Of a DNA stretch of 64,000 nt, positions 1 through 64,000 are shown in pieces. Numbering within the stretch: the first letter of the stretch is position 1; each line of letters begins with the position of its first letter. Made by a program: the position numbers and the translations under genes. The stretch lies in the NCBI GenBank assembly GCA_003134435.1, contig PLBE01000062.1, positions 10,354-74,353 on the forward strand. Direction: 5' to 3'. The notes under the pieces were generated by a model, which ran no database searches, was not told the DNA's origin, and saw only the letters and a program-made list of their open reading frames with translations. Source of the DNA: Acidobacteriaceae bacterium (GTDB lineage: Bacteria; Acidobacteriota; Terriglobia; Terriglobales; Acidobacteriaceae).

Positions 1-990
1 CAGGCCGTTGAATTTGTAGTAATTATCCGGATGCGTCCATGGGCCGTCATCGTGATACGCTTCCCCGCCATACAACAAACTGCCTGAACCGAGCTTTTGC
101 GATACTCCGAAAACGGCCCGCCCATAGCCATACATGCCGCCTTCCACCGTGAAGAAGTTCTGGGGCAGTGTCTTGAAAAACACCAGATGGGCCGATCCAG
201 CCGACCCATAGTTGCCGACATCAGCAAAATAAGGACCTTTCTCGAAATCCACCCGCTCCACAAACTCCGGCATGACCGTGTTCATATCCGAGTACCCTTC
301 GCCATGCGCGTGCGACGGCAGATTAAGGGGCATACCGTCGATGAAAATGGCGAAATCTGTGCCGTGGTCGAGATTGAAGCCGCGCAGAAAATATTGGTTG
401 GCCTTGCCGCCACCCGCGTGTTGCGTGATGATGACACCCGGAACCGTCTCCAAAACCTCTCCCGCACGAAGAATCGGACGATCCTGGATTTCCTTTGCGC
501 CCACCGTTCCCTGGGCGCCGGATTCGGCAATCCCGATGAGGTCATCCTCCCGGCCCCGCACGTTGATGGTAGTGTTCACGACGCTCACAGCCAGTGAGAT
601 GCGCAGCGGGGACGGCGTCGCCTCAGTCGTCCCGATGGTGACGGCGATTTCTTTGGTTTCAAAACCGGGATTCGATACCACAAGTCGATAATTACCAGCC
701 GCCAGCCCGGAAATGACGAAGGAACCGTTCGTGTCCGACTGTGTCGTCCTTTGTACCGTACCGTTCGCACCTCGAACCTGCACGGTAGCCCCTGCACTCA
801 CCGCGCCCGACGTGTCCACCACAGTTCCCGATAGCTGATGCGGAGAAGCCTCTTCGCTTGTGGCGGCCGCTGTCTTCTCCTGCGCGATCGCCGGAAGCGA
901 AGACGAGAGTATAAGCATCAAGAACAGCCATGGAGTTACAGCGCCGGCGGCCCTGCGTGTCGCGTGCCACTTTCCATAAACCTTTCGCAT
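1..990 (-). CDS. TonB-dependent receptor, N-terminal part (runs off the left edge)
   Basis: Outer-membrane receptor for TonB-driven uptake; only the first 330 codons are inside the window, and the frame is open to base 1. Seen: a signal peptide (hydrophobic stretch PWLFLMLILSSSLPAIAQ near residues 20-37), a carboxypeptidase-regulatory beta-sandwich at about 50-125 (LSGTVVDTSGAV, then FVISGLAAGNYRLVV), and a plug domain from about 150 (VLETVPGVIITQHAGGG, YFLRGFNLDHGTDFAIF, IDGMPLNLPSHAHGEG). The start ATG at 990-988 has GAGGGA about 8 nt upstream. It lies downstream of nikR on the same strand with a palindrome in the gap, so nickel uptake is the natural inference; NikR is known to control the nickel receptor FrpB4 in Helicobacter. 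The substrate cannot be read from the sequence itself. Confidence 0.9.
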   Translation of the reverse strand, partial: MRKVYGKWHATRRAAGAVTPWLFLMLILSSSLPAIAQEKTAAATSEEASPHQLSGTVVDTSGAVSAGATVQVRGANGTVQRTTQSDTNGSFVISGLAAGNYRLVVSNPGFETKEIAVTIGTTEATPSPLRISLAVSVVNTTINVRGREDDLIGIAESGAQGTVGAKEIQDRPILRAGEVLETVPGVIITQHAGGGKANQYFLRGFNLDHGTDFAIFIDGMPLNLPSHAHGEGYSDMNTVMPEFVERVDFEKGPYFADVGNYGSAGSAHLVFFKTLPQNFFTVEGGMYGYGRAVFGVSQKLGSGSLLYGGEAYHDDGPWTHPDNYYKFNGL

Positions 991-1005
991 AACACGTTCC
1001 CTCAG

Positions 1006-1028
1006 TTCGTGTTACTGAGTGACACGAA
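1006..1028. promoter_or_regulatory. Palindromic operator candidate upstream of the TonB receptor (possible NikR site)
   Basis: The core GTGTTACTGAGTGACAC (1009-1025) is a near-perfect palindrome, and the dyad extends by TTC/GAA on both sides to 23 bp with a single mismatched pair. It ends 15 bp before the receptor start codon, beside its Shine-Dalgarno, which suits a repressor. The half sites GTGTTAC/GTGACAC resemble NikR half sites reported in other bacteria, but the spacing here is much shorter than in the known NikR boxes I recall, so assignment to NikR is inference from the adjacent gene. Confidence 0.55.
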
Positions 1029-1144
1029 ACCAATAATCGTGCTACACCACGGGCCAAATGTAAAGGCGATCGCCACTTTATCGAGATGGAGTTGGGCCAT
1101 TTGGAACTCTCCCCGCATCTTCCGGGCGATTCCCCGTGTTTGTC

Positions 1145-1582
1145 TCAACGGTGTCGATGGGGATGATGCGACACGGTCTCCGGAGAACTCATGACCAGGC
1201 GGCCATGCTGCACTCCCTTGGTGCTGATGAGGCGGTCAGCAAGCTTTTGAACCTCTCTCGACTTGCCGCGAAGTACCACTACCTCCAGGCAGTTTTCGTG
1301 ATCGAGATGCGCATGCAGCGTAGAAATGACAATTGCGTGAGACCCGTGCTGCAGATCGGTAAGCTTTTCCGGCAATAGGCGGGTGTGATGATTGTAAATG
1401 AGGGTGACCGTGCCCACTACAAGCGCACTTCCAGAGACAACTACCGATCCAACCAGCCGATCACGAATCAAATCGCGAAACGCCTCGGACCGATTGTCGT
1501 ACCCCTGGTCCGCGATGAACGAATCGAACCGCTGTAGCAATTCCGAATCGATCGATACTCCGATACGACTGAGGTCTCCCAT
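1145..1582 (-). CDS. nikR: Nickel-responsive transcriptional regulator NikR
   Basis: Ribbon-helix-helix/ACT-domain metalloregulator that binds DNA when Ni(II)-loaded and represses nickel uptake. 145 aa, within the family range. Seen: RHH domain at 1-50 (RIGVSIDSELLQRFDSFI, then YDNRSEAFRDLIRDRL) and an ACT-like metal domain with STLHAHLDHENCLEVVVL, which matches the family nickel ligands His-x-His and Cys; a further His lies in LQHGSH. The C terminus is His-rich (VSHHPHRHR), which is unusual and could bind metal. ATG 1582 was chosen over an upstream ATG at 1624 because AAGG lies about 9 nt upstream and the protein then begins right at the RHH strand. It lies just upstream of the TonB receptor, in the same orientation. 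Confidence 0.92.
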   Translation of the reverse strand: MGDLSRIGVSIDSELLQRFDSFIADQGYDNRSEAFRDLIRDRLVGSVVVSGSALVVGTVTLIYNHHTRLLPEKLTDLQHGSHAIVISTLHAHLDHENCLEVVVLRGKSREVQKLADRLISTKGVQHGRLVMSSPETVSHHPHRHR

Positions 1583-1797
1583 GGGCGCCTTATCAAACTT
1601 CAACTGCCGGTTAGCGTAGCACATGGTTCGAAAGATGCAGCACAGTTGGAGCAATGTCTGCCACGTCCGACGACCCCTTCGTTGCGCTCGTATCCTGCTC
1701 TGTGTAAGCTGCCGTGAACCTATCGTGGGGTAACGGGCATATGGCGGAGATTGGCCTGAATACGCTCCTGAGCAGCACCCGCCTGCGGTCGCTCTTC

Positions 1798-2268
1798 TCA
1801 AAGATGATTCTTCGTCTTCTTTTTCCTCTTCTTACTGAGGTCTTCCAACAGGTACTTCAGGGACGCGCACTCCTGAATCACGGCTTCGAGCTTGGGAATG
1901 GTTGTCCGCAACTCGCTTTCTTCGACCACCCCGTCGGCCAGGGTTTCCGCAACGCTTTCCAGTGCTTCCCCCACCTCCCTGATCAGATGCGAAACCGCCA
2001 CCAGCTCCCGTTCCAGCGTGATGTCCGGCTCCGGCAGTTTGAACGCCACTCGCCCAGCCTGGCTCTCCAGAAAATCAAGCGCTTCATAGTTCTTGAGCAG
2101 CAGGCACATCCGGGGCAATAGCTCCGCCGGCAACTGCCGCTCGCCTCGCAGCCAATACATCAGCGAGCGATAGTTCGTCCCTAACTGTTGCGCGAGCAAT
2201 CGCGTGTCATAGTCGGCCTTGATCTCTACTACCCGGCTCAATATCGACGAAAGTTCGTTCGCAGCCAC
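1798..2268 (-). CDS. HTH regulator resembling phage CII-type regulatory proteins
   Basis: 156 aa. Residues 1-65 look like a helix-turn-helix DNA-binding domain (RLLAQQLGTNYRSLMYWLRGERQLP), followed by PRMCLLLKNYEALDFLESQAG, a layout seen in the phage regulatory CII (CP76-like) family. The C-terminal half is a long amphipathic helix region ending in a lysine-rich tail (KKRKKKTK). It is divergent from the PspA-ABC operon starting at 2556, and the shared 287-bp region holds a cluster of GTTCA/TGAAC repeats. It is therefore a plausible local regulator of that operon (inference). No other phage genes are nearby. Confidence 0.6.
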   Translation of the reverse strand: MAANELSSILSRVVEIKADYDTRLLAQQLGTNYRSLMYWLRGERQLPAELLPRMCLLLKNYEALDFLESQAGRVAFKLPEPDITLERELVAVSHLIREVGEALESVAETLADGVVEESELRTTIPKLEAVIQECASLKYLLEDLSKKRKKKTKNHL

Positions 2269-2293
2269 GCGCGCTCCTCGTCTCAGCCCGTTC

Positions 2294-2353
2294 GTTCAAC
2301 CAACCGGTTCATTTTGAACGGTGAGAGCGATCATTCTAGCTGAATTGAACCGG
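2294..2353. promoter_or_regulatory. Cluster of inverted GTTCA/TGAAC repeats in a divergent promoter region
   Basis: GTTCA at 2294-2298, GTTCA-TTT-TGAAC at 2307-2319, and TGAAC at 2346-2350. The outer pair extends to CCGGTTCA (2304-2311) and TGAACCGG (2346-2353), a perfect 8-bp inverted repeat. Located just upstream of the HTH gene start (2268) and before the PspA-operon start (2556), so it is a candidate operator for autoregulation and/or control of the divergent operon. A TTGACA-like -35 lies at 2469-2474 with only a weak -10 after it. Confidence 0.5.
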
Positions 2354-2555
2354 GGCAATATGTGCGCTTCAATAGCTTGCGCGTCAACTTCTCGTCGTAT
2401 CTGCCCGCTGCGAGCGGCCAAAATGGGCAGACTGCGATTGCAAGACAGTCGGAACTATATGGAAACATTTGACAAAGGCCCCAGTGGGAATTAGCTTTCT
2501 GGGTCACCGGGTTTGACTCTATTTCTGCGCGGCTGTTAGTCCAGCGGGAGGCCGA

Positions 2556-3254
2556 ATGTCCAAGAAGTGGTACAACTACATCGTTTCCGTTGATGACGCG
2601 GCCGACGCCGGGCAAGAATCGCAAAACGCCAAGCCGAACTCCACTACCGCTCCCGCAGGTGCCAAGAGCGCCGCCCAGAGCGTGGCTGAAATCGCATCCA
2701 GCATCGCCTCCGAACCCAAATTTACGACTCCCATCTCCGATCCCACTTCGTTTGACGAGATTTACAAGGCGGCTGAAATTCCGCCCGCTCCCCAAGGCTA
2801 TTCCATCCTCAAAGTCTCCCAGATGCTGGAGAGCGAGCATATTCGGAATTTACCATCGGACGTAAAGCGGTCTTCCGTCCTGGTCGCGCTCGACGCCGCG
2901 GGTGTCGACATCAAAGAAGTTATTCAGGATGCGATTCGCCGCGACCGCGCCCTCGACACCTACGAACGAGTGCAACAACGTGCCGCCGAAGAACTCGAAG
3001 CGCGCAAGAACAAAGAGAACAGCGAGTTTCAGGCGCAGATCGATAAGTATGTGACCGAACAGCGTGCCAAGATCCAAAGTAATAACGAAGAAGTCTCCCG
3101 GGAGAAACAACGTTTTACCGGCTGGCGATTGAAAAAACAGCAGGAAGAAAAGAAGATCGCCGAAGCGGTCGGCTACTTTGTCACCGAAAATCCAATTACG
3201 ACGGGCGATGTGAATGCGCCTCCGCCCCCATCGAAGACAGCGCAGCGTTCCTGA
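2556..3254 (+). CDS. Hypothetical coiled-coil protein, first gene of the PspA-ABC operon
   Basis: 232 aa, family not recognised. No signal peptide or membrane segment. After a short conserved-looking start (MSKKWYNYIVSVDD) there is an Ala/Thr/Pro-rich linker to about residue 65, a compact helical part (YSILKVSQMLESEHIRNL, about 80-125), then a charged coiled coil from about 130 to 200, and a proline-rich tail (APPPPSKT). The start has an excellent ribosome site (GGGAGG, 5 nt spacing). The stop lies 12 nt before pspA, so the two are surely co-transcribed; a partner or adaptor of PspA is the simplest guess. Confidence 0.75.
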   Translation: MSKKWYNYIVSVDDAADAGQESQNAKPNSTTAPAGAKSAAQSVAEIASSIASEPKFTTPISDPTSFDEIYKAAEIPPAPQGYSILKVSQMLESEHIRNLPSDVKRSSVLVALDAAGVDIKEVIQDAIRRDRALDTYERVQQRAAEELEARKNKENSEFQAQIDKYVTEQRAKIQSNNEEVSREKQRFTGWRLKKQQEEKKIAEAVGYFVTENPITTGDVNAPPPPSKTAQRS

Positions 3255-3266
3255 ACAGGAGGATCT

Positions 3267-4001
3267 ATGTGGCAACGGTTGACGAGGGTGGTTCGGTCAT
3301 TCGTGGGTTTTTTCATCTCCGTGGCCGAAGATCCGGAGATGATCCTGCAACAGAATATCCGCGACATGAATGACCAGGTGCCGCGCATGAATGAAAGCAT
3401 CGCCATGGTCAAGGCCAACGTCACCCTCCTCGAAAGAGAAGAGGCCAAATACAAGGACGACGTGGCTAGCCTGACGGCCCGCGTGAAGTCCGCGATTCAG
3501 GCCAATCGCGACGACATCGCCGGCACCTATGCCGCCCAACTCGAGCAGACCAAGGGCGCTCTGGCCAGAAATCAGGGTCAACTCACCACCGCCCGCGCCG
3601 CCTTCGACAAAGCCATGGCGGTCAAGCAGGCCTTTATGCGCGAGAAAGAGCGGAAGACGCAGGAAGCTCTGGGCGCCATCGCCGATTACCGCCGCTCCCA
3701 GTGGCAGAAAAAAGTCGCCGATGCGATGGAGCAGTTCCAGGTCGCGGGAATCAGCCAGACCCATGATGAGATGGTGCGCAAGATTGAGGAGACGACCGCG
3801 GTCAACGAAGCCCGCATGGATATGGCCATGAGCAATGTCGATCAGCAAAAGATCAAGATCGATGACGAAGCCGAGAAACTCCAGGCCGCCGAACTGGTGA
3901 AGCAATTCAAAATCGAGATGGGCCTGGCATCGCCTTCACCAGCCGCGCCCGGAAGCGCGGAAAAAACCATCGCGGCCAAGGAACAGCAGAGGACTTCTTA
4001 A
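3267..4001 (+). CDS. pspA: PspA/IM30 (Vipp1) family membrane-stress protein
   Basis: Peripheral inner-membrane protein of the ESCRT-III-like PspA/Vipp1 family, which binds damaged or stored-curvature-stressed membrane. 244 aa, close to family length. Seen: an amphipathic N-terminal helix (MWQRLTRVVRSFVGFFIS), then VAEDPEMILQQNIRDMNDQVPRM, the family motif of helix 1, and almost continuous alpha-helical coiled coil to about residue 215, with a short Ala/Pro tail. AGGAGG lies 6 nt before the ATG. It has the operon position typical of PspA-linked systems, but here the neighbours are an ABC transporter and an OmpA fusion instead of PspBC. Confidence 0.88.
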   Translation: MWQRLTRVVRSFVGFFISVAEDPEMILQQNIRDMNDQVPRMNESIAMVKANVTLLEREEAKYKDDVASLTARVKSAIQANRDDIAGTYAAQLEQTKGALARNQGQLTTARAAFDKAMAVKQAFMREKERKTQEALGAIADYRRSQWQKKVADAMEQFQVAGISQTHDEMVRKIEETTAVNEARMDMAMSNVDQQKIKIDDEAEKLQAAELVKQFKIEMGLASPSPAAPGSAEKTIAAKEQQRTS

Positions 4002-4130
4002 CTTCGATGGTGGGAGCGTAGGGCCTCTCACCCGTCCTGCTGGACGCGGGCGCCCGGCGCTCCACCTCGAAGCGACTCGATTTCAGCAACTCCTGATACA
4101 CGGAGATCAGCGGCAGGGGAGGACAACATT

Positions 4131-5708
4131 ATGGCGGTGAAAATTGAACGCGGTGGGTGGGTACTTATTTTCCTGGTTGGCGTGGCCTTGGTTGGCTACA
4201 GCCTGAATCGATACGGAGTCATCGATCTTGGCAAGTGGACGGGCAGCCCTGGTAAGAGCGCCTCCAGCAGCGGGCAAACCGTGGATGCCACCAAACCTTT
4301 ACTGCTGCCCGCATCTTCCACCAGCAGCGACGCCGAAGTCCGCGTGCGGGTTAACGTCTGGGTCGGATGCGTCGGCGGCCTCGTCGCCAATGGCGGCCTC
4401 GACACTCAGCCCGATTCCATCTACGGCAAAAAAGGCCTCAAGGTCTCATTCAAAATCATCGACGATTGGACCGAGGGTTCATCCGCTCTCGCCACCGACA
4501 ATGTCGACGTGATGCTGACTACCGCCGACGTCTATGCCAAAGACTATGCCCAGTTCAAAGAGAAGGGATTCGGCTCGCATGCCTTCCTGATGGTCGACTG
4601 GTCGCGCGGCGCCGATGGCGTCATCGGCAAGCAAGGAATCAACAGCATCGAAGACCTGGCTGGCAAGAAAGTCGCGTTCGCTCCTTACACTCCGTCCCAT
4701 TTCCTGCTGTGGAATGGACTCAAGACCTCCGGACTCAGCACCGCCCAGCGCAATGAAATCTTCAACCAGGCGATCCATACCAAGGACGGTATCGAACCGG
4801 CGACCCTTTTCGCGCAAGACAAAGTCGATGCAGCCGTCGCCTGGGACCCCGATATGAGCGATGCCGTCGCCAAGCGGCCCGGATCCAAAAAAATCTACGA
4901 CACTAAAATTGCCAACCGCCTGATCGCCGACATTCTGGTCGTGAGTGACAGCTTTTCCGCCCAGCATCCGCAAACCCTGCTCAAGTTCGCCCAGGGCTGG
5001 CTCGAAGGCGTCGAGTTCATCAAGACCCAACCGGAGCGCGCCTACAACCTCATCGGGACCGTCAAAGACTTCAATATCCCCTCCGACCTGGCCAAGACCA
5101 TGCTCGGCGGCGTCAAGCTCGCCGATTATGCCGACAACCGTTCCTTCATGGGTACCGCCGGATCCAATTCCGATTATGCCAATATCCTCGGCATGGCTCA
5201 GGACATGTATCGCGAACTGATCGTCATTAAGCACACCTTCAATCCGGAAGAGAGCCTCGATCGCCGTTATGTCGAAAAACTGGCCGACAATTTCTCCATG
5301 GCCTCCAGCGAAGCTCCCATCGAATACAAGGAGCCTCCCAAGGGAGCGACTCCGATCGCGACCCAGCACCGGTCCATTTATTTCGATCCTAATTCTTCCG
5401 CCATGAGTCTCGATTCGCGCGCCATCGTCGATGAACTCGCAGGCACCATGCGCGCTTACGAAAACACTGTTGTCGATATCGATGGCAACACCGATTCGAC
5501 CGGTTCCCGCGCTTACAACATTCAGCTTTCCCACGCGCGCGCCGACGAAGTCAAGAACTACCTGATGCAAAAGTATGGTTTCCCGGCGGCCCGTCTGCGC
5601 ACCGCCGGCAACGGCCCCGACAAGCCAATTGACAGCAACGCAACCCCCGAAGGACGCGAGAAGAATCGGCGCACCGACATCAAGGTCTACGCCAACCCTT
5701 CCAGCTAA
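4131..5708 (+). CDS. Membrane-anchored ABC solute-binding protein fused to an OmpA peptidoglycan-binding domain
   Basis: 525 aa. Residues 10-30 form one hydrophobic anchor (VLIFLVGVALVGYSLNRYG). Residues about 65-400 are a type-II periplasmic binding protein of the NitT/TauT kind (VWVGCVGGLVANGG, NVDVMLTTADVYAKDYA, INSIEDLAGKKVAFAPYTP, DKVDAAVAWDPDM). Residues about 410-525 are an OmpA-like domain (SIYFDPNSSAMSLDSRA, NTDSTGSRAYNIQLSHARA, TPEGREKNRRTDIKVY), expected to bind peptidoglycan. Strong GGGGAGG ribosome site. Ligand unknown; the fusion would tie the receptor both to the inner membrane and to the cell wall. Followed by a cognate permease and ATPase. Confidence 0.87.
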   Translation: MAVKIERGGWVLIFLVGVALVGYSLNRYGVIDLGKWTGSPGKSASSSGQTVDATKPLLLPASSTSSDAEVRVRVNVWVGCVGGLVANGGLDTQPDSIYGKKGLKVSFKIIDDWTEGSSALATDNVDVMLTTADVYAKDYAQFKEKGFGSHAFLMVDWSRGADGVIGKQGINSIEDLAGKKVAFAPYTPSHFLLWNGLKTSGLSTAQRNEIFNQAIHTKDGIEPATLFAQDKVDAAVAWDPDMSDAVAKRPGSKKIYDTKIANRLIADILVVSDSFSAQHPQTLLKFAQGWLEGVEFIKTQPERAYNLIGTVKDFNIPSDLAKTMLGGVKLADYADNRSFMGTAGSNSDYANILGMAQDMYRELIVIKHTFNPEESLDRRYVEKLADNFSMASSEAPIEYKEPPKGATPIATQHRSIYFDPNSSAMSLDSRAIVDELAGTMRAYENTVVDIDGNTDSTGSRAYNIQLSHARADEVKNYLMQKYGFPAARLRTAGNGPDKPIDSNATPEGREKNRRTDIKVYANPSS

Positions 5709-5759
5709 CTTTTCCAACTGGCACTTGGCACGAACAGTAGGTCACGACCGCAGGTCAAA

Positions 5760-6617
5760 ATGAACGATTGGTTCACCATTCGAAAGGACGTCGCACCCTG
5801 GGTCCGATGGGCTGCTCCGTTCATCACCTGGGGCATGATCGTATTGCTCTGGATCGCCTTGCCCTATTGGGAGGGGCCCCATTTTTCCTTGCTGCCCCGG
5901 CCCCTTGGAGTAATCCGTTCGTTTGGCATGCTGTGGTCGGAATACGACCTCCTCGGCAACGTCGCCATGAGCTGGTGGCGCATCGCCCAGGCCTTCTTCT
6001 GGTGTGCCGTAGTCGCCATCCCGCTCGGCATCCTCATGTCCAGCTACCGCTGGCTGTTTGAATTCATCAACCCCGTCGCGGCTCCCATGCGCGCCATGCC
6101 GCTCACTGCCTTCCTTCCCGCATTCATCGCTCTGTTTGGCATCGACGAAACCGAGAAGATCGCCTTCCTGTGGTTCGGAATGTTCTTTTACCTGCTGGCC
6201 GTGGTCGTCGAAGAAGTCAACCGCGTGGATAACTCCCTGCTGGAAACCGCCTACACGCTCGGCGCCAATCAGGCGCAAGTGCTATGGCTCGTCTTCCGCG
6301 CGTCGTTTCCCGCTATTTTTTCGTCCTTCCGCATCCTCTATGACATCGGCTGGACCTACGTCATCCTCGCGGAAATGTTGAACGCCCGTAAGGGTGTCGG
6401 CTACATGGTCGAGGCGGCTCGCAAGGTCCTCGATTTCGACCGCGTATACGCCGGAATCATTGCCATCGGCATCGCTGCATTCCTGTTCCGCTTCCTGTTG
6501 ACGTTTCTCGAAGGCCGCCTCTTTCCCTGGCGCAAAGCGAGCGCTACCCTGGCCGGAGCCGGTGCCTCGGTTCCGAGCGCCACCGCTCACCTGAAGGCGG
6601 CCAAGCACCGAGCTTGA
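5760..6617 (+). CDS. ABC transporter permease (SsuC/TauC-like)
   Basis: 285 aa inner-membrane permease with about six hydrophobic segments (for example APFITWGMIVLLWIALPYW near the start and IIAIGIAAFLFRFLLTFLEG near the end). The cytoplasmic coupling motif typical of this family is present: ETAYTLGANQAQVLWLVFRA (EAA-like, G at the conserved position). Begins 51 nt after the solute-binding gene, with a weak CAGG ribosome site, and ends in a 15-bp repeat leading to the ATPase gene. It forms the membrane pore for the OmpA-fused binding protein. Confidence 0.85.
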   Translation: MNDWFTIRKDVAPWVRWAAPFITWGMIVLLWIALPYWEGPHFSLLPRPLGVIRSFGMLWSEYDLLGNVAMSWWRIAQAFFWCAVVAIPLGILMSSYRWLFEFINPVAAPMRAMPLTAFLPAFIALFGIDETEKIAFLWFGMFFYLLAVVVEEVNRVDNSLLETAYTLGANQAQVLWLVFRASFPAIFSSFRILYDIGWTYVILAEMLNARKGVGYMVEAARKVLDFDRVYAGIIAIGIAAFLFRFLLTFLEGRLFPWRKASATLAGAGASVPSATAHLKAAKHRA

Positions 6618-6651
6618 AAATACCGAGCCTGAGAATACCGAGCTTAAGAAT
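6607..6651 (+). repeat. Three tandem 15-bp units joining the permease and ATPase genes
   Basis: Units ACCGAGCTTGAAAAT, ACCGAGCCTGAGAAT and ACCGAGCTTAAGAAT run without a gap; the first contains the permease stop codon and the third ends exactly at the ATG of the next gene. The ATPase gene has no clear Shine-Dalgarno, so the purine-rich units may act in translation initiation, or may simply be a slippage product. Confidence 0.8.
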
Positions 6652-7479
6652 ATGGACCCTAAGAAATCAAAAATCACCGTGCGCCAGGTCAGCCGGTCGT
6701 TTGTCTCCCCCGACGGTTCCAAAGTCGACGCCCTCGAGAACATCAATTTCGACATCGAGGATGCCTACTCCCGCGAAGGTCGCGATATCGGAGAATTCCG
6801 CGTCCTCCTCGGCCCTTCCGGTTGCGGCAAGTCCACTCTCCTCCGTTTGATCGCTGGCTTGGATAAAGCCGATACGGGTGAGATCCTGGTCAACGAAAAG
6901 CCCATCCAGGGCCCCGGGAAAGACCGTGGCATGGTCTTTCAGAAATACACTTCGTTTCCCTGGCTTACGGTCGCTGGTAACATAGCTTACGGTTTGAAGA
7001 TCAACGGCGTCCCCGAAGCCAGGCGCAAGGAAACGGTGGCACAATTAGTACAAGACATCGGGCTCAGCGGTTTTGAGAACGCTTATCCCGAGACGCTTTC
7101 CGGAGGCATGCAACAGCGAGTGGCGATCGCGCGCACTCTGGCGCTTCGTCCCGCGGTGATCCTCATGGACGAACCTTTCGGCGCGCTCGACGCGCAAACC
7201 CGCAGCGAGATGCAGCAACTGCTGCTGAAAGTCTGGGACGAAACCGCCAGCACCATCTTGTTCGTCACCCATGACGTCGAAGAGGCCGTTTACCTGGCCG
7301 ACAGAATTTTTATTATGAGCGCGCATCCCGGTACCATCGTCGAAGATGTTCAGGTGCCCTTCGATCGTCCGCGCGAACTCAGCTTGAAAGAGCGCAATGA
7401 ATTTCACGAACTGTCGAACTATGTTCTCAGCCGTTTGCGCAAGGCTCCCGGCAGCGGACAGGTGCGGGTGAGTGTCTAA
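6652..7479 (+). CDS. ABC transporter ATP-binding protein (SsuB/TauB/NrtD-like)
   Basis: 275 aa cytoplasmic ATPase energising the upstream permease. Seen: Walker A GPSGCGKSTL (about residue 58), Q-loop (MVFQKYTSFPWLT), signature LSGGMQQRVAIAR, Walker B VILMDEPFGALD, and switch His in ILFVTHDVEEAV, all intact. A short insert near residues 35-45 (AYSREGRDIGEF) lengthens the strand before Walker A. The stop codon directly abuts the ATG of the next gene (TAAATG), implying translational coupling. Confidence 0.9.
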   Translation: MDPKKSKITVRQVSRSFVSPDGSKVDALENINFDIEDAYSREGRDIGEFRVLLGPSGCGKSTLLRLIAGLDKADTGEILVNEKPIQGPGKDRGMVFQKYTSFPWLTVAGNIAYGLKINGVPEARRKETVAQLVQDIGLSGFENAYPETLSGGMQQRVAIARTLALRPAVILMDEPFGALDAQTRSEMQQLLLKVWDETASTILFVTHDVEEAVYLADRIFIMSAHPGTIVEDVQVPFDRPRELSLKERNEFHELSNYVLSRLRKAPGSGQVRVSV

Positions 7480-8391
7480 ATGGCTCCCGCCGACTTCCAG
7501 GGCATGCGACCGCGCAACGACGATCCGACCGGTCCCGGTGCTTCGCAGGACAACCTTAACTACGTGAAAGAGGCGTTCCACCTGCAATATAACTGGATCG
7601 CCATGGTGAGCGCTGGTGCCTTTGCCCTCGTGAGCGGCAGCTTTCTGCCCATCATCCTGGCCGGTGGTCTCGAACTCATGTACCTCGCTATCGTCCCCCA
7701 GAACTGGCGCTTTCAGCGGCTCGTCCGCTCCTGGAAGTTTGCCGAAGACCAGCGAAATCACCAGCAGAAGCTGAGCGAAATGCTCGCCACCCTGCCCCCC
7801 GAGATGCAGAGTCGTTACATCCACGCCGCCCAGGTCTGCGGTTCGATTCGCAGTAATTTTGCCCAGTTTTCTTCGACCTCGCAGATCTTTTTAGATCAGA
7901 TCGATTCCCGTCTCCAAGGCTTGCTCAATGGCTTTGCGCGGCTCTTGCTGGCCGCCACCCAGCAGCAGCAATACGTGAAGAGCACCGAGTCGGATGGCAT
8001 CAAACGCGAGATCGCCTCCCTGCAAAAGGCCCTCGCCAGCGACCCGCCGAAAGTTCAGGAGATCAACAAAAAACGCATCGAGATTCTCACCAAGCGTCTG
8101 GAAAAATTCGATAAGATTTCCGAGAACCGCAAAGTGGTCGACGCCCAATGCTCCGCGGTGGAAGACGTGCTCATGCTGGTTCGCGATCAATCCGTGACCA
8201 TGCGCGATCCCCAGCAGGTCAGCGACCGCCTCGACGGTCTCGTGCGCGACGTCGAGCAGACCGAGCAGACCGTGCAGCAGGTGGAAGCGATCTTCAGCGA
8301 TATGTCGCCCGACTTGGACGGACTGATGTCGCTCGACGGTTCGTCATCCTCTACCCCCTCCGGACCGAACCGGGTGCGAATGTCGAACTAG
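7480..8391 (+). CDS. Hypothetical membrane protein with coiled coil, last gene of the PspA-ABC operon
   Basis: 303 aa, family not recognised. Residues about 38-72 hold two closely spaced hydrophobic segments (MVSAGAFALVSGSFLPIIL, then GGLELMYLAIV), placing both ends on the same side of the inner membrane. The rest is helical and charged, with probable coiled coils at about 85-110, 175-235 and 240-280, and a Ser/Pro-rich tail. Its start follows the ATPase stop without a gap, so it is part of the same unit; it may be a scaffold linking the transporter to PspA. Function is inference only. Confidence 0.75.
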   Translation: MAPADFQGMRPRNDDPTGPGASQDNLNYVKEAFHLQYNWIAMVSAGAFALVSGSFLPIILAGGLELMYLAIVPQNWRFQRLVRSWKFAEDQRNHQQKLSEMLATLPPEMQSRYIHAAQVCGSIRSNFAQFSSTSQIFLDQIDSRLQGLLNGFARLLLAATQQQQYVKSTESDGIKREIASLQKALASDPPKVQEINKKRIEILTKRLEKFDKISENRKVVDAQCSAVEDVLMLVRDQSVTMRDPQQVSDRLDGLVRDVEQTEQTVQQVEAIFSDMSPDLDGLMSLDGSSSSTPSGPNRVRMSN

Positions 8392-8570
8392 CGCAGTCAC
8401 TGACAAGTAGTGGGCCAGTTTTCGTTCGGTGAGTCGGGGACGGTAGGGTTCTCGCGCCATCGAAAGTCCGCGATCCGCCCTTCCGTCCCTCGTTCCGTTA
8501 CGCCGTCCCTACCCCTGGCGTCGGAGTCTCTTGGCTTTCCTTCAACTCCGGCGGCGCATCGTTTTATCGT

Positions 8571-9014
8571 TCAGTCGTGGCTCGACGGAAGATTCAACAG
8601 GCTCGAAGTACAACTCTCCGGTAGCGCATCCCCGCCGAAGGCTCCCATATCAGAGCCACTGGTGAACGGTCCGCTCGGCTTGCTCCGCGACAACTGGATG
8701 TAATCCGATTCGTAGTTGGTGCCGAAAAAACTCGGGTCTTGGCTGGAAACCGCCACTGTGAGTACCGTCCCGTCGGTCGAAAGGCAGCCTTGGCCCGAAG
8801 ACATCAGGACGACAGTGCTGGCAGTCTTTGTAAAACCTACCCACACAGCGCATTTGCCGGCCGCCGGTATGGCAAAGCTCGGTTCGATGAAGGTTGTGCC
8901 GAAGCTTGGCGGGCCAAATCCGCCATTGGTTGCGATGCAGTAGTTCGATGCAAAACCACATACCGGGGTGAGCAGCACGACTAGCAAGCAGAGTTGTGAC
9001 TTTAGTCGAAACAT
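8571..9014 (-). CDS. Secreted hypothetical protein
   Basis: 147 aa. A clear signal peptide (QLCLLVVLLTPVCGFAS) is followed by a mature region rich in Gly, Ser, Thr and aromatic residues, with four Cys (NYCIATN, GKCAVWVG, GQGCLSTD, ESCTSS) that could form two disulfides. Looks like a small beta-rich exported protein; no family recognised. Very strong ribosome site (GGAGGAGG) before ATG 9014. Stands alone, opposite in direction to the PspA operon. Confidence 0.7.
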   Translation of the reverse strand: MFRLKSQLCLLVVLLTPVCGFASNYCIATNGGFGPPSFGTTFIEPSFAIPAAGKCAVWVGFTKTASTVVLMSSGQGCLSTDGTVLTVAVSSQDPSFFGTNYESDYIQLSRSKPSGPFTSGSDMGAFGGDALPESCTSSLLNLPSSHD

Positions 9015-9395
9015 TAAGGATTCCTCCTCCAGAGAGTCAGGTTTGCGAACGGAACAATTTCCTGCTCCTACTGAATAAAGCGCAAACGGTCGGCAAAAGA
9101 CATCATCTCAGGAAAAAAAATCTTTAATAGCTGCGGGCAGAACTGGCCGTCTCTCGACGGGAAACCATGGCAAGTCATTGGACAAAAAAGGACTTGACGA
9201 CGCCATGAGAGTCAATTGGCGATAGATCCGGTTACGTCAGCTACCTCATCGGGCGGATGCCTATAGCTGCAATTTGCTTCACTGCACCAGGAATCTGTCA
9301 AACACGTTGCCGGTGTCCAAATACAAGATCGTGAATGGTTGCAGTGCCGTTGTTGGCGGTAGGTCGCCCTTAGCCTCTTCGACCCGGATCGTGAA
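9015..9395. other. Intergenic stretch; reading frame of the broken aminopeptidase stays open in part
   Basis: No convincing gene. The minus-strand frame of the adjacent peptidase remains open for 38 codons past its TGA (9398-9396), encoding a plausible peptide with PFTILYLDTGNVFDRFLVQ before the next stop near 9282. This may be chance, or the relic of a longer or fused protein. No terminator or promoter stands out. Confidence 0.5.
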
Positions 9396-10595
9396 TCAAA
9401 ACGCTAATCGTCCATCTTTCACGACCGTCTTGCCATCCACCTCAACCGTAGCCTTCACGACCGGAGCGCTCCAGCCAAATTCTGTCTTGTTGCTTCCTCC
9501 CAGCAGTTGGTTATTCCCCAAGCCGATATAGACCATCCCCGCCGCTTCTCCGGGCCGATACTCGCTGCCGTCCTCTATAACCTTCGAAGCCGGGTTCAGT
9601 CCTATTTGAACTGAAGCAATTCTATCTTTGTCGCCGGTGTAAGCCGCGAAGTCCTGTTCAAAACATTCTGGGTTGCCCTTCGCATTAAACGAAACCATCT
9701 GGCCATCCTTGAACACATACGTCGCTCCCGTCAGATATTCATACGGACGGCATGTGTCCTTCGGTGCCACCACTTTTCCGTTCGCTGAGCTCTCGATCGG
9801 TGCAATTACTACGGTACCTCCCGGAAGTGAAGCCTGCCGACCTAGGAACGCACCACTTTCCTTGGCTCGCTCTCCCAGAATGCCGGCATCAACGAACGCT
9901 TTGCGATGTCCCGACGCCATTGTGATGTCCGTTCCGGCCGGCGAACTTATCCTGATGCTCGTGGCGTCCTCCAGCATCTTGGCGAGCTGATTCCCTTTTT
10001 TCGTCATTTCCTGGTAGTCGGCATTAATCGCGTCCCACTGCATATTCTGGTATGTCGACCAGTCTACCCGGTTGTATTCGGCAGCCTTCTTGTTCGGTAC
10101 ACCGATATACAAGCCACGCATCTTGGAATTGTTAAGTGCCGTGCGCACTGCCCCAGCTGAGCGGGCCGCCTTAGACAGTTTCGTCTCCGGGATACCCTCC
10201 AAGACCGCCTTTGCATCCTCACGGTCAGCCGTCGAGATCCATACATCAATCGTCTTGAACCACGTCTCTAGGGTCGGATTGGGCTGGCCCAGATACTCCT
10301 CCGGTACATCCGCGAGAAAGGCGCGCTGAAGCCGGTCTGTTGTCACGAAGAGCGGTTACACCAATGCACCAGCCTTCGCTGCCTCGATTGCCAGAGCCTC
10401 CATCAGCGGTAGCTTCTGAACGCCTCCATAAATGACCACCACTTCTCCCGGTTTCACTGCTGCCGAAATGTTCACGGCCTTATGAGCAATTTCTGCTAGC
10501 CGTGGGTCCGTTTGTGTTTGTGGTTGTGCTTGCGGCCACGCGGCCAAAACAAAACAGGTGAAAAGAATCAACGCCAGAATACTGATGCGTCTCAT
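9396..10595 (-). pseudogene. M29-like aminopeptidase interrupted by an in-frame stop
   Basis: Exported metallo-aminopeptidase resembling the thermophilic M29 family. The start ATG 10595 has GGAGG 5 nt upstream, followed by a signal peptide (ISILALILFTCFVLAAWP) and the family N-terminal region (VNISAAVKPGEVVVIYGG). After GALV comes TAA (10358-10356), then the same frame continues with PLFVTTDRLQRAF through the rest of the enzyme to 9396 (SIRISSPAGTDITMASG, GYVRPGEAAG-like end and TVEVDGKTVVKDGRLAF). The frame is otherwise clean over 400 codons, so the lesion is recent, or a sequencing error. A short signal-bearing peptide of 79 aa and a GTG-initiated 316-aa remainder (from 10346) are possible products. 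Confidence 0.75.
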
Positions 10596-10875
10596 GGTTG
10601 CCTCCATGCGATAAAGCGGTAGAACTGCGTGATTTGAAAAGAAGTGTGTAGATACTCTCGCCTGAGGGGGTGCTGCGTTCCGTCGTGGCTACCGCTCTTC
10701 GGAGAGGCGGGAGGAATTACGACAGCACCATTAACACACGCACGAGAAACCGTCAGTGATGGCAATCACACTAGCTTGAGTGGAGCGACCAATTCGGTGG
10801 CGCCTGGTTGCGTCAATTTACATCGCCATGAATGAAGCTGGACTTTCCAGAGAGGTCAGCGATAATCTCTGTCCA

Positions 10876-11043
10876 ATGTCAAGAGCCTCCCAACTCGAGC
10901 AAGAGCACTGGCAAGAAACGAAGGCGGCGGGCAAAGGCCGATTCGTGAGACGAGGGATGCTCGGTAGTTTCGTGAGCGGGCTTATTATCCTGCTCGCTCT
11001 TGCGTTGCTGGATCGCTCACTAACGACGGCCCGTGGTCAATGA
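10876..11043 (+). CDS. Possible small membrane protein
   Basis: 55 aa from ATG 10876 (an in-frame ATG at 10828 would give 71 aa). A charged N-terminal part (QLEQEHWQETKAAGKGRF) leads into one strong transmembrane segment (SFVSGLIILLALALL). No good ribosome site in front of either start. The composition looks like a real single-pass protein and it precedes another membrane ORF in the same direction, but support is weak. Confidence 0.35.
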   Translation: MSRASQLEQEHWQETKAAGKGRFVRRGMLGSFVSGLIILLALALLDRSLTTARGQ

Positions 11044-11148
11044 GGTGCTATCGCCTTGGTTAAGTCGACTATCAAAGTAAGCAACCAAAATAGGTGCTGG
11101 AGAGCAGCATTTGTGACAGTGCAAAAGCGAGAACCGCACAAAAAGCGC

Positions 11149-11481
11149 ATGACGTGGTTCAGGAGTCAGTACGTTCCAATTCTGTACGATACTAGTGGCC
11201 CGTACCGCGGCTTTGGATCAAGGGATTGGGTGCCGACGAGCTATTTACAAAGAGTGGTCGCGTTCATGTTCGGGGCCATTTTAGTAGCCGGGGGTGCCGG
11301 TGCTATGGCATGTACGGTTCTCATTAAAGCCGATTTGATCGCTACGCTTCATTCGGAAGCAGCGGCTATGATTTTCGGATTTTTTCTCGTGTGTGTTGTT
11401 TTGACAGGCGGCGTAATTGCCATTGCGCTGGGAATCCGCTTACTGAAAGGCGTTTTTCGCTCGAACCACCAGAGCGCTTAA
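11149..11481 (+). CDS. Hypothetical two-TM membrane protein
   Basis: 110 aa from ATG 11149; the frame could begin at TTG 11056 (141 aa), which has GAGG about 9 nt upstream. Two hydrophobic segments (VVAFMFGAILVAGGAGAMA and AAAMIFGFFLVCVVLTGGV, continuing to IAIALGIRLL) with a short soluble N terminus containing YDTSGPYRGFGSRDWVP. No family recognised. Confidence 0.5.
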   Translation: MTWFRSQYVPILYDTSGPYRGFGSRDWVPTSYLQRVVAFMFGAILVAGGAGAMACTVLIKADLIATLHSEAAAMIFGFFLVCVVLTGGVIAIALGIRLLKGVFRSNHQSA

Positions 11482-11765
11482 CTGTCGCAAAATCGCGATT
11501 ACACTAATCCACCCGTAGAGAGTCGTCCGCAACCCGGATACCGCCCATAGACGGGCCTATCCCAATCCGACCCACGAGCTGGGCTCTGATCGAATTTGGA
11601 TTTCAGAGAGCCCCCGCCAGCGTAAGAATCACCCGGCTAGTTGACATCGGGACTATAATACAAATTTGCTCGCACTCTAACATCGCTGTAGCATGCTCGA
11701 AGCTAAGCTCTTTGCAATCTATACTTTGCCAGACTTAGTAAGTTGTAACTCATTGATCCTAAAGG

Positions 11766-11803
11766 AAAACAAAGGTTTGACTCACTTCCAACTCCTTTGT
11801 TTT
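11766..11803. repeat. 10-bp perfect inverted repeat
   Basis: AAAACAAAGG (11766-11775) and CCTTTGTTTT (11794-11803) form a perfect stem with an 18-nt loop. The T-rich right arm could act as a terminator for plus-strand transcripts from the small membrane genes, though it lies almost 300 bp downstream. Confidence 0.5.
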
Positions 11804-11883
11804 GAATACTTTGTAAGTTAAACCCTTTAGAGTCATAGACCTGGTGGACATTTCTCTCTAACTCGATGGTTTCAATAGACCCA

Positions 11884-11906
11884 GGGGGGGGAGGGGGGGT
11901 ACCCCC
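11884..11906. repeat. Homopolymeric G tracts (G8-A-G7-TA-C5)
   Basis: Eight G, one A, seven G, then TA and five C. Tracts of this length are rare in bacterial genomes and prone to slipped-strand change. It lies about 150 bp upstream of the AAA ATPase start, a position compatible with promoter-spacing variation, but no promoter can be recognised there. Confidence 0.8.
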
Positions 11907-12023
11907 ACAGTACCAACCAGTAACTATGGTCAAAACGGGAAAATTTCCGGCCTGACAGGCGCGATTGAAACGCGCTTCTTCCCCACCGGAATTGGCCCAC
12001 AAAAAATCTGACTCGCACACTAG

Positions 12024-12058
12024 TGCCCTCGAAAGTGCCCTCGAACGATGCCCTCGAA
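12024..12058 (+). repeat. Three direct copies of TGCCCTCGAA across the ATPase start codon
   Basis: Copies at 12024-12033, 12036-12045 and 12049-12058. The third overlaps the proposed ATG (12048), and no Shine-Dalgarno is present, so the true initiation site of the AAA gene is uncertain. Confidence 0.7.
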
Positions 12059-13814
12059 TCCAGCGACAACCGCAACAACCTTAGGCAAATATCTCGACGG
12101 ACTTCCCGCCTGGGCGCGCGAACTCTCCGAGAAGTATTACTCGCGCTCATTCGCGATGTTCGTCCTCTACGGAAATGTGCGCGACCTGGTACCGCTCCGC
12201 ACTCAGGACTCGACAACCTTCGTTCCGCTCGATGAATTCCTTTCCGGCGCGCTCTTCGGCCAGCGCGACGTCGTTCTGCATTACGATCGTGGCGGGTTGA
12301 ACTTCGGATCGGCCGATAGCCAAGCCGACTTCCGCCGCGCCCTCGAAGGCTACGACAGCTTTCACGGCACTGCTTATTCACAAGGGGGATTGCCGCGCAA
12401 TCCGGACGCGGTCTTGAACCTGCTCGACAACTATCTGCGCCTCCGCATCGCCGACGGCAAGAAGATCGGGTTGGTGATCGACTTTGCCGAGACCATCGCC
12501 CCCGCGGGCGATGTTTCCAGCATGTCAGCCGATGACCGCAACGCCCTCGTCATTCTCAAACGCTGGGCGCGCAATTCCGCCTTTCTGAACGCCGATGTCA
12601 CCATCTGCCTCATCTCCGAGAATCAGATCGAACTCAACCCGGGCATCGTTCAGCATCCGGGCGTTTCTTCGATCGGAATTCCGTTGCCGGACTATGCTGA
12701 GCGCCTCGAATTTATCCGCTCGCAATTGAAAACCCAGCAACTGCCCGCCGGTTCCGAAGTGAACGATGAGACCTTGGCCAGGCTCGGAGCGGGCTTGAAG
12801 CGAGTCCAGTTGCAGAGCCTCATCTCCCATGCGGTCCAGAACCGTCAACCCCTCACCCTCAAGTTTCTCTCGGACCGCAAAAAGGACTTGATTGAAGCCG
12901 AGTCCGGAGGTTTGCTGGAGTTCGTCCAGAGCCGCTTTGATCTGTCATTTGTCGCCGGAAATGACCAGGCAAAAAAGAAATTGCAGGACGCCGCCAAAGC
13001 CATTCATGCCGGCAACACCGACGTCTTGCCCATGGGCTATGTCATCTGCGGACCCGTCGGCACCGGGAAAACTTTCATCACTACTTGCTTTGCCGGTGAA
13101 GTCGGGATTCCAGCCGTCGTCTTGAAAAACTTTCGCAGCATGTGGCAAGGCGTGACCGAAGGCAATCTGGAGAGAGTCTTGACCCTGCTCCAGGCCATGA
13201 GCCCGATCGCCGTCATCGTCGACGAAGCCGACGCCCAACTCGGAGACCGCTCCAGTTCCGGCGATAGTGGCGTTGGCAATCGCGTCTTTGCCCAGATCGC
13301 GCAGTTCATGGGAAATACCGAACTCCGCGGCAAGGTCATCTGGTTTCTACTCACTTGCCGTCCCGATCTGTTGCCCGTCGACCTCAAACGTCAAGGTCGC
13401 GCCGAAGAACATATTGCCCTGTTTTATCCCGACACTCCGGAAGAACGCCTCGCGCTCTTGCGCGCCATGCAGAGGAAAGTCGGCATGAAGCCCTTCCCCG
13501 AGGACGTGGAAAAGTTCTTTCTGGCGCGCGCCGCCAGCCTCTCCGGAGCCGACATCGAGGCGGTCCTGGTGCGCAGTCACATGAGGAGCAGCCTGCAAAA
13601 TAAGCCCACTGTAGATACAGATGACCTGAAAGCGGCCCTCGAGGATTTCATTCCGCCGTACTACCCGACCGAAATCGATCTGCAGAATCTGGTTGCCGTG
13701 TTGGAGTGCACCAGCAAGAGCCTTTTACCCATGAAATATCGCGATATGGACCGTAGCGATCTGATCCGTCAGACTAACCAGTTGCTCGCGTTGTCACGAA
13801 AGACCTCCGACTAG
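12048..13814 (+). CDS. AAA+ ATPase with a degenerate N-terminal and an intact C-terminal AAA module
   Basis: 588 aa. The C-terminal module (from about 300) has Walker A GPVGTGKT (about 335-342), Walker B AVIVDEADAQLGDR, a sensor-1 region (VIWFLLTCRPDLLP), arginine-finger candidate (KRQGRAEEH) and a helical lid. The N-terminal 290 residues resemble a second AAA fold that has lost Walker A and carries GLVIDFAETIAP at the Walker B position. The layout recalls Ycf46-like ATPases. No signal peptide or TM, so cytoplasmic. Substrate unknown; a functional tie to the PspA operon 4 kb upstream is speculation. Start uncertain because of direct repeats and no ribosome site. Confidence 0.8.
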   Translation: MPSNPATTATTLGKYLDGLPAWARELSEKYYSRSFAMFVLYGNVRDLVPLRTQDSTTFVPLDEFLSGALFGQRDVVLHYDRGGLNFGSADSQADFRRALEGYDSFHGTAYSQGGLPRNPDAVLNLLDNYLRLRIADGKKIGLVIDFAETIAPAGDVSSMSADDRNALVILKRWARNSAFLNADVTICLISENQIELNPGIVQHPGVSSIGIPLPDYAERLEFIRSQLKTQQLPAGSEVNDETLARLGAGLKRVQLQSLISHAVQNRQPLTLKFLSDRKKDLIEAESGGLLEFVQSRFDLSFVAGNDQAKKKLQDAAKAIHAGNTDVLPMGYVICGPVGTGKTFITTCFAGEVGIPAVVLKNFRSMWQGVTEGNLERVLTLLQAMSPIAVIVDEADAQLGDRSSSGDSGVGNRVFAQIAQFMGNTELRGKVIWFLLTCRPDLLPVDLKRQGRAEEHIALFYPDTPEERLALLRAMQRKVGMKPFPEDVEKFFLARAASLSGADIEAVLVRSHMRSSLQNKPTVDTDDLKAALEDFIPPYYPTEIDLQNLVAVLECTSKSLLPMKYRDMDRSDLIRQTNQLLALSRKTSD

Positions 13815-13831
13815 ACCACCACCGAATCTCT

Positions 13832-14365
13832 TCAGATCACAATCCCGTCCATGCGGAAGACGCGGGAAGTCGGAGTAAAACTCGGAATCGCCTTCGGAAT
13901 GATTGGCGCCGCATTTCCCGCCCAGAAGCTCCGGAAATCGCGTTTTTCTCCCGTGCGATAGAAGTGCAGCAAATAGGCCTGGTCACAAGCGGAATAGTCA
14001 CAAAACCATTGCTCAACCTCGCCGCCCGTTATCCCGACTCGATGGAAAAGCGCGAGACCGTAACACGCTGCTTCTCGTTCGTAAGCGATGATGGCGGGAA
14101 TCAGGTCTTCGTCCACCGGAGGTTGATACCGCCTGCCAATTTCAAACGCAGCGGGATCGACGTTCCATTGCACCGTATGCCCAAAAAGATGCCCCAGCAG
14201 AAACAGACGCTGTTCGGGAGTGACCGCATAGTCGATATCGATTTCCGATCCGTCCAGATCCCCGGTGAGCGGATCTGGAATATCGCGAGTCACGACGCGG
14301 ATTCCGCAAACATTCTCCAGATACGTCTGTACCCGGGCGGAATACTCGCCGAACGGAATTTCCAT
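13832..14365 (-). CDS. ImmA/IrrE-like metallopeptidase fold with degenerate HExxH
   Basis: 177 aa. Residues about 53-70 (RLFLLGHLFGHTVQWNV) occupy the place of the zinc-protease HExxH helix, but read HLFGH, so the catalytic Glu is Leu. Downstream AYEREAACYGLALF matches the second helix that supplies the third metal ligand in ImmA/IrrE-type proteins. It may therefore bind metal but not cleave, or may belong to another fold. Convergent with the AAA ATPase gene, 17 bp apart. No signal peptide. Confidence 0.55.
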   Translation of the reverse strand: MEIPFGEYSARVQTYLENVCGIRVVTRDIPDPLTGDLDGSEIDIDYAVTPEQRLFLLGHLFGHTVQWNVDPAAFEIGRRYQPPVDEDLIPAIIAYEREAACYGLALFHRVGITGGEVEQWFCDYSACDQAYLLHFYRTGEKRDFRSFWAGNAAPIIPKAIPSFTPTSRVFRMDGIVI

Positions 14366-14469
14366 GAGTCCATTGTATGAATATCACCTCGATTTGTCCC
14401 CCAAACCCACTCGCCCTGCTTCCAAGAGAAAAATCGGCGACCTCGCCCGATCGCCACGATTCGACCCAC

Positions 14470-14594
14470 AAAAAACAGAAGCGCCCCAGGCTCTTTCGAG
14501 CCTCGGGACGCTCGTTGAGCAGCTTTCCCCGAAGCCTGCTCGCACCCAGCCTAAAGCCGAGGCCATGAGATGGGAATGGCCCTAATGGACTATC
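14470..14594 (-). ncRNA. Structured RNA element, copy A (three hairpins, terminator-like end)
   Basis: On the minus strand, 5' to 3': a conserved block GCCATTCCCAT; hairpin 1 GCCT/AGGC (14549-14563); hairpin 2 GAGCAG/CTGCTC (14517-14541) with loop containing CTTCGGGG; hairpin 3 GCGTCCC-GGCTC/GAGCC-GGGGCGC (14481-14511) followed by a T-rich run (TTCTGTTTTTTG). All three stems and the blocks between recur in copy B at 14880-14996 with compensatory base changes, which argues for selection on RNA structure. It could be a free small RNA or a transcribed repeat; an acidobacterial RNA family such as Acido-1 is a possibility I cannot test. Confidence 0.65.
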
Positions 14595-14879
14595 CTCGAA
14601 ACACCTCAGCGCTAATTCGTTTGTTGGTCAAACTAAGTGATCGCCTTGATGAAATGTGTTTCATCCCGCGACAAGCTGTAGCAAGTAGCAGTTCTCTTGA
14701 TGGCTAAAATGAACAATTACATCTCTGATCAAGTTTGGCGCGACACTCTTGTCCGCGAAAGGCCCGCGCGCTGATACTGCTGCTCCATCAGGCGAGTACT
14801 TGTTCAGAGGTTCCTTGTGAAGGAGCAGAAATGGCCTGGAGTTCGAATGGATGCTAATGACTTAGTGGCGCGAGAACAG

Positions 14880-14996
14880 AAAAAACGCCCCAGACTCAAA
14901 GAGTCGTGGGACGTTAGTCGAACAGCCCTCCCCCGAAGTCTGCTCACCACCACCTTAACCGCAAGGCAGACGCATGGGAATGGCTCGAATAGGCTA
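14880..14996 (-). ncRNA. Structured RNA element, copy B (tandem homologue of copy A)
   Basis: Same order as copy A on the minus strand: block GCCATTCCCAT, hairpin 1 CCTT/AAGG (14953-14966), hairpin 2 GAGCAG/CTGTTC (14920-14945, G-U replacing G-C), and hairpin 3 with GACTC/GAGTC inner and AACGTCCC/GGGGCGTT outer stems (14884-14915), followed by TTTTTT. In hairpin 3 an inner A-T pair replaces G-C of copy A, and an outer A-T replaces G-C. It starts about 60 nt after the stop of the gene at 15056-15481, so it could also serve as that gene's terminator. Confidence 0.65.
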
Positions 14997-15055
14997 CTGT
15001 GGAAATCCCTCTTCTGGCGCGCACTTCATCAGCCTTGCCGGTCTGTCCAGGAAGT

Positions 15056-15481
15056 TTAGCCCGGCAAAATCTCCTTCAGTGCCCATTCGATCTTATCGAC
15101 TTCTTCGCGGATTACCCTGATCGACTGCTGGTTCTTCAAGGGATGGGCCAACGGAGTAATACCTTCCAGCGCGCCTCGAATCTGATGATTCCGCGCCCAA
15201 ATGAAGTCGAGCCTGGCCTTCCGCTCTTTCCGATTCCGGTAAACGCCGCCGACAAACTTGGTAGCAAACCACGCAAACACGATGCCAAATAACACCTCGA
15301 CCGGAATGCGATCCGTGGCGCCGTCAAACTCGGAAAACAGGAGGCGATAGACCGTTTCACCCATCCCAAACGACGCAAACAACACCGTCACCCCGAACAG
15401 ATATACTTTCAGCCGCTCAACCGGCTGAAAGCTTATGGAATCGTCACTTTCTTTACGCGTCCGCATAAAATTGATCGCCAT
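15056..15481 (-). CDS. Hypothetical two-TM membrane protein
   Basis: 141 aa. Two hydrophobic segments (VYLFGVTVLFASFGMGETVY and IPVEVLFGIVFAWFATKFVGG), then a basic stretch (RNRKERKARLDF) and a helical cytoplasmic C terminus (IREEVDKIEWALKEIL). No family recognised. ATG 15481 has GGGGGG closely upstream; another ATG directly precedes it at 15484. The RNA element copy B follows directly downstream on the same strand. Confidence 0.6.
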   Translation of the reverse strand: MAINFMRTRKESDDSISFQPVERLKVYLFGVTVLFASFGMGETVYRLLFSEFDGATDRIPVEVLFGIVFAWFATKFVGGVYRNRKERKARLDFIWARNHQIRGALEGITPLAHPLKNQQSIRVIREEVDKIEWALKEILPG

Positions 15482-15638
15482 CATTCCCCCCACATGATGT
15501 CACCATTCCCGAGGCTGCATCCTTGGCGCCGGGACCAGCGTTCCAGAAATGATAACTTGAAATTGCAAGTAGCGCCGGGAATCTCTCCCCGGAATCTCCA
15601 TACGACCAGCCGCAATAAACAGAGCCCGTTCCCGCTCT

Positions 15639-15797
15639 CTACTTTGGCGACATCAAGAGATTCGTGGCGCACTCCATCGTTTTGTGGAAGCGCGCGTAAG
15701 TCTCGTACATTCGGTCAAAGATCTCTTCCCCCGAGTTCGAAAGAGCGCGCTCGCGAGCCGCGGAACTCATCCTCTGCAGCAGCCCCCTCCGGTTCAC
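15639..15797 (-). CDS. Possible small ORF or gene remnant
   Basis: A 52-codon frame from GTG 15797 to TAG, with protein-like composition (GLLQRMSSAARERAL, then EEIFDRMYETYARFHKTM). The frame is open further upstream (CEWFFDDIVTCSELLVN) without a start codon, so this may be the 3' end of a decayed gene. The rest of 15482-15898 holds nothing else I can support. Confidence 0.25.
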   Translation of the reverse strand: MNRRGLLQRMSSAARERALSNSGEEIFDRMYETYARFHKTMECATNLLMSPK

Positions 15798-15898
15798 CAG
15801 GAGCTCGCTGCAGGTAACAATGTCATCGAAAAACCATTCGCACCACCATCATTTGAGTCGGCGACTGGCTTACTCGCAGGCTATAATTGCGCGCACAT

Positions 15899-18478
15899 AT
15901 GGCCCTGACCTCTGGCACAAAACTTGGTCCCTACGAAATCATCGCTTCGATTGGCGCAGGTGGAATGGGTGAGGTCTATCGGGCTCGCGACTCCCGCCTT
16001 AACCGTGAAGTCGCCATTAAGATCCTCCCTGCGTCTTTTTCTTCCGATCCCGACCGCTTGCAGCGCTTCGCGCAGGAAGCGCGCGCCGTCGCCGCGCTCA
16101 ATCACCCCAACATTCTTTCGATCTTCGACATTGGCGACGATCACGGCGCACCCTACGTAGTTTCCGAACTACTGGAAGGCGAAACCTTCCGCGATCGCCT
16201 GCGCGAAGGCCCGCTCTCCGCGCGCAAAGCCTCCGACTGTGCACAACAGGTTGCTCGCGGCCTCGCCGCCGCCCACGACAAAGGTATCGTCCATCGCGAC
16301 CTGAAGCCGGAGAACCTCTTTCTCACCAGCGACGGCCGCGTGAAGATCCTCGATTTCGGCCTCGCCAAGCTGATTCGTCCAGAGACCGGAGATAGTTCCT
16401 CCAGTAGTTCGCACGATGCGCCCACACAGCAGGTGGGCACCGAAGCCGGCACCGTCATGGGCACGGTCGGCTACATGGCGCCCGAACAGGTTCGCGGCAA
16501 AGCCGCCGATCCACGCTCCGATATCTTTGCTTTCGGGGCGATTCTCTACGAGATGTTATCCGGCAAACGCGCTTTCCATGGCGACTCCCCCGCCGACACC
16601 ATGAGCGCGATCCTCAAAGAGGACCCGCCCGAACTTATCGAGACCAACCGCAACGTCTCGCCCGCGCTGGAGCGTATCGTCCGCCACTGCCTGGAGAAAA
16701 ATCCCGCCGAGCGCTTCCAGTCGGCTCGCGACGTGGCCTTCAATCTCGAGGCCCTCACCGATATTTCCACCTCCACACGAGGCGGAGTCCGCGCCATACC
16801 GGAAGAACCGTCCACGCGCCGCTGGCTGCTGCCCTTGCTCGGCGGCCTGCTGTTACTTGGGTCGTGGGCAGCCATCTATCGCTTCGCGCACCGCGACGCC
16901 ACCGCTAACCCCACCTTCCACGAGGTAACCTTCCGCAGCGGCACCATTTGGGCCGCTCGCTTTGCTCCGGATGGCCAGACCATCATCTACGGTGCTGCGT
17001 GGGATGGCCAGCCCCAGGAGATTTTCTCTACCCGCTTCGATAGCAGCGATTCCCGGCCCGTAGGCTTGCCCGCCGCCCAGATTCTCTCCATCTCCTCGAA
17101 GGGCGAGATGGCGATCTCCCTGCACCCCACCGACACAGCGGCCTTCCTTCAGACCGGAACCCTGGCCCGCGTCCCGCTCGCCGGAGGCGCCCCGCGCGAG
17201 GTGCTCGACGGCGTATTCTGGGCAGACTGGGCACCGGACGGCCAGTCCTTGGCAGTCATTCGCTCCAGCCCCGCGGGAGTCCCTCATCTGGAATTCCCGC
17301 TTGGCAAGTCGATCTATGAGCCGCAGGGCTGGGTCAGCCACGTTCGTTTTTCCCCGCAGGGCGATTGGCTAGCCATCGCGGACCACGTCCCGGGCGGTGA
17401 CGACGGCCGCGTTGTCATCATTGACCCGCACGGAAATCGCAAGTCCAGTTCTTCCTTTTACTCCAGCGTCGAGGGACTCGCTTGGACTCCCAATGGCAAG
17501 GAAGTCTGGTTCTCCGCTGTCCCCGCCGGAGCCGCGCGCTCCATCTATGCGCTCGATCTCTCCGGCAAGGAACGGCTCATCTATCGTGCACCCGGCGGCC
17601 TGACCATCCACGACATTGGCCGCACCGGTCTGGTCCTGTTGACTGCGGACAAATCCCGCATCGGCATCTCCGCCCTGCCACCCGGCGAAACGCACGAACG
17701 CAGCCTGTCGTGGTTTGACTGGTCGCTGGTGAGCGACATGTCCCCCGATGGCAAGAACATCGTTTTCTCCGAGACCGGGGAAGCCGTGGGCGCGAACTAT
17801 AGCGTGTTCCTCAGGAAGACGGACGGCTCCCCTGCGATTCGTCTCGGCGAGGGGGGCCAAGCTGCGCTTTCTCCCGACGGTCAATGGGTGCTCTCCGACG
17901 CTGGCTCTCCGCGCAGGCTCGTGCTTCTTCCCACTGGCGTCGGCGAGACCAGGCAGCTCACCGACGACAAGACCGACCACTTCGGAGCGGCCTGGTTGCC
18001 CGACGGCAAATCGGTCGTCTTCTCGACCGCGGAGGTGGGTCACCAGACCCGCACGTATCTGCTCGATCTACAAGGTGGCGCACCCCGCGCTCTGACTCCC
18101 GAAGGGACGGCGGGAGGCCTCGTTACTCCCGACGGCAAATATCTTGTCGCGGTGGACGCCAAACGTCAGCGTTGGCTTTTCCCCGTTGCTGGCGGGGAAC
18201 CGCAAAAGTTCACCGTCGCCACCGATCCCGACGAACGCATCCTCGGTTTTTTCGATAGTGGCAAGAGTTTGCTGGTGCGCACTCGCACCATTCCCATCAA
18301 TGTCACGCGCATCGATCTCGCGACCGGCCGCCGTGATCCCTGGAAGGAAATTGTTCCCGCCGATCCGGCTGGCGTGCAAAGCATTCCCGTGCTCCGCTTT
18401 AGCGCCGACGGCAAGGCATATGCCTACTCTACCCTGCGCGTGCTTTCCGATCTCTACGTAGTCGATGGCTTGAGGTAG
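15899..18478 (+). CDS. Membrane Ser/Thr protein kinase with C-terminal TolB/WD40-like beta-propeller
   Basis: 859 aa from ATG 15899 (a TTG four codons earlier is possible). Kinase domain at about 10-275: GAGGMGEVYRARD loop, VAIKIL Lys, HRDLKPENLF catalytic loop, DFGLAK, and APE-like MAPEQVRG. One TM segment near 305-325 (LLPLLGGLLLLGSWAAIY). The remaining 530 residues are extracytoplasmic, with repeated PDG motifs (RFAPDGQTIIY, WAPDGQSLAVI, DMSPDGKNIVF, GAAWLPDGKSVVF), the hallmark of TolB/PD40 propeller blades. Probably senses a periplasmic signal. Ends 60 bp from the convergent second kinase. Confidence 0.88.
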   Translation: MALTSGTKLGPYEIIASIGAGGMGEVYRARDSRLNREVAIKILPASFSSDPDRLQRFAQEARAVAALNHPNILSIFDIGDDHGAPYVVSELLEGETFRDRLREGPLSARKASDCAQQVARGLAAAHDKGIVHRDLKPENLFLTSDGRVKILDFGLAKLIRPETGDSSSSSSHDAPTQQVGTEAGTVMGTVGYMAPEQVRGKAADPRSDIFAFGAILYEMLSGKRAFHGDSPADTMSAILKEDPPELIETNRNVSPALERIVRHCLEKNPAERFQSARDVAFNLEALTDISTSTRGGVRAIPEEPSTRRWLLPLLGGLLLLGSWAAIYRFAHRDATANPTFHEVTFRSGTIWAARFAPDGQTIIYGAAWDGQPQEIFSTRFDSSDSRPVGLPAAQILSISSKGEMAISLHPTDTAAFLQTGTLARVPLAGGAPREVLDGVFWADWAPDGQSLAVIRSSPAGVPHLEFPLGKSIYEPQGWVSHVRFSPQGDWLAIADHVPGGDDGRVVIIDPHGNRKSSSSFYSSVEGLAWTPNGKEVWFSAVPAGAARSIYALDLSGKERLIYRAPGGLTIHDIGRTGLVLLTADKSRIGISALPPGETHERSLSWFDWSLVSDMSPDGKNIVFSETGEAVGANYSVFLRKTDGSPAIRLGEGGQAALSPDGQWVLSDAGSPRRLVLLPTGVGETRQLTDDKTDHFGAAWLPDGKSVVFSTAEVGHQTRTYLLDLQGGAPRALTPEGTAGGLVTPDGKYLVAVDAKRQRWLFPVAGGEPQKFTVATDPDERILGFFDSGKSLLVRTRTIPINVTRIDLATGRRDPWKEIVPADPAGVQSIPVLRFSADGKAYAYSTLRVLSDLYVVDGLR

Positions 18479-18539
18479 GGGAATACTCACCCGCCGGCCG
18501 TTACGCAAGCGCTGATTCCGCTGGATCGCACATCAGCAG

Positions 18540-21500
18540 CTATGGCAACTTGGCATACTCTGCCTTGGCTGCCTTCAAAATGGGGATATCGCTGTCCGCG
18601 TCTTTCCACAGCGTGAAGAATTCCCCATAGACAGCCTTCGCCCGCTCTTTATCTCCTGCAAGCGCCCATGCCCGAGCCAAGCCCAAACGAGCCAGCGCGC
18701 CACTGGAACAATTCCACACGATGCCTTTGTGGTCGAGAATCTTTTGAAATTCGACGGCGGCTGAGTTCCCTTGTCCGGCCGCAAGATACGCCTGTCCACG
18801 TATGTACGGCGAGTACATACATGAGACATTCGGAAGGAACGGGATCGCGCCCAGTTCAAGGCGCTCAGCGCGCGTGCCCGATGGCAGAAGAGAAATCGCA
18901 GCCGCCGGATTCCGTCGATCGAGTGCCAATTGCGCCTGGATCGCCGGCAGCCAGAGTGACTGCATGTGGGTATCCAGCGGAAACCGCTTGGCCAGGTCTT
19001 GCCCAAGGCTCTCCGCTGGCACGGCGTCGCCAATCATCGCCAGCGCCAGCGCCGCCTCAATCTGAACTCCCCGGCTCGCCGGGGCCAACTTCAAGGCGTC
19101 ACTCGCATCCTGTCGAGCCTCGGAAGCATTGCCGAAGGTCGCTTCCCGCAGCGCCGCTATCCCTTCCAACAACGCGCCGCCTTCTTTGTTATCGTTACGG
19201 ACCGCGGAATCGACCGCCCGTTTGGTTAACTCCCGCGCTTTTCGAAGGCGACCGGAATACGCCTCAGTATCCGCTTCCAACCCCAGCCCCTCGTTTTCAA
19301 AGTCAGACTTGCTCTCGAGCCAGGTGCTTTGCTCCTCCATCGCTTGCCTGTCGCCCCGGCTGAACGCGATGCCGTAAAGGCTGAGGTGGAGCGCATCGGA
19401 GTCCAGCTTTCTGGTCAGCGCGTCCTGAATGGTCCGCTGTGCCTCCTCATAACGCTGCAATGCAATCAGCCAACTGCCGAGGTTCGAGTACACGGCCACA
19501 TTCCCGGGCGCCAGGCGCACACTCTCCAGTTCCTGTTCCACCGCCTTCTCATATTCCCCCTCCTGCCCATAGACCCCGCTCAGATCGTTGTACACCAGTC
19601 CATCTCGGGGATAGCTCTCCAGGCTCTGCTGATAGATCTGCGCCGCCTTGTCCAGTTCTCCCGTGACCGTGCGATAGTAAGAAGACGCGATTGCCAATTT
19701 TTCTCGCTCGCTGGCGTGATCTCTCAGCTCGAATGCCTTGGTCAGATATTCGCTGGCCCGGCCCAATTCCCCCAAATCGGCATACTGCAGGCCGACCCCT
19801 TCATAAGCCGTGGCAAATTGCGGATCAAGTTCGATGGCCCGTTGTTCGTAGGGCAACGCCGCCACCGGTCCTTTTTCATGCAGTGCCTTCATTCCCAGGC
19901 TGTACGCCTTCAACGCGTCGATGGAAGAAGTCGTGGCTTGTTGCAGCGGAACATCGAATTTCTGTACCGCGGCTAGCGATTCGCCAAGTTCCCGGCGAAG
20001 TTTCGCAACCGCGCCGCCGAGCGTATCGAGCACTTTCTCTTTGGAAGAAGCAGTGGCCTGTTCCTGCGCCAGCGTCTCTCCGTTCTGGCAATTCGTCGCC
20101 CGTAATCCCAGAACATATTCGCTGCCCAGGAGCGCAATCGCGCCCACGATGTAAGCCTTGCTCCCGGAGCGCAGGCAAACCTCCCGCGCGATCTCCGGCG
20201 TCAGCGGAGTATTCCTCTCCCGAGTCATCATTTTCAGGGAGGCTCCCACTTGATCATCCGAGAGCACATTGATTAATGCGGACTGTCGCAGGGCGACGGC
20301 GAGAGCTTGCTTTAGCGTGTCATCGAAGACCGTATCGCCAGTGGAATTGGAAAAATCGGCGAGAACGATCGTGTCCTTCTCGGTAAGCCTGGCCGCGGAC
20401 CGCGAATGCCAATATAAGCCGGCTCCAACCAGCGCAATGAGAACCACCAGGGCAGCCGCGATCGAGCGCCTCCATCGCCTCCAGTTCGCGGCCGGGAAAA
20501 CCGGGACCGTCCCTTGAAGCGGCACCTCGGCGGCGTAGTTCACTGCGCCACCGCTGTCGATTCGGTCCGTGCCGGATTCAAATGTTGATGTTACTGCTAG
20601 TGTTTCGTCTGAACCAGCTCTAGCCGTTTCACTTTTCCTGCCCAACTGAAGCGGCGGGATTTCGCCCCCGGATCGCTCTGATGAACCCGGCGGAGCCACA
20701 TCCACGCTGAACCGGCGGCCAGATTCCGTGTCGCGCTTCAGTCGTTGCAGGTCGGCCCTCATTTCGGCTGCACTCTGATAGCGAAGATTTCGGTCTTTCT
20801 CCAGCGCCTTCGTGATTACGTCTTCCAGCTTCGGCGGCAAGTCGGGATTAAGCCGTACCGGAGGAAGCGGATCGCGATCCAGAATCGCATGGAAAATCAC
20901 GCCCGAACTCTCACCGCGAAATGGCAAAGAGCCCGTCGCCATCTCATACAACACTGCCCCAAACGAAAATAAATCCGTGCGCGCATCCAGTTCACGAGCC
21001 CGCACCTGCTCCGGCGACATATACGCTACGGTTCCCAGCGCCGCCCCCGGACTGGTGAGGTGGTCATCGCTTCCCGTCACCGTCACCTCCGCCCGGGCGT
21101 CACTCGTCTTAGAAACCCGGTTGCCCGTCCACCCCACTTTGGCCAGGCCGAAATCGAGGACCTTGGCGCGCCCGCGCTTAGTCACAAAGATGTTCGCGGG
21201 CTTGATATCCCGATGAACGATGCCTTCGGAGTGCGCGGCATCGAGCGCATCGGCGATCTCGATCGCCAGGCTGAGCAGGACTTCCGTCTCCAAAGGCCTG
21301 CCGGCGATTCGATACTTCAGTGTCACCCCGTCCAGAAACTCCATGGCGATGAATGCCCGCCCGTCCTGCTCACCAATGTCGTGGATAGTGCAGATATTGG
21401 GATGATTGAGCGCGGACGCCGCCTGGGCTTCGAGTTGAAATCGGGCCAGTGCCTTCGCATCTTGGGAAACTACGTCGGGAAGGAACTTCAGGGCGACGAA

Positions 21501-21599
21501 GCGGTGCAAGCGTGTATCCTCGGCCTTGTAAACCACACCCATCCCTCCGCCACCGAGCTTCTCCACAATCCGGTAATGCGAGATGGTTTGGCCGATCAT
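18540..21599 (-). CDS. Membrane Ser/Thr protein kinase with C-terminal TPR domain
   Basis: 1019 aa. Kinase at about 8-280: [15 protein letters not shown] loop, VALKFLPD Lys, [25 protein letters not shown], all intact. A Pro/Ser/Gly linker leads to one TM at about 380-400 ([19 protein letters not shown]). Beyond it is an adenylate-cyclase/TolB-like N-terminal segment ([19 protein letters not shown]) and many TPR helices ([38 protein letters not shown]). This architecture is common in Acidobacteriota. Convergent with the propeller kinase and divergent from eutB. Confidence 0.88.
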
Positions 21600-21727
21600 T
21601 AGCGCACCATGTTACGAGTGTGGAACTGACAGGTCAATGAAGCCTTGCAAGGCGGCGCTTCCACGCCCGAGGCAGCCCATCCCTCGCCGCTTTTTCGGTA
21701 ACATGGTGTCTCAGAGCGACTCCGGCC

Positions 21728-23119
21728 ATGATCGAGCGATTCGACTTCTCCGATCTCCGCGAACTTTTCGCCAAGGCGAACGAAGAAAAGTCCGGCGATC
21801 AACTGGCCGGCATCGCCGCCCGATCGGAGCGCGAGCGGGTTGCGGCGAAACACAAACTGGCAGACCTGACGCTCGACGAAATTGTCCGCCGCCCCCTGAT
21901 CGATCCTTCGGAAGACGATGTCACCCGCCTCACTCTCGACGCATGCGATCAGAAAGCTTTCCGGGGCATCGCCAGCATGACGGTCGGCGAGTACCGCGAA
22001 TTTATCCTCGATGACGGAACCACCGACGCTCAACTGCAGCCACTGCAGCGGGCCATCATTCCGGAAGTTGCCGCTGCCGTCACCAAGCTGATGAGCAACA
22101 AGGATCTCGTGCTCGCGGCCGCCAAGATTCGGAATGTCACCCGCTGCCGCAACACCATGGGAGAACGTGGAGTGCTGGGCATCCGCCTCCAACCCAATCA
22201 TCCGGCTGACAACATCGGAGGAATTCTGCTGGCTGCCTTTGAGGGCCTGCTTTACGGATGCGGAGACGCGGTCCTCGGCGTGAATCCCGCTACCGATTCA
22301 GTCGATACCGTCAGCGCGATTCTCGTGGCGTTGACCCGACTGGTAGATGCCTACGAAATCCCCACCCAGGTCTGTTGCCTGGCCCACATCACCACTCAAC
22401 TCGCAGCGTTAAATCGCGGAACGCCGGTTGACCTTCTTTTCCAGTCCATCGCAGGTACGGAAGCGGCCAACCGCAGTTTCGGAATCACCCTCAATATGCT
22501 GCGCGAGGGCCGCGAACAGGTTCTCGAACAGCATCGCCAGCGCGACGTCCGTTGGGTTGGGGACCACGCCATGTACTTCGAAACCGGCCAGGGCAGCGCT
22601 CTCTCGGCCGAAGCGCATCATGGCGTCGATCAACTGACGCTCGAAGCCCGGGCTTACGGAGTCGCGCGCGCCTTCGAGCCTTTTCTGGTGAACAGCGTCG
22701 TCGGCTTCATCGGCCCCGAGTACCTGTATGACGAAAGACAGATTATCCGCGCCGGACTCGAGGACCATTTCATGGCGAAGTTGCTCGGCCTGCCGATGGG
22801 CTGCGACGTCTGCTACACCAATCACGCCGCCGCCGACCAGAACTCCGCCGACAACCTGCTGCTTCTTCTGTCGGCCGCGGGTTGCAACTACTTCATGGGC
22901 GTTCCCTGTTCCGATGACGTGATGCTGAATTACCAGTCCACCAGCTATCACGACGCCTTAGCCGCGCGACGCCTGTTCCAGTTGCGCCCCGCGCCAGAGT
23001 TTCTTGCGTGGCTGCAAGTTATGGGGATCTATCGCGGCACCGAACCGGCCTCCCTCGATTCATCAGCGCGACGGCAACTAATGCGCGGGCTGGAGGCAAC
23101 ACTGGAAAGGACTTTTTGA
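21728..23119 (+). CDS. eutB: Ethanolamine ammonia-lyase large (heavy) subunit
   Basis: Catalytic alpha subunit of the adenosylcobalamin-dependent enzyme that converts ethanolamine to acetaldehyde and ammonia. 463 aa, near the usual 453. Seen: GVLGIRLQPNHPADNIGG, GLLYGCGDAVLGVNPATDS, CCLAHITTQLAALNRGTPV, YFETGQGSALSAEAHHG, QTxEARxYG-like TLEARAYGVARAF and GCDVCYTNHAAADQNS, all strongly typical of EutB. No clear ribosome site. The stop abuts eutC (TGAATGG), so the subunits are coupled. No microcompartment shell genes are near. Confidence 0.95.
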   Translation: MIERFDFSDLRELFAKANEEKSGDQLAGIAARSERERVAAKHKLADLTLDEIVRRPLIDPSEDDVTRLTLDACDQKAFRGIASMTVGEYREFILDDGTTDAQLQPLQRAIIPEVAAAVTKLMSNKDLVLAAAKIRNVTRCRNTMGERGVLGIRLQPNHPADNIGGILLAAFEGLLYGCGDAVLGVNPATDSVDTVSAILVALTRLVDAYEIPTQVCCLAHITTQLAALNRGTPVDLLFQSIAGTEAANRSFGITLNMLREGREQVLEQHRQRDVRWVGDHAMYFETGQGSALSAEAHHGVDQLTLEARAYGVARAFEPFLVNSVVGFIGPEYLYDERQIIRAGLEDHFMAKLLGLPMGCDVCYTNHAAADQNSADNLLLLLSAAGCNYFMGVPCSDDVMLNYQSTSYHDALAARRLFQLRPAPEFLAWLQVMGIYRGTEPASLDSSARRQLMRGLEATLERTF

Positions 23120-23959
23120 ATGGCGAGCTGCGACGACGAACTCCCACAGCGCCGGGATGCGCTCGAATCCGATTTATCCGAGCTCGTGAAAAAAGTGCGC
23201 GCCCAGACTCCCGCGCGTCTCCTCGCCGGCCGGAGCGGCGCCGCCTATCGCACCCATACGCAACTGGAACTGCGCCAAGCGCATGCCGCCGCCCGCGATG
23301 CCGTGCGCACGGAGTTGAATCTTCTCCCGAATTCGACCAATGATCTTGGCGAAGAGTTCGCGCGACAGTGGAATCTATTTGAAGTCTGCTCCCAGGCTGC
23401 CAGCAAAGATGAATACCTCTTGCGCCCCGACCTGGGCCGTCACTTGAATGACGCATCCCGCGCGGAGTTGAGCCGCCGCTGCACTACCGGGCGCGATTTG
23501 CAAATCGCGATCGGCGACGGTCTCTCAGTGACCGCCGTAGCCCGGCAGGTTCCACAATTATTGCCCTTGCTCTGTGACGGAGCCCACACTCGAGGCTGGA
23601 GTGTCGGCGAGATATTTGTAATTCGCTACTGCCGGGTCGGCATCCTCAACCAGATCGGCGAATTGCTGACTCCCAAAGTCGCCGTCCTCCTTATCGGAGA
23701 ACGACCCGGCTTGGCAACCGCCGAAAGCCTCTCCGCCTACATGGCCTATCAGCCGAAAACCCTCGACACCGACGCCAATCGCAATCTCATCTCGAACATC
23801 CACGCCCGTGGCGTCAGCTCAGAACAAGCCGCCAGAAGGATCCTGGACCTGGCAGACTCGATGATCAAAACTCGCGCCAGCGGCTGCCAACTTCGTGAAG
23901 AACTGACCCCCTCGACGCAAAACGCTCATGTCCCAACAATCTCACGCACGGCGCGATAG
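23120..23959 (+). CDS. eutC: Ethanolamine ammonia-lyase small (light) subunit
   Basis: 279 aa. Light subunit that helps bind the cobalamin cofactor. Seen: TPARLLAGRSGAAYRTHTQL, LRQAHAAARDAVRTEL, LQIAIGDGLSVTAVARQVP, VGILNQIGELLTPKVAVLLIGERPGL, LSAYMAYQPKTLDTDANRN, which follow the EutC pattern end to end. Starts with the ATG immediately after the eutB stop. Its last 34 bp overlap the end of the convergent oxidoreductase gene, and the final 20 residues look divergent from typical EutC tails. Confidence 0.93.
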   Translation: MASCDDELPQRRDALESDLSELVKKVRAQTPARLLAGRSGAAYRTHTQLELRQAHAAARDAVRTELNLLPNSTNDLGEEFARQWNLFEVCSQAASKDEYLLRPDLGRHLNDASRAELSRRCTTGRDLQIAIGDGLSVTAVARQVPQLLPLLCDGAHTRGWSVGEIFVIRYCRVGILNQIGELLTPKVAVLLIGERPGLATAESLSAYMAYQPKTLDTDANRNLISNIHARGVSSEQAARRILDLADSMIKTRASGCQLREELTPSTQNAHVPTISRTAR

Positions 23960-25908
23960 GCCTGATCGATCGCTGTATTGGTGTAGGCGTGGCCGTCAGC
24001 GTCAGAGTTCGCGATCTTGATTCTCCCGAAGGGCTGGCGTCCAATCACACAGGGCCGTTCCGCCGCCGGCCGGTCAAGCGGCTCGAACAATGCGTTGTAC
24101 TCGTAAGCGTATCCGTGAGGCCAGCGGTTGACCGTGATGGCTTGAATGTCGCGAGCCGGATCGAAACCGCCAGCCCCAAGGATGCGGCCAAGTTCATCCC
24201 GCACATTACGCTCGAAGGTTTCAAATTTCGTATTGACCAGCTCCCACCGTCCCGCCCGGTACTGGTCTTTGCAATCGAGGCCGGGCTCGCAAGGTGTGCG
24301 CAGCAGGTGCAGCAGGCAAGAATCCTCCGGCGAACTGGGAAAATGATAGTCGCCCATGGAGACCGGAAAATCCAGGGTCACGTTGGTGAAATAAGATCCC
24401 GGAGCGTAGATCGCGCTAATACCCAGCTTCTGAAACGCTTTCCAATTGCTGATCTGTACGTTCGTGTAAACCAGAGGCATCTTCACCGCGTACGCCAGAG
24501 CTTCTTTTTGTTTCTCCGGCATCTCCGGACACAAATAAGGAATCATCATGTTGTAGCACGCCAGAATGCATTGCGCGCCGCGCACCCGCCTTGCCTTTCC
24601 CCCGCGCACGTAAGTCACCTCGACTTCTTTCCCGGTCTCTTTCACGTTCTTTGGATCGGAGTCTGCGTTTCCAGCGTGTTTCACGTTCACTGCGGTACTG
24701 TTCAGGCGGATGCGAATGCCTGAGGATGCATCGTCCAGTCGGCCGTAGTCGGCACGGGCCGTCACGATATCTTCCATGGTGTGACCAGGAAGAACGCCGG
24801 GCACCAGCGATCGCACCAGCATTCTCGCGATCGAAGCATTGCCATCCGGAAAATGAAAAATATAAGGTTCGTCCAGCTCGGGATTCTCCTCATGGCTCTT
24901 CGGCAGATTGATGCCCTTGAAACCCGGAAACCCTTCCCGGGCACAGTCATAGGCCGAAACTGCATCAATGCCGACGGCAAATAAATCGTGGGTCGAACTC
25001 TGAAACACTTTCACCACATCGGGATCAACCTTGACGTATTGCAGCAAGAAATCCCTGTAGCTCGTCTTGACCAGTTTCTTTCTCTTCTGCTCTGCCGTGA
25101 GCCCCAGCATGTAATCGACGTGAGCATGTTGCAAGCGGACAAGATCTTTGCGCGCGGATTCGGAGATGGGGATCTGGCTCACATTCTCCATGCCAAAGTT
25201 AAGGCCGAAATAGTGGAGTCCTTTCTGGTGTACCAACCGGTCTTCGCCAAATGTTTCTTTATCGAAGAAAACGGCTTCGGTCAGATTCATCGAGCTGAAC
25301 AACTTCTGATCGTAGTACTTGTAAAAGCGCCGAACGTTGATGCCCAGCTCCTGCAAAAGACCAATTGACACCTTGCTATAGTTTCCGGGCGCCTCGATGG
25401 ATTGTGTCCCGCCATAACCGAGCAGCGATCGCTTCCCCGCCTGGAATTCGTTGCGCGTGGCGTGACCGCCAAAATCTTCGGTGTTGTCGAGGATCAGAAT
25501 CCGGGATTGCTTTCCGGCGAACTTGCGGTAGAAATAGGCCGCCGCCAGGCCGCTGATACCGGCGCCAACCACGATCAGATCGTACGACTCACCGTCGTCG
25601 ATCGCCTCGCCCCACTCTTTATCGGCTTTTCTGTCGACTTTGCCCTTCCGGTCCCGCAACTCGTGCGCAACTTCCCATGAGCCATCATGGCTGCCGCGCA
25701 TTCCGTTCTTGCCAGGTGGGTAGTAAGCGGGATCCTTCTCGGGGGCGAACTCCACTCCCAAGGGCGATTGCTTGAGATCAAAGGCGCGCAGCCATCTTGC
25801 ATCCGCCACCAGTGAAGTCCCGACAGCGATACTGACTCCGTTAAGAAAATCGCGACGCGTGATCTTGCGCCCCATTCCTAATTCGCGATCTTGTTTGTTT
25901 TTGCTCAT
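23926..25908 (-). CDS. Tat-exported FAD-dependent amine oxidoreductase (spermidine dehydrogenase-like)
   Basis: 660 aa. A twin-arginine signal (KITRRDFLNGVSIAVGTS, residues 14-31) directs folded export. The FAD-binding Rossmann motif is at about 110 (YDLIVVGAGISGLAAAYFY), followed by RILILDNTEDFGGHATRNEF. A second FAD region is near the C terminus (GYAYEYNALFEPLDRP, IKIANSDADGHAYTNTAIDQ). The overall layout is that of periplasmic spermidine dehydrogenases, but substrate assignment is inference. Next to ethanolamine lyase, so the pair may be an amine-utilisation locus, although the genes converge. Confidence 0.7.
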   Translation of the reverse strand: MSKNKQDRELGMGRKITRRDFLNGVSIAVGTSLVADARWLRAFDLKQSPLGVEFAPEKDPAYYPPGKNGMRGSHDGSWEVAHELRDRKGKVDRKADKEWGEAIDDGESYDLIVVGAGISGLAAAYFYRKFAGKQSRILILDNTEDFGGHATRNEFQAGKRSLLGYGGTQSIEAPGNYSKVSIGLLQELGINVRRFYKYYDQKLFSSMNLTEAVFFDKETFGEDRLVHQKGLHYFGLNFGMENVSQIPISESARKDLVRLQHAHVDYMLGLTAEQKRKKLVKTSYRDFLLQYVKVDPDVVKVFQSSTHDLFAVGIDAVSAYDCAREGFPGFKGINLPKSHEENPELDEPYIFHFPDGNASIARMLVRSLVPGVLPGHTMEDIVTARADYGRLDDASSGIRIRLNSTAVNVKHAGNADSDPKNVKETGKEVEVTYVRGGKARRVRGAQCILACYNMMIPYLCPEMPEKQKEALAYAVKMPLVYTNVQISNWKAFQKLGISAIYAPGSYFTNVTLDFPVSMGDYHFPSSPEDSCLLHLLRTPCEPGLDCKDQYRAGRWELVNTKFETFERNVRDELGRILGAGGFDPARDIQAITVNRWPHGYAYEYNALFEPLDRPAAERPCVIGRQPFGRIKIANSDADGHAYTNTAIDQAYRAVREIVGT

Positions 25909-26404
25909 TGTCGCTGCCCCCCAGATTCACCACTCACAATGCGCAGACGCAACTTGCCGCGCAGCCATTGTGCGCTCAAATTGTAACCAATGGCGATCCA
26001 AGATTGGTCCCATGTCGACGCCGGGAGTCGACCACGACCCGTCGCCTGTGATTACCGGCACATGCCCTGGTGCTTTACATCACGACATCGCGGACCAGTT
26101 GTGCTAGCCTCCCAGCCAAAGATGTCTTTTTCAGAGCGTGTTGATAACGGATCGCTGTCGCTTCTCCCGGCAGGACAGGAACATAAGAAGTGCTTCGTCA
26201 CCGCAACATCCGAAGCAAGCTGTTATGAAATCTCCAAAGAAGGCAGTGGACGAATTTGCAGCCGGGAGCTTCCAGTTCGAACTCCAGAAGTTGCCCGCGG
26301 AACGTCGAGTCCGCAGCGGATGCGGATTTATTGGCTAACAACTCTCAGGCGCCGCCGGTAGTCCGAGCCGCGCTAAGAAATTCAGACACAACGCGGAGAT
26401 CCCG
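25909..26404. other. Intergenic stretch between divergent oxidoreductase and ferredoxin-methyltransferase genes
   Basis: Nearly 500 bp without a supported gene. One 37-codon frame (ATG 26225 to TAA 26338, MKSPKKAVDEFAAGSF start) has protein-like composition but no ribosome site. No clear promoter, terminator or repeat was found. Confidence 0.5.
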
Positions 26405-27772
26405 ATGGAACCCTTTCGTTTTCATCTTTTCGTCTGCAGCCAGCAAAAACCGGAAGGTGTCCCCTCCTGCCCGGCCAGCGGTGCGTTCGCTTTGCTCAGT
26501 GCGTTTGATCGCGAGCTAGAAGCGCGTGGCCTGACCAGGCAAGTGCAGCTCACGACCTGCGGGTGCATGGGACTATGCGACGAGGGCCCGGTGATGGTCG
26601 TCTATCCAGCGGGAGTCTGGTACCGGCGAGTGCGACCGTCGGACGTATCCGAAATCGTCACTTCCCATCTGCGTGACGGCCAGCCTGTCGATCGTCTGAT
26701 ATGGAACGATGCTTCCGCGATGAAGGCCATGTCGATCGAGCATGGGGAAAAATTCCGCCAAGCCATGGCGGCCCGCGACCGATCAGGGACGCTTCCCGAT
26801 CGCCTCGATCAGATGATCCGCGGCTACATGCCGAGTCGCTGCCTTCTTACCGCGCTTGAACTCGACATCTTTACTGCTGTCGGCGAGGGCGCCAAAGCCG
26901 ATGAGATCGGCAAACGAATCCACGCCAATGCCCGCGCCGTCGAGATGTTGCTCAATGCCCTCGTCGCGCTCGGATTGCTTTCCAAGAGCGGCGACGTTTT
27001 TGAGAATACGCCCGAGTCAGCCCGCTTCTTTGCCGAAAGCTCCAAAGATAACCACCGCCATGGTCTGCTCCATCTTGCCAACATCTGGCATCAGTGGAGC
27101 ACTCTGACCCACGCCGTGCGCAGCGGTACCCGCACCCCTGTCGAACCTGACAACGATCGCGAGGCCGCCGCCGGTCGGACGCGCAACTTCATCACTGCCA
27201 TGCAACGCCACGCCAAAGATCGCGCCCCGCTGGTCGTGAAAACGGTGGGCACGGATGCCGTTCGCCGCATCCTGGATCTCGGCGGCGGCTCCGGCGCCTA
27301 CTCCATCGCCTTCGCCAAAGCCTATCCTAGTGTGCACTGTGAGATCCTTGATGTCCCGGAGGTGGTCCCGCTCGCCGCCGAATACGTCAACCAGGCCGGC
27401 GTCTCCGCGCAAGTCAGCCTTCGCCCTGGAAACATGCTCCAGGACGACCTTGGCTCCGGCTACGACGTCATCATGCTCAACGCCATCTGCCACATGTTCT
27501 CCGAGGCCCAGAACCAGGAACTTCTTCGCCGCGCATACCATGCGCTCCGGCCCAACGGACGTATCGTGGTGCAGGACTTCCTTCTCAACGCCGACAAAGC
27601 CAGCCCGCAACACGCCGCATTATTCTCGCTGAACATGCTGGTCAACACCGACGCCGGAGCCAGCTACAGCGAAGCCGAATACACGCGCTGGATGAAGGCC
27701 GCGGGCTTTATCGCGGTAAGCCGGATCAATCTGCCCGGGCCTAGCGACCTGATGTTAGGTCTGGTGGGGTAG
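26405..27772 (+). CDS. [2Fe-2S] thioredoxin-like ferredoxin fused to a SAM-dependent methyltransferase
   Basis: 455 aa. Residues 1-95 are a thioredoxin-like [2Fe-2S] ferredoxin: FVCSQQKPEGVPSC gives the first two Cys and TTCGCMGLCDEGPVMVVYP the others. After a linker, residues about 135-455 form an O-methyltransferase of the acetylserotonin/caffeate type: winged-helix dimerisation part (LLTALELDIFTAVGEGAKA, LLNALVALGLLSK), SAM motif I RILDLGGGSGAYSIAFA, IVVQDFLLN and a C-terminal TRWMKAAGF segment. GGAGA precedes the ATG by about 5 nt. It points toward the hydrogenase operon 450 bp away. Substrate and the role of the cluster are unknown. Confidence 0.8.
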   Translation: MEPFRFHLFVCSQQKPEGVPSCPASGAFALLSAFDRELEARGLTRQVQLTTCGCMGLCDEGPVMVVYPAGVWYRRVRPSDVSEIVTSHLRDGQPVDRLIWNDASAMKAMSIEHGEKFRQAMAARDRSGTLPDRLDQMIRGYMPSRCLLTALELDIFTAVGEGAKADEIGKRIHANARAVEMLLNALVALGLLSKSGDVFENTPESARFFAESSKDNHRHGLLHLANIWHQWSTLTHAVRSGTRTPVEPDNDREAAAGRTRNFITAMQRHAKDRAPLVVKTVGTDAVRRILDLGGGSGAYSIAFAKAYPSVHCEILDVPEVVPLAAEYVNQAGVSAQVSLRPGNMLQDDLGSGYDVIMLNAICHMFSEAQNQELLRRAYHALRPNGRIVVQDFLLNADKASPQHAALFSLNMLVNTDAGASYSEAEYTRWMKAAGFIAVSRINLPGPSDLMLGLVG

Positions 27773-28218
27773 GGGCGTGGGTTTCAGCCGCGCCGTAAAA
27801 GCGTCCGCTCAAGACCTCGGCGCTAGCCTCTTCGGTGCATGACGTTCGCTTCATCGCTCCCGGCCAAATGAATCAAGACACAATCAGGAAAATGCCACTC
27901 TTCCGTATATGGCTCACAGCAATCAGTGACTGAAATCACAGACGCAAATTATCGATTCGCGAGATAACCGTTACCGTTACATCCCGGGTTACTGCCGGTT
28001 GGAAGGAACCTTGGAGCCTTCAGGGACACAGGCGAAGCGGGAGAAATGACAGGTATCGCGCGCTTTAGGTTTTAGCTTTCTTAGTCTTAATTATTATTAA
28101 CCGCGCGTCACTGTCGGCTGCGTTCTCGGTTCGTTACATTCCCTGCAACTCTACTCGGACTCTCCACGATATCCAGGTCTACCGGCACTGGGCAATGCCT
28201 ATACGCAGGAAGACGCTC
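27773..28218 (+). other. Hydrogenase operon leader region
   Basis: 446 bp with no gene. Contains the CRP/FNR-like palindrome at 27925-27940, a -10-like GATAAC at 27963-27968, three direct GTTAC repeats (27970, 27976, 27988) and an AT-rich block around 28070-28100 ahead of hybO. If transcription begins near 27975, the 5' leader would be about 245 nt. Confidence 0.55.
27925..27940. promoter_or_regulatory. CRP/FNR-family-like operator upstream of the hydrogenase operon
   Basis: AGTGACTGAAATCACA matches TGTGA-N6-TCACA with one mismatch. With the -10-like GATAAC at 27963-27968, the centre would be near -42, the class II activator position. A similar palindrome precedes hypC at 40616-40631. The regulator is not in this window. 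Confidence 0.5.
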
Positions 28219-29424
28219 ATGTCCAAGCATCCAACGATTGCCGAACACCTGGAGGCTAGCGGAGTCTCCCGGAGAAGCTTTATCCAGTTATGTGGCGTAC
28301 TGATGGCCACGGCGCCGGCGGGATTGGCGCTCACCAGCAATCAATCGGTGCTGCAGGTGGCGCAAGCGATCGGCAAGACCAAACGGCCCTCGGTAATCTG
28401 GCTGCATTTCCAGGACTGCACGGGGTGCACCGAGACCCTGCTGCGGACTTCGGCTCCGGATGTGGCGCACCTGATTCTTGACGTGATTTCGCTCGATTAT
28501 CACGAAACTTTGATGGCGGCCTCCGGGGCGCAGGCGGAAGCGGCGCTGCGTACGGCGATCGCCGACAATGCGGGCAAGTATGTGCTGGTGGTGGAAGGCT
28601 CGATTCCGACGCGCGATGAAGGCGTCTACATGGAACTGGGCGGGAAGCCGGCGGTTCAGGTGGTGCGGGAAGTGGCCGCGCAGGCGGCAGCGGTGATCGC
28701 GATCGGTTCGTGCGCGTCCTGGGGCGGAGTCCCATCGGCGGACCCGAATCCTACCGGCGCCATGGGCGTGAGTTCGGTGATCTCGGGCAAGCCGATCGTC
28801 AGCCTGCCGGGCTGCCCGCCGAATCCTTATAACCTGCTGGCGGTGGTACTGGAATACGTGACCATGGGCAAGCTGCCGGCGCTGGACGAATTTGGGCGGC
28901 CGAAGTTCGCCTACGAGCGGGTGATTCACGAAAATTGCCCGCGGCGGGCACACTTTGACGCAGGACGTTTTGCGGCTGCCTTCGGCGACGAAGGACACCG
29001 CAAGGGCTGGTGCCTCTACAAACTTGGCTGCAAGGGTCCAATCACGCACGCGGCGTGTTCGACGCGGCATTTCAATGAGATTCCAGGCGTGTGGCCGATC
29101 GGGCTCGGAATCCCGTGCGTGGGATGCACCGAAAAAGGTGTGGTCTGGCAGATGGGAACGTTCGAAACCGTGCCGATTCATCTGGCCACGCCACCGGATA
29201 CGTATCCGCCGATCTACAGCGGCACGGGAGGAATCAAAGCGGGCGCAGCCGCCCTGGTAGGCGCCGTGGCCGGAGCCGTGGGCGGCGCCGCCTGGGTGGC
29301 ATCGCAGCGCTTCCAGAGCAGCCAGGAAGCGGGCGTGGAACGAGTAACCACGGATCGCGCCTACGCCGAGAAGCTGAAAAGCGGCAAACCGACGGCTCAA
29401 CCAACCGACAAGAAAGAGGACTGA
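28219..29424 (+). CDS. hybO: [NiFe]-hydrogenase small subunit (HybO-type)
   Basis: 401 aa electron-transfer subunit carrying three Fe-S clusters, exported with its partner through Tat. Signal: SRRSFIQLCGVLMATAPAGL. Cluster ligands seen: CTGCTETLL (proximal), GSCASWGGVPSADPNPTGA, PGCPPNP, then HENCPRRAHF, GWCLYKLGCKGP and GIPCVGCTEKG for distal and medial clusters. The extra proximal cysteines of oxygen-tolerant enzymes are absent (CTGC, not CTCC; SWGG, not SWGC). The C terminus has a hydrophobic Ala/Gly segment (AAALVGAVAGAVGGAAWVA), a likely membrane anchor. ATG 28219 preferred over an upstream ATG because AGGAAG sits 8 nt before it. Confidence 0.93.
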   Translation: MSKHPTIAEHLEASGVSRRSFIQLCGVLMATAPAGLALTSNQSVLQVAQAIGKTKRPSVIWLHFQDCTGCTETLLRTSAPDVAHLILDVISLDYHETLMAASGAQAEAALRTAIADNAGKYVLVVEGSIPTRDEGVYMELGGKPAVQVVREVAAQAAAVIAIGSCASWGGVPSADPNPTGAMGVSSVISGKPIVSLPGCPPNPYNLLAVVLEYVTMGKLPALDEFGRPKFAYERVIHENCPRRAHFDAGRFAAAFGDEGHRKGWCLYKLGCKGPITHAACSTRHFNEIPGVWPIGLGIPCVGCTEKGVVWQMGTFETVPIHLATPPDTYPPIYSGTGGIKAGAAALVGAVAGAVGGAAWVASQRFQSSQEAGVERVTTDRAYAEKLKSGKPTAQPTDKKED

Positions 29425-29425
29425 C

Positions 29426-30358
29426 GTGGACATCACTCGCCGAGAACTGATCTCCACTATCGCGAAAACGGGCGTCCCAGCCGCAGTAGCGGTCTCGGTC
29501 GGCGCCCCTTCCTTGCACGCGGAGACGGAGAACATCCCGGTCCCGAGCGCCGCGGTCGGACTACTTTATGACGCCAGCATCTGCATCGGCTGCAAAGCCT
29601 GCGTTTCGGCTTGTGCCGAAGCCAACGACACGCCAGCCGATACCCGCAGTGACGCGCTGCATCAGGCGCCGAACGACCTCAACGATCTCACCCGCAATAT
29701 CATCAAGCTCTACAAACCCGAAGATGGTTCAATTTCGTCTTTCGTGAAGCGGCAGTGCATGCAATGTCTCGATCCCGCTTGCGCCGCCGGCTGTCCTTTT
29801 CAGGCTCTGCACAAGGACCCGGAGACGGGCATCGTGGGCTGGACGGCCGAACAATGCATCGGTTGCCGCTATTGCACGATTACCTGTCCTTATCACGTGC
29901 CGCGGTTTCAGTGGCAGGGTTACAACCCGCGCGTGACCAAGTGCGAATTATGCAGCACGCGGCTGGAAAAAGGCTTGCGGCCGGGGTGCACCACGGTTTG
30001 TCCAACGGGCGCAGTCATCTTTGGTCCACGAACTGTGTTGCTGGATGAGGCGCATCAGCGTATTCGGAAAAACCCTGGCCGCTATTACCAGGAGCGCGTC
30101 TACGGAGAGCGCGATAACGGAGGCACGCAATGCCTCTATCTGTCGCGCGTCCCCTTCGAAAAACTGGGTTTGCCTGAGCTGGGAGTGGAATCGGTGCCCG
30201 CGAAAACTTTGCGCTGGCAGAGACGCCTCTATCAGTACTTCGCGCTGCCGGCGCTGCTCTATGTCGGGCTGGTGCAGGTGATTCGCAAGAGCCTGAAAGG
30301 CCATGAGCACGAAGCCCACGAACGCGAAAAAGAGACCGGCTTGAGAGCCCAGCTATGA
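29426..30358 (+). CDS. hybA: Hydrogenase ferredoxin-type subunit, four [4Fe-4S] clusters (HybA-like)
   Basis: 310 aa periplasmic electron carrier linking the small subunit to the membrane subunit. A Tat-like signal (DITRRELISTIAKTG) leads to four Cys motifs: CIGCKACVSACAEAND, CMQCLDPACAAGCPFQAL, CIGCRYCTITCPYHVP and CELCSTRLEKGLRPGCTTVCP. A C-terminal TM segment (YFALPALLYVGLVQVI) anchors it. GTG start with GAGG 7 nt upstream, one base after the hybO stop. Length and layout match HybA (328 aa in E. coli). Confidence 0.9.
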   Translation: MDITRRELISTIAKTGVPAAVAVSVGAPSLHAETENIPVPSAAVGLLYDASICIGCKACVSACAEANDTPADTRSDALHQAPNDLNDLTRNIIKLYKPEDGSISSFVKRQCMQCLDPACAAGCPFQALHKDPETGIVGWTAEQCIGCRYCTITCPYHVPRFQWQGYNPRVTKCELCSTRLEKGLRPGCTTVCPTGAVIFGPRTVLLDEAHQRIRKNPGRYYQERVYGERDNGGTQCLYLSRVPFEKLGLPELGVESVPAKTLRWQRRLYQYFALPALLYVGLVQVIRKSLKGHEHEAHEREKETGLRAQL

Positions 30359-30368
30359 GGTCACGATT

Positions 30369-31694
30369 ATGAGCACGGCAACCATCAACAACCCGGCGGA
30401 CACGAGCGGCAAAACGCGCTGGGAGCGGGCAGTTCCGGTGTATGGGTTCCCCGTGGTGAACCGGACTTTCATCGTGCTGGTGGGCATGACTCTGCTGGCG
30501 TTTCTGCTGACGGCTTACCGCGAACTGGCGGGCCTCGGTCCGGTCAGCGGCATGAATGACGCCTATGGCTGGGGAATCTGGAAGACTTTCAACGTGATGG
30601 TGCTGACGGCGCTGGGCTCGGGCGCATTCGCGGTCGGGATTGCGGCGTGGGTGTTCCGGCGCAAGCGCCTGCACGCGCTGATGCGCATGGCCCTGCTGAC
30701 GAGTTTTCTGGCGTATGCCTGCGGTCTGCTCTTGCTGGGCATCGATGCCGGCCGGCCCTGGAATTTCTATTGGATCGTTTTCCCGTGGAGATGGAATTTC
30801 CACTCGCCTTTGGCGGAAGTTGCGATCTGCATGTCGATCTACGCCATGATTCCCCTGGCCGTCGAAAATATTCCGCCGGTGCTGGAGCGGCTCTGGTACT
30901 TCGATTCGCGGCTGCGCCCGGGAGTGGAGCGATTGGAGCGCGGGCTGCACAAGTTCTTTCCCTGGATCATCGCGGCCGCTTACCTGTTACCGGGCATGCA
31001 CCAATCATCGCTAGGGGCGTTGATGCTGCTGGCGGGCGAACGAGTTCACCCCTTGTGGCAGACCCCATGGCTGCCTCTGCTATACCTGGGCGCGGCCACA
31101 TTTATGTCGTTCGGGTGCGTCGCCGGCACCACCATGTTGTGCTGTGTGGTGTGGAAGCGGGCAATGGACATGGAAGTTCTCGACGAAGCCGCCCGCATCA
31201 CATCGTGGTTGATTTTCGGCTGGCTGGGATTTCGCCTCCTCGACATCCTGTTCCGCGGCGCACTGGGTACGGCTTTCCACTTCGATCGCTTCGCGGGCGT
31301 GTTCTGGCTGGAGATGTTCACGGTTGCGATGGGTGGCTGGATGCTCCGGCGCTCGCTGCGGACCCACGAAACGCGATACATGTTTCTGGGCTACGTGCTT
31401 AGCTCCCTGGGCGGCATGGTGTATCGCTTCAGTCCGACAACGCTGGCGTTCCGGCCGAACCCCGAGTCGCTGTATTTTCCGAGCGCGATCGAAGTTCTGG
31501 TGTCGCTGGGCTTCATCTGCATGGGTATCGCGGGATTTCTTCTGATTGTAAAGCGCTTCGGCATTCTCCCCGCGCCGCTGCAGGAATGGCACGACATGGC
31601 GAGCTACTTCCGGTTCCGCAGGCCGTACATTCGCTGGACCGGATATTTCAAGTATGGATATTTCGGCGACAACGAAGAAACAGAATCCGACTAA
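30369..31694 (+). CDS. hybB: Hydrogenase integral membrane subunit, NrfD/HybB family
   Basis: 441 aa, with about ten membrane helices (for example FIVLVGMTLLAFLLTAY, LMRMALLTSFLAYACGLLLLG, FMSFGCVAGTTMLCCVVW, ALVSLGFICMGIAGFLLIV-like end). The haem-free quinone-reactive subunit passes electrons from HybA to the quinone pool and in Hyd-2 is thought to conserve energy. Longer than E. coli HybB (392 aa), with extra residues at both ends. 10 bp after hybA. Confidence 0.9.
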   Translation: MSTATINNPADTSGKTRWERAVPVYGFPVVNRTFIVLVGMTLLAFLLTAYRELAGLGPVSGMNDAYGWGIWKTFNVMVLTALGSGAFAVGIAAWVFRRKRLHALMRMALLTSFLAYACGLLLLGIDAGRPWNFYWIVFPWRWNFHSPLAEVAICMSIYAMIPLAVENIPPVLERLWYFDSRLRPGVERLERGLHKFFPWIIAAAYLLPGMHQSSLGALMLLAGERVHPLWQTPWLPLLYLGAATFMSFGCVAGTTMLCCVVWKRAMDMEVLDEAARITSWLIFGWLGFRLLDILFRGALGTAFHFDRFAGVFWLEMFTVAMGGWMLRRSLRTHETRYMFLGYVLSSLGGMVYRFSPTTLAFRPNPESLYFPSAIEVLVSLGFICMGIAGFLLIVKRFGILPAPLQEWHDMASYFRFRRPYIRWTGYFKYGYFGDNEETESD

Positions 31695-31706
31695 CAGCAG
31701 GCACTC

Positions 31707-33407
31707 ATGGCAAAACGAATTACGATCGATCCTATCACCAGAATTGAAGGTCACCTTCGCATCGACGTTGAAGTCGACAACTATGCGGTGAGCAATGCAT
31801 GGGCTTCTTGTACGATGTGGCGCGGTATCGAGAACATACTGCGCGGGCGCGATCCGCGCGATGCCTGGCTTTTCACCCAGCGCTTTTGCGGTGTTTGCAC
31901 GACGGTGCACGCCATGGCCAGCGTGCGCGCGGTGGAAGATGCGTTAAAGCTCGAGGTGCCGCTGAACGCCCAATACATCCGCAATCTGATCCTGATTGCG
32001 CACGCATTGCACGACCACATCGTTCACTTCTATCAACTCTCGGCGCTGGATTGGGTCGATATTCTGCAGATACCCAAGGCTGATCCGGCGGCAACGGCGA
32101 AGTTGGCCGAGAGTCTTTCGCCGTGGACGCGCAACTCCCGCGAGGAGTTCAAGGCGGCGCAGGGCCGGGTTAACGCCGTCGCAGCCAGCGGACAACTCGG
32201 AATTTTCATGAACGGGTACTGGGGCCATCCGGCGATGCGGCTCTCTCCCGACGTGAACCTGCTGGCATTCACGCATTACGTGCAGGCGCTGGAGTATCAG
32301 CGCAAGGCTTTGCAGGTGGTAGGAATCCTGGGATCAAAGACGCCGCATATTCAGAACCTGACGGTCGGCGGCGTGGCCAACGCCATCGATTTGGATGCGG
32401 CGAGTTCGCTGAACATGGAACGCCTGGAGATGATTCGGGTGCTGCTGGAAGATGTGGTGCGGTTCATCAACGAGGTCTATGTCGTCGATGTCTGCGCTGT
32501 AGCTTCAATGTATCCCGAGTGGTTCAAGATTGGCAGCGGCGTAAAGAACTATCTGGCCGTGCCCGATCTGCCCCTGGACAGCGCGGGAAGCTCTTATGAA
32601 CTGCCCGGCGGCACCATCATGAATGGCAACATTGCCGGAGTGCATGGGTTCAAGACCGCGTCCGACAAGGATTTCCGCGATGGTGTCAGCGAAGATGTAG
32701 CGCACGCTTACTACCAGGGCGACAAGCCGCTGCACCCGTGGAACGGCAGAACCGATCCCGACTTCACGGGCTGGAATGGCGACCAGAAGTATTCGTGGGT
32801 CAAAGCTCCGCGCTTCAATGGCGCACCCATGCAGGTGGGCCCGCTGGCGCAAGTGCTGATTGGCTTCGCTCAGGGACACCCACTGACGGTAAAACACGCG
32901 ACTCTGGCCATCGCCAAGGTGCAGGCCATCGCCGGCATTAAAGTGACGCCTGACATGTTGCACTCTACCCTGGGACGGCACGCCGCGCGCGCGATTCGCG
33001 CCAGCATGCTCGCGGAACTGGCGCAGAAGCATTTGCAATTGCTGACTGACAACATCGCCAAGGGCGACTACTCGGTCCACAATCAGCCGGTGTTTCCAAG
33101 CCATGAGATCGAGGGCGTCGGAACGCATGAGGCGCCGCGCGGAACCTTGTCGCACTGGGTCGTGATCAAAGACGGGAAGATCAAGAATTATCAGGCGGTT
33201 GTGCCTTCGACGTGGAATGCCAGTCCGCGTGACGCTTCGGGCGCTCACGGACCCTACGAAGCCTCGCTGCTGCACACGCCGCTGGCGCGGCCAGAGGAGC
33301 CGTTGGAAGTTTTGCGCACGGTGCATTCCTTCGATCCTTGCATGGCTTGCGCGTGTCATACGTTCGATCCATCCGGCCGGCAGATCGCGAAAGTGAAAGT
33401 GCTGTGA
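31707..33407 (+). CDS. hybC: [NiFe]-hydrogenase large (catalytic) subunit, HybC-type
   Basis: 566 aa, the same size as E. coli HybC. Seen: L0 ITRIEGHLRIDVEVD, L1 RGRDPRDAWLFTQRFCGVCTTVH (first Ni ligand pair), and L2 near the C terminus, FDPCMACACHTFDP, holding the second CxxC pair. The C-terminal peptide after the His (TFDPSGRQIAKVKVL) is the extension expected to be cut off by HybD after nickel insertion, so the gene encodes the unprocessed precursor. Lies 12 bp after hybB and 16 bp before hybD. Confidence 0.95.
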   Translation: MAKRITIDPITRIEGHLRIDVEVDNYAVSNAWASCTMWRGIENILRGRDPRDAWLFTQRFCGVCTTVHAMASVRAVEDALKLEVPLNAQYIRNLILIAHALHDHIVHFYQLSALDWVDILQIPKADPAATAKLAESLSPWTRNSREEFKAAQGRVNAVAASGQLGIFMNGYWGHPAMRLSPDVNLLAFTHYVQALEYQRKALQVVGILGSKTPHIQNLTVGGVANAIDLDAASSLNMERLEMIRVLLEDVVRFINEVYVVDVCAVASMYPEWFKIGSGVKNYLAVPDLPLDSAGSSYELPGGTIMNGNIAGVHGFKTASDKDFRDGVSEDVAHAYYQGDKPLHPWNGRTDPDFTGWNGDQKYSWVKAPRFNGAPMQVGPLAQVLIGFAQGHPLTVKHATLAIAKVQAIAGIKVTPDMLHSTLGRHAARAIRASMLAELAQKHLQLLTDNIAKGDYSVHNQPVFPSHEIEGVGTHEAPRGTLSHWVVIKDGKIKNYQAVVPSTWNASPRDASGAHGPYEASLLHTPLARPEEPLEVLRTVHSFDPCMACACHTFDPSGRQIAKVKVL

Positions 33408-33423
33408 AGATAAAGAGAGTGCT

Positions 33424-33978
33424 ATGAACGTGCTGATTGGCGGGATAGGAAACGTCTTGCTGGGGGATGACGGCGTTGGACCCTACGTGGCGAGGCTTCT
33501 GGCCGCCCGCTACGAATTCGACGGAGCCGTCGAAGTCACCGACCTGGGGACCCCGGCCCTGGACTTGATCGATCAGCTCAGCACACGAGATGCCGTGATC
33601 CTGATCGATTCCATCAGTAACGATGACACCGAAGTGGCTGCGGGGACGGTTGTGCTTTACCGCAAGGCGGACATAATGCGCCATCGCCCCGCAGTGCGCA
33701 TGGATCCGCACTCTCCGGCGCTGGTTGATGCGATGCTTAGCGCCGAACTCTTCGGAGTCGCACCCGCCGATGTTCTGCTGGTGGGGATCAAAGCGGAATC
33801 TTTTGAGCCCGGTTGCAGCTTGAGCGGGCCCGTGCAGACGTCGGTGGATCCCGCCATCGCCGAAGTGCTGATTGAACTGGGGCGCTTGGGTGTCGGGTAC
33901 CGGAGCGTCGAAAATCCCGGCGAAATCGACATCTGGTGGGCAACGGACCAGAAGATGGCAGCTCGGCTGGCTCTGTAG
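33424..33978 (+). CDS. hybD: Hydrogenase maturation endopeptidase (HybD/HyaD family)
   Basis: 184 aa nickel-sensing protease that removes the C-terminal peptide of HybC. Seen: GIGNVLLGDDGVGPYVARLL at 7-26 with the conserved metal ligand region, DLGTPALDLIDQL, VILIDSISNDD (second acidic ligand) and MDPHSPALVDAM (the conserved His). Slightly longer than E. coli HybD (164 aa), with an extra C-terminal tail. Last gene of the structural operon. Confidence 0.92.
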   Translation: MNVLIGGIGNVLLGDDGVGPYVARLLAARYEFDGAVEVTDLGTPALDLIDQLSTRDAVILIDSISNDDTEVAAGTVVLYRKADIMRHRPAVRMDPHSPALVDAMLSAELFGVAPADVLLVGIKAESFEPGCSLSGPVQTSVDPAIAEVLIELGRLGVGYRSVENPGEIDIWWATDQKMAARLAL

Positions 33979-34009
33979 ACCTGTTCGCGTAGGGACGGTC
34001 CAGATCGGC

Positions 34010-34030
34010 AGCCACGGCAACTGTGGCTTT
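34010..34030 (+). terminator. Weak hairpin after the hyb operon
   Basis: AGCCAC (34010-34015) and GTGGCT (34023-34028) form a 6-bp stem with a 7-nt loop, followed only by TT. Positioned between hybD and the convergent vapC stop; could slow both transcripts. Confidence 0.35.
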
Positions 34031-34039
34031 AGCCTCTGC

Positions 34040-34444
34040 TCACGTCTTCAGCCATGCGACAGGAAAACCGTGACCGAGCTTGCGGAAATCAGAATCGCTG
34101 GTCACCAGCGTAGCCCGGTGTTCGATGGCCAGTGCCGCGGCGAAGCTATCAGCGTAATACAGTTTATGTTTAGATTTTAGGTCGGCCGCTTGGCATGCCC
34201 TCTGCGGCGTGGCTTCGAGCACCTCGATCGATAGCGGGCTCACCGCCTGGATTGCCGCCCATGCTCGTTCTTGACCGTTTTGGCGAAGGATCAGGCCATA
34301 CACTTCCCCGTAATTCACTGCCGACATCAGCACCCGGGCGCGACCCCGCATGGCTTCCCGAAGAAGGTCACCGACCCTGGGAGCCCCCGGCTGATCCCGC
34401 AGAAACACGATCAGGGCGCTGGCATCGAGTACGTATATCTTCAT
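34040..34444 (-). CDS. vapC: PIN-domain toxin (VapC-like ribonuclease)
   Basis: 134 aa. PIN-domain acidic residues are visible: YVLDASALIVFL (first Asp), VNYGEVYGLIL (Glu), YYADSFAAALAI (Asp) and LVTSDSDFRKLG (last Asp). Mg-dependent RNA cleavage is expected. Its ATG overlaps the antitoxin stop (ATGA), the usual coupling for such pairs. Lies between two convergent hydrogenase operons, with nothing in common functionally. Confidence 0.88.
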   Translation of the reverse strand: MKIYVLDASALIVFLRDQPGAPRVGDLLREAMRGRARVLMSAVNYGEVYGLILRQNGQERAWAAIQAVSPLSIEVLEATPQRACQAADLKSKHKLYYADSFAAALAIEHRATLVTSDSDFRKLGHGFPVAWLKT

Positions 34445-34686
34445 TTATCGCGCTCGTCTTCCAGGCGATGTTCCTTTTCCCAAATGGCTAACAGATCCGG
34501 TCCCTCCGCCAGAAAGCCCCGGACGCGGTCAATGTAGTCCTCGGTCACGGGTAGCAACACGATCCGGCCGAACTGGTCTTCCAAGAATTTAACCTTGGTG
34601 CCCGCTTCAATTTTGTGTTTCCGGCGAAGCTCCGCCGGAATCACAAGTTGGCCTTTCGATGTAAAAGTAGAATATCTGTCTTTCAT
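34441..34686 (-). CDS. vapB: AbrB/SpoVT-type antitoxin (VapB-like)
   Basis: 81 aa. N-terminal swapped-hairpin DNA-binding domain: YSTFTSKGQLVIPAELRRKHKI, then GTKVKFLEDQFGRIVLLPV. The charged C terminus (LLAIWEKEHRLEDERDK) would wrap the toxin. Overlaps vapC by 4 bp and carries a likely operator directly upstream. Confidence 0.88.
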   Translation of the reverse strand: MKDRYSTFTSKGQLVIPAELRRKHKIEAGTKVKFLEDQFGRIVLLPVTEDYIDRVRGFLAEGPDLLAIWEKEHRLEDERDK

Positions 34687-34688
34687 GT

Positions 34689-34710
34689 CTTACATGATAC
34701 CAAGAGTAAG
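34689..34710. promoter_or_regulatory. Inverted repeat upstream of the antitoxin gene
   Basis: CTTAC-N12-GTAAG, starting 3 bp before the antitoxin start codon. Toxin-antitoxin pairs usually autoregulate from such a site, so this is the candidate operator. Confidence 0.45.
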
Positions 34711-34728
34711 TTAATGGTGAATTTTCTT

Positions 34729-37062
34729 CTACTCCCGCATTTTGGCTGCCGCCACGACCGCCTGTCCCAGGCTCAAACCGCCGTCTCCGGCTGGCACTTC
34801 TTTCTGCGCGAACACTTCGAACCCTACTTGGGATAACCGCGCTTCGAGCTGTTGCGACAGGTGGACATTGTGAAAGGTCCCACCGCTCAGGCAAACGCGG
34901 TTGAGATTCGTTTTGGTTCGCAGAAGGGTTGCCAATTGGACAAAGGTTTCGACTAATCCGTTGTGAAATCGTCGCGCTATCGTCGCCTCGGGGACATTGC
35001 GGCTGAGATCCTGCAGCAGGGCTTCGAATAGTGGACGCGTGCTGATGATCGACGGCTCGTTTCCTGCCCCAGGTTCGGGGACGAGTTTCATGGGATAGGC
35101 AGTCGTTTCGGGCGTTTCCTTCTCCGAGGAGTCAATGGCCATCTCCAGTTCGATGGCGGCCTGAGCTTCGTAACTGACTGTTTGACGGATTCCGATTAAC
35201 GCAGCTACGGCGTCGAACAGGCGGCCACAACTGGAGGTGAGCGGGGAATTCACGCCTTGTTCCATCATGCGCAGCAGGAGATCGACCTTGGGCCGATTGA
35301 GTTGGCGCACGAACGGAATCTTCAAGCTCGTAAATTCAGGCGGCATGAAATCGCGTCCGAAATGATGGGCCAGGTAGCTTACCGCCATCCGCCAGGGCTC
35401 GCGGATGGCGGCAGCTCCGCCGGGCAGAGGGACATATTCGAAATGAGCGGCGCGTTCGAAATCCTCATAGCCGGCGATGAGCACTTCTCCGCCCCATATC
35501 TTTCCGTCGGTGCCGAAGCCGGTGCCATCGAGGGCAAAGCCAATCACGCGGCCTTCGAGATGGTTCTCGACCATGCAGCTGGCGATGTGAGCGTGATGGT
35601 GCTGCACGCCGATCAACTTCACTCCACTCTGCCGCAGAGCCCATTTGGTCGAAAAGTAATCCGGGTGCAGATCATAGGCGATGATCTCCGGCTGGATTTC
35701 AAGAACGCGTTTGAGGTGCTCGATGGCCTCGTGGAAGAAAGCATAACCTTCCACATTTTCCAGATCGCCGACGTGCTGGCTCAGGAACGCATGCTTGCCC
35801 TTAGTGAGGCAGATGGTGTTCTTAAGTTCGCCTCCCACGGCCAGCACCGAAGGGAGCTCGTTTTTGAGGAAGACTGGAACCGGGACAAACCCGCGCGAAC
35901 GCCGCAACTGTCGAGAGACCCCGCCCGCAACCCGCACCACCGAATCATCGCAGCGGAGCAGGATGTCGCGATTGTGGACGAGGAAGCAATCGGCAAGAGT
36001 GTTCAACCGATGGAGTGCTTCAAGATTATCGATGGCAATGGGTTCCTCGCTCAGGTTGCCGCTGGTCATCACCAGAGCTTTAAATCTGCCCTCCGCCAAC
36101 AGCAGGTAGTGCAGCGGAGTGTAGGGAAGAAAAACGCCCAGGTAACGATTGCAGGGCGCAACTGCTTCGGGGATTGCGCCCGGCCTTTTTTTCAGAAGCA
36201 GAACAATCGGCCTTGGCATCGATTGCAGAATCGCGGTTGCCGCATGGTTCAATTCGCAGATTTCCGCGGCGGCCGCCAGATCGGGAACCATCACCGCGAA
36301 CGGCTTCTCCACCCGACGCTTCCTCTGACGCAGTCGATTCACGGCAGCCGGGATGGTGGCATCGACGGCGAGATGGAAACCGCCCAGACCCTTGACTGCG
36401 ACAACCTCCGCGGCAAGAAGCCGGGAAGCGGCATCTGCGATAGGGTTGGCACCTTCGATGATCTGTCCAGACCTATCCCAGAGTTCGACGCGAGGGCCGC
36501 ACTGCCAGCAAGCGTTGGGCTGGGCGTGAAAACGCCGGTCGAGCGGATTTTCGTATTCCGCCAGACATGCCGGGCACATAGGAAAAGACGCCATCGAGGT
36601 GCTCGGCCGGTCATAGGGGATATCGCGAATGATGGTAAAGCGCGGTCCGCAGTTGGTGCAATTGATGAAGGGATAGCGGTAGCGACGGTCGCGCGGGTCG
36701 AACATTTCACGCATGCAATCCGGGCAGATCGCGACGTCCGGCGAAATGAGGGTGCGAACTTCTTCGCCCTCGCGGCTAGGCACAATGCGAAAGTGGTGAT
36801 CGAGGTTGGCGGGCAAGTCACGGCAAGGCAAATCGAGCACGGAGACACTGGTGATGCGGGCCAGGGCCGGAGCTTCGGCGGGCAGGCGATCGACGAAATC
36901 CTGCACCGTCTCCGCCGCGCCCTGGATCTCGATGGTGACTCCGGCGGAGGTATTGCGAATCGTACCGCTCAGGCGGCGCTGGGTGGCGAGACGATAGACG
37001 TAAGGGCGGAATCCGACTCCCTGCACGATGCCGGAGACGTCGATCTGGCGCCGAATTTCCAT
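34729..37062 (-). CDS. hypF: Carbamoyltransferase HypF
   Basis: 777 aa enzyme that makes the thiocarboxamide on HypE from carbamoyl phosphate, the source of the CN ligands. Domains in order: acylphosphatase (VSGIVQGVGFRPYVYRLA), two zinc fingers (CPDCMREMFDPRDRRY, CTNCGPRFTI; CPACLAEYENP, CWQCGP), YrdC-like (VKGLGGFHLAVDA, RRVEKPFAVMV) and the C-terminal Kae1-like carbamoyl domain (GVQHHHAHIASCMVEN, FALDGTGFGTDG, CLSGGTFHNVHL). All parts are intact. Last gene of the hyp operon, 6 bp after hypB. Confidence 0.95.
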   Translation of the reverse strand: MEIRRQIDVSGIVQGVGFRPYVYRLATQRRLSGTIRNTSAGVTIEIQGAAETVQDFVDRLPAEAPALARITSVSVLDLPCRDLPANLDHHFRIVPSREGEEVRTLISPDVAICPDCMREMFDPRDRRYRYPFINCTNCGPRFTIIRDIPYDRPSTSMASFPMCPACLAEYENPLDRRFHAQPNACWQCGPRVELWDRSGQIIEGANPIADAASRLLAAEVVAVKGLGGFHLAVDATIPAAVNRLRQRKRRVEKPFAVMVPDLAAAAEICELNHAATAILQSMPRPIVLLLKKRPGAIPEAVAPCNRYLGVFLPYTPLHYLLLAEGRFKALVMTSGNLSEEPIAIDNLEALHRLNTLADCFLVHNRDILLRCDDSVVRVAGGVSRQLRRSRGFVPVPVFLKNELPSVLAVGGELKNTICLTKGKHAFLSQHVGDLENVEGYAFFHEAIEHLKRVLEIQPEIIAYDLHPDYFSTKWALRQSGVKLIGVQHHHAHIASCMVENHLEGRVIGFALDGTGFGTDGKIWGGEVLIAGYEDFERAAHFEYVPLPGGAAAIREPWRMAVSYLAHHFGRDFMPPEFTSLKIPFVRQLNRPKVDLLLRMMEQGVNSPLTSSCGRLFDAVAALIGIRQTVSYEAQAAIELEMAIDSSEKETPETTAYPMKLVPEPGAGNEPSIISTRPLFEALLQDLSRNVPEATIARRFHNGLVETFVQLATLLRTKTNLNRVCLSGGTFHNVHLSQQLEARLSQVGFEVFAQKEVPAGDGGLSLGQAVVAAAKMRE

Positions 37063-37068
37063 ACCGCG

Positions 37069-37749
37069 TCAGCTTGCCGTCTGCTGCGCCAGTCGGTTGT
37101 GCGCTTGGCGTCGCTCGGCCAGCCACATCATCCACTCGTGGAGACCATTGCCCATGAGGCATGACACTTTCACAATCTCCATGCCGGGGTGCACTCTGCG
37201 GGCATTTTCGGCGGCGATGTCAATGTCAAACGGAACATACGGAAGCAGATCGATTTTGCTCAGCACCAGCAGATCGGACTTGAAAAATATGGAAGGATAT
37301 TTCAGCGGCTTGTCTTCGCCTTCGGTCACGCTTAAAACCACGACCTTGGCCGCTTCGCCGAGATCATAGCTGGATGGGCAAACCAGATTGCCCACATTTT
37401 CAATCAGCAGAAGATCGAGGTCTTCCAGTTTCCAATCCGCCAAGTGGCGCTCGATCATGCGAGCGTCGAGGTGGCAGGTGCCGCCGGTCGTGATCTGTTT
37501 TACCGGGAAATGAAACCGTTTCAGGCGGTTGGCATCGTTCTCGGTCTGAATATCTCCGGTCAATACGGCGACGCGATCATGGCGGGGCAGCGTTTCCAAA
37601 GTGCGTTCCAGCAGACTAGTCTTACCCGAACCGGGAGAGCTGATGAGGTTCAGGCACAGGACGCCGTGCTCCTGAAATCGGGCACGCAACTCAGCGGCGA
37701 TCCGGTCGTTCTCACTGAGTACTTTTTGTTCCAGCGGTACTCGGTTCAT
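37069..37749 (-). CDS. hypB: Hydrogenase nickel-insertion GTPase HypB
   Basis: 226 aa. P-loop SPGSGKTSLLERT, switch region VLTGDIQTENDANRL, metal-site GGTCHLDARMIE (the conserved Cys-His), and SKIDLLPYV for guanine binding. Lacks the long His-rich nickel-storage N terminus of some HypB proteins. Its start overlaps the end of hypA by 38 bp, implying coupled translation. Works with HypA to load nickel into HybC. Confidence 0.93.
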   Translation of the reverse strand: MNRVPLEQKVLSENDRIAAELRARFQEHGVLCLNLISSPGSGKTSLLERTLETLPRHDRVAVLTGDIQTENDANRLKRFHFPVKQITTGGTCHLDARMIERHLADWKLEDLDLLLIENVGNLVCPSSYDLGEAAKVVVLSVTEGEDKPLKYPSIFFKSDLLVLSKIDLLPYVPFDIDIAAENARRVHPGMEIVKVSCLMGNGLHEWMMWLAERRQAHNRLAQQTAS

Positions 37750-38092
37750 ACTCTTCCACCTCCAGGTAGGCCAACTCTAATTCATCTCCACTGATGCAAG
37801 TGGATGCGAGGCTGTCGCATTGCGGACAGCGCGAATCGTAATCGCGCACCACGAACTCGTGGGCGCAGGCTTGACAGCGATGGCGGCGGGGACAGACTTC
37901 CACTGCCAGTTCAAGCGCGGCGAGATCGGTTTCGAGAATCATCGCTTCAAAACAAAAGCGCAGCGCATCCTGATCGATAGCCGCCATTTCCCCGATACGC
38001 ACTCCAACTTTGCAGGGATAGGTTCCGGGATGACGGCGCATCTCGGTTCGCACCGCTTCCAGGACCGAATTCGCGATTCCCATCTCGTGCAT
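37712..38092 (-). CDS. hypA: Hydrogenase nickel chaperone HypA/HybF
   Basis: 126 aa from ATG 38092, where the conserved MHEMGIA begins (the N-terminal His-Glu binds nickel). A zinc site is formed by CQACAHEFVV and CPQCDSLAS. The C terminus is a little long (ELAYLEVEEYEPSTAG). GGGGA precedes the start. 17 bp after hypE. Confidence 0.93.
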   Translation of the reverse strand: MHEMGIANSVLEAVRTEMRRHPGTYPCKVGVRIGEMAAIDQDALRFCFEAMILETDLAALELAVEVCPRRHRCQACAHEFVVRDYDSRCPQCDSLASTCISGDELELAYLEVEEYEPSTAGTKSTQ

Positions 38093-38109
38093 GAGTCCCC
38101 AGCAAACCC

Positions 38110-39189
38110 TCAGCAAATTCGCGGTAATTGGTCGCCCGCCAGCATGTCCACAATACGCGTCGTGCCAAAGGGCGTTCGCATCGTCACTAGGCCCGGGTTT
38201 TCCTTTTTTACGGTGCCAATAATCCGTGCCTCCGCACCCAGGGGATGTTTTCTCATCGACTGCAACACCTGGTCGGCAGCCTCGGGCGCGACGATTGCGA
38301 TCAGCTTCCCCTCGTTGGCGACATACAAAGGATCGAGGCCGAGCAATTCACACGCTCCTTGGACCTGTTCGTGAATGGGCAGCGAGCTTTCATCGAGTTC
38401 AATGCCCACCTGAGACCGTTCGGCGATTTCGTTAAGGGTGCTGGAAACGCCACCTCGCGTAGGGTCGCGCATGACCCGAATGCCACCGCTTGCAGGCGAA
38501 TTCACGCTCAGCATCGCCGCCACCAGAGTGTGCAGGGCGGCGCTGTCACTTTGGATCTGAGTCTCGAATTCGAGCCCCTCGCGCTGCGCCAGAATCGCGA
38601 TGCCGTGATCTCCGATCGATCCACTGAGCAGGACTTGGTCGCCGGGCCGAGCGCGGTCGGCGGAAAGCTCGAGTCGGTCGGGCACCAGGCCAATGCCTGT
38701 TGTGTTGATGAACAGGCCATCGCCCTTACCTTTTTCGACGACCTTGGTGTCTCCCGTCACGACCGCAACGCCCGCTTCGGCAGCAGCCTGGCGCAGCGAA
38801 TTCACTACGCGCCGGAGTTCCTGCATCGAGAAACCCTCTTCGATAATGAACGCCGCACTCAAGAAGAGCGGGGTGGCGCCGCCCATGGCCAAGTCGTTGA
38901 CCGTGCCGTGAACCGCCAGCGATCCGATGTCCCCTCCGGGAAAAAAGAGCGGCTTTACCACGAAAGAGTCGGTGGTGAAGGCGAGACGCTGGCCATTGAC
39001 GTTCACGATGGCCTGATCATCCAGACGTGAGAGTACAGGATTCCGGAAGGCGGGCAGAAAAACGTCGCGAATCAACTCGGCACTCAACTTGCCGCCGCTG
39101 CCGTGGCCAAGCAGAATCGTATCTTTGGAAGAGAGCGCCGTGGGGCAACTGAGTTCGAAATTTATTTCGGCCGTGGTTTTTGTCGACAC
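38110..39189 (-). CDS. hypE: Hydrogenase maturation protein HypE
   Basis: 359 aa from GTG 39189, with AGGAG about 6 nt upstream and overlapping the hypD stop. Dehydrates the thiocarboxamide to thiocyanate for CN transfer. Seen: LLGHGSGGKLSAELI, DSFVVKPLFFPGGDIG, VHGTVNDLAMGGA, VVTGDTKVVEKGKGDG, RDPTRGGVSSTLNEIA and the C-terminal PRIC, whose final Cys is modified by HypF. In-frame sequence upstream of the GTG lies inside hypD and is not coding. Confidence 0.95.
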   Translation of the reverse strand: MSTKTTAEINFELSCPTALSSKDTILLGHGSGGKLSAELIRDVFLPAFRNPVLSRLDDQAIVNVNGQRLAFTTDSFVVKPLFFPGGDIGSLAVHGTVNDLAMGGATPLFLSAAFIIEEGFSMQELRRVVNSLRQAAAEAGVAVVTGDTKVVEKGKGDGLFINTTGIGLVPDRLELSADRARPGDQVLLSGSIGDHGIAILAQREGLEFETQIQSDSAALHTLVAAMLSVNSPASGGIRVMRDPTRGGVSSTLNEIAERSQVGIELDESSLPIHEQVQGACELLGLDPLYVANEGKLIAIVAPEAADQVLQSMRKHPLGAEARIIGTVKKENPGLVTMRTPFGTTRIVDMLAGDQLPRIC

Positions 39190-39197
39190 GCGTTCTC

Positions 39198-40295
39198 CTA
39201 ACTCGCAACCGAATGGCGGCGGTAGTGATAGTACGCCGCGCACGCCCCTTCCGTGGAGACCATGGGCGCTCCCAACGGATTCTCGGGGGTACACCGCATC
39301 CCGAACGCGGGACAATCCGTGGGCTTCTTCAGTCCCTGCAAGACCATGGCGCTGATGCACTCGGCGGGCTCGTCCACGGTAATTTCGTCCAAATCAAAGG
39401 CGCGGTCCGCGTCAAAAGCGGTGTATTCCTCGCGCAGGCGCAAACCACTTTTTGGAATCGGGCCGATGCCCCGCCATTTTTGATCGGCAACTTCAAACAC
39501 CTCGGCCATTATCTGTTGTGCCGGAAGATTTCCCTGGTAGCTCACCGATCTGACATACTGGTTTTCGAGCCGCGCTTCCCGCGCTTCGAGTTGCCGGATC
39601 AGCATGAGGATTGCTTCCAGAATGTCGACGGGTTCAAATCCACCGACCACAATCGGTATGCGGAAATCGCGCACAAGATGCTCGTAGTCCCTGCAACCGA
39701 CGACGGTGCAGACATGTCCCGGAGCAATGAAACCCTGCACCCGGTTCGAGCTGGTAGTCATGAGGGCGCGGATCGCCGGGGGGACGAGGACGTGCGAAAC
39801 CAGCATGGAAAAATTGGTGAGGCCTTCGCGGCGGGCTTGCCATGCGGCCATCGCATTCGCGGGAGCGGTGGTCTCGAAACCAATGGCCAGAAACACGACT
39901 TTACGGTCGGGATTCGCGCGCGCAATCTTGACCGCCTCGGTGGGCGAGTAGGCGATGCGAACGTCCGCCCCCTGGGCTTTGGCGCGCAAGAGATCTGAAC
40001 GCGATCCGGGCACGCGCAGCATGTCTCCATAAGACACGAGAATGACCTCGGGCCGCAGGGCGAGCACGATGGCTCTGTCCACGGTTTCGAGCGGCGTAAC
40101 GCAGACCGGGCATCCCGGCCCATGGACCAGTTCGATTCCGCGCGGCAGGAGTTCGTCGATACCGTAGCGCATGATGGTGTGGGTTTGACCACCGCAGATC
40201 TCCATCAGCACCCAGGGCTGGGTTGTGCACTCAGCGATTTCAGAGGCAAGCGCTGCAGCGATGCGATGGTCACGGTATTCGTCGAGATATTTCAT
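39198..40295 (-). CDS. hypD: Hydrogenase maturation protein HypD
   Basis: 365 aa Fe-S scaffold on which the Fe(CN)2CO group is assembled with HypC. Seen: [67 protein letters not shown] and the [4Fe-4S] region [19 protein letters not shown] followed by [13 protein letters not shown] 40295 begins at the family N terminus (MKYLDEYRD). 20 bp after hypC. Confidence 0.95.
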
Positions 40296-40315
40296 ACGCA
40301 GCAAGGCCCGCGAGG

Positions 40316-40570
40316 TTACGGTTCGGCAGGCGGCAACTCGGCTTCCAAGGCTCCCATTTCTTCCAGAAGCTGGTACGTGCGTTCGGCCTCGGCCGCGTCC
40401 ACAACGCTGATGGCGAAGCCCACATGAACCATGACATAGTCGCTGATCCTTGCCTCGGGAACGAAGTTCAGCGATACCTGTCGGACAATGCCGCCGAACT
40501 GTACGCGGGCGGCACGCAGGGGCCCCTGTTCCTGAATTTCGAGGATCTTCCCCGGTATGGCAAGGCACAT
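40316..40570 (-). CDS. hypC: Hydrogenase chaperone HypC/HybG
   Basis: 84 aa. Begins [12 protein letters not shown], with the essential Cys2 that holds the iron ligand group; then [19 protein letters not shown] and [18 protein letters not shown], typical of the OB-fold family. GGGAG precedes the ATG by about 8 nt. First gene of the minus-strand hyp operon. Confidence 0.94.
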
Positions 40571-40594
40571 CGCAGTTCTCCCCCAGTCAGTACA

Positions 40595-40631
40595 ATACTA
40601 GCCTTTACCGCGATCTGTGACGTGAGACACA
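40595..40631 (-). promoter_or_regulatory. hyp operon promoter region with a CRP/FNR-like palindrome
   Basis: Plus-strand TGTGACGTGAGACACA (40616-40631) matches TGTGA-N6-TCACA with one mismatch. A -10-like TAGTAT lies at 40600-40595 on the minus strand, which would put the palindrome centre near -36 to -39, close to class II activator spacing. The site is 46-61 bp from the hypC start codon. Confidence 0.5.
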
Positions 40632-40770
40632 GCGCAGAGTGATATGCGCACGATAACCATCACGATAACTATGAAGTCCGGCCGTCGACCGGCAATCCGG
40701 CAATGAAGAGATCCCGGGCGCGCTTATCTGGGCATTCTGGCTGTAGGGCAGGGCGCCCGATCCATTCAAA

Positions 40771-40806
40771 CAAAAAAGCAGTGAGGCGCTTGCACGCCTC
40801 ACTGCT
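40771..40806 (-). terminator. Intrinsic terminator of the FecR-domain gene
   Basis: Perfect 12-bp stem (AGCAGTGAGGCG with its complement) and 6-nt loop, followed on the minus strand by TTTTTT. Ends the transcript of the gene at 40857-43235 before it reaches hypC. Confidence 0.85.
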
Positions 40807-40856
40807 GGGGTAGAGTGATGCTAAGTTTCTACGCTGGGAAGAAACCCGGCGCAGTA

Positions 40857-43235
40857 TTACCTTCCATGCCTGCCGCCACCGTGGGACCCGCCACCATGGG
40901 ACCCGCCACCATGCGACGAACCACCACCGTGCGAAGAACCGCCACCATGGCTGCTGGGTGCAGAATGGCCGCCGCCGTAGCTCGGAGCCGACGAGCGTCC
41001 CCCACCGCCGTAACCGCCGCGGCCGCCATAAGGACTGCTACCGTAGGACCGCGGAGCAACGATTGGCTGCCGCATGTTCAGAGGCGGACGAGACCCACCG
41101 TAGCTGCGTCCTCCCAAACCATATCCGCCGAAGCCATACCCGCGGGAAGAGCCGTAGGAACCGCGCTCTTCTGACCGGCCCATCGAATTGCCGCCTATCG
41201 ATGACGAGGAGCGACCCTCCGACTCGCCGCGCCCGGCAGACTCACGATTCGACTCCGCTGAGGAACGCGGGGCCATGGGCGAAAACTTCTGCCAGCCTCC
41301 GCTATTGCCACTTTCGCGAGCGGATGTTGAACCGGAGTTACCGGGCCTGGGCACGGAACCCCAATTCGAATTGCCTCGAGCTTCCGCAGCTCTTTCCGAG
41401 TTCGAGTTGGCCGAGTTCTGGCGTCCCGAGCTCTGGTTCGAGCGCTCGAAACCGTTGTTCGAGCTGCCGTTTCCAGGGCGCACAGCCTGGCGGCTGCTTC
41501 CGTTGAAACTGCCAGTCTGCTGCCGAGTGTTCGAGACTCCCGACTGTCCGCGCTCCATCGTTCGCGAAGCGGTTGCCGCAGTGCCTCGAGCCGAGAAAAA
41601 GTGCTGGTTCTGCGACACGTTTCGAGTGGTTGAAGCAGCCGCCGCGCGTCCGCTGGCCGAGTAGCTCTCGCGGCTCGGAGTCACGGGCAGTTTGCCCGTG
41701 GCGAAGCGCGCATTCTGTAACTGCTCGTGGCTGGCCGCCTGCGCGTGCATGTACCCGGTGCCAAACTCTTTACCGGAGACGGTGGTAGCGCCCCGGAAGT
41801 TCCGGTCATGCATGGCCAGGTTTACGTTTGAGAATCGCGAGCCGGCGCGGAGCGGAGCAAAACCGCCCCGGTTGAACTCGCCAAATCGGGCGTAGCCGTA
41901 GCCTCCGCCCCACCGGCCCCACCAGGGATGAAAGAAGTCTCCAGGCCCCAGCGGCAACCAGCCGATCGAACCGAAGCCGAAACCAAAGCCGATTCCGAAG
42001 CCAGGACCGAAGAACGATACGTAAGCCGGAGCCCAGATCGGACGGTAGAACGGATACCCATATGCGGGACCAGGCCACCAGCCCCAACCTCCATCGATGA
42101 ACATCCAGCGACCGTAGTGATACGGAGCCCAGCCCCAGTCATCGTAGGAGACCCAGGTCCATCCCCAATAAGGTTCATAGACCCAGCGCCCATCGCGATA
42201 GGGAGCCCAGCCGGCGGGCTCGTTGGGCCGCCAGACTGGACCGTAGTCGGGAACTTCGGACCAGGTACCGTGTGAGTCGAGGTCCTGGGTTCCGACGTAG
42301 TAGTCGTTGGTGTTCCGTCGCGAGATCGAATTGCGGATCATGTTGTCGCGATCGGTGTTCCACTGGTCAAAATCGTCGCGCGACGGCGCTTCGCCGATCT
42401 TATATTGCGCGTCCGCGCCGCTGCCTTGAATGGTGATGAACTGGTTCTGACCTACGCGCGTGCCGCCTTGCGGAGTCGTAACTTCGATTTCGCCTCGCCG
42501 CACCAGCACTTCAGTGTGATCGTCGGCAGTTACCAGAATCCGGAAGCTCGATTCGCGGCGCTCGGTGCGAATGGCCACGTTGGGCGTATCGATCTCGGCG
42601 TCTGCGTCGCTGTTTTTGTACACGGTATAGTTCGCCATGCCATGCCCAAGTTGAATCTGAATTTGCGAGCGCGTAAGTTGCGTGATGTTGGCTTGGGAGT
42701 GCTCAGCCAGACGGAGCGTATTGGCATAGTCGAGCTGAAGTTCCGCTCGGGCCTTGTCGCCGGTGGAGACGCGATCGCCCGCCAGCACGGGTGCATTCAG
42801 CGCCGCCGCCGACCAACTGCTGGTATCGCCGCGCTGAGTGGAAACGTCGCCATGAATCAGACTGATGCGCGCGACGCCGTTGTTTTCGACGGGAGCAGGC
42901 GCATTTGAACTGGGCACGCCGGAGCCGCCGTTCGGGCCGGGATCCATCGGACCTTGATTCGTGGGGCCCTGATTGATAGAACCTTGATTGTTGGGACCTT
43001 GATTGTTGGAACCTTGATTCGAACCCTGATTCATCGAATCTTGATTCATCGAGTCCTGGTCCATCGAATCCTGATCGACCGAGCCCTGGTCGCTCGGACC
43101 AGGTGCTGGCGCCTGAATGATCGGTGAGGGTTTCGACATTGGATCGGTTCCCTGGTCGTCCGCATTCTGAGCGAACACGACGCCGGGAATCGCGATCATC
43201 AATCCTAAGAGTGCGGTGATGAGCTTGAACTTCAT
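40857..43235 (-). CDS. FecR-domain surface protein with DUF6600-like core and Gly/Ser-rich tail
   Basis: 792 aa from ATG 43235 (GGAGG 6 nt upstream). Signal peptide FKLITALLGLMIAIPGVVFA; then a repeat-rich Asp/Gln/Asn/Ser/Gly linker; a FecR domain at about 120-275 (ISLIHGDVSTQRGD, VLAGDRVSTGDKARAEL, VLVRRGEIEVTTPQGG); a Trp/Tyr/Pro-rich core (GTWSEVPDYGPVWRPN, GWTWVSYDDWGWAPYHYG) typical of DUF6600-like proteins; and a 350-residue Ser/Asn/Gly/Arg tail ending in His-Gly-rich repeats (SSHGGGSSHGGGSHGGG). Probably exported and wall- or outer-membrane-associated. Function unknown; no sigma-factor partner here. Confidence 0.8.
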   Translation of the reverse strand: MKFKLITALLGLMIAIPGVVFAQNADDQGTDPMSKPSPIIQAPAPGPSDQGSVDQDSMDQDSMNQDSMNQGSNQGSNNQGPNNQGSINQGPTNQGPMDPGPNGGSGVPSSNAPAPVENNGVARISLIHGDVSTQRGDTSSWSAAALNAPVLAGDRVSTGDKARAELQLDYANTLRLAEHSQANITQLTRSQIQIQLGHGMANYTVYKNSDADAEIDTPNVAIRTERRESSFRILVTADDHTEVLVRRGEIEVTTPQGGTRVGQNQFITIQGSGADAQYKIGEAPSRDDFDQWNTDRDNMIRNSISRRNTNDYYVGTQDLDSHGTWSEVPDYGPVWRPNEPAGWAPYRDGRWVYEPYWGWTWVSYDDWGWAPYHYGRWMFIDGGWGWWPGPAYGYPFYRPIWAPAYVSFFGPGFGIGFGFGFGSIGWLPLGPGDFFHPWWGRWGGGYGYARFGEFNRGGFAPLRAGSRFSNVNLAMHDRNFRGATTVSGKEFGTGYMHAQAASHEQLQNARFATGKLPVTPSRESYSASGRAAAASTTRNVSQNQHFFSARGTAATASRTMERGQSGVSNTRQQTGSFNGSSRQAVRPGNGSSNNGFERSNQSSGRQNSANSNSERAAEARGNSNWGSVPRPGNSGSTSARESGNSGGWQKFSPMAPRSSAESNRESAGRGESEGRSSSSIGGNSMGRSEERGSYGSSRGYGFGGYGLGGRSYGGSRPPLNMRQPIVAPRSYGSSPYGGRGGYGGGGRSSAPSYGGGHSAPSSHGGGSSHGGGSSHGGGSHGGGSHGGGRHGR
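42930..43095 (-). repeat. Imperfect 12-15 bp tandem repeat encoding Gln-Asp/Gly-Ser units
   Basis: Within the FecR-domain gene, a series of units encoding QDSM, NQGS, NQGP and the like (about residues 52-107). Units differ by a few bases, a sign of expansion by slippage and a likely length-variable linker between signal peptide and FecR domain. Confidence 0.75.
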
Positions 43236-43523
43236 AAAAACCTCCACGTTGCTAGGGACATAAACAGCTGCCTGGGAGAGTGCAGGCCGAGTGCCAATGT
43301 TGAGTCGATCGTTGCGACCGTATTAACTTATGTATTTACTGCAAGTTATGAAAGACATAACGACTCGGCTGGATACCGATTGGACGGATCCCGGTGGCCC
43401 GGATCAACCAGGTGGTGGTTTTCGGCCAGTGACAGAAACCCCGGCCCAGAGTGGAGCTTGGATGGAGCACCCATGCAGCCCGGCAATCACTTCAGAGTCC
43501 AAAAGGGTGCTCCGGCCGTATGA

Positions 43524-44840
43524 CTATGCAGGCCGAAGGGGGCCTGCTTCCGGTTCCGGGATGGCCTCGATTCGACCCAACAGGAAGACGTAGCCGGCGA
43601 TGCCGAGCAGCAAAATTGCGGTCGCGGTCACAAAGGCCGCAGCGAAGGAGTGGGTGCCGGAGACAATGTATCCGGTAACAATGGGCGCGGAGATGGCGGC
43701 GATCTGGCCCGAGAAATTTACGGCGCTGGCCAGAGTGCCGACGCTTTCCCGCGGAGAGATTAGCGAGGGCACGGTCCAGGCCACCGGCGCCGCGGCAGCC
43801 AGGCCACCCAGGGCGAGGCTGATCCAAACCAGCGCGACAGCGGGGGTGTGAGCGCGGGCCGCGCCGAAGATGGCCAGACCGAAAGCCATGCCCCCGACCA
43901 TCACAGTCTTGCGCACCAGGTTCGAATCGTAACCACGCTGGATGAGAGCGTCCACCAGCCATCCTCCAACCAGCAAGTCGGTGAGAGTAGCAAAGAGCCA
44001 GGGAACGCTGGTATAAAAAACGGAGTGCAGCAAGTCAATATGCAGGGCAACCGAAAGATAGCTGGGCAGCCAGGTCAGCAGAAGAAAGAAAGTATAGTTA
44101 TAAGCGCCCCACCCGAGGGCGAGTCCGTAAACTTTGCGCTGCTTTAAGAGGTATCCCAGCGAGCTACGACGTCGAGCCGTGAGGCGATCCTCCAATTGGG
44201 CGCCGCCGCAAAGCACGAAATCTCGTTCGTTGTCCGAAAGTCCGTCGTCTTCGCTGGGATTGCGGTAGGCGAGGTAAAACAGCACGAAGTAGAGAAAGCT
44301 GATGAAGCCGGTGGCGGCGAAACTCCAGCGCCAGCCAAAATAAAAGAGCAGCAAGCCGATGAATGGAACTCCGATGGCGCTGGCGAATTTTGCGGCGGCA
44401 TCGGTGATCGCGGTGGCCAAACTTCTTTCCGCGCGCGGGAACCAGTATCCCAGCGCCTTGGCATTCGCGGGAAACGTGGGAGACTCGGCAACGCCGAGCA
44501 GGAGCCGGGCTCCAAAGAACCAGGAAATTCCGGGAGCGAGGGCGGCGGCGAAGGACGCGACGCTCCACAAGAATGCGCTCATGCGGCCCATGCGCCGCAC
44601 TCCCCAGCGGTCGAGCAATACTCCAGCGGGCATTTGCATAGCAGCATAGGTCCAGCTGAAGGCGCTGGAGAGATAGCCGAAGGCGACCAGCGATAATCCG
44701 AACGAGGCGTGCAGCGCGTCGCGTGAAACCGACAGATTAATCCGGTCGAAAAAATTGACCATCACCCCGAGCGCCAGCAGCCAGGCAATGCGCCATCGCC
44801 TGCGGGGGAGGCTCGAAGCGGCTTCGTATTCGCGGTTCAT
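43524..44840 (-). CDS. MFS transporter (anion:cation symporter-like)
   Basis: 438 aa from ATG 44840 (GGGAAG about 8 nt upstream; in-frame ATG 44855 is the alternative). Twelve membrane helices, with WLLALGVMVNFFDRINLSV at TM1, the A-like loop motif LDRWGVRRMGRMS and a central loop after FVLFYLAYRNPSED. Resembles ACS-family organic-acid transporters; substrate unknown. A hairpin covers its last codons. Follows the response-regulator gene by 37 bp, so it may belong to the same unit or be its target. Confidence 0.8.
   Translation of the reverse strand: MNREYEAASSLPRRRWRIAWLLALGVMVNFFDRINLSVSRDALHASFGLSLVAFGYLSSAFSWTYAAMQMPAGVLLDRWGVRRMGRMSAFLWSVASFAAALAPGISWFFGARLLLGVAESPTFPANAKALGYWFPRAERSLATAITDAAAKFASAIGVPFIGLLLFYFGWRWSFAATGFISFLYFVLFYLAYRNPSEDDGLSDNERDFVLCGGAQLEDRLTARRRSSLGYLLKQRKVYGLALGWGAYNYTFFLLLTWLPSYLSVALHIDLLHSVFYTSVPWLFATLTDLLVGGWLVDALIQRGYDSNLVRKTVMVGGMAFGLAIFGAARAHTPAVALVWISLALGGLAAAAPVAWTVPSLISPRESVGTLASAVNFSGQIAAISAPIVTGYIVSGTHSFAAAFVTATAILLLGIAGYVFLLGRIEAIPEPEAGPLRPA
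43528..43547 (-). terminator. Hairpin over the last codons of the MFS gene
   Basis: GCAGGCC-GAAGGG-GGCCTGC forms a perfect 7-bp stem, ending 2 bp from the stop codon. No T run follows, so it is either a weak terminator or an mRNA-stabilising structure. A wider inverted repeat (GAGCACCC 43465-43472, GGGTGCTC 43505-43512) lies just beyond. Confidence 0.35.
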
Positions 44841-44877
44841 AACAACGCTTCCCATGGGGAGACAATGGTGGCGCAGC

Positions 44878-46260
44878 TCATTCGGCTTCATTGTCGTCGA
44901 TGCCGATTTTGGAGAGACGATAGCGCAGGGCGTTGCGCGATAGGCCAAGCAGGCGCGCCGCTTGCGATTTATTGCCGTTGGCGCGCTTCAGGGCTTCGCG
45001 AATCATCTCGTCTTCCCACTGGTCGAGGGTCATGCCGTCCGGCAGAAAGCGGTCGGGCGCGGCGCCGGAAGAAGAAAAACTGCGATTGCGCGGCGAGTCG
45101 AGCTGAATGTCGCTGGCCTGCAGTTGGCTGCCGGTGGCGAGAGCGCAGGCGCGTTCGATGACGTTCTGCAGTTCGCGCACGTTGCCAGGCCAATAATGAG
45201 TCACCAGGATTTGGAGGGCGGCCGGCGAAATTCCGGTTATCTTTTCTTCTCTGCCCGAATCTTTGGCGAAGCGCGCCAGGAACAGATTGGCTAATTCGGG
45301 GATGTCTTCTTTGTGCTCGCGCAGCGGCGGAATATCGATGGGGACCACGTTGAGCCGGTAGTAGAGGTCTTCGCGAAAGGTTCCATCTTCGAGCGCGGCG
45401 CGCAGGTCGCGGTTGGTCGCGGCGAGCAGGCGGACATCGACCTTGATGGTACGCGTGCCACCCAGACGTTCGAACTCGCGCTCCTGTAAAACGCGGAGGA
45501 GCTTGACCTGGATGGCCGGGGGCACGTCTCCGATCTCATCGAGGAACAGTGTGCCTTTGTCGGCGAGTTCGAACTTCCCCGGCTTGCTGTTGGCGGCTCC
45601 GGTGAAGGCTCCCTTTTCGTAGCCGAAGAGTTCGCTCTCCAGGAGATTTTCGGGGATGGCGGTGCTGTTGATCTTGATGAACGGCCCGGAAGCGCGCCGC
45701 GATTTTTCATGGATGGCGCGCGCAATGAGGTCTTTGCCAACCCCGCTTTCCCCACCCAGCAGGACAGTGGAATTCGTAGGCGCAACCCGTTCGACGGTGG
45801 CCAGTACTTCCTGCATTTTTGCACTGATGGCAACAATATTGGGATGGCTGTATTTCTGGCCCAGGGCTTCGCGCAGCGAGCGATTCTCTTCGCGCAGGCG
45901 GGAGTTATCGAGTTCTTTGTGCACCACCATCCGCATCTCGGCAAGAGCGAAGGGTTTGAGAACGTAGTCGCTGGCGCCCGCTTTCATCGCTTCAACCGCG
46001 GTTTCAACCGAGCCGAAGGCAGTCATGACCACGATGGGCAGCGCCGGATTCTGCTGCTTGGCGGTTTGCAGAAACTCGAGCCCGCTGATGCCGGGAAGTT
46101 TGAGATCGGTGAGCACGAGGTGAACCGGTTCTGAGGCCAGCAGCTTCAATCCAGTTTCCGCGTCCCCGGCGGAGAGCGTTTTGAAACCGTCGTCGCCCAG
46201 ATTCAGTTCCAGCAGGCGGCGCATTTTGGCTTCGTCTTCGATGATGAGAATCGTCGGCAT
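44878..46260 (-). CDS. Sigma-54-dependent response regulator, NtrC family
   Basis: 460 aa. Receiver at 1-120 (MPTILIIEDEAKMRRLL, VLTDLKLPGISGLEFL with the phospho-Asp, VVMTAFGSVETAVEAM, DYVLKPF); AAA+ activator domain (GGESGVGKDLIARAIHE, ELFGYEKGAFTGAANS with the sigma-54-contacting GAFTGA, TLFLDEIGDVPPAIQVKLL, WPGNVRELQNVIE); Fis-type HTH at the end (NKSQAARLLGLSRNALRYRL). ATG 46260 fits the family start; the histidine kinase stops 4 bp before it. Next to PII and GlnD genes, so a nitrogen role (NtrC) is plausible, though other NtrC-family roles are possible. Confidence 0.88.
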   Translation of the reverse strand: MPTILIIEDEAKMRRLLELNLGDDGFKTLSAGDAETGLKLLASEPVHLVLTDLKLPGISGLEFLQTAKQQNPALPIVVMTAFGSVETAVEAMKAGASDYVLKPFALAEMRMVVHKELDNSRLREENRSLREALGQKYSHPNIVAISAKMQEVLATVERVAPTNSTVLLGGESGVGKDLIARAIHEKSRRASGPFIKINSTAIPENLLESELFGYEKGAFTGAANSKPGKFELADKGTLFLDEIGDVPPAIQVKLLRVLQEREFERLGGTRTIKVDVRLLAATNRDLRAALEDGTFREDLYYRLNVVPIDIPPLREHKEDIPELANLFLARFAKDSGREEKITGISPAALQILVTHYWPGNVRELQNVIERACALATGSQLQASDIQLDSPRNRSFSSSGAAPDRFLPDGMTLDQWEDEMIREALKRANGNKSQAARLLGLSRNALRYRLSKIGIDDNEAE

Positions 46261-46264
46261 GGGG

Positions 46265-47710
46265 TCAGTTCGGGTGGCTAGTGGAAGAACGGATGCCCTC
46301 GCCCGTCCAATCCGAGCGCGGTTCGGCAGTTGTCTGTAGCTCGACGGTTTCCACGAGCGGAAAGAAAATTGTAAACACCGCTCCACCCTCGGGGGCGTTT
46401 TCTACTGTGATGGAACCGTGATGCCCGTCCACGATCTTGGAAACGATGGAGAGGCCCAGCCCCACGCCGGTTTTCTTGGTCGTCACGAAGGGGTTGAAGA
46501 TTTCTTCGCGCAGTTCTTCGGGAACTCCGGGGCCGGTGTCGGCAAGGCGAAGTTCAACTCCCTCGCGCTCGTCTTTAGTTGCTCGCTGAACCTCGACCCG
46601 CAACGTGCCGGGGCGGTCCTGATCCTGCATGGCTTCATAGGCATTCTGCACCAGGTTGAGAAGAGCTTGCTCACAGAGACTTTCATCGAGTGGAACCAGG
46701 GGCAGTCCGCTGGCATAGTGGCGTTCGACGCGCACGGGTTGGCGTCTCTCATGAGTGCCGGAATTGGCTGAGGCGGGTTTGCCGGCAAAGCGCGCCGCGA
46801 CGACTTGCAGAACGCGATCCAGCAGGGCGATCAGATCGGCGGGGTACGGCTGGGCATGGAGCGGACGAGCGAAATCCAGGAACTCCGTCACCAGCGCGCT
46901 GAGCCGATTGACCTCTGTCGAAATGTATCCGGCCAACTCTCGAGAAAGCTCGTCGGAGGCTTGTAATTTCTGAGTCAACATTTCGGCGGAACCCTTGATG
47001 ACTCCGAGAGGATTGCGAATTTCATGCGCCAATCCAGCGGAAAGTTGACCGAGAGCGGCCAGGCGTTCCGAGCGGCGCGCTTCCGCCTGAGCCTGTTCGA
47101 GACGGCGATTGGTTTCAGCAAGGCGTTCGGCGAGCTCACGGTATAGCTGGGTTTGATGCTTGCTTTGCTGTGCAAAGCGGTTGACAACCATGGCGGCGAG
47201 AAAGAAAAACAGTATGCGCAGCGCGAGGTAGGGGAAAGCCTCGGCGGTCAGTTCGTATTCCTGCATCGCCGGATAGAGGTAGGAACAGTAAGCGGCAGAC
47301 GCAATGAGAGTCCAGACGAGGGTCAGAAGCGGGCCGCAGTAAAGCGCGGCGGTAACGACTGGCAGATAATAAATAGGATAGTAACTGCTGTTGATTCCGA
47401 CTTCGCCGGTGTGGTCGATCAGGACCGTCGCCAGCAAAATCTTAAGCAGGATTACATAGAAGATTCCCCGCTTGGGGAAGTGGGAAATCAACTTGGTCTC
47501 CAACACCTGGACGACGCCAATCGCGAGCAGGATCAACTGCTTGTGCCATTCGAGGAGTGGCGGGAGAACCGCCAGAATTACGAGAAAGAGCAGCCAGATG
47601 GTGAGCCAGACGGCATCGAGACGATTAAACCGCCTGGAATCTCGATCGAGAATGGGAGGGGCAGAGGCCACGCAGCATCCATCCAACAGCAGAATGGCCT
47701 TCCGCGTCAA
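46265..47710 (-). CDS. Membrane sensor histidine kinase, NtrB-family partner
   Basis: 481 aa. The N-terminal part has about six membrane helices (AVWLTIWLLFLVILAVLPP, LTLVWTLIASAAYCSYLYP, LALRILFFFLAAMVVN), then a coiled coil (LAERLAETNRRLEQAQAEA), HisKA (SAGLAHEIRNPLGVIKGSAE, phospho-His) and HATPase (LLNLVQNAYEAMQ, LADTGPGVPEEL, TGVGLGLSIVSKIVDGH). The start is uncertain: TTG 47710 is the only in-frame initiator near the N terminus and lacks a ribosome site. Co-transcribed with the regulator directly downstream. Unlike cytosolic NtrB it is membrane-bound with no PAS domain visible. Confidence 0.86.
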   Translation of the reverse strand: MTRKAILLLDGCCVASAPPILDRDSRRFNRLDAVWLTIWLLFLVILAVLPPLLEWHKQLILLAIGVVQVLETKLISHFPKRGIFYVILLKILLATVLIDHTGEVGINSSYYPIYYLPVVTAALYCGPLLTLVWTLIASAAYCSYLYPAMQEYELTAEAFPYLALRILFFFLAAMVVNRFAQQSKHQTQLYRELAERLAETNRRLEQAQAEARRSERLAALGQLSAGLAHEIRNPLGVIKGSAEMLTQKLQASDELSRELAGYISTEVNRLSALVTEFLDFARPLHAQPYPADLIALLDRVLQVVAARFAGKPASANSGTHERRQPVRVERHYASGLPLVPLDESLCEQALLNLVQNAYEAMQDQDRPGTLRVEVQRATKDEREGVELRLADTGPGVPEELREEIFNPFVTTKKTGVGLGLSIVSKIVDGHHGSITVENAPEGGAVFTIFFPLVETVELQTTAEPRSDWTGEGIRSSTSHPN

Positions 47711-47922
47711 TTGGAGGGCAGCTTCACGGGTAGCACGTACGGATTACCTTTACGCCGCCTGCGGGCCCGGAGACATAAGGATTTCCAATGGCGAACATAA
47801 ATAGTTTCAATTTCCGCAAACCGCAAGGCAGCGACTATTGTTATGATGCGAGTTTGGGTTGCGTTAAGCGATTGCAGGCGAGAAAGTAACAGGCGGACGA
47901 TGCGGTCTGGGAACGGACAACA

Positions 47923-48261
47923 ATGACAAAGGTCGAAGCAATTATTCAGGTTTCAAAGCTCGATGCCGTGAAAGACGCATTGCACGAAGTGGGCGTCGAG
48001 GGCATGACGGTTTTTGAAGCCAGAGGACATGGCCGGCAAAAAGGGCACACCGAGTTTTACCGCGGACGCGAGTACACCGTGGACTTGATACCAAAGGTGA
48101 AACTCGAGATTGTGGTGGCCGATGATCTGGTCGAGAAAGTTGTGCAGGCGATCGCGACCGCCGCGCGTACGGGCAAAATCGGCGACGGAAAGATTTTTCT
48201 TTCGCGCATCGACGAAGCGATTCGGATTCGCAACGACGAACGTGGCGAGAGCGTTCTGTAA
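47923..48261 (+). CDS. glnB: Nitrogen regulatory protein PII
   Basis: 112 aa trimeric sensor of 2-oxoglutarate and energy. Seen: T-loop GRQKGHTEFYRGREYTVD with the uridylylated Tyr at the conserved place (REY), VKLEIVVADDLVEKVV and the B-loop TGKIGDGKIFL. Canonical length and motifs; glnB or glnK cannot be distinguished from sequence. Divergent from the histidine kinase and 125 bp before glnD, its modifying enzyme. Confidence 0.95.
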   Translation: MTKVEAIIQVSKLDAVKDALHEVGVEGMTVFEARGHGRQKGHTEFYRGREYTVDLIPKVKLEIVVADDLVEKVVQAIATAARTGKIGDGKIFLSRIDEAIRIRNDERGESVL

Positions 48262-48386
48262 TAGGACGCGGGTTCGAAACGGCAGATCCACAATAAAGAT
48301 GGACATCCCCCTTATCGGCAGATTTGTGAGCCGAGCGGAATAAAGCTGAAGCAACTGCTGCACAGTTCGGGGAGAGTATCATCGCA

Positions 48387-51053
48387 ATGACCACCGTGGC
48401 TGACGTTCGCCGGGAATTGTCGGACCTGTATGCCGGCGAATCCGCCGCCATCGAGCAGGAATTTTCTGTCACCGGAGAAGGTCGGGTGGCGCTGGCGCGG
48501 CGGACGGCGCTGGTGGATACCATCGTTCAGCGGTTATGGCGCGAAATCATTATTCCCTCTCAAACAGCATCCTTTTCCCCACTTTCGACTACCCTTGGTT
48601 CCAGTGCTGCCGAGGGCGAAGGCCCTAAGAATTTCGCGCTAGTGGCCACCGGTGGATTCGGGCGCGGATGGCTTTTCCCCCACTCCGATATCGATCTGCT
48701 GTTTTTGCACGGCGACAGTAATTCCGAGAGCACATTCAAAGATGCTATCCGGCGTTTTTCGCAGGAACTGTGGGATCTTCGCCTGAAGCTGAGTCCGGCC
48801 ACGCGAAATCTGGCGGAATGCGAAAAGCTCGATCCCGATAACGTGGAATTTGCCATCGCGTTGCTCGACTGCCGTTACCTGGCGGGCGATTCCGAACTCT
48901 TCTCCAAGCTGCGTGAAAAAGCGGTGCCCCGCATGGTGGGACGGGAGTGCCACAACCTGATCCAGAATCTGGGTGAGATCACCCGAGCGCGTCATCATAA
49001 ATTCGGCAATACCGTATTTCATCTGGAACCCAACGTAAAGGACGGGCCAGGCGGTCTGCGCGATTACAACGTGGCGAACTGGCTGGCGCTGATTTCCGCC
49101 ATGGAAAAGTTGAAGGTGTGGCCAGAGGCGCACACGCTGCTGCCGGTTTCTTCCAGAAGAGCGTTCGACGCAGCGCTCGATTTCCAGATGTCGGTGCGAT
49201 GTTTTCTCCACTTCCGCCACGGACGCCACGACAACACCTTGACCTGGGAGGCGCAGGACGAGGCGGCGGCGCGAAAGATTGGCGCCAGCGATCTGGAAAT
49301 TGCCAACGCGGCGGACTGGATGCGCCTCTACTTCGGCCACGTTCGCGGCGTACACCGGGTCTGCAACCAGTTATTAGAGGAAATTCCGGCAGCCTGGTCG
49401 TCGTTACACCGGCAATTCCAGGGCTGGCGGTCAAAAGTGGCCAACGAAGATTTTTCGGTGGTCGATGGACTGATCTTTCTGAAGCAATCACAGCCGATGA
49501 AACCATCGGATGGCCTGCGCGATCCGGAAATGCTTTTGCGGCTTTTCCATTTCATGGCCGAACACGGGCTGAAGCTGAGCACCACCACCGAATATAAAGT
49601 CGAGCAAGCCCTGCCGGCGCTGGCGGCAACGCCTCCGCGGGGCGCTGAGTTGTGGCTTTACCTGCAGGAAACCCTGATCCAGCCTCATGCCGCCGACGCC
49701 CTGCGCGCGATGAACTCGCTTCGCCTGCTGACCCTTCTGTTGCCGGAACTGAAGGGAATTGAGGCGCTGGTGGTGCGCGATTTTTATCACCGTTACACCG
49801 TGGATGAACACTCGTTTCTGGCCATCGAAAATCTGCATCGTTTGAAGGAATCGAAATCGGAATGGGACAAGCGTTTTGGAGAGTTGCTGAGCGAACTGGA
49901 GCAACCCGAACTGCTCTACCTGGCCTTGCTGCTGCATGATTCCGGAAAAGCGGCGCCGGGCGAAAATCACGTCGAGGTCAGCCTGCAACTAACCGACACT
50001 TGCGTAGACCGTCTCGATCTCGATCCAGTGGACCGCGACACGGTGCGCTATCTGGTGGGTAGTCATCTGGAAATGTCGGCCGCGATGCGGCGCGACGTTT
50101 TCGATCCGGCGAACGTGAAGTTGTTCGCGGAAAAGGTGGGAGCGCCGGAACGGCTGAAAATGCTTTGCCTGATGACCTATGCCGACATCAAAGCCGTGAA
50201 CCCCGAGGCCATGACGCCGTGGAAAGCGGACAATTTGTGGCAGCTTTACATTGCGTGCGCGAATTACTTGAGCCGCAGCGCGGATGAGCGGGTTCACACC
50301 AGCGACGATGGCTCCAGCCTGGCCCATCTGCATTCGCTGGCGCCGGTCGCGGGAAAGAAGATCAACGTCTTTCTCGAAGGACTGCCGCAACGCTATCTCC
50401 GAATCCACGGCGCGACCGACGTTCTGGCCCATGCCGAAATGGCCACCCGTGTAGGACAGGACGGCGTGCAGTTGAATTTGAAGCAGGTTCGACACTGGTA
50501 TGAGCTGACCTTAATTACCACCGACCGCCCCTTCCTGTTCGCTTCGGTTTCGGGAGCCCTGGCCGCGTGGGGCATGAACATCGTGAAGGCCAATGCCTTT
50601 TCGAACGCCGCCGGAATGGTGGTCGACACGTTTTATTTCACCGATCGCTTTCGCACGCTGGAAATGAATTTGCAGGAATGGGAGCGTCTAAAACAGAGTA
50701 TCGCCGCCGTAATTAAAGGACAGACCGACCTCGCTCGCATGCTGCGCGACCGTCTGAAAGCGGAGAAGGCGGACAGCACGAAAGTCAAGATCGCGACCCA
50801 GATCGAGTTCGACGATAATTCTTCGACGCACAGCACGCTCGTGCAGGTGCTGACTCAGGATCGTCCGGGACTGCTTTACCGAATGTGCTCGCTGGTGTCG
50901 AAGCATAATTGCAACATCGAAATCGCGCTGATCGAGACCGAGGGGCAGATGGCGATCGACGTACTGTATCTAACGTCAGAGGGAGCTAAACTCACGGCCG
51001 ACCGTCAGGCGGCGCTCGGCAAGGCTCTGCGCGAAGAACTGGCCGCTAAGTAG
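48387..51053 (+). CDS. glnD: PII uridylyltransferase/uridylyl-removing enzyme GlnD
   Basis: 888 aa, as in E. coli (890). Nucleotidyltransferase domain: ATGGFGRGWLFPHSDIDLLFL (GG and DxD). GlnD-adenylyl-like helical part (GPGGLRDYNVANWLAL). HD phosphohydrolase: YTVDEHSFLAIENLHRL and LLLHDSGKAAPGENHVEVS. Two C-terminal ACT domains (LITTDRPFLFASVSGALAAWG; VLTQDRPGLLYRMCSLVSKHN) sense glutamine. It adds UMP to PII under nitrogen limitation and removes it in excess. Confidence 0.94.
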   Translation: MTTVADVRRELSDLYAGESAAIEQEFSVTGEGRVALARRTALVDTIVQRLWREIIIPSQTASFSPLSTTLGSSAAEGEGPKNFALVATGGFGRGWLFPHSDIDLLFLHGDSNSESTFKDAIRRFSQELWDLRLKLSPATRNLAECEKLDPDNVEFAIALLDCRYLAGDSELFSKLREKAVPRMVGRECHNLIQNLGEITRARHHKFGNTVFHLEPNVKDGPGGLRDYNVANWLALISAMEKLKVWPEAHTLLPVSSRRAFDAALDFQMSVRCFLHFRHGRHDNTLTWEAQDEAAARKIGASDLEIANAADWMRLYFGHVRGVHRVCNQLLEEIPAAWSSLHRQFQGWRSKVANEDFSVVDGLIFLKQSQPMKPSDGLRDPEMLLRLFHFMAEHGLKLSTTTEYKVEQALPALAATPPRGAELWLYLQETLIQPHAADALRAMNSLRLLTLLLPELKGIEALVVRDFYHRYTVDEHSFLAIENLHRLKESKSEWDKRFGELLSELEQPELLYLALLLHDSGKAAPGENHVEVSLQLTDTCVDRLDLDPVDRDTVRYLVGSHLEMSAAMRRDVFDPANVKLFAEKVGAPERLKMLCLMTYADIKAVNPEAMTPWKADNLWQLYIACANYLSRSADERVHTSDDGSSLAHLHSLAPVAGKKINVFLEGLPQRYLRIHGATDVLAHAEMATRVGQDGVQLNLKQVRHWYELTLITTDRPFLFASVSGALAAWGMNIVKANAFSNAAGMVVDTFYFTDRFRTLEMNLQEWERLKQSIAAVIKGQTDLARMLRDRLKAEKADSTKVKIATQIEFDDNSSTHSTLVQVLTQDRPGLLYRMCSLVSKHNCNIEIALIETEGQMAIDVLYLTSEGAKLTADRQAALGKALREELAAK

Positions 51054-51083
51054 TTCGTCCTTTGCCCGGCGACAAAATCAAGG

Positions 51084-52256
51084 TCAGTTGTTGCTGCGAT
51101 CCGCGTAGTAGCCGTCTCGGGTCTGTACGGTCAGGTCTTTTTTCTTCACCGCCAGCTGAATGTGGTGATAGCCGCTCGACGTGCTGTCTTTGTCGGGCGT
51201 ATAGCCCATGCTGTACTGGGTTCGTAGCTCCTCGACAATGCCGCTGTAGATGTCACCGACCGTTTGCTTCTTCGTGACTTCGAAGAAACGACCGCCAGTT
51301 TCTTTAGAAACACGCTCCAGAATTTTCTTGCCATCGACGCGCGGCTCTTCAGGATGACGCTGGCCGCCGCGGCCGCCGCCGCCCGGAGAACCACCTCCGC
51401 CACCGGGCCAGCCCCCACCTCCTCCGCCCGGCCAGCCGCCGCGGCCCATTCCGCCGCCGTGCCTTTGGCCTTCGTCGCGGTCGCGATGAGAGTCGGCGAA
51501 GTAAATCGAGTAGATCACCGTGTCGGCGCGTTGAGCGGACTCGATCGCGCTATCCAAGTTAGTCTTGCTGCCGCGGTCGACGCCATCCGAGAGAAGGATG
51601 AGAGCTTTGCGGCCCGATTGCTTTTTCATCAACTCGTTGGACGCCAGAAACACGGCATCGTAAAGCTGAGTGCCAGCGCCATGATGCGAGCCGGAGCGGG
51701 AGTCGTCGGGATCGTTGGATCGCTCCCGGTCGGATGGCGTCTTGAGCAAATCGAGCGCGGCTTGCAGCTTCTCGCGCGATGAAGTCATGTCCTGCAGCAG
51801 TTCCACCTCTTTATCGAAGTGAATGAGGAAAGCCCTGTCTTTAGGCTGCACCAGCATCTGATCGAGAAAGCTGCGGCTGGCGCTGCGCTCGGCATCGAGA
51901 ACATTGGTCTGGCTGCGGCTGGTGTCAACCAGAAGCCCGAGCGTGAGCTGTAGATTTGTTTCCTGAGAGAAGTACTTTATGGTCTGCGGGCGGCCATCTT
52001 CCTGCAGCGTGAAATCGTCTTTGGTGAGGTCGCGCACGATGGCGCCATGTTTGTCGCGAACGGTGACCGGCAATGTAACCACGTTGACGTCGACCGCGAT
52101 GGTGGCGGCGGTATCCTGCGCCTGCATCAGGCGGCTGACTCCGTGAAAGGCGAACAGCGCGGCAACCAGGGCAGTGGCAACCGTCATCGACAGAATCGAA
52201 CGGGGCGCGAACTTCTGAACCGCAGGCCGCCGGATATGCGACCGGAATTCAATCAC
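51084..52256 (-). CDS. VWFA-domain exported protein, acidobacterial type
   Basis: 390 aa from GTG 52256 (GGAGG about 7 nt upstream). One N-terminal hydrophobic segment (ILSMTVATALVAALFAFHGV) as signal or anchor. A short beta domain (VTLPVTVRDKHGAIVRDL, TLQEDGRPQTIKYFSQE) precedes a VWA domain with the MIDAS motif DTSRS and LLSDGVDRGS. A Gly-rich insert (GRGGWPGGGGGGWPGGGG) splits the domain near residues 275-305. This matches the VWFA-related domain found widely in Acidobacteriota. Ends 30 bp from glnD in convergent orientation. Function unknown. Confidence 0.82.
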   Translation of the reverse strand: MIEFRSHIRRPAVQKFAPRSILSMTVATALVAALFAFHGVSRLMQAQDTAATIAVDVNVVTLPVTVRDKHGAIVRDLTKDDFTLQEDGRPQTIKYFSQETNLQLTLGLLVDTSRSQTNVLDAERSASRSFLDQMLVQPKDRAFLIHFDKEVELLQDMTSSREKLQAALDLLKTPSDRERSNDPDDSRSGSHHGAGTQLYDAVFLASNELMKKQSGRKALILLSDGVDRGSKTNLDSAIESAQRADTVIYSIYFADSHRDRDEGQRHGGGMGRGGWPGGGGGGWPGGGGGSPGGGGRGGQRHPEEPRVDGKKILERVSKETGGRFFEVTKKQTVGDIYSGIVEELRTQYSMGYTPDKDSTSSGYHHIQLAVKKKDLTVQTRDGYYADRSNN

Positions 52257-52676
52257 CTGGCATCCTCCATTGATCGTTCATTCATTGACCCTTCATTAAT
52301 TAATTTTTTCATTGCGAGCTATCTCCTTCTCTCAAACGAATCATTTCAGACGAACCTTAAGAACGCCGACGCTGCACCAGAGAACGGAGTACACAGCCAG
52401 TATCGCGGCTGCCCAACTGGGAAAAACAATCATCATTTCGGCATATGACGCTACTGGCAACCGGATGAAGGCGTACTTCGGGGCTGAATCTGTCAGACCG
52501 ACGGGCAATGCAAGCATGACTGGTTATTTGTTTGGTCGTTTTGTCGTTCGCCAGGAGACACGACAGTCCTTAAGAGTGGATGCGCGGCAACGGAGTCGAA
52601 GTTGCCACGTGTCCTGTAAAAGCAACGTCAATACTGGGTAAAACTTCGTAAAGGGAAGAAATGCCGGGGTTCGGCG
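52257..52676. other. Intergenic stretch between the VWFA and DUF5666 genes
   Basis: 420 bp without a supported gene, AT-rich near 52270-52330, with several TTCATT repeats in the probable 5' leader of the VWFA gene. Presumably holds the two divergent promoters; none can be pinned down. Confidence 0.5.
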
Positions 52677-54011
52677 ATGATAAAGTACAGTTCAGATATG
52701 GCGATACGCGAGGGTGATCGACGGCAGCACGCGGCGCGGCCGCGGTTTGCAATATTGGCGGCGGTGGCCCTCATCTTGACAGGGATGGGAAGGGTTGGTG
52801 CACAGGAAAAAGCGCCGGCTACGACAAACGCACAAGTCGCCAAGACAGTGGGAGCAATCAAGAGCATTCAGACGGATTCGATCACGGTTACGACGGAATC
52901 CGGCGGCGAGGTGACCGCAAAGCTCACCGAATCGACCAAGATCCTGCGCGTGCCACCGGGCGAAAAGGATCTCAAGAACGCGACGCCGCTGCAGACCCAA
53001 GACCTACAGCCGGGGGACCGCGTGCTGGTTCGAGGCCAACGCGTCGATGTCGACGGACACACTATCAGTGCGCTGGCCGTGATTGTGATGAAGCAGGCGG
53101 ATGTAGCCGCCAAACAGCAGGCCGAACGCGACGACTGGCAAAAACGGGGAGTGGGCGGGCTGGTGACGAAAGTGGACGCGGCCAAGGACACAATCACGAT
53201 TTCCTCGGCGCCTGCGCCCGGGTCGGGCGCGTCGGGATCGGGCGGGGCCGCGGCGAACCGGAGCATCGCGGTTCACATTGCGAAAGAAACAATCTTGCGA
53301 CGCTACGCGCCGGACTCGGTCAAGTTCGACGATGCCAAGCCATCGCATCTCGATCAAATCAAGGCGGGAGACCAATTGCGCGCACGGGGAGTTCGCAGCG
53401 CGGATGGCAGCGAACTGAAGGCCGAGGAGATTGTTACCGGGGCATTTCGGAACATTGCGGGCACCATTAAGACAATCGACGCCGCCAACAATACCATGAC
53501 GGTGCAGGACGCGATCGGCAAGAGCACTGTGGTGGTGAAGGTTTCTCCGGACTCACAAATGAAGAAGCTACCGCCGGAGATGGCGCAACGCATCGCGATG
53601 CGATTGAAAGGATCAGCGGGAGGCGCAAGTGGAGATCAGCCGGGAGCGAATGGTCAAGGCCAAAGCCAACGAATGCCCGCCGGGGCCGGGGCAAACGGGG
53701 CGCGAGGGGAGACATCAACCGAGGCGCAAACCGGGCGTGGGCAGGGAGGCGGGCCGGGTGGAAACGGTCCTCCAGATTTTCAGCGCATGCTGAGCCGCCT
53801 GCCGAACCATACTTTGGCCGACCTGCAAAAGGGGGATGCAGTGATGATCGTATCGACGGAAGGAACAGATTCAGGCGCGGTAACTGCGATTACGCTGCTG
53901 GCCGGAGTGGAAGCGATTCTAACCGCGGCGCCCAATCGAAGCGCCTCTTCACTGCTGTCGCCGTGGTCGCTGAGCGCGGCTGGCGGAGAAGGTGAAGCCG
54001 GACAGCAATAA
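52677..54011 (+). CDS. Exported protein with repeated DUF5666-type beta domains
   Basis: 444 aa from ATG 52677 (ATG 52698 is also possible). Signal peptide RFAILAAVALILTGMGRVGA. Three repeats of a small beta unit: VGAIKSIQTDSITVTTESGG, TKVDAAKDTITISSA and GTIKTIDAANNTMTVQDAI, each followed by a segment such as LQPGDRVLVRGQ or IKAGDQLRARG. This is the DUF5666 pattern. A Gly/Gln/Asn-rich linker covers about 315-375. Ends 43 bp before the TonB receptor start, so probably one operon; role unknown. Confidence 0.75.
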   Translation: MIKYSSDMAIREGDRRQHAARPRFAILAAVALILTGMGRVGAQEKAPATTNAQVAKTVGAIKSIQTDSITVTTESGGEVTAKLTESTKILRVPPGEKDLKNATPLQTQDLQPGDRVLVRGQRVDVDGHTISALAVIVMKQADVAAKQQAERDDWQKRGVGGLVTKVDAAKDTITISSAPAPGSGASGSGGAAANRSIAVHIAKETILRRYAPDSVKFDDAKPSHLDQIKAGDQLRARGVRSADGSELKAEEIVTGAFRNIAGTIKTIDAANNTMTVQDAIGKSTVVVKVSPDSQMKKLPPEMAQRIAMRLKGSAGGASGDQPGANGQGQSQRMPAGAGANGARGETSTEAQTGRGQGGGPGGNGPPDFQRMLSRLPNHTLADLQKGDAVMIVSTEGTDSGAVTAITLLAGVEAILTAAPNRSASSLLSPWSLSAAGGEGEAGQQ

Positions 54012-54054
54012 ATCAATTTCAATCCATTTGATCTGCCTGGAAAGAATAAGGTGC

Positions 54055-56937
54055 GTGTTGAAGTATTTATCAGTTTTGATCGTGGCAATTCTAATTGTGT
54101 CGGCTGCGGGATGGGGGCAGTCCATGGGACAGTCAACAACGACCGGGGCAACGACAGGGACCTTGCGCGGCCAGGTGACGGACCCATCGGGCGCGGTAGT
54201 CGCGAACGCGACCGTGGCCGTGCTGGTTTCCGGAGGGGCAACACACTCAGCCAACACCGGCAAAACCGGCAATTACGAGATCGGAAATCTGCCGCCCGGT
54301 AGATACACGGTCACGGCAAATGCACAGGGGTTCGCGATTTTTGTACAGAACGACGTTGACGTGGCCGCGGGCCAGGTTGCGCAATTCAACATTGCCCTCG
54401 ACATCAATGTGAAACAGGAAAAAGTCAACGTGGAGGCGGAAGGGCCAACCCTCGACACCAACCCCGCGAGTAACGCGAGTGCGATCGTGCTCAGCGGCAA
54501 GGATCTGGAAGCGCTTCCCGACGATCCCGATGAATTGCAGTCTGACCTGGAGGCGCTGGCTGGACCTTCGGCCGGCCCCAATGGCGGCCAGATTTATATT
54601 GATGGATTTACTGCGGGACAATTGCCGCCGAAGTCCTCGATCCGCGAGATTCGCATCAATCAGAATCCGTTCTCGGCGGAATACGACAAGCTGGGCTATG
54701 GCCGGATTGAAGTCTTCACCAAGCCCGGCACCGACAAATACCACGGACAGTTCTCAGTCGAGGGCAACAATTCGGGGCTGAACACCCGCAATCCTTTTCT
54801 CGCGGCGGATGCGACGCAGCCTTACGATTCCGTGATCTACATGGGCAACATCGGGGGCCCGATCAACAAGAAGGCCTCATTCTTCTTCAACGTGCAGCGC
54901 CGCAACATCGATGAAATTGCAGTCGTGAATACGCCCGCGCTGGATCCGAACACGCTGCTGCCGGTTCAACTGAGCGAAAGCGTTCCCAACCCCCACACCC
55001 GCACCAACATCAGCCCGCGCATCGACTATCAAATCAGCACTAACAACACGTTGACGGCACGCTACCAGTTTTACCGCGATACGCAGCAGAACGCGGGCGT
55101 GGGCGGATCGACGCTACCCGATGCGGGCTACGACACCACTTCCACGGAGCACACGGTACAACTCAGCGACACCCAGATTCTGGGATCGAAGGCGGTCAAC
55201 GAAACTCGCTTCCAGTACCTGCGTGACAACAGCGGGCAGACTCCGCTCAGCATTCTGCCGTCGATCAGCGTGCAGGGCGCATTCACGGGTGGAGGCAGCA
55301 GTTCCGGAGCGGAGACCGACCATCAGGATCATTATGAACTGCAGAATTACACCTCCCTGTCGCTGGGCAAACATTTCGTGAAGTTTGGAGGACGGCTGCG
55401 GGCAGTTCACGAAGTCAACCTGTCGGGCGCTGGATTTAACGGCACTTACATCTTTCCTGACCTGCAGACTTACAGTAACGCGTTGCAGGGTCTGCCGAAT
55501 GGCACGCCCATCCAGTTCAGGCTTGATGCGACTGCCAGCGGCGCGGTGCCGAGCGTTCCGGTCACGGTCGCCGACGCCGGGCTGTACGTACAAGATGACT
55601 GGAAGGTCAGTCCGACGTTCACCTTAAGTGGAGGGCTGCGCCTTGAAACCCAGAATGCGATCCACGATCATGCGGATTGGGCGCCGCGCCTCGGCTTTGC
55701 ATGGGGCATCGGAGGCGGAGGAAAGAGCGCGCCGAAAACCGTGCTGCGCGGCGGCTTCGGCTTCTTCTACGACCGATTCACTCAGGATCTGGTGCTCAAT
55801 GCGGACCGACTGAACGGTATGACGCAGCAGCAGTATGTTGTGGCTTCCCCCCCGCCCGCGTGCTTTCCGGACTTCACGCCGCCATCCTGCCAGAGCCTGC
55901 TCACGCCCCAGACTCAGACGACCTATCAGATCAGTTCAAGCTTGCATTCGCCCTACATCATGCAGAGCGCGTTCAGCCTGGAGCGACAGGTGACAAAGAT
56001 CGCGAATCTTACGCTTTCGTATCTGAATTCGCGCGGGGTGCACGAATTCGAGTCGCTGAACGTCAACGCGCCGTTTCCGGGCACCCCAGGTTCGGCCCCG
56101 AACGGACTGGCGCCGCTTTATCAGTACTCGTCAGAGGGAGTGTTTCGCCAAAATCAGCTGATCGTGAATTTCAACATCCGAGCCGGCGCCCGACTTTCGC
56201 TCTTCGGCTACTACAGTTTGAACTACGCCAACAGCGATGCCTCGGGCGCTTCCAGCTTTCCTGCCAACTCACACGATCTCGGCGCCGATTACGGACGGGC
56301 TTCCTTTGACATTCGGGACCGGCTGTTCATGGGCGGCACCATCGGTCTGCCCCATGCGTTCCGCCTGAGCCCTTTCATGATTTTTAATTCGGGGTCGCCT
56401 TATAACGTGACGGTGGGCCAGAACGACTTGAACAACGACACCATTTTGAACGATCGGCCCGCATTTTCGAACAATCCCGCATATCCCTCGTTGACCTCGC
56501 CGGGCCATTACAATCCGAATCCGACGGCTTCTGACGTTCTTATCCCTATCAACTACCTCACCGGTCCCAACCACTTCACTCTTAATCTGCGGCTCGCAAA
56601 GACATTCGGATTCGGTCCGGATCTCGGAAAAAATGCGACCCAGGCGAGCGGCGGGGGCCCTCCGGGCGGGGGTGGTCCTCGCGGCGGCGGCGGTGGTGGC
56701 GGGGGATTTGGACGGGGGGGCGGTGGATTTGGCGGTGGGCCTCCGGCATCTACTCGACGCTACACTTTGACCTTCAGCGTGAATGCGCGCAACGTGCTCA
56801 ACAAGGTCAATGCGGCGACTCCAGTAGGAGTGCTGAATTCACCCAATTTCGGGCAGTCGATTGCGCTGGCGGGTGGGCCGTTCTCAAGCGCGGCGGCCAA
56901 TCGCAAGATTGAACTGCAGGCGATGTTCAGCTTCTGA
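54055..56937 (+). CDS. Oar-like TonB-dependent receptor with carboxypeptidase-regulatory domain
   Basis: 960 aa from GTG 54055 (TAAGG 5 nt upstream); an in-frame GTG at 53992 would overlap the preceding gene. Signal LSVLIVAILIVSAAGWG. Carboxypeptidase-regulatory domain (GTLRGQVTDPSGAVVANATV, NYEIGNLPPGRYTVTANA), plug (LEALPDDPDELQSDLEALAG, IYIDGFTAGQLPPKSSIREI, NPFSAEYDKLGYGRIEVFTK) and a long beta barrel ending in IELQAMFSF with a terminal aromatic. A Gly-rich insert (GGGGGGGGFGRGGGGFGGG) lies about 65 residues before the end. Substrate unknown; such receptors are abundant in Acidobacteriota. Confidence 0.88.
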   Translation: MLKYLSVLIVAILIVSAAGWGQSMGQSTTTGATTGTLRGQVTDPSGAVVANATVAVLVSGGATHSANTGKTGNYEIGNLPPGRYTVTANAQGFAIFVQNDVDVAAGQVAQFNIALDINVKQEKVNVEAEGPTLDTNPASNASAIVLSGKDLEALPDDPDELQSDLEALAGPSAGPNGGQIYIDGFTAGQLPPKSSIREIRINQNPFSAEYDKLGYGRIEVFTKPGTDKYHGQFSVEGNNSGLNTRNPFLAADATQPYDSVIYMGNIGGPINKKASFFFNVQRRNIDEIAVVNTPALDPNTLLPVQLSESVPNPHTRTNISPRIDYQISTNNTLTARYQFYRDTQQNAGVGGSTLPDAGYDTTSTEHTVQLSDTQILGSKAVNETRFQYLRDNSGQTPLSILPSISVQGAFTGGGSSSGAETDHQDHYELQNYTSLSLGKHFVKFGGRLRAVHEVNLSGAGFNGTYIFPDLQTYSNALQGLPNGTPIQFRLDATASGAVPSVPVTVADAGLYVQDDWKVSPTFTLSGGLRLETQNAIHDHADWAPRLGFAWGIGGGGKSAPKTVLRGGFGFFYDRFTQDLVLNADRLNGMTQQQYVVASPPPACFPDFTPPSCQSLLTPQTQTTYQISSSLHSPYIMQSAFSLERQVTKIANLTLSYLNSRGVHEFESLNVNAPFPGTPGSAPNGLAPLYQYSSEGVFRQNQLIVNFNIRAGARLSLFGYYSLNYANSDASGASSFPANSHDLGADYGRASFDIRDRLFMGGTIGLPHAFRLSPFMIFNSGSPYNVTVGQNDLNNDTILNDRPAFSNNPAYPSLTSPGHYNPNPTASDVLIPINYLTGPNHFTLNLRLAKTFGFGPDLGKNATQASGGGPPGGGGPRGGGGGGGGFGRGGGGFGGGPPASTRRYTLTFSVNARNVLNKVNAATPVGVLNSPNFGQSIALAGGPFSSAAANRKIELQAMFSF

Positions 56938-56947
56938 CAGCAAATTT

Positions 56948-58165
56948 CTACGTGGAATAATCCGCGTTGATCCTTACGTATTCGGCGGTCAGATCGGTGG
57001 TGAGAAATCGTACCGCTTGCCGGCCACGTCCAAGCCGCACGCGAACGTCGCAGACTGGACGGGCGAGATGGCGATGGGCCAGATGCTCATCGAACGAGCA
57101 AGCTGTTCCTCTTGCGCAGACTTTCTGACTGCCGATGAAGATATGAACGCGCTCTGGATCAATGGGCACGCCACATCTTCCCACCGCCGCCAGAATGCGT
57201 CCCCAATTCGGGTCGGCGCCCGCCCACGCGGTCTTCACCAGCATGGAATGAGCCACGGTGCGCGCAACCTGCATCGCCTCTTCCCTGCTGCGCGCCTGTT
57301 CGACGAATAGACGGATCACATGCTGAACACCCTCGCCGTCGCTGACAATCTGTTCGGCCAGCGACTGGCATACGGCGGTGAGAGCGTCGGAAATCTTCTT
57401 GCGGCTGCGAGCATCTCTAGCGCGAACCCCGCTCGCGCCGCTCGCCAGCAGCAACACAGTGTCGTTGGTCGAAGTGTCGCCGTCGATGGACATGCAGTTC
57501 AATGAATCGTCACAGGCTTCGTGGAGGAGAGATTGTAATTCGCGGGCACTTGCAGCCACATCGGTGAACAAGTAGACCAACATGGTCGCGAGCTGGGGAT
57601 GGATCATGCCCGCGCCCTTGGCGATTCCGAGCAGGGTGACTCTTTGCACGCCGAGTTCAATGCTGGCGGACGCTATCTTCTGACGCGTGTCCGTGGTCAT
57701 GATGGCGCGAGCGAACGCGAGAACAGAAGGTCGACTGGCGGATCTCGTGGCGATGAGTTCCGGCAGGTGGGCGCGGATTTTTTGCGCCGGCAGACGAACT
57801 CCGATGATGCCGGTCGAGGAAGGAAAAATTTCAGCGGGGGGCGCGCTCAGCAGTTTCCCGGCAACGCGGCAGACTTCTTCGCAAGCGTGGATGCCGGCCT
57901 TTCCAGTGGCGCAGTTGGCGTTGCCAGAGTTCACGACCAGCGCTCGAACCCGGCCCCCGGTCGCGAGTAACGCTGCGCGGCCAACTTCCACGGGAGCCGC
58001 GACGACACGGTTTTTCGTGAACAATGCGGCCGCGGTCGCGCCTGTGCCCGCTTCCACCAGCGCGAGGTCAGGGCGACCGCTCGCCTTAATTCCGGCGGCG
58101 AGGGCGGCGAACGTAAATCCCAGAGGGATGCGAATTTTCTCGGGAGAACTACGAAGCGCGGTCAT
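56948..58165 (-). CDS. argJ: Glutamate N-acetyltransferase / amino-acid acetyltransferase ArgJ
   Basis: 405 aa. Transfers acetyl from N-acetylornithine to glutamate, recycling the group in arginine synthesis. Seen: GFTFAALAAGIKASGRPDLAL at the start, VVNSGNANCATGKAG, PSSTGIIGVRLP, GIAKGAGMIHPQLATMLVYL, which holds the Ala-Thr self-cleavage site (nucleophile Thr), and MSIDGDTSTNDTVLLLASG. ATG 58165 overlaps the preceding stop as ATGA. Last gene of the arg operon, 10 bp from the convergent TonB receptor. Confidence 0.94.
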   Translation of the reverse strand: MTALRSSPEKIRIPLGFTFAALAAGIKASGRPDLALVEAGTGATAAALFTKNRVVAAPVEVGRAALLATGGRVRALVVNSGNANCATGKAGIHACEEVCRVAGKLLSAPPAEIFPSSTGIIGVRLPAQKIRAHLPELIATRSASRPSVLAFARAIMTTDTRQKIASASIELGVQRVTLLGIAKGAGMIHPQLATMLVYLFTDVAASARELQSLLHEACDDSLNCMSIDGDTSTNDTVLLLASGASGVRARDARSRKKISDALTAVCQSLAEQIVSDGEGVQHVIRLFVEQARSREEAMQVARTVAHSMLVKTAWAGADPNWGRILAAVGRCGVPIDPERVHIFIGSQKVCARGTACSFDEHLAHRHLARPVCDVRVRLGRGRQAVRFLTTDLTAEYVRINADYST

Positions 58166-58668
58166 GCCTGAATCTTCAACCAGTTCTTGGGCGGTGGCAG
58201 AATTGCGAAGGTGGGCAGCTCTCCGCGAATCATGGGCACCTCGTCGCAGCGATAAAGCCGTGGGCATTGATAACAGTCTTTATGGATCTTGTCAGGCAGA
58301 TCCTGATGGTTGGCGACGGTGAATCCGAGGCGAGAGAAAAACTCTGGAATGCGGGTGAACAGGCAAACGCAGGTGACTTTGTGTTTTTCCGCTTGCGCCA
58401 GAAGAGCCTTGACCAGACGCCGCCCGCCGCCGCCGCTTTGACTTCTGGGGTCGACGGTGATGGAACGAATCTCGGCCAGATGCACGCCATAAAGATGAAG
58501 AGCGCCACAGCCGATGATGCGCCCGTCCTGCTCTAGTACGACAAAGTCGCGAACGTTCTCGCAGATTTCCGCGAGGGTACGCGGCAGCAGGGTGCCATCG
58601 CCGGAGTAGGCGGCGATGAGCGCGTGAATCTGCTCCGCATCAGGCAGAATCGCTTCACGCGTGCGCAT
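58162..58668 (-). CDS. Short GNAT N-acetyltransferase, probable N-acetylglutamate synthase (ArgA-like)
   Basis: 168 aa from ATG 58668 (GGAG about 6 nt upstream, 14 bp inside the argD end). A single GNAT domain: REAILPDAEQIHALIAAYS, IGCGALHLYGVHLAEIRSI, VDPRSQSGGGGRRLVKALL (acetyl-CoA loop) and CLFTRIPEFFSRLGF. It matches the short, kinase-domain-less ArgA type found in several phyla. Placed between argD and argJ, so it would make the N-acetylglutamate that primes the ArgJ cycle. Confidence 0.82.
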   Translation of the reverse strand: MRTREAILPDAEQIHALIAAYSGDGTLLPRTLAEICENVRDFVVLEQDGRIIGCGALHLYGVHLAEIRSITVDPRSQSGGGGRRLVKALLAQAEKHKVTCVCLFTRIPEFFSRLGFTVANHQDLPDKIHKDCYQCPRLYRCDEVPMIRGELPTFAILPPPKNWLKIQA

Positions 58669-59938
58669 GAGACTCCGGGCGCTGCGAAGTGGATTTCTCC
58701 GCTTTTTTGACGCCTTCTCCGGATTGGTGACTGGCTTCCGCATTATTATGCAACGCCGCGTCCAGCGCCTTGACGACCAGATCCACGTGCTTTTTCTGAA
58801 TCACATACGGCGGCAGAAAACGCAGCACGGTTTCATGCGTGCGATTGATGATAATGCCTTCGCGCAGCAGTTGCCCGGTTACCGCCTTCGCCAGTTCGGA
58901 TGAGTCCAGTTCCAGGGCCTGCATCAGACCCGCTCCGCGGACTTCCTGAATCGATTTGTGCTTCTTGTCCAGACCCGCGAGCGCGGCGTGAAAGTATCTG
59001 CCGAGCGCTTGCACATGCTTCAGCAGTTTCTTTTCCTGACGCAGAAATGCGATGGCGACAGCACACGCGAGCGGACCACCGCCGAACGTTGTGCCGTGCA
59101 TACCGGGATGGATGCAACCGGCAACGCGTTCGGTGGTCAGGATTGCTCCGAGGGGCAAACCGCTGGCTAGTGGCTTGGCGACAGTGACGATATCGGGCAC
59201 GATGCCATAATGCTGGTAGGCAAAGTGGCGTCCGGTGCGCCCAAGGCCGCATTGAATTTCGTCAAGCACCAGCAAGCCGCCGTCGCGTTTCGTTAAGCGC
59301 GAGGCCAGGTCGAGAAACTCCCGGTTGACGGGATGAATTCCGCCTTCTCCTTGAATGGTCTCAATGCACACGGCGCAAACGCTGGAGTCGAACTTCCGTT
59401 GCAGGTCGCGAAGATCGTTGAACTTGACGAAGGTGACGCCGGGTACCAGAGGGACGAACGGAGCGCGATATTTGGGCTGACCCGTGGTAGAGAGCGCGCC
59501 AAAAGTGCGTCCGTGGAAAGAGTTATCCATGGCGAGAATGCGGGTCTTTGCTTTTCTGCCCTTTCGATTTGTCGTCTGCCCGAAGACGCGAGCGATCTTG
59601 AGCGCTCCTTCCCAGGCCTCGGTGCCGCTGTTGCAGAAAAAAGCGCGGTCCAAGCCGGAAATCGTGGTTAGTATTTGCGCGAGTTCCGCCTGATACTCAT
59701 GAAAAAAAAGATTCGAGGTATGAATCAGGCGGCCGGCCTGACGCCGGATCGCCGCCTGGATCGCGGGATGATTGTGGCCCAGGGCATTGACTCCGATTCC
59801 ACTCAGAAAATCCAGGTAGCGCTTGCCTTGAGAATCCCAGAGATAGACGCCGCGCCCGCGCTCAAAGAGAATGGGATGGCGCTCGTAAGTAGGAAGCAAA
59901 AGCTCCGCTTCCATGCGAGTGACGGAAGCCAGACTCAT
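58655..59938 (-). CDS. argD: Acetylornithine aminotransferase ArgD
   Basis: 427 aa PLP enzyme of the class-III aminotransferase family. Seen: FLSGIGVNALGHNHPAI, FFCNSGTEAWEGALKIAR, DNSFHGRTFGALSTTGQP, IQGEGGIHPV, LVLDEIQCGLGRTG, and the PLP-binding Lys in VTVAKPLASGLPLGAIL. A charged C-terminal extension of about 30 residues (EGVKKAEKSTSQRPESH) is unusual. ATG 59938 overlaps the argB stop (ATGA). Confidence 0.93.
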   Translation of the reverse strand: MSLASVTRMEAELLLPTYERHPILFERGRGVYLWDSQGKRYLDFLSGIGVNALGHNHPAIQAAIRRQAGRLIHTSNLFFHEYQAELAQILTTISGLDRAFFCNSGTEAWEGALKIARVFGQTTNRKGRKAKTRILAMDNSFHGRTFGALSTTGQPKYRAPFVPLVPGVTFVKFNDLRDLQRKFDSSVCAVCIETIQGEGGIHPVNREFLDLASRLTKRDGGLLVLDEIQCGLGRTGRHFAYQHYGIVPDIVTVAKPLASGLPLGAILTTERVAGCIHPGMHGTTFGGGPLACAVAIAFLRQEKKLLKHVQALGRYFHAALAGLDKKHKSIQEVRGAGLMQALELDSSELAKAVTGQLLREGIIINRTHETVLRFLPPYVIQKKHVDLVVKALDAALHNNAEASHQSGEGVKKAEKSTSQRPESHAHA

Positions 59939-60720
59939 GCTCGGAGCACCTCGGTGCCACATTCCAGCTTCGTGAAATAGAACAGGGGCAGCATTTCGAC
60001 TTGCGCCGCCGGCAAGATGCGCACACGTCCCACACCGCTCTTGAGGGCCTGCGCGCAGGCCTCGAGTTTAGGCATCATGCCGCCGCTGACGACGGAAGTT
60101 TCGATCAGGCCGGCCACTTGCTTGGTGTCGAGCCTGGGGATCACGGCGCCGTCCGCTTGCTTCACTCCGGGAACGTCGGTGAGAAAGATCAAGGCGTCGG
60201 CCTCGCAGGCGATGGCACAGGCGGCCGCCATCTGGTCGGCGTTGACGTTGTAATACTGGCCGTCGCCTCCAAGAGCAAGCGAAGAGAGCACAGGAATGCC
60301 GCCTTCGGCCCAGATCGCCCGCAACCAGCGTGGCTCGGAGAAACAGATTTCACCGACAAACCCCAAGTCGTGCTCCGCGTCGTGTTTCTTGCGGGCGCGA
60401 AAGACGCCGCCATCCCCGCCGCAGAGGCCGATGGCCGGTTGACCGGCTGCGGCAATGGCGGCCACCAGGCTCTTGTTCACGATGCCGGCGAGCACCATCA
60501 AGGCTACATCGCGCGTTTCAGCATCGGTCACCCGCAAACCGTGAACGAAGTCGCTTTTCTTGCCCAGCAGTTCCAGAGTTCGCGTCAGTGCGCCACCACC
60601 ACCATGCACGACGGCGACCTGGTGTCCGTCGTGGGCGAGTTGCACCACGGCTTTCGCGCACTTCTGAAGCGTCGGCTTATCCTCCAGCGCCGCGCCGCCG
60701 ATCTTGACCACGATTTTCAT
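59935..60720 (-). CDS. argB: Acetylglutamate kinase ArgB
   Basis: 261 aa. Amino-acid kinase fold: MKIVVKIGGAALED, VAVVHGGGGALTRTLELLG, GIPVLSSLALGGDGQYYNVNADQMA, ADALIFLTDVPGVKQADG and SGGMMPKLEACAQAL. Phosphorylates N-acetylglutamate, usually the feedback-controlled step. The N-terminal arginine-sensing helix of sensitive hexameric forms is not evident. ATG 60720 overlaps the argC stop. Confidence 0.94.
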   Translation of the reverse strand: MKIVVKIGGAALEDKPTLQKCAKAVVQLAHDGHQVAVVHGGGGALTRTLELLGKKSDFVHGLRVTDAETRDVALMVLAGIVNKSLVAAIAAAGQPAIGLCGGDGGVFRARKKHDAEHDLGFVGEICFSEPRWLRAIWAEGGIPVLSSLALGGDGQYYNVNADQMAAACAIACEADALIFLTDVPGVKQADGAVIPRLDTKQVAGLIETSVVSGGMMPKLEACAQALKSGVGRVRILPAAQVEMLPLFYFTKLECGTEVLRA

Positions 60721-61790
60721 TGCAGGCCCTCCGCCTCGTCCCAGCCGTACATGAGGTTCATGTTCTGGACGGCCTGACCAGCTGCGCCTTTGAGCAGGTT
60801 GTCGAGACAGGACACAATCACCAAGCGGCGGCCATCCGGGGCCAGGCAAACACCCATGTCGCAGTAGTTGGTGTGCGCCGAGAAGTGGATTTCCGGCAAA
60901 GTCGATGCCGGAAAAATGCGAACCCAACGCTTCCCCTGGTAAAAATGGCGGAGACAGTCTTGAATCTCGTCCGCCGTCACTTCGCGATTCAGGTTCAAAT
61001 AAATTGTGGACAGGATGCCACGCGGGATGGGCAGAAGGTGGGGAGTAAAAATGAACTGGCTGGAGTTGAGCGCCAACTGTTCGAGAATCTCGCCGGTGTG
61101 CCGGTGGGAAAAGACGGAGTAGGCGGAGAAATTGTCGGCGACCGACACAAAGTGAGTGCGCGCGGTAGGCTCCTTGCCGGCGCCCGAAACTCCGGATTTG
61201 GAATCGGAAATGATGCCGCGATCGCGATCGACCATATCCGCTGCAAGCAAGGGAGCCAGCGCCAGAATCACCGAAGTCGCGTAGCATCCGGGATTGGCCA
61301 CGAGAGCGGCTGATTTTATCGGGACAGCATTCAACTCCGGCAGTCCATAAACGGCCTCCGCGGTGAGCTTCGTGGCGGTCTGCGGGTCAGCGTCTTTGAA
61401 GCCATAGACGGCGCGATTCTGCTCCTGTTTCAAACGCCAGGCGCCGCTGAGGTCGACCAGGCGCAGACCGCGGGAGATCGCTTCCGGGACAAGTTCGCGC
61501 GAAACGGCGTGCGGTGTGGCCAGGAATAAAAGCTCAACGCCATGTTCCTCTAATGCCGACCACGAAAACGACTGGATGCTGGAACGGCCATTGGCTCGGC
61601 CGTTGCCGGAGTGAGGCAACCCAAGAGCGAGGGCGTCGGGGGGTTCCGGGCCCTTGCCCGCGCTTTTCTCGGAATGGCGCCGCAAAAGTAGCGGAGCCTC
61701 CGTTCGGGGATGGCGGGCAAGCAGGCGCGCGAGTTCGATACCGGAGTAGCCGGTCGCTCCGAGCACCGCGGTTTTAAGCTTGTGCGGCAT
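60717..61790 (-). CDS. argC: N-acetyl-gamma-glutamyl-phosphate reductase ArgC
   Basis: 357 aa. NADP-binding start KTAVLGATGYSGIELARLL, then LFLATPHAVSRELVPEA, catalytic Cys in LVANPGCYATSVILALAPL, SGVSGAGKEPTA, and HRHTGEILEQL. First gene of the operon, 51 bp downstream of the nearer palindrome arm of the ARG-box pair. ATG 61790 has no strong ribosome site. Confidence 0.94.
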   Translation of the reverse strand: MPHKLKTAVLGATGYSGIELARLLARHPRTEAPLLLRRHSEKSAGKGPEPPDALALGLPHSGNGRANGRSSIQSFSWSALEEHGVELLFLATPHAVSRELVPEAISRGLRLVDLSGAWRLKQEQNRAVYGFKDADPQTATKLTAEAVYGLPELNAVPIKSAALVANPGCYATSVILALAPLLAADMVDRDRGIISDSKSGVSGAGKEPTARTHFVSVADNFSAYSVFSHRHTGEILEQLALNSSQFIFTPHLLPIPRGILSTIYLNLNREVTADEIQDCLRHFYQGKRWVRIFPASTLPEIHFSAHTNYCDMGVCLAPDGRRLVIVSCLDNLLKGAAGQAVQNMNLMYGWDEAEGLQ

Positions 61791-61840
61791 CAATTTCTTT
61801 TAAGTCTAACCGGCCGACGTGGCCCCTCATGCTGCCTTGA

Positions 61841-61874
61841 GGCATATTTATCCATTTTTATGCATAAATATGCA
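61841..61874 (-). promoter_or_regulatory. Pair of ARG-box-like palindromes upstream of argC
   Basis: TGCATAAATATGCA at 61861-61874 and, on the minus strand, TGGATAAATATGCC at 61854-61841, with centres 20 bp apart. This resembles two ARG boxes (consensus TGAAT-N4-ATTCA with AT-rich centre) spaced as ArgR hexamers bind. Lies 51-84 bp before the argC start, where repression of its promoter is expected, and also upstream of the divergent ammonium transporter. argR itself is outside the window. Confidence 0.7.
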
Positions 61875-62201
61875 TCTATGATAAATGCTTAGGGGGAACT
61901 GTCAAGTCGGAACCTGCGTCGGGCCGCCGTAGCACTTCCCAGCACCCTGGAGGATGGGATAAATTCTGTCTCGACGAAAGAGTTTGCGTTTGTGATCTCG
62001 GTTCATGAAAGCTTTTCTGATGATTGCGAGAAGAAATTTCTATTGGACTCGGCGGCTCGGCGGCATTTAGTGTGAGAGGCTGTTCCAGCACGCGAACTGG
62101 AGACTTGCAAACCCATTTCATGCCGTGTTTCACATCCGCCCTTCCCCGCGACGCAACCATCAGTAGGAATTTGTCGACCGTATGAAAACAGGAGCAATGG
62201 T

Positions 62202-63926
62202 ATGACGAAACAACCGGACGGACGCTGTCTGCGCCGATGGTCATCTTTGATTGGATTTGGGTCCTCGTCTCTATCTGCATTGGTTCTGGCCATCGTACTC
62301 GGGGCCGGAATTGTCGCGGCATTGCCGGTCCGGTGCTGGGGTGACGATGCGCCTAAACCGGATCCGTCGGGTATAGCGACCGGTGACCGTACAGCCGTGG
62401 TAGACGCGGCCGGCAATCCGTTTGCCGTGGCTGAACCGACGGACAAATCGGCTCCGGATTACGCCGCGAACAAGAAGGCTTACGACGACTATCAGGCGCA
62501 GGCCGCGAAAGAGCCTCTGGCGGTGAAACTAGCCGACGGCGTGGGGCACGTGCGCGTGGCCACTAATTTTGCCTGGACACTCAACACTGGTTATCTCGTC
62601 CTGTTCATGCAGGCGGGATTTGCGCTGCTTACGTGCGGACTGGTGCGCAAGAAAAATGTCGCGCACCTGATGATGCTGAACTTCGCGGCCTATGTGTTTG
62701 CTTTTCTGGCCTACTACGCGGTCGGATATGCATTTCAGTTTGGCGCGGTGGCCATCAATGCCGCGCCCAGCAACCTGGGCGGAATTCCCGGGCTCAACAA
62801 GTTCCTGATCGGCAGCGGCCAATGGGGATTTGTCGGAGGCAAGGGGTTTTTCCTGGTTGGTCCCGCCTATGACAGCGCCAGCAACTGCCTGACCTTGTTC
62901 GAAGTCGTCTTCATGGAGACGGCCGGATACATCATCGTGGGCGCGATCTGCGAGCGCATTACATTCTGGGCATTTCTGCTGTGTGAGTTATTCATTGGCG
63001 CGATTCTTTATCCCATCTCAGGCTGCTGGACCTGGGGCGGAGGCTGGCTCTCGCAAGTGGGGTCGACAATGAATCTCGGCCACGGATATGTCGACTTTGC
63101 CGGCTCTACGGTGGTGCATGCGGTTGGCGGTTTCGCCGCCATGGCACTGGCAATTATTTTAGGTCCGCGACTGGGTAAGTATGGGCCCGGTGGAAAGATT
63201 CGGGTCTTCCCGGCTCACAACATTGTTTATGTGGTCACGGGAACTTTCATCCTGCTCTTTGGCTGGATGGGATTTAATCCGGGATCGACTTTGGGAGCCA
63301 CCGATCTGCGAATTTCGGTGGTAGCTGTGAACACCAATCTGGCGGCAGTCGCGGGATCAGCCGCCGCCATGCTGCTCTGGTACTTCCTGTTCGGAAAGCC
63401 GGACATCACCATGGCGTGCAACGGGATGCTGGCGGGACTGGTCGCAATTACCGCGCCTTGCGCTTTTGTGTCGCCCACGTCCTCGGTTGTCATCGGAATT
63501 CTGGCCGGCCTGCTGGTCTGCGGCGGCGTTATCTTCAACGACCGTGTTCTCAAAGTCGATGACCCCTGCGGCGCAATTTCCGTGCACGGATATTGTGGTT
63601 GGCTGGGCGCGGTCAGCGTGGGCATTTTTGCCGACGGCGCTTACGGCGCGGGATGGAACGGCGTGGGCGCTGCGTCGTATCTCGGGCACGCAGGCCAGGG
63701 CGTGACCGGATTAATTCACGGCGACACCCGGCAGTTCTTTTGCCAGCTCATGGGAGCGACTCTGTATGCCGTGTGGGCGTTCGGCGGAACTTACGTGGTT
63801 TTTGCCGTCGTCAATAAAGTGAAAAGCATGCGCGTGCCTCCCGAGGTGGAAGAGGAAGGACTCGACGTGCCGGAGTTCGGGATGGCGGGGTATCCCGAAG
63901 ACGCCGCGGTGCCGGCTGGGTATTGA
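62202..63926 (+). CDS. amt: Ammonium transporter Amt
   Basis: 574 aa, longer than the usual 400-450 because of a signal-peptide-like N terminus (SALVLAIVLGAGIVAALPV) plus an extracytoplasmic stretch of about 80 residues before the first core helix. Core seen: NTGYLVLFMQAGFALLTCGLVRKKN, EVVFMETAGYIIVGAICER, DFAGSTVVHAVGGFAAMAL (first pore His) and AISVHGYCGWLGAVSVGIF (second pore His). Short C terminus with acidic tail. AGGAG lies 7 nt before the ATG. Partner PII is encoded 14 kb away, not adjacent as in many genomes. Confidence 0.93.
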   Translation: MTKQPDGRCLRRWSSLIGFGSSSLSALVLAIVLGAGIVAALPVRCWGDDAPKPDPSGIATGDRTAVVDAAGNPFAVAEPTDKSAPDYAANKKAYDDYQAQAAKEPLAVKLADGVGHVRVATNFAWTLNTGYLVLFMQAGFALLTCGLVRKKNVAHLMMLNFAAYVFAFLAYYAVGYAFQFGAVAINAAPSNLGGIPGLNKFLIGSGQWGFVGGKGFFLVGPAYDSASNCLTLFEVVFMETAGYIIVGAICERITFWAFLLCELFIGAILYPISGCWTWGGGWLSQVGSTMNLGHGYVDFAGSTVVHAVGGFAAMALAIILGPRLGKYGPGGKIRVFPAHNIVYVVTGTFILLFGWMGFNPGSTLGATDLRISVVAVNTNLAAVAGSAAAMLLWYFLFGKPDITMACNGMLAGLVAITAPCAFVSPTSSVVIGILAGLLVCGGVIFNDRVLKVDDPCGAISVHGYCGWLGAVSVGIFADGAYGAGWNGVGAASYLGHAGQGVTGLIHGDTRQFFCQLMGATLYAVWAFGGTYVVFAVVNKVKSMRVPPEVEEEGLDVPEFGMAGYPEDAAVPAGY

Positions 63927-63934
63927 AATCAAAA

Positions 63935-63960
63935 AGGGCCGGGCGCGGGCGACCGGCCCT
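63935..63960 (+). terminator. Hairpin terminator after amt
   Basis: AGGGCCGG (63935-63942) pairs with CCGGCCCT (63953-63960) around a 10-nt loop, 9 bp past the amt stop. No T run follows on the plus strand, but the preceding AAAAA would give a T run on the minus strand, so it may also end a convergent transcript beyond the window. Confidence 0.65.
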
Positions 63961-64000
63961 CAGTTGAACTGACAATCTACTGCCGCAGGCGTTGCTCGCT

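Follow-up and report, generated by a model that had tools for sequence, protein, structure and literature searches.

The window (the whole 64,000-nt stretch of DNA analysed here) carries on its minus strand two members, copy A (~14472-14592) and copy B (~14880-15002), of what is apparently an undescribed small RNA gene family of a known kind, of which A is the less typical copy. The gene family itself is well supported, and at the level of sequence the comparisons establish a two-hairpin structure, a GGGG(G)AGGG segment, promoter-like spacing, conservation across the bacterial family, a recurrent place beside thrB and trxA in one-copy genomes, and a multiplied gene in the window's genus. We read the copies as most probably stand-alone, Hfq-type, base-pairing sibling sRNAs that would act in trans. 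The sequence-only reading of this DNA had proposed a duplicated, structured and apparently non-coding small RNA, and this was borne out, as A and B are two of the 11 copies found with covariance model R2 in their own genome (5.75 Mb, 261 contigs) and covariation is strong.

Copies A and B have the block GCCATTCCCAT, a hairpin and a terminator in common. Compared with each other they gave a marginal match (69% identity over 114 nt, E = 0.0012), so that the pair by itself is weak, and their kinship is secure because of the wider family, namely a further B-like copy in the own genome (84% over 125 nt, E = 4e-32) and the 11 copies recovered by the covariance model. The transcript of copy A (14473..14541, minus strand) consists of a GAGCAG..CUGCUC hairpin with a shortened G-loop GGGGAAAG, a terminator hairpin and a U-rich tail, with the start at 14541 predicted from promoter spacing, and that of copy B (14877..14945, minus strand, predicted start 14945) of a GAGCAG-ACUUC-GGGGGAGGG-CUGUUC hairpin, a terminator hairpin and a U-rich tail. 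R2 matched copy A with 72.9 bits (G000:C85:24826-24894), as part of a covarying set of 76 transcripts, and copy B with 78.6 bits (G000:C85:25230-25298), as a typical member of the multicopy group, whose layout, anchored on the GAGCAG stem, is GAGCAG-ACUUC-GGGGG-AGGG-CUGUUC followed by a short linker, the terminator hairpin and a U-rich tail. The paired changes quoted in the sequence-only reading are present, in that the first RNA stem reads GAGCAG/CUGCUC in A and GAGCAG/CUGUUC in B (G-C to G-U) and the terminator stem shows a G-C to A-U change; the loop block that it described as kept is so only in part, reading CUUCGGGGAAAG in A and CUUCGGGGGAGGG in B and most homologues. In copy A the shortened loop is accompanied by an altered inner stem, and this departure from the standard loop may reflect decay, divergence or specialisation. 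The DNA likeness of B to many other copies spans ~14882 to ~15006, which means that promoter, RNA and terminator form one unit. The 177-aa and 145-aa open reading frames flanking A and B had no Pfam match, and these neighbours did not recur in the other fetched loci, except for a weak match of L227 to the 145-aa frame (32% identity). A small open reading frame after the GGAGG-like loop was also considered and rejected, as inspection by eye showed no conservation of start codons at that place.

The conserved RNA is ~70 nt long and comprises a hairpin with the near-invariant GGGG(G)AGGG loop segment and a terminator hairpin. When folds were compared with shuffled sequences (n = 200 each), the copy A transcript reached z = -4.04, with 1 of 200 shuffles as good, and the copy B transcript z = -4.75, with none. 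Covariance model R1 was built from eight own-genome copies and gave 83 matches, of which three weak ones on the opposite strand were dropped; the 80 left represent 80 distinct upstream regions and the 76 distinct transcripts from which R2 was built, and the loci used for the models are the better-scoring part of the R1 matches. Among the 76 transcripts, 94.2% of cells were paired (90.0% in shuffles), double changes occurred in 14 of 22 pairs (6.9 in shuffles) and 67 cells were doubly changed (18.0 in shuffles), and none of 500 shuffles attained any of the five measures. These shuffles disregard relatedness, which is retained in the slid-alignment controls, where pairing fell to only 39-52%. 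In alignment A7 (73 sequences, multicopy and one-copy types together) the covariation score was 0.305 against 0.207 (0/500 shuffles), and pairs with a double change numbered 14 against 10.0, a value attained by 5 of 500 shuffles, with the inner terminator pairs badly aligned between the two groups (columns 50/70: 47 of 73 unpaired). The stems vary while the GGGG(G)AGGG segment stays near-invariant, copy A being the departure. Conservation extends well past the terminator, so the likeness is not limited to simple terminators, in line with what had been read from the two copies.

The region upstream of the RNA has the spacing of a promoter. In the 80 homologues the most conserved columns were T(-12) in 66%, A(-11) in 75% and T(-7) in 72%, and T(-35) in 85%, T(-34) in 67% and C(-33) in 72%; a TAnnnT stands at -12..-7 in 52 of 80 (mean 0.8 and maximum 20 at other offsets), with the -35-like TTC at the usual 17-bp distance. 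Half-sites lie at -51..-46 and -41..-36 in the column profile, and in the resulting dyad, TrGCnC-N4-GnGCCA, 48% of positions were complementary, whereas 500 column shuffles gave 37% (at most 42%). Not every homologue has the palindrome, with at least 3 of 6 positions matched in 45 of the 80 sequences and fewer in 35. In copy A, the -10-like TAGGCT lies at 14548..14553 and the -35-like TTCCC (14572-14576) is overlapped by the palindrome TAGTCC-ATTA-GGGCCA (14577-14592), the region 14572..14592 being the block that had been noticed as shared and its dyad centred at -43.5; in copy B the corresponding elements are TAAGGT (14952..14957), TTCCC (14976-14980) and TAGCCT-ATTC-GAGCCA (14981-14996), all on the minus strand (14976..14996 for the last two together). 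A sigma-54 promoter, suggested by a resemblance to TGGCAC, was rejected by eye, because the distance from GG to GC falls one base short of the consensus and because the site is a palindrome. A search of the own genome with the exact operator pattern gave three matches, all at sRNA copies, and no further regulon member.

A different upstream region was found in the one-copy group, as judged from 54 regions (53 one-copy-type loci plus L285, a weak match outside the family): 50 of these contain RTTAC and 47 carry TTTAC or TTGC around -35, and a TA-rich -10 area follows. The own-genome copy at C97:4855-4918 (L058/L283) has an upstream region of this type. The one-copy loci L262-L268 and L288-L318 share a GTTACCTAAGATTTCTTTAC-like stretch ahead of the -35, which often has a further TTAC 10-12 bp upstream of it (by eye); this arrangement may resemble the direct-repeat boxes of OmpR/PhoB-type regulators.

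Homologues elsewhere, anticipated for a genuine RNA, were found in hundreds of genomes. R1 matched 33 of 61 genomes. These were every one of the 24 from the window's genus, its own among them, and 9 of the 13 others from the family; the 24 genomes from outside the family gave no match. In a class-wide sample of 299 genomes, run with the earlier model R2, matches were found in 61 of the 74 genomes listed for the window's family and in 3 of 225 others, all weak, and in a phylum-wide sample of 396 genomes, run with R3, all 40 matches fell within the family, with none outside it and four listed family genomes lacking one; these family totals (74 and 44) assume that genomes without a match were listed in kinship order, as appears to be the case. 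A sample of 300 genomes of the family, again run with R3, contained 257 positives with 1 to 12 matches each. R2 and R3 include sequences that they later re-found, and such matches are not independent evidence. The weak match in G294 outside the family (41.5 bits) has the G-loop and entered A7 as L285 without being counted as proven, while G161 and G238 (~31 bits, also outside) have no G-loop and were dropped. A pattern scan over named genomes returned at least 114 stretches, and 78 of the 80 listed matched R2 at 35 bits or more, all with acidobacterial labels, Candidatus Sulfotelmatobacter and 'Acidobacteriaceae' peat MAGs among them; the other two, L165 (Angelakisella, 24.3 bits) and L173 (Gemmatimonadetes, no match), were treated as chance pattern hits. 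In L170, from another acidobacterial MAG, a tandem pair was seen on the minus strand (864-935 and 1249-1316, ~385 bp apart), with the loop of the second member changed.

The suggestion that the RNA might belong to a known acidobacterial family was not supported. Rfam 15 gave no family at gathering score in the window, and over the locus the sole match at E ≤ 5 was ctRNA_pGA1, with 17.2 bits against a cut-off of 45; eight homologous loci gave nothing but a neighbouring tRNA, and Acido-1 (RF01686) was absent at gathering score from the window and the eight loci and at E ≤ 5 from the locus. Searches of open-licence literature for acidobacterial small and non-coding RNAs likewise turned up no description of this RNA.

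The genomic neighbourhoods differ between one-copy and multicopy genomes. We examined 53 one-copy-type loci, 52 from genomes with one R2 match and L264, which occupies the same place in a six-copy genome. In 38 of them the RNA is flanked by thrB and trxA, with all three in the same orientation; six have trxA only, six thrB only, two a divergent trxA and one neither, and the six thrB-only loci gave no TrxA match in the ~1.1-1.5 kb of DNA fetched, with E ≤ 1 allowed. In the representative locus L268, thrB matched TIGR00191 with 241 bits (cut-off 168) and trxA matched TIGR01068 with 123.5 bits (cut-off 97). In the window's genus, copies stand at scattered and varied places, and at 79 multicopy loci the nearest downstream open reading frame of at least 150 aa, from crude calls, was on the opposite strand in 44, on the same strand in 26 and missing in 9. 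The own-genome copy that follows tRNA-Arg(TCT) has SDR/QueG neighbours that are retained in 14 genomes of the genus, and a second copy has retained a GFO/IDH/MocA-type oxidoreductase beside it in six genomes, own included, so these copies were inherited in place. The six-copy genome G298 is a second example of multiplication; there, the thrB/trxA copy L264 and the five others (L319-L323) differ in sequence and in upstream region.

The position before trxA invites the reading that the RNA is a cis-acting trxA leader or attenuator, whose terminator controls read-through and whose copies elsewhere are strays or re-used, and indeed in 44 of the 53 loci (38 with thrB upstream and 6 without) tblastn places trxA ~94-286 nt downstream on the same strand. 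We nevertheless consider this distinctly unlikely, because trxA does not lie directly downstream on the same strand in the other nine (six thrB only, two divergent, one neither) nor at the multicopy loci of the genus, which have other neighbours, no anti-terminator pairing between the two hairpins was seen by eye, and the RNA has its own promoter-like signals immediately upstream. In one-copy genomes the RNA may act on trxA in cis, but this would leave the loci without trxA unexplained, and as a pointer to physiological role the trxA neighbourhood is only a hint. A riboswitch was rejected, as the multicopy loci lack a conserved downstream gene.

A stand-alone sRNA is indicated by the promoter-like signals, the RNA's own terminator, the variety of neighbours and the often convergent orientation of downstream genes. 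Each copy would be a ~125-bp gene with a promoter and an overlapping regulator site, a ~70-nt transcript beginning at the GAGCAG stem, and its own intrinsic terminator. The TrGCnC-N4-GnGCCA palindrome may be the site of a common transcription factor, through which many multiplied copies would be switched together; the RNA would bind Hfq through its U-rich tail, and the G-rich hairpin loop would pair with C-rich stretches of mRNAs, altering their translation or stability. Sibling copies could raise dosage, add regulatory inputs, or both. Hfq was matched in all 37 family genomes examined, weakly in four of them, and in the own genome at C45:36506-36688 (96.5 bits), and together with the absence of CsrA (PF02599) from the same 37 genomes this favours Hfq-assisted pairing of the G-loop with C-rich mRNA segments. 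Candidate C-rich sites before ATG numbered 31 in the own genome against 18 in the reversed control, the 31 including overlapping, sRNA-antisense and other-repeat hits. Six own-genome loci (L334, L335, L341, L351, L353 and L356) show an apparent dispersed repeat, in which a C-rich run is followed by a GGAATCATG-like sequence.

A bolder version, which we consider unlikely, is that the exposed GGGG(G)AGGG loop of this family-wide acidobacterial sRNA is a Shine-Dalgarno look-alike that acts by pairing with C-rich leaders and/or the anti-Shine-Dalgarno end of 16S rRNA, and that in one lineage the gene left the thrB-trxA site, gained a new palindromic operator and was multiplied about ten-fold to give a co-regulated dosage switch.

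The RNA could alternatively titrate a protein, for example as a CsrA/RsmA sponge with GGA in the hairpin loop. RsmX/Y/Z are sponge RNAs with GGA, many copies and a shared regulator site, and the GGA in the conserved hairpin, the many copies and the possible shared regulator site recall them, but a CsrA sponge is very unlikely given that CsrA was found in none of the 37 family genomes and in only three of the 61 genomes searched, all from other families, with the control genomes positive; the RNA might conceivably titrate another protein instead.

The sequence-only reading had described one ~120-nt RNA of three hairpins starting at the GCCATTCCCAT block. Two of its stems, the RNA hairpin and the terminator, stand; the first does not, and the covarying structure consists of two hairpins in ~70 nt. 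In the minimum-energy folds of some copies the block does pair, locally in C158 (CCAUUCCC-AUU-GGGAAUGG) and to the G-loop in B, C248 and C45, but in neither A nor B did the 38-nt stretch of the supposed first hairpin outdo its shuffles (z = -0.59 and +0.61 in the two copies), no consistent helix was found in 80 homologues, with no fixed-position 4-bp helix in -40..-1 forming in more than 16% of them, and TAnnnT falls inside the supposed hairpin. Nor did one-copy relatives show the block; at about that distance they carry a different motif. We therefore regard a three-hairpin RNA as highly improbable; the sequence of "hairpin 1" and of the GCCATTCCCAT block resembles a promoter and operator rather than RNA. 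A pseudoknot or alternative fold in which GCCAUUCCC pairs with GGGGGAGGG, as the folds of B, C248 and C45 suggested, was rejected because the block lies upstream of the predicted start and was not seen in one-copy relatives.

It is scarcely credible that the element is merely a mobile or REP-like dispersed repeat that has a terminator at its end and no RNA function: the repeated unit is sharp-edged, some genomes hold many copies (11 here, up to 12) and the own genome contains other dispersed repeats, but the stems covary while the loop is kept, many genomes have exactly one copy at a conserved place, copies within the genus are inherited in place, the upstream spacing is promoter-like, and an unsystematic look at the unit ends noticed no terminal repeats.

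The spacer between A and B is a dispersed repeat distinct from the RNA element. It contains at 14723-14809 a MITE-like repeat with 12-nt terminal inverted repeats (11 of 12 complementary) and, in many copies, the hairpin GCGGACAAGAGTGTCCGC; a search of the own genome with the locus region gave 36 matches, namely the region itself, six over B and 29 over the spacer.

Acidobacteriota are a major soil phylum with few listed sRNA families; a 2010 survey lists Acido-1 and Acido-Lenti-1 for Acidobacteria (PMC2864571). The present RNA was found in 257 of the 300 genomes sampled from one family, and because these include single-contig assemblies, cultivable relatives should be open to experiment. The one-copy relatives, set against a genome with 11 copies, also provide a natural series on the multiplication of an sRNA gene and on promoter change.

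Among known systems, CsrB/RsmY-type sponges are multicopy RNAs with GGA in their loops and shared promoter control; unlike them, the RNA described here has a single GGA site, and its family yielded no CsrA in 37 genomes. LhrC occurs in tandem plus dispersed copies and has C-rich loops, and differs in phylum, in sequence and in that the loop here is G-rich. The likeness is that LhrC of Listeria is also a multicopy sRNA, there under one regulatory system, LisRK (PMC4132741). Acido-1 (RF01686) and Acido-Lenti-1 (RF01687) are candidate non-coding RNAs of Acidobacteria, judged probably not cis-regulatory in the 2010 survey (PMC2864571). Neither model matches the window, the locus or the eight homologous loci. 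The alphaR8 family comes from another phylum, with sequence relation compared through Rfam scans only. It comprises the sibling sRNAs SisA-D of Alphaproteobacteria, which have a 10-mer anti-Shine-Dalgarno motif, whereas the motif here is G-rich and Shine-Dalgarno-like, and the present RNA, with its G-rich loop and a genome that is acidobacterial by its relatives, falls outside alphaR8 as the motif is described in PMC12559287. Unlike SisA-D, which are reported to show no common promoter motif, many copies here have a palindrome in common (PMC12559287). Both are nonetheless small RNAs linked to Hfq, here by prediction, with a conserved motif, there used for pairing, and both occur as one copy beside a constant gene in most species, with extra paralogues elsewhere in some (PMC12559287).
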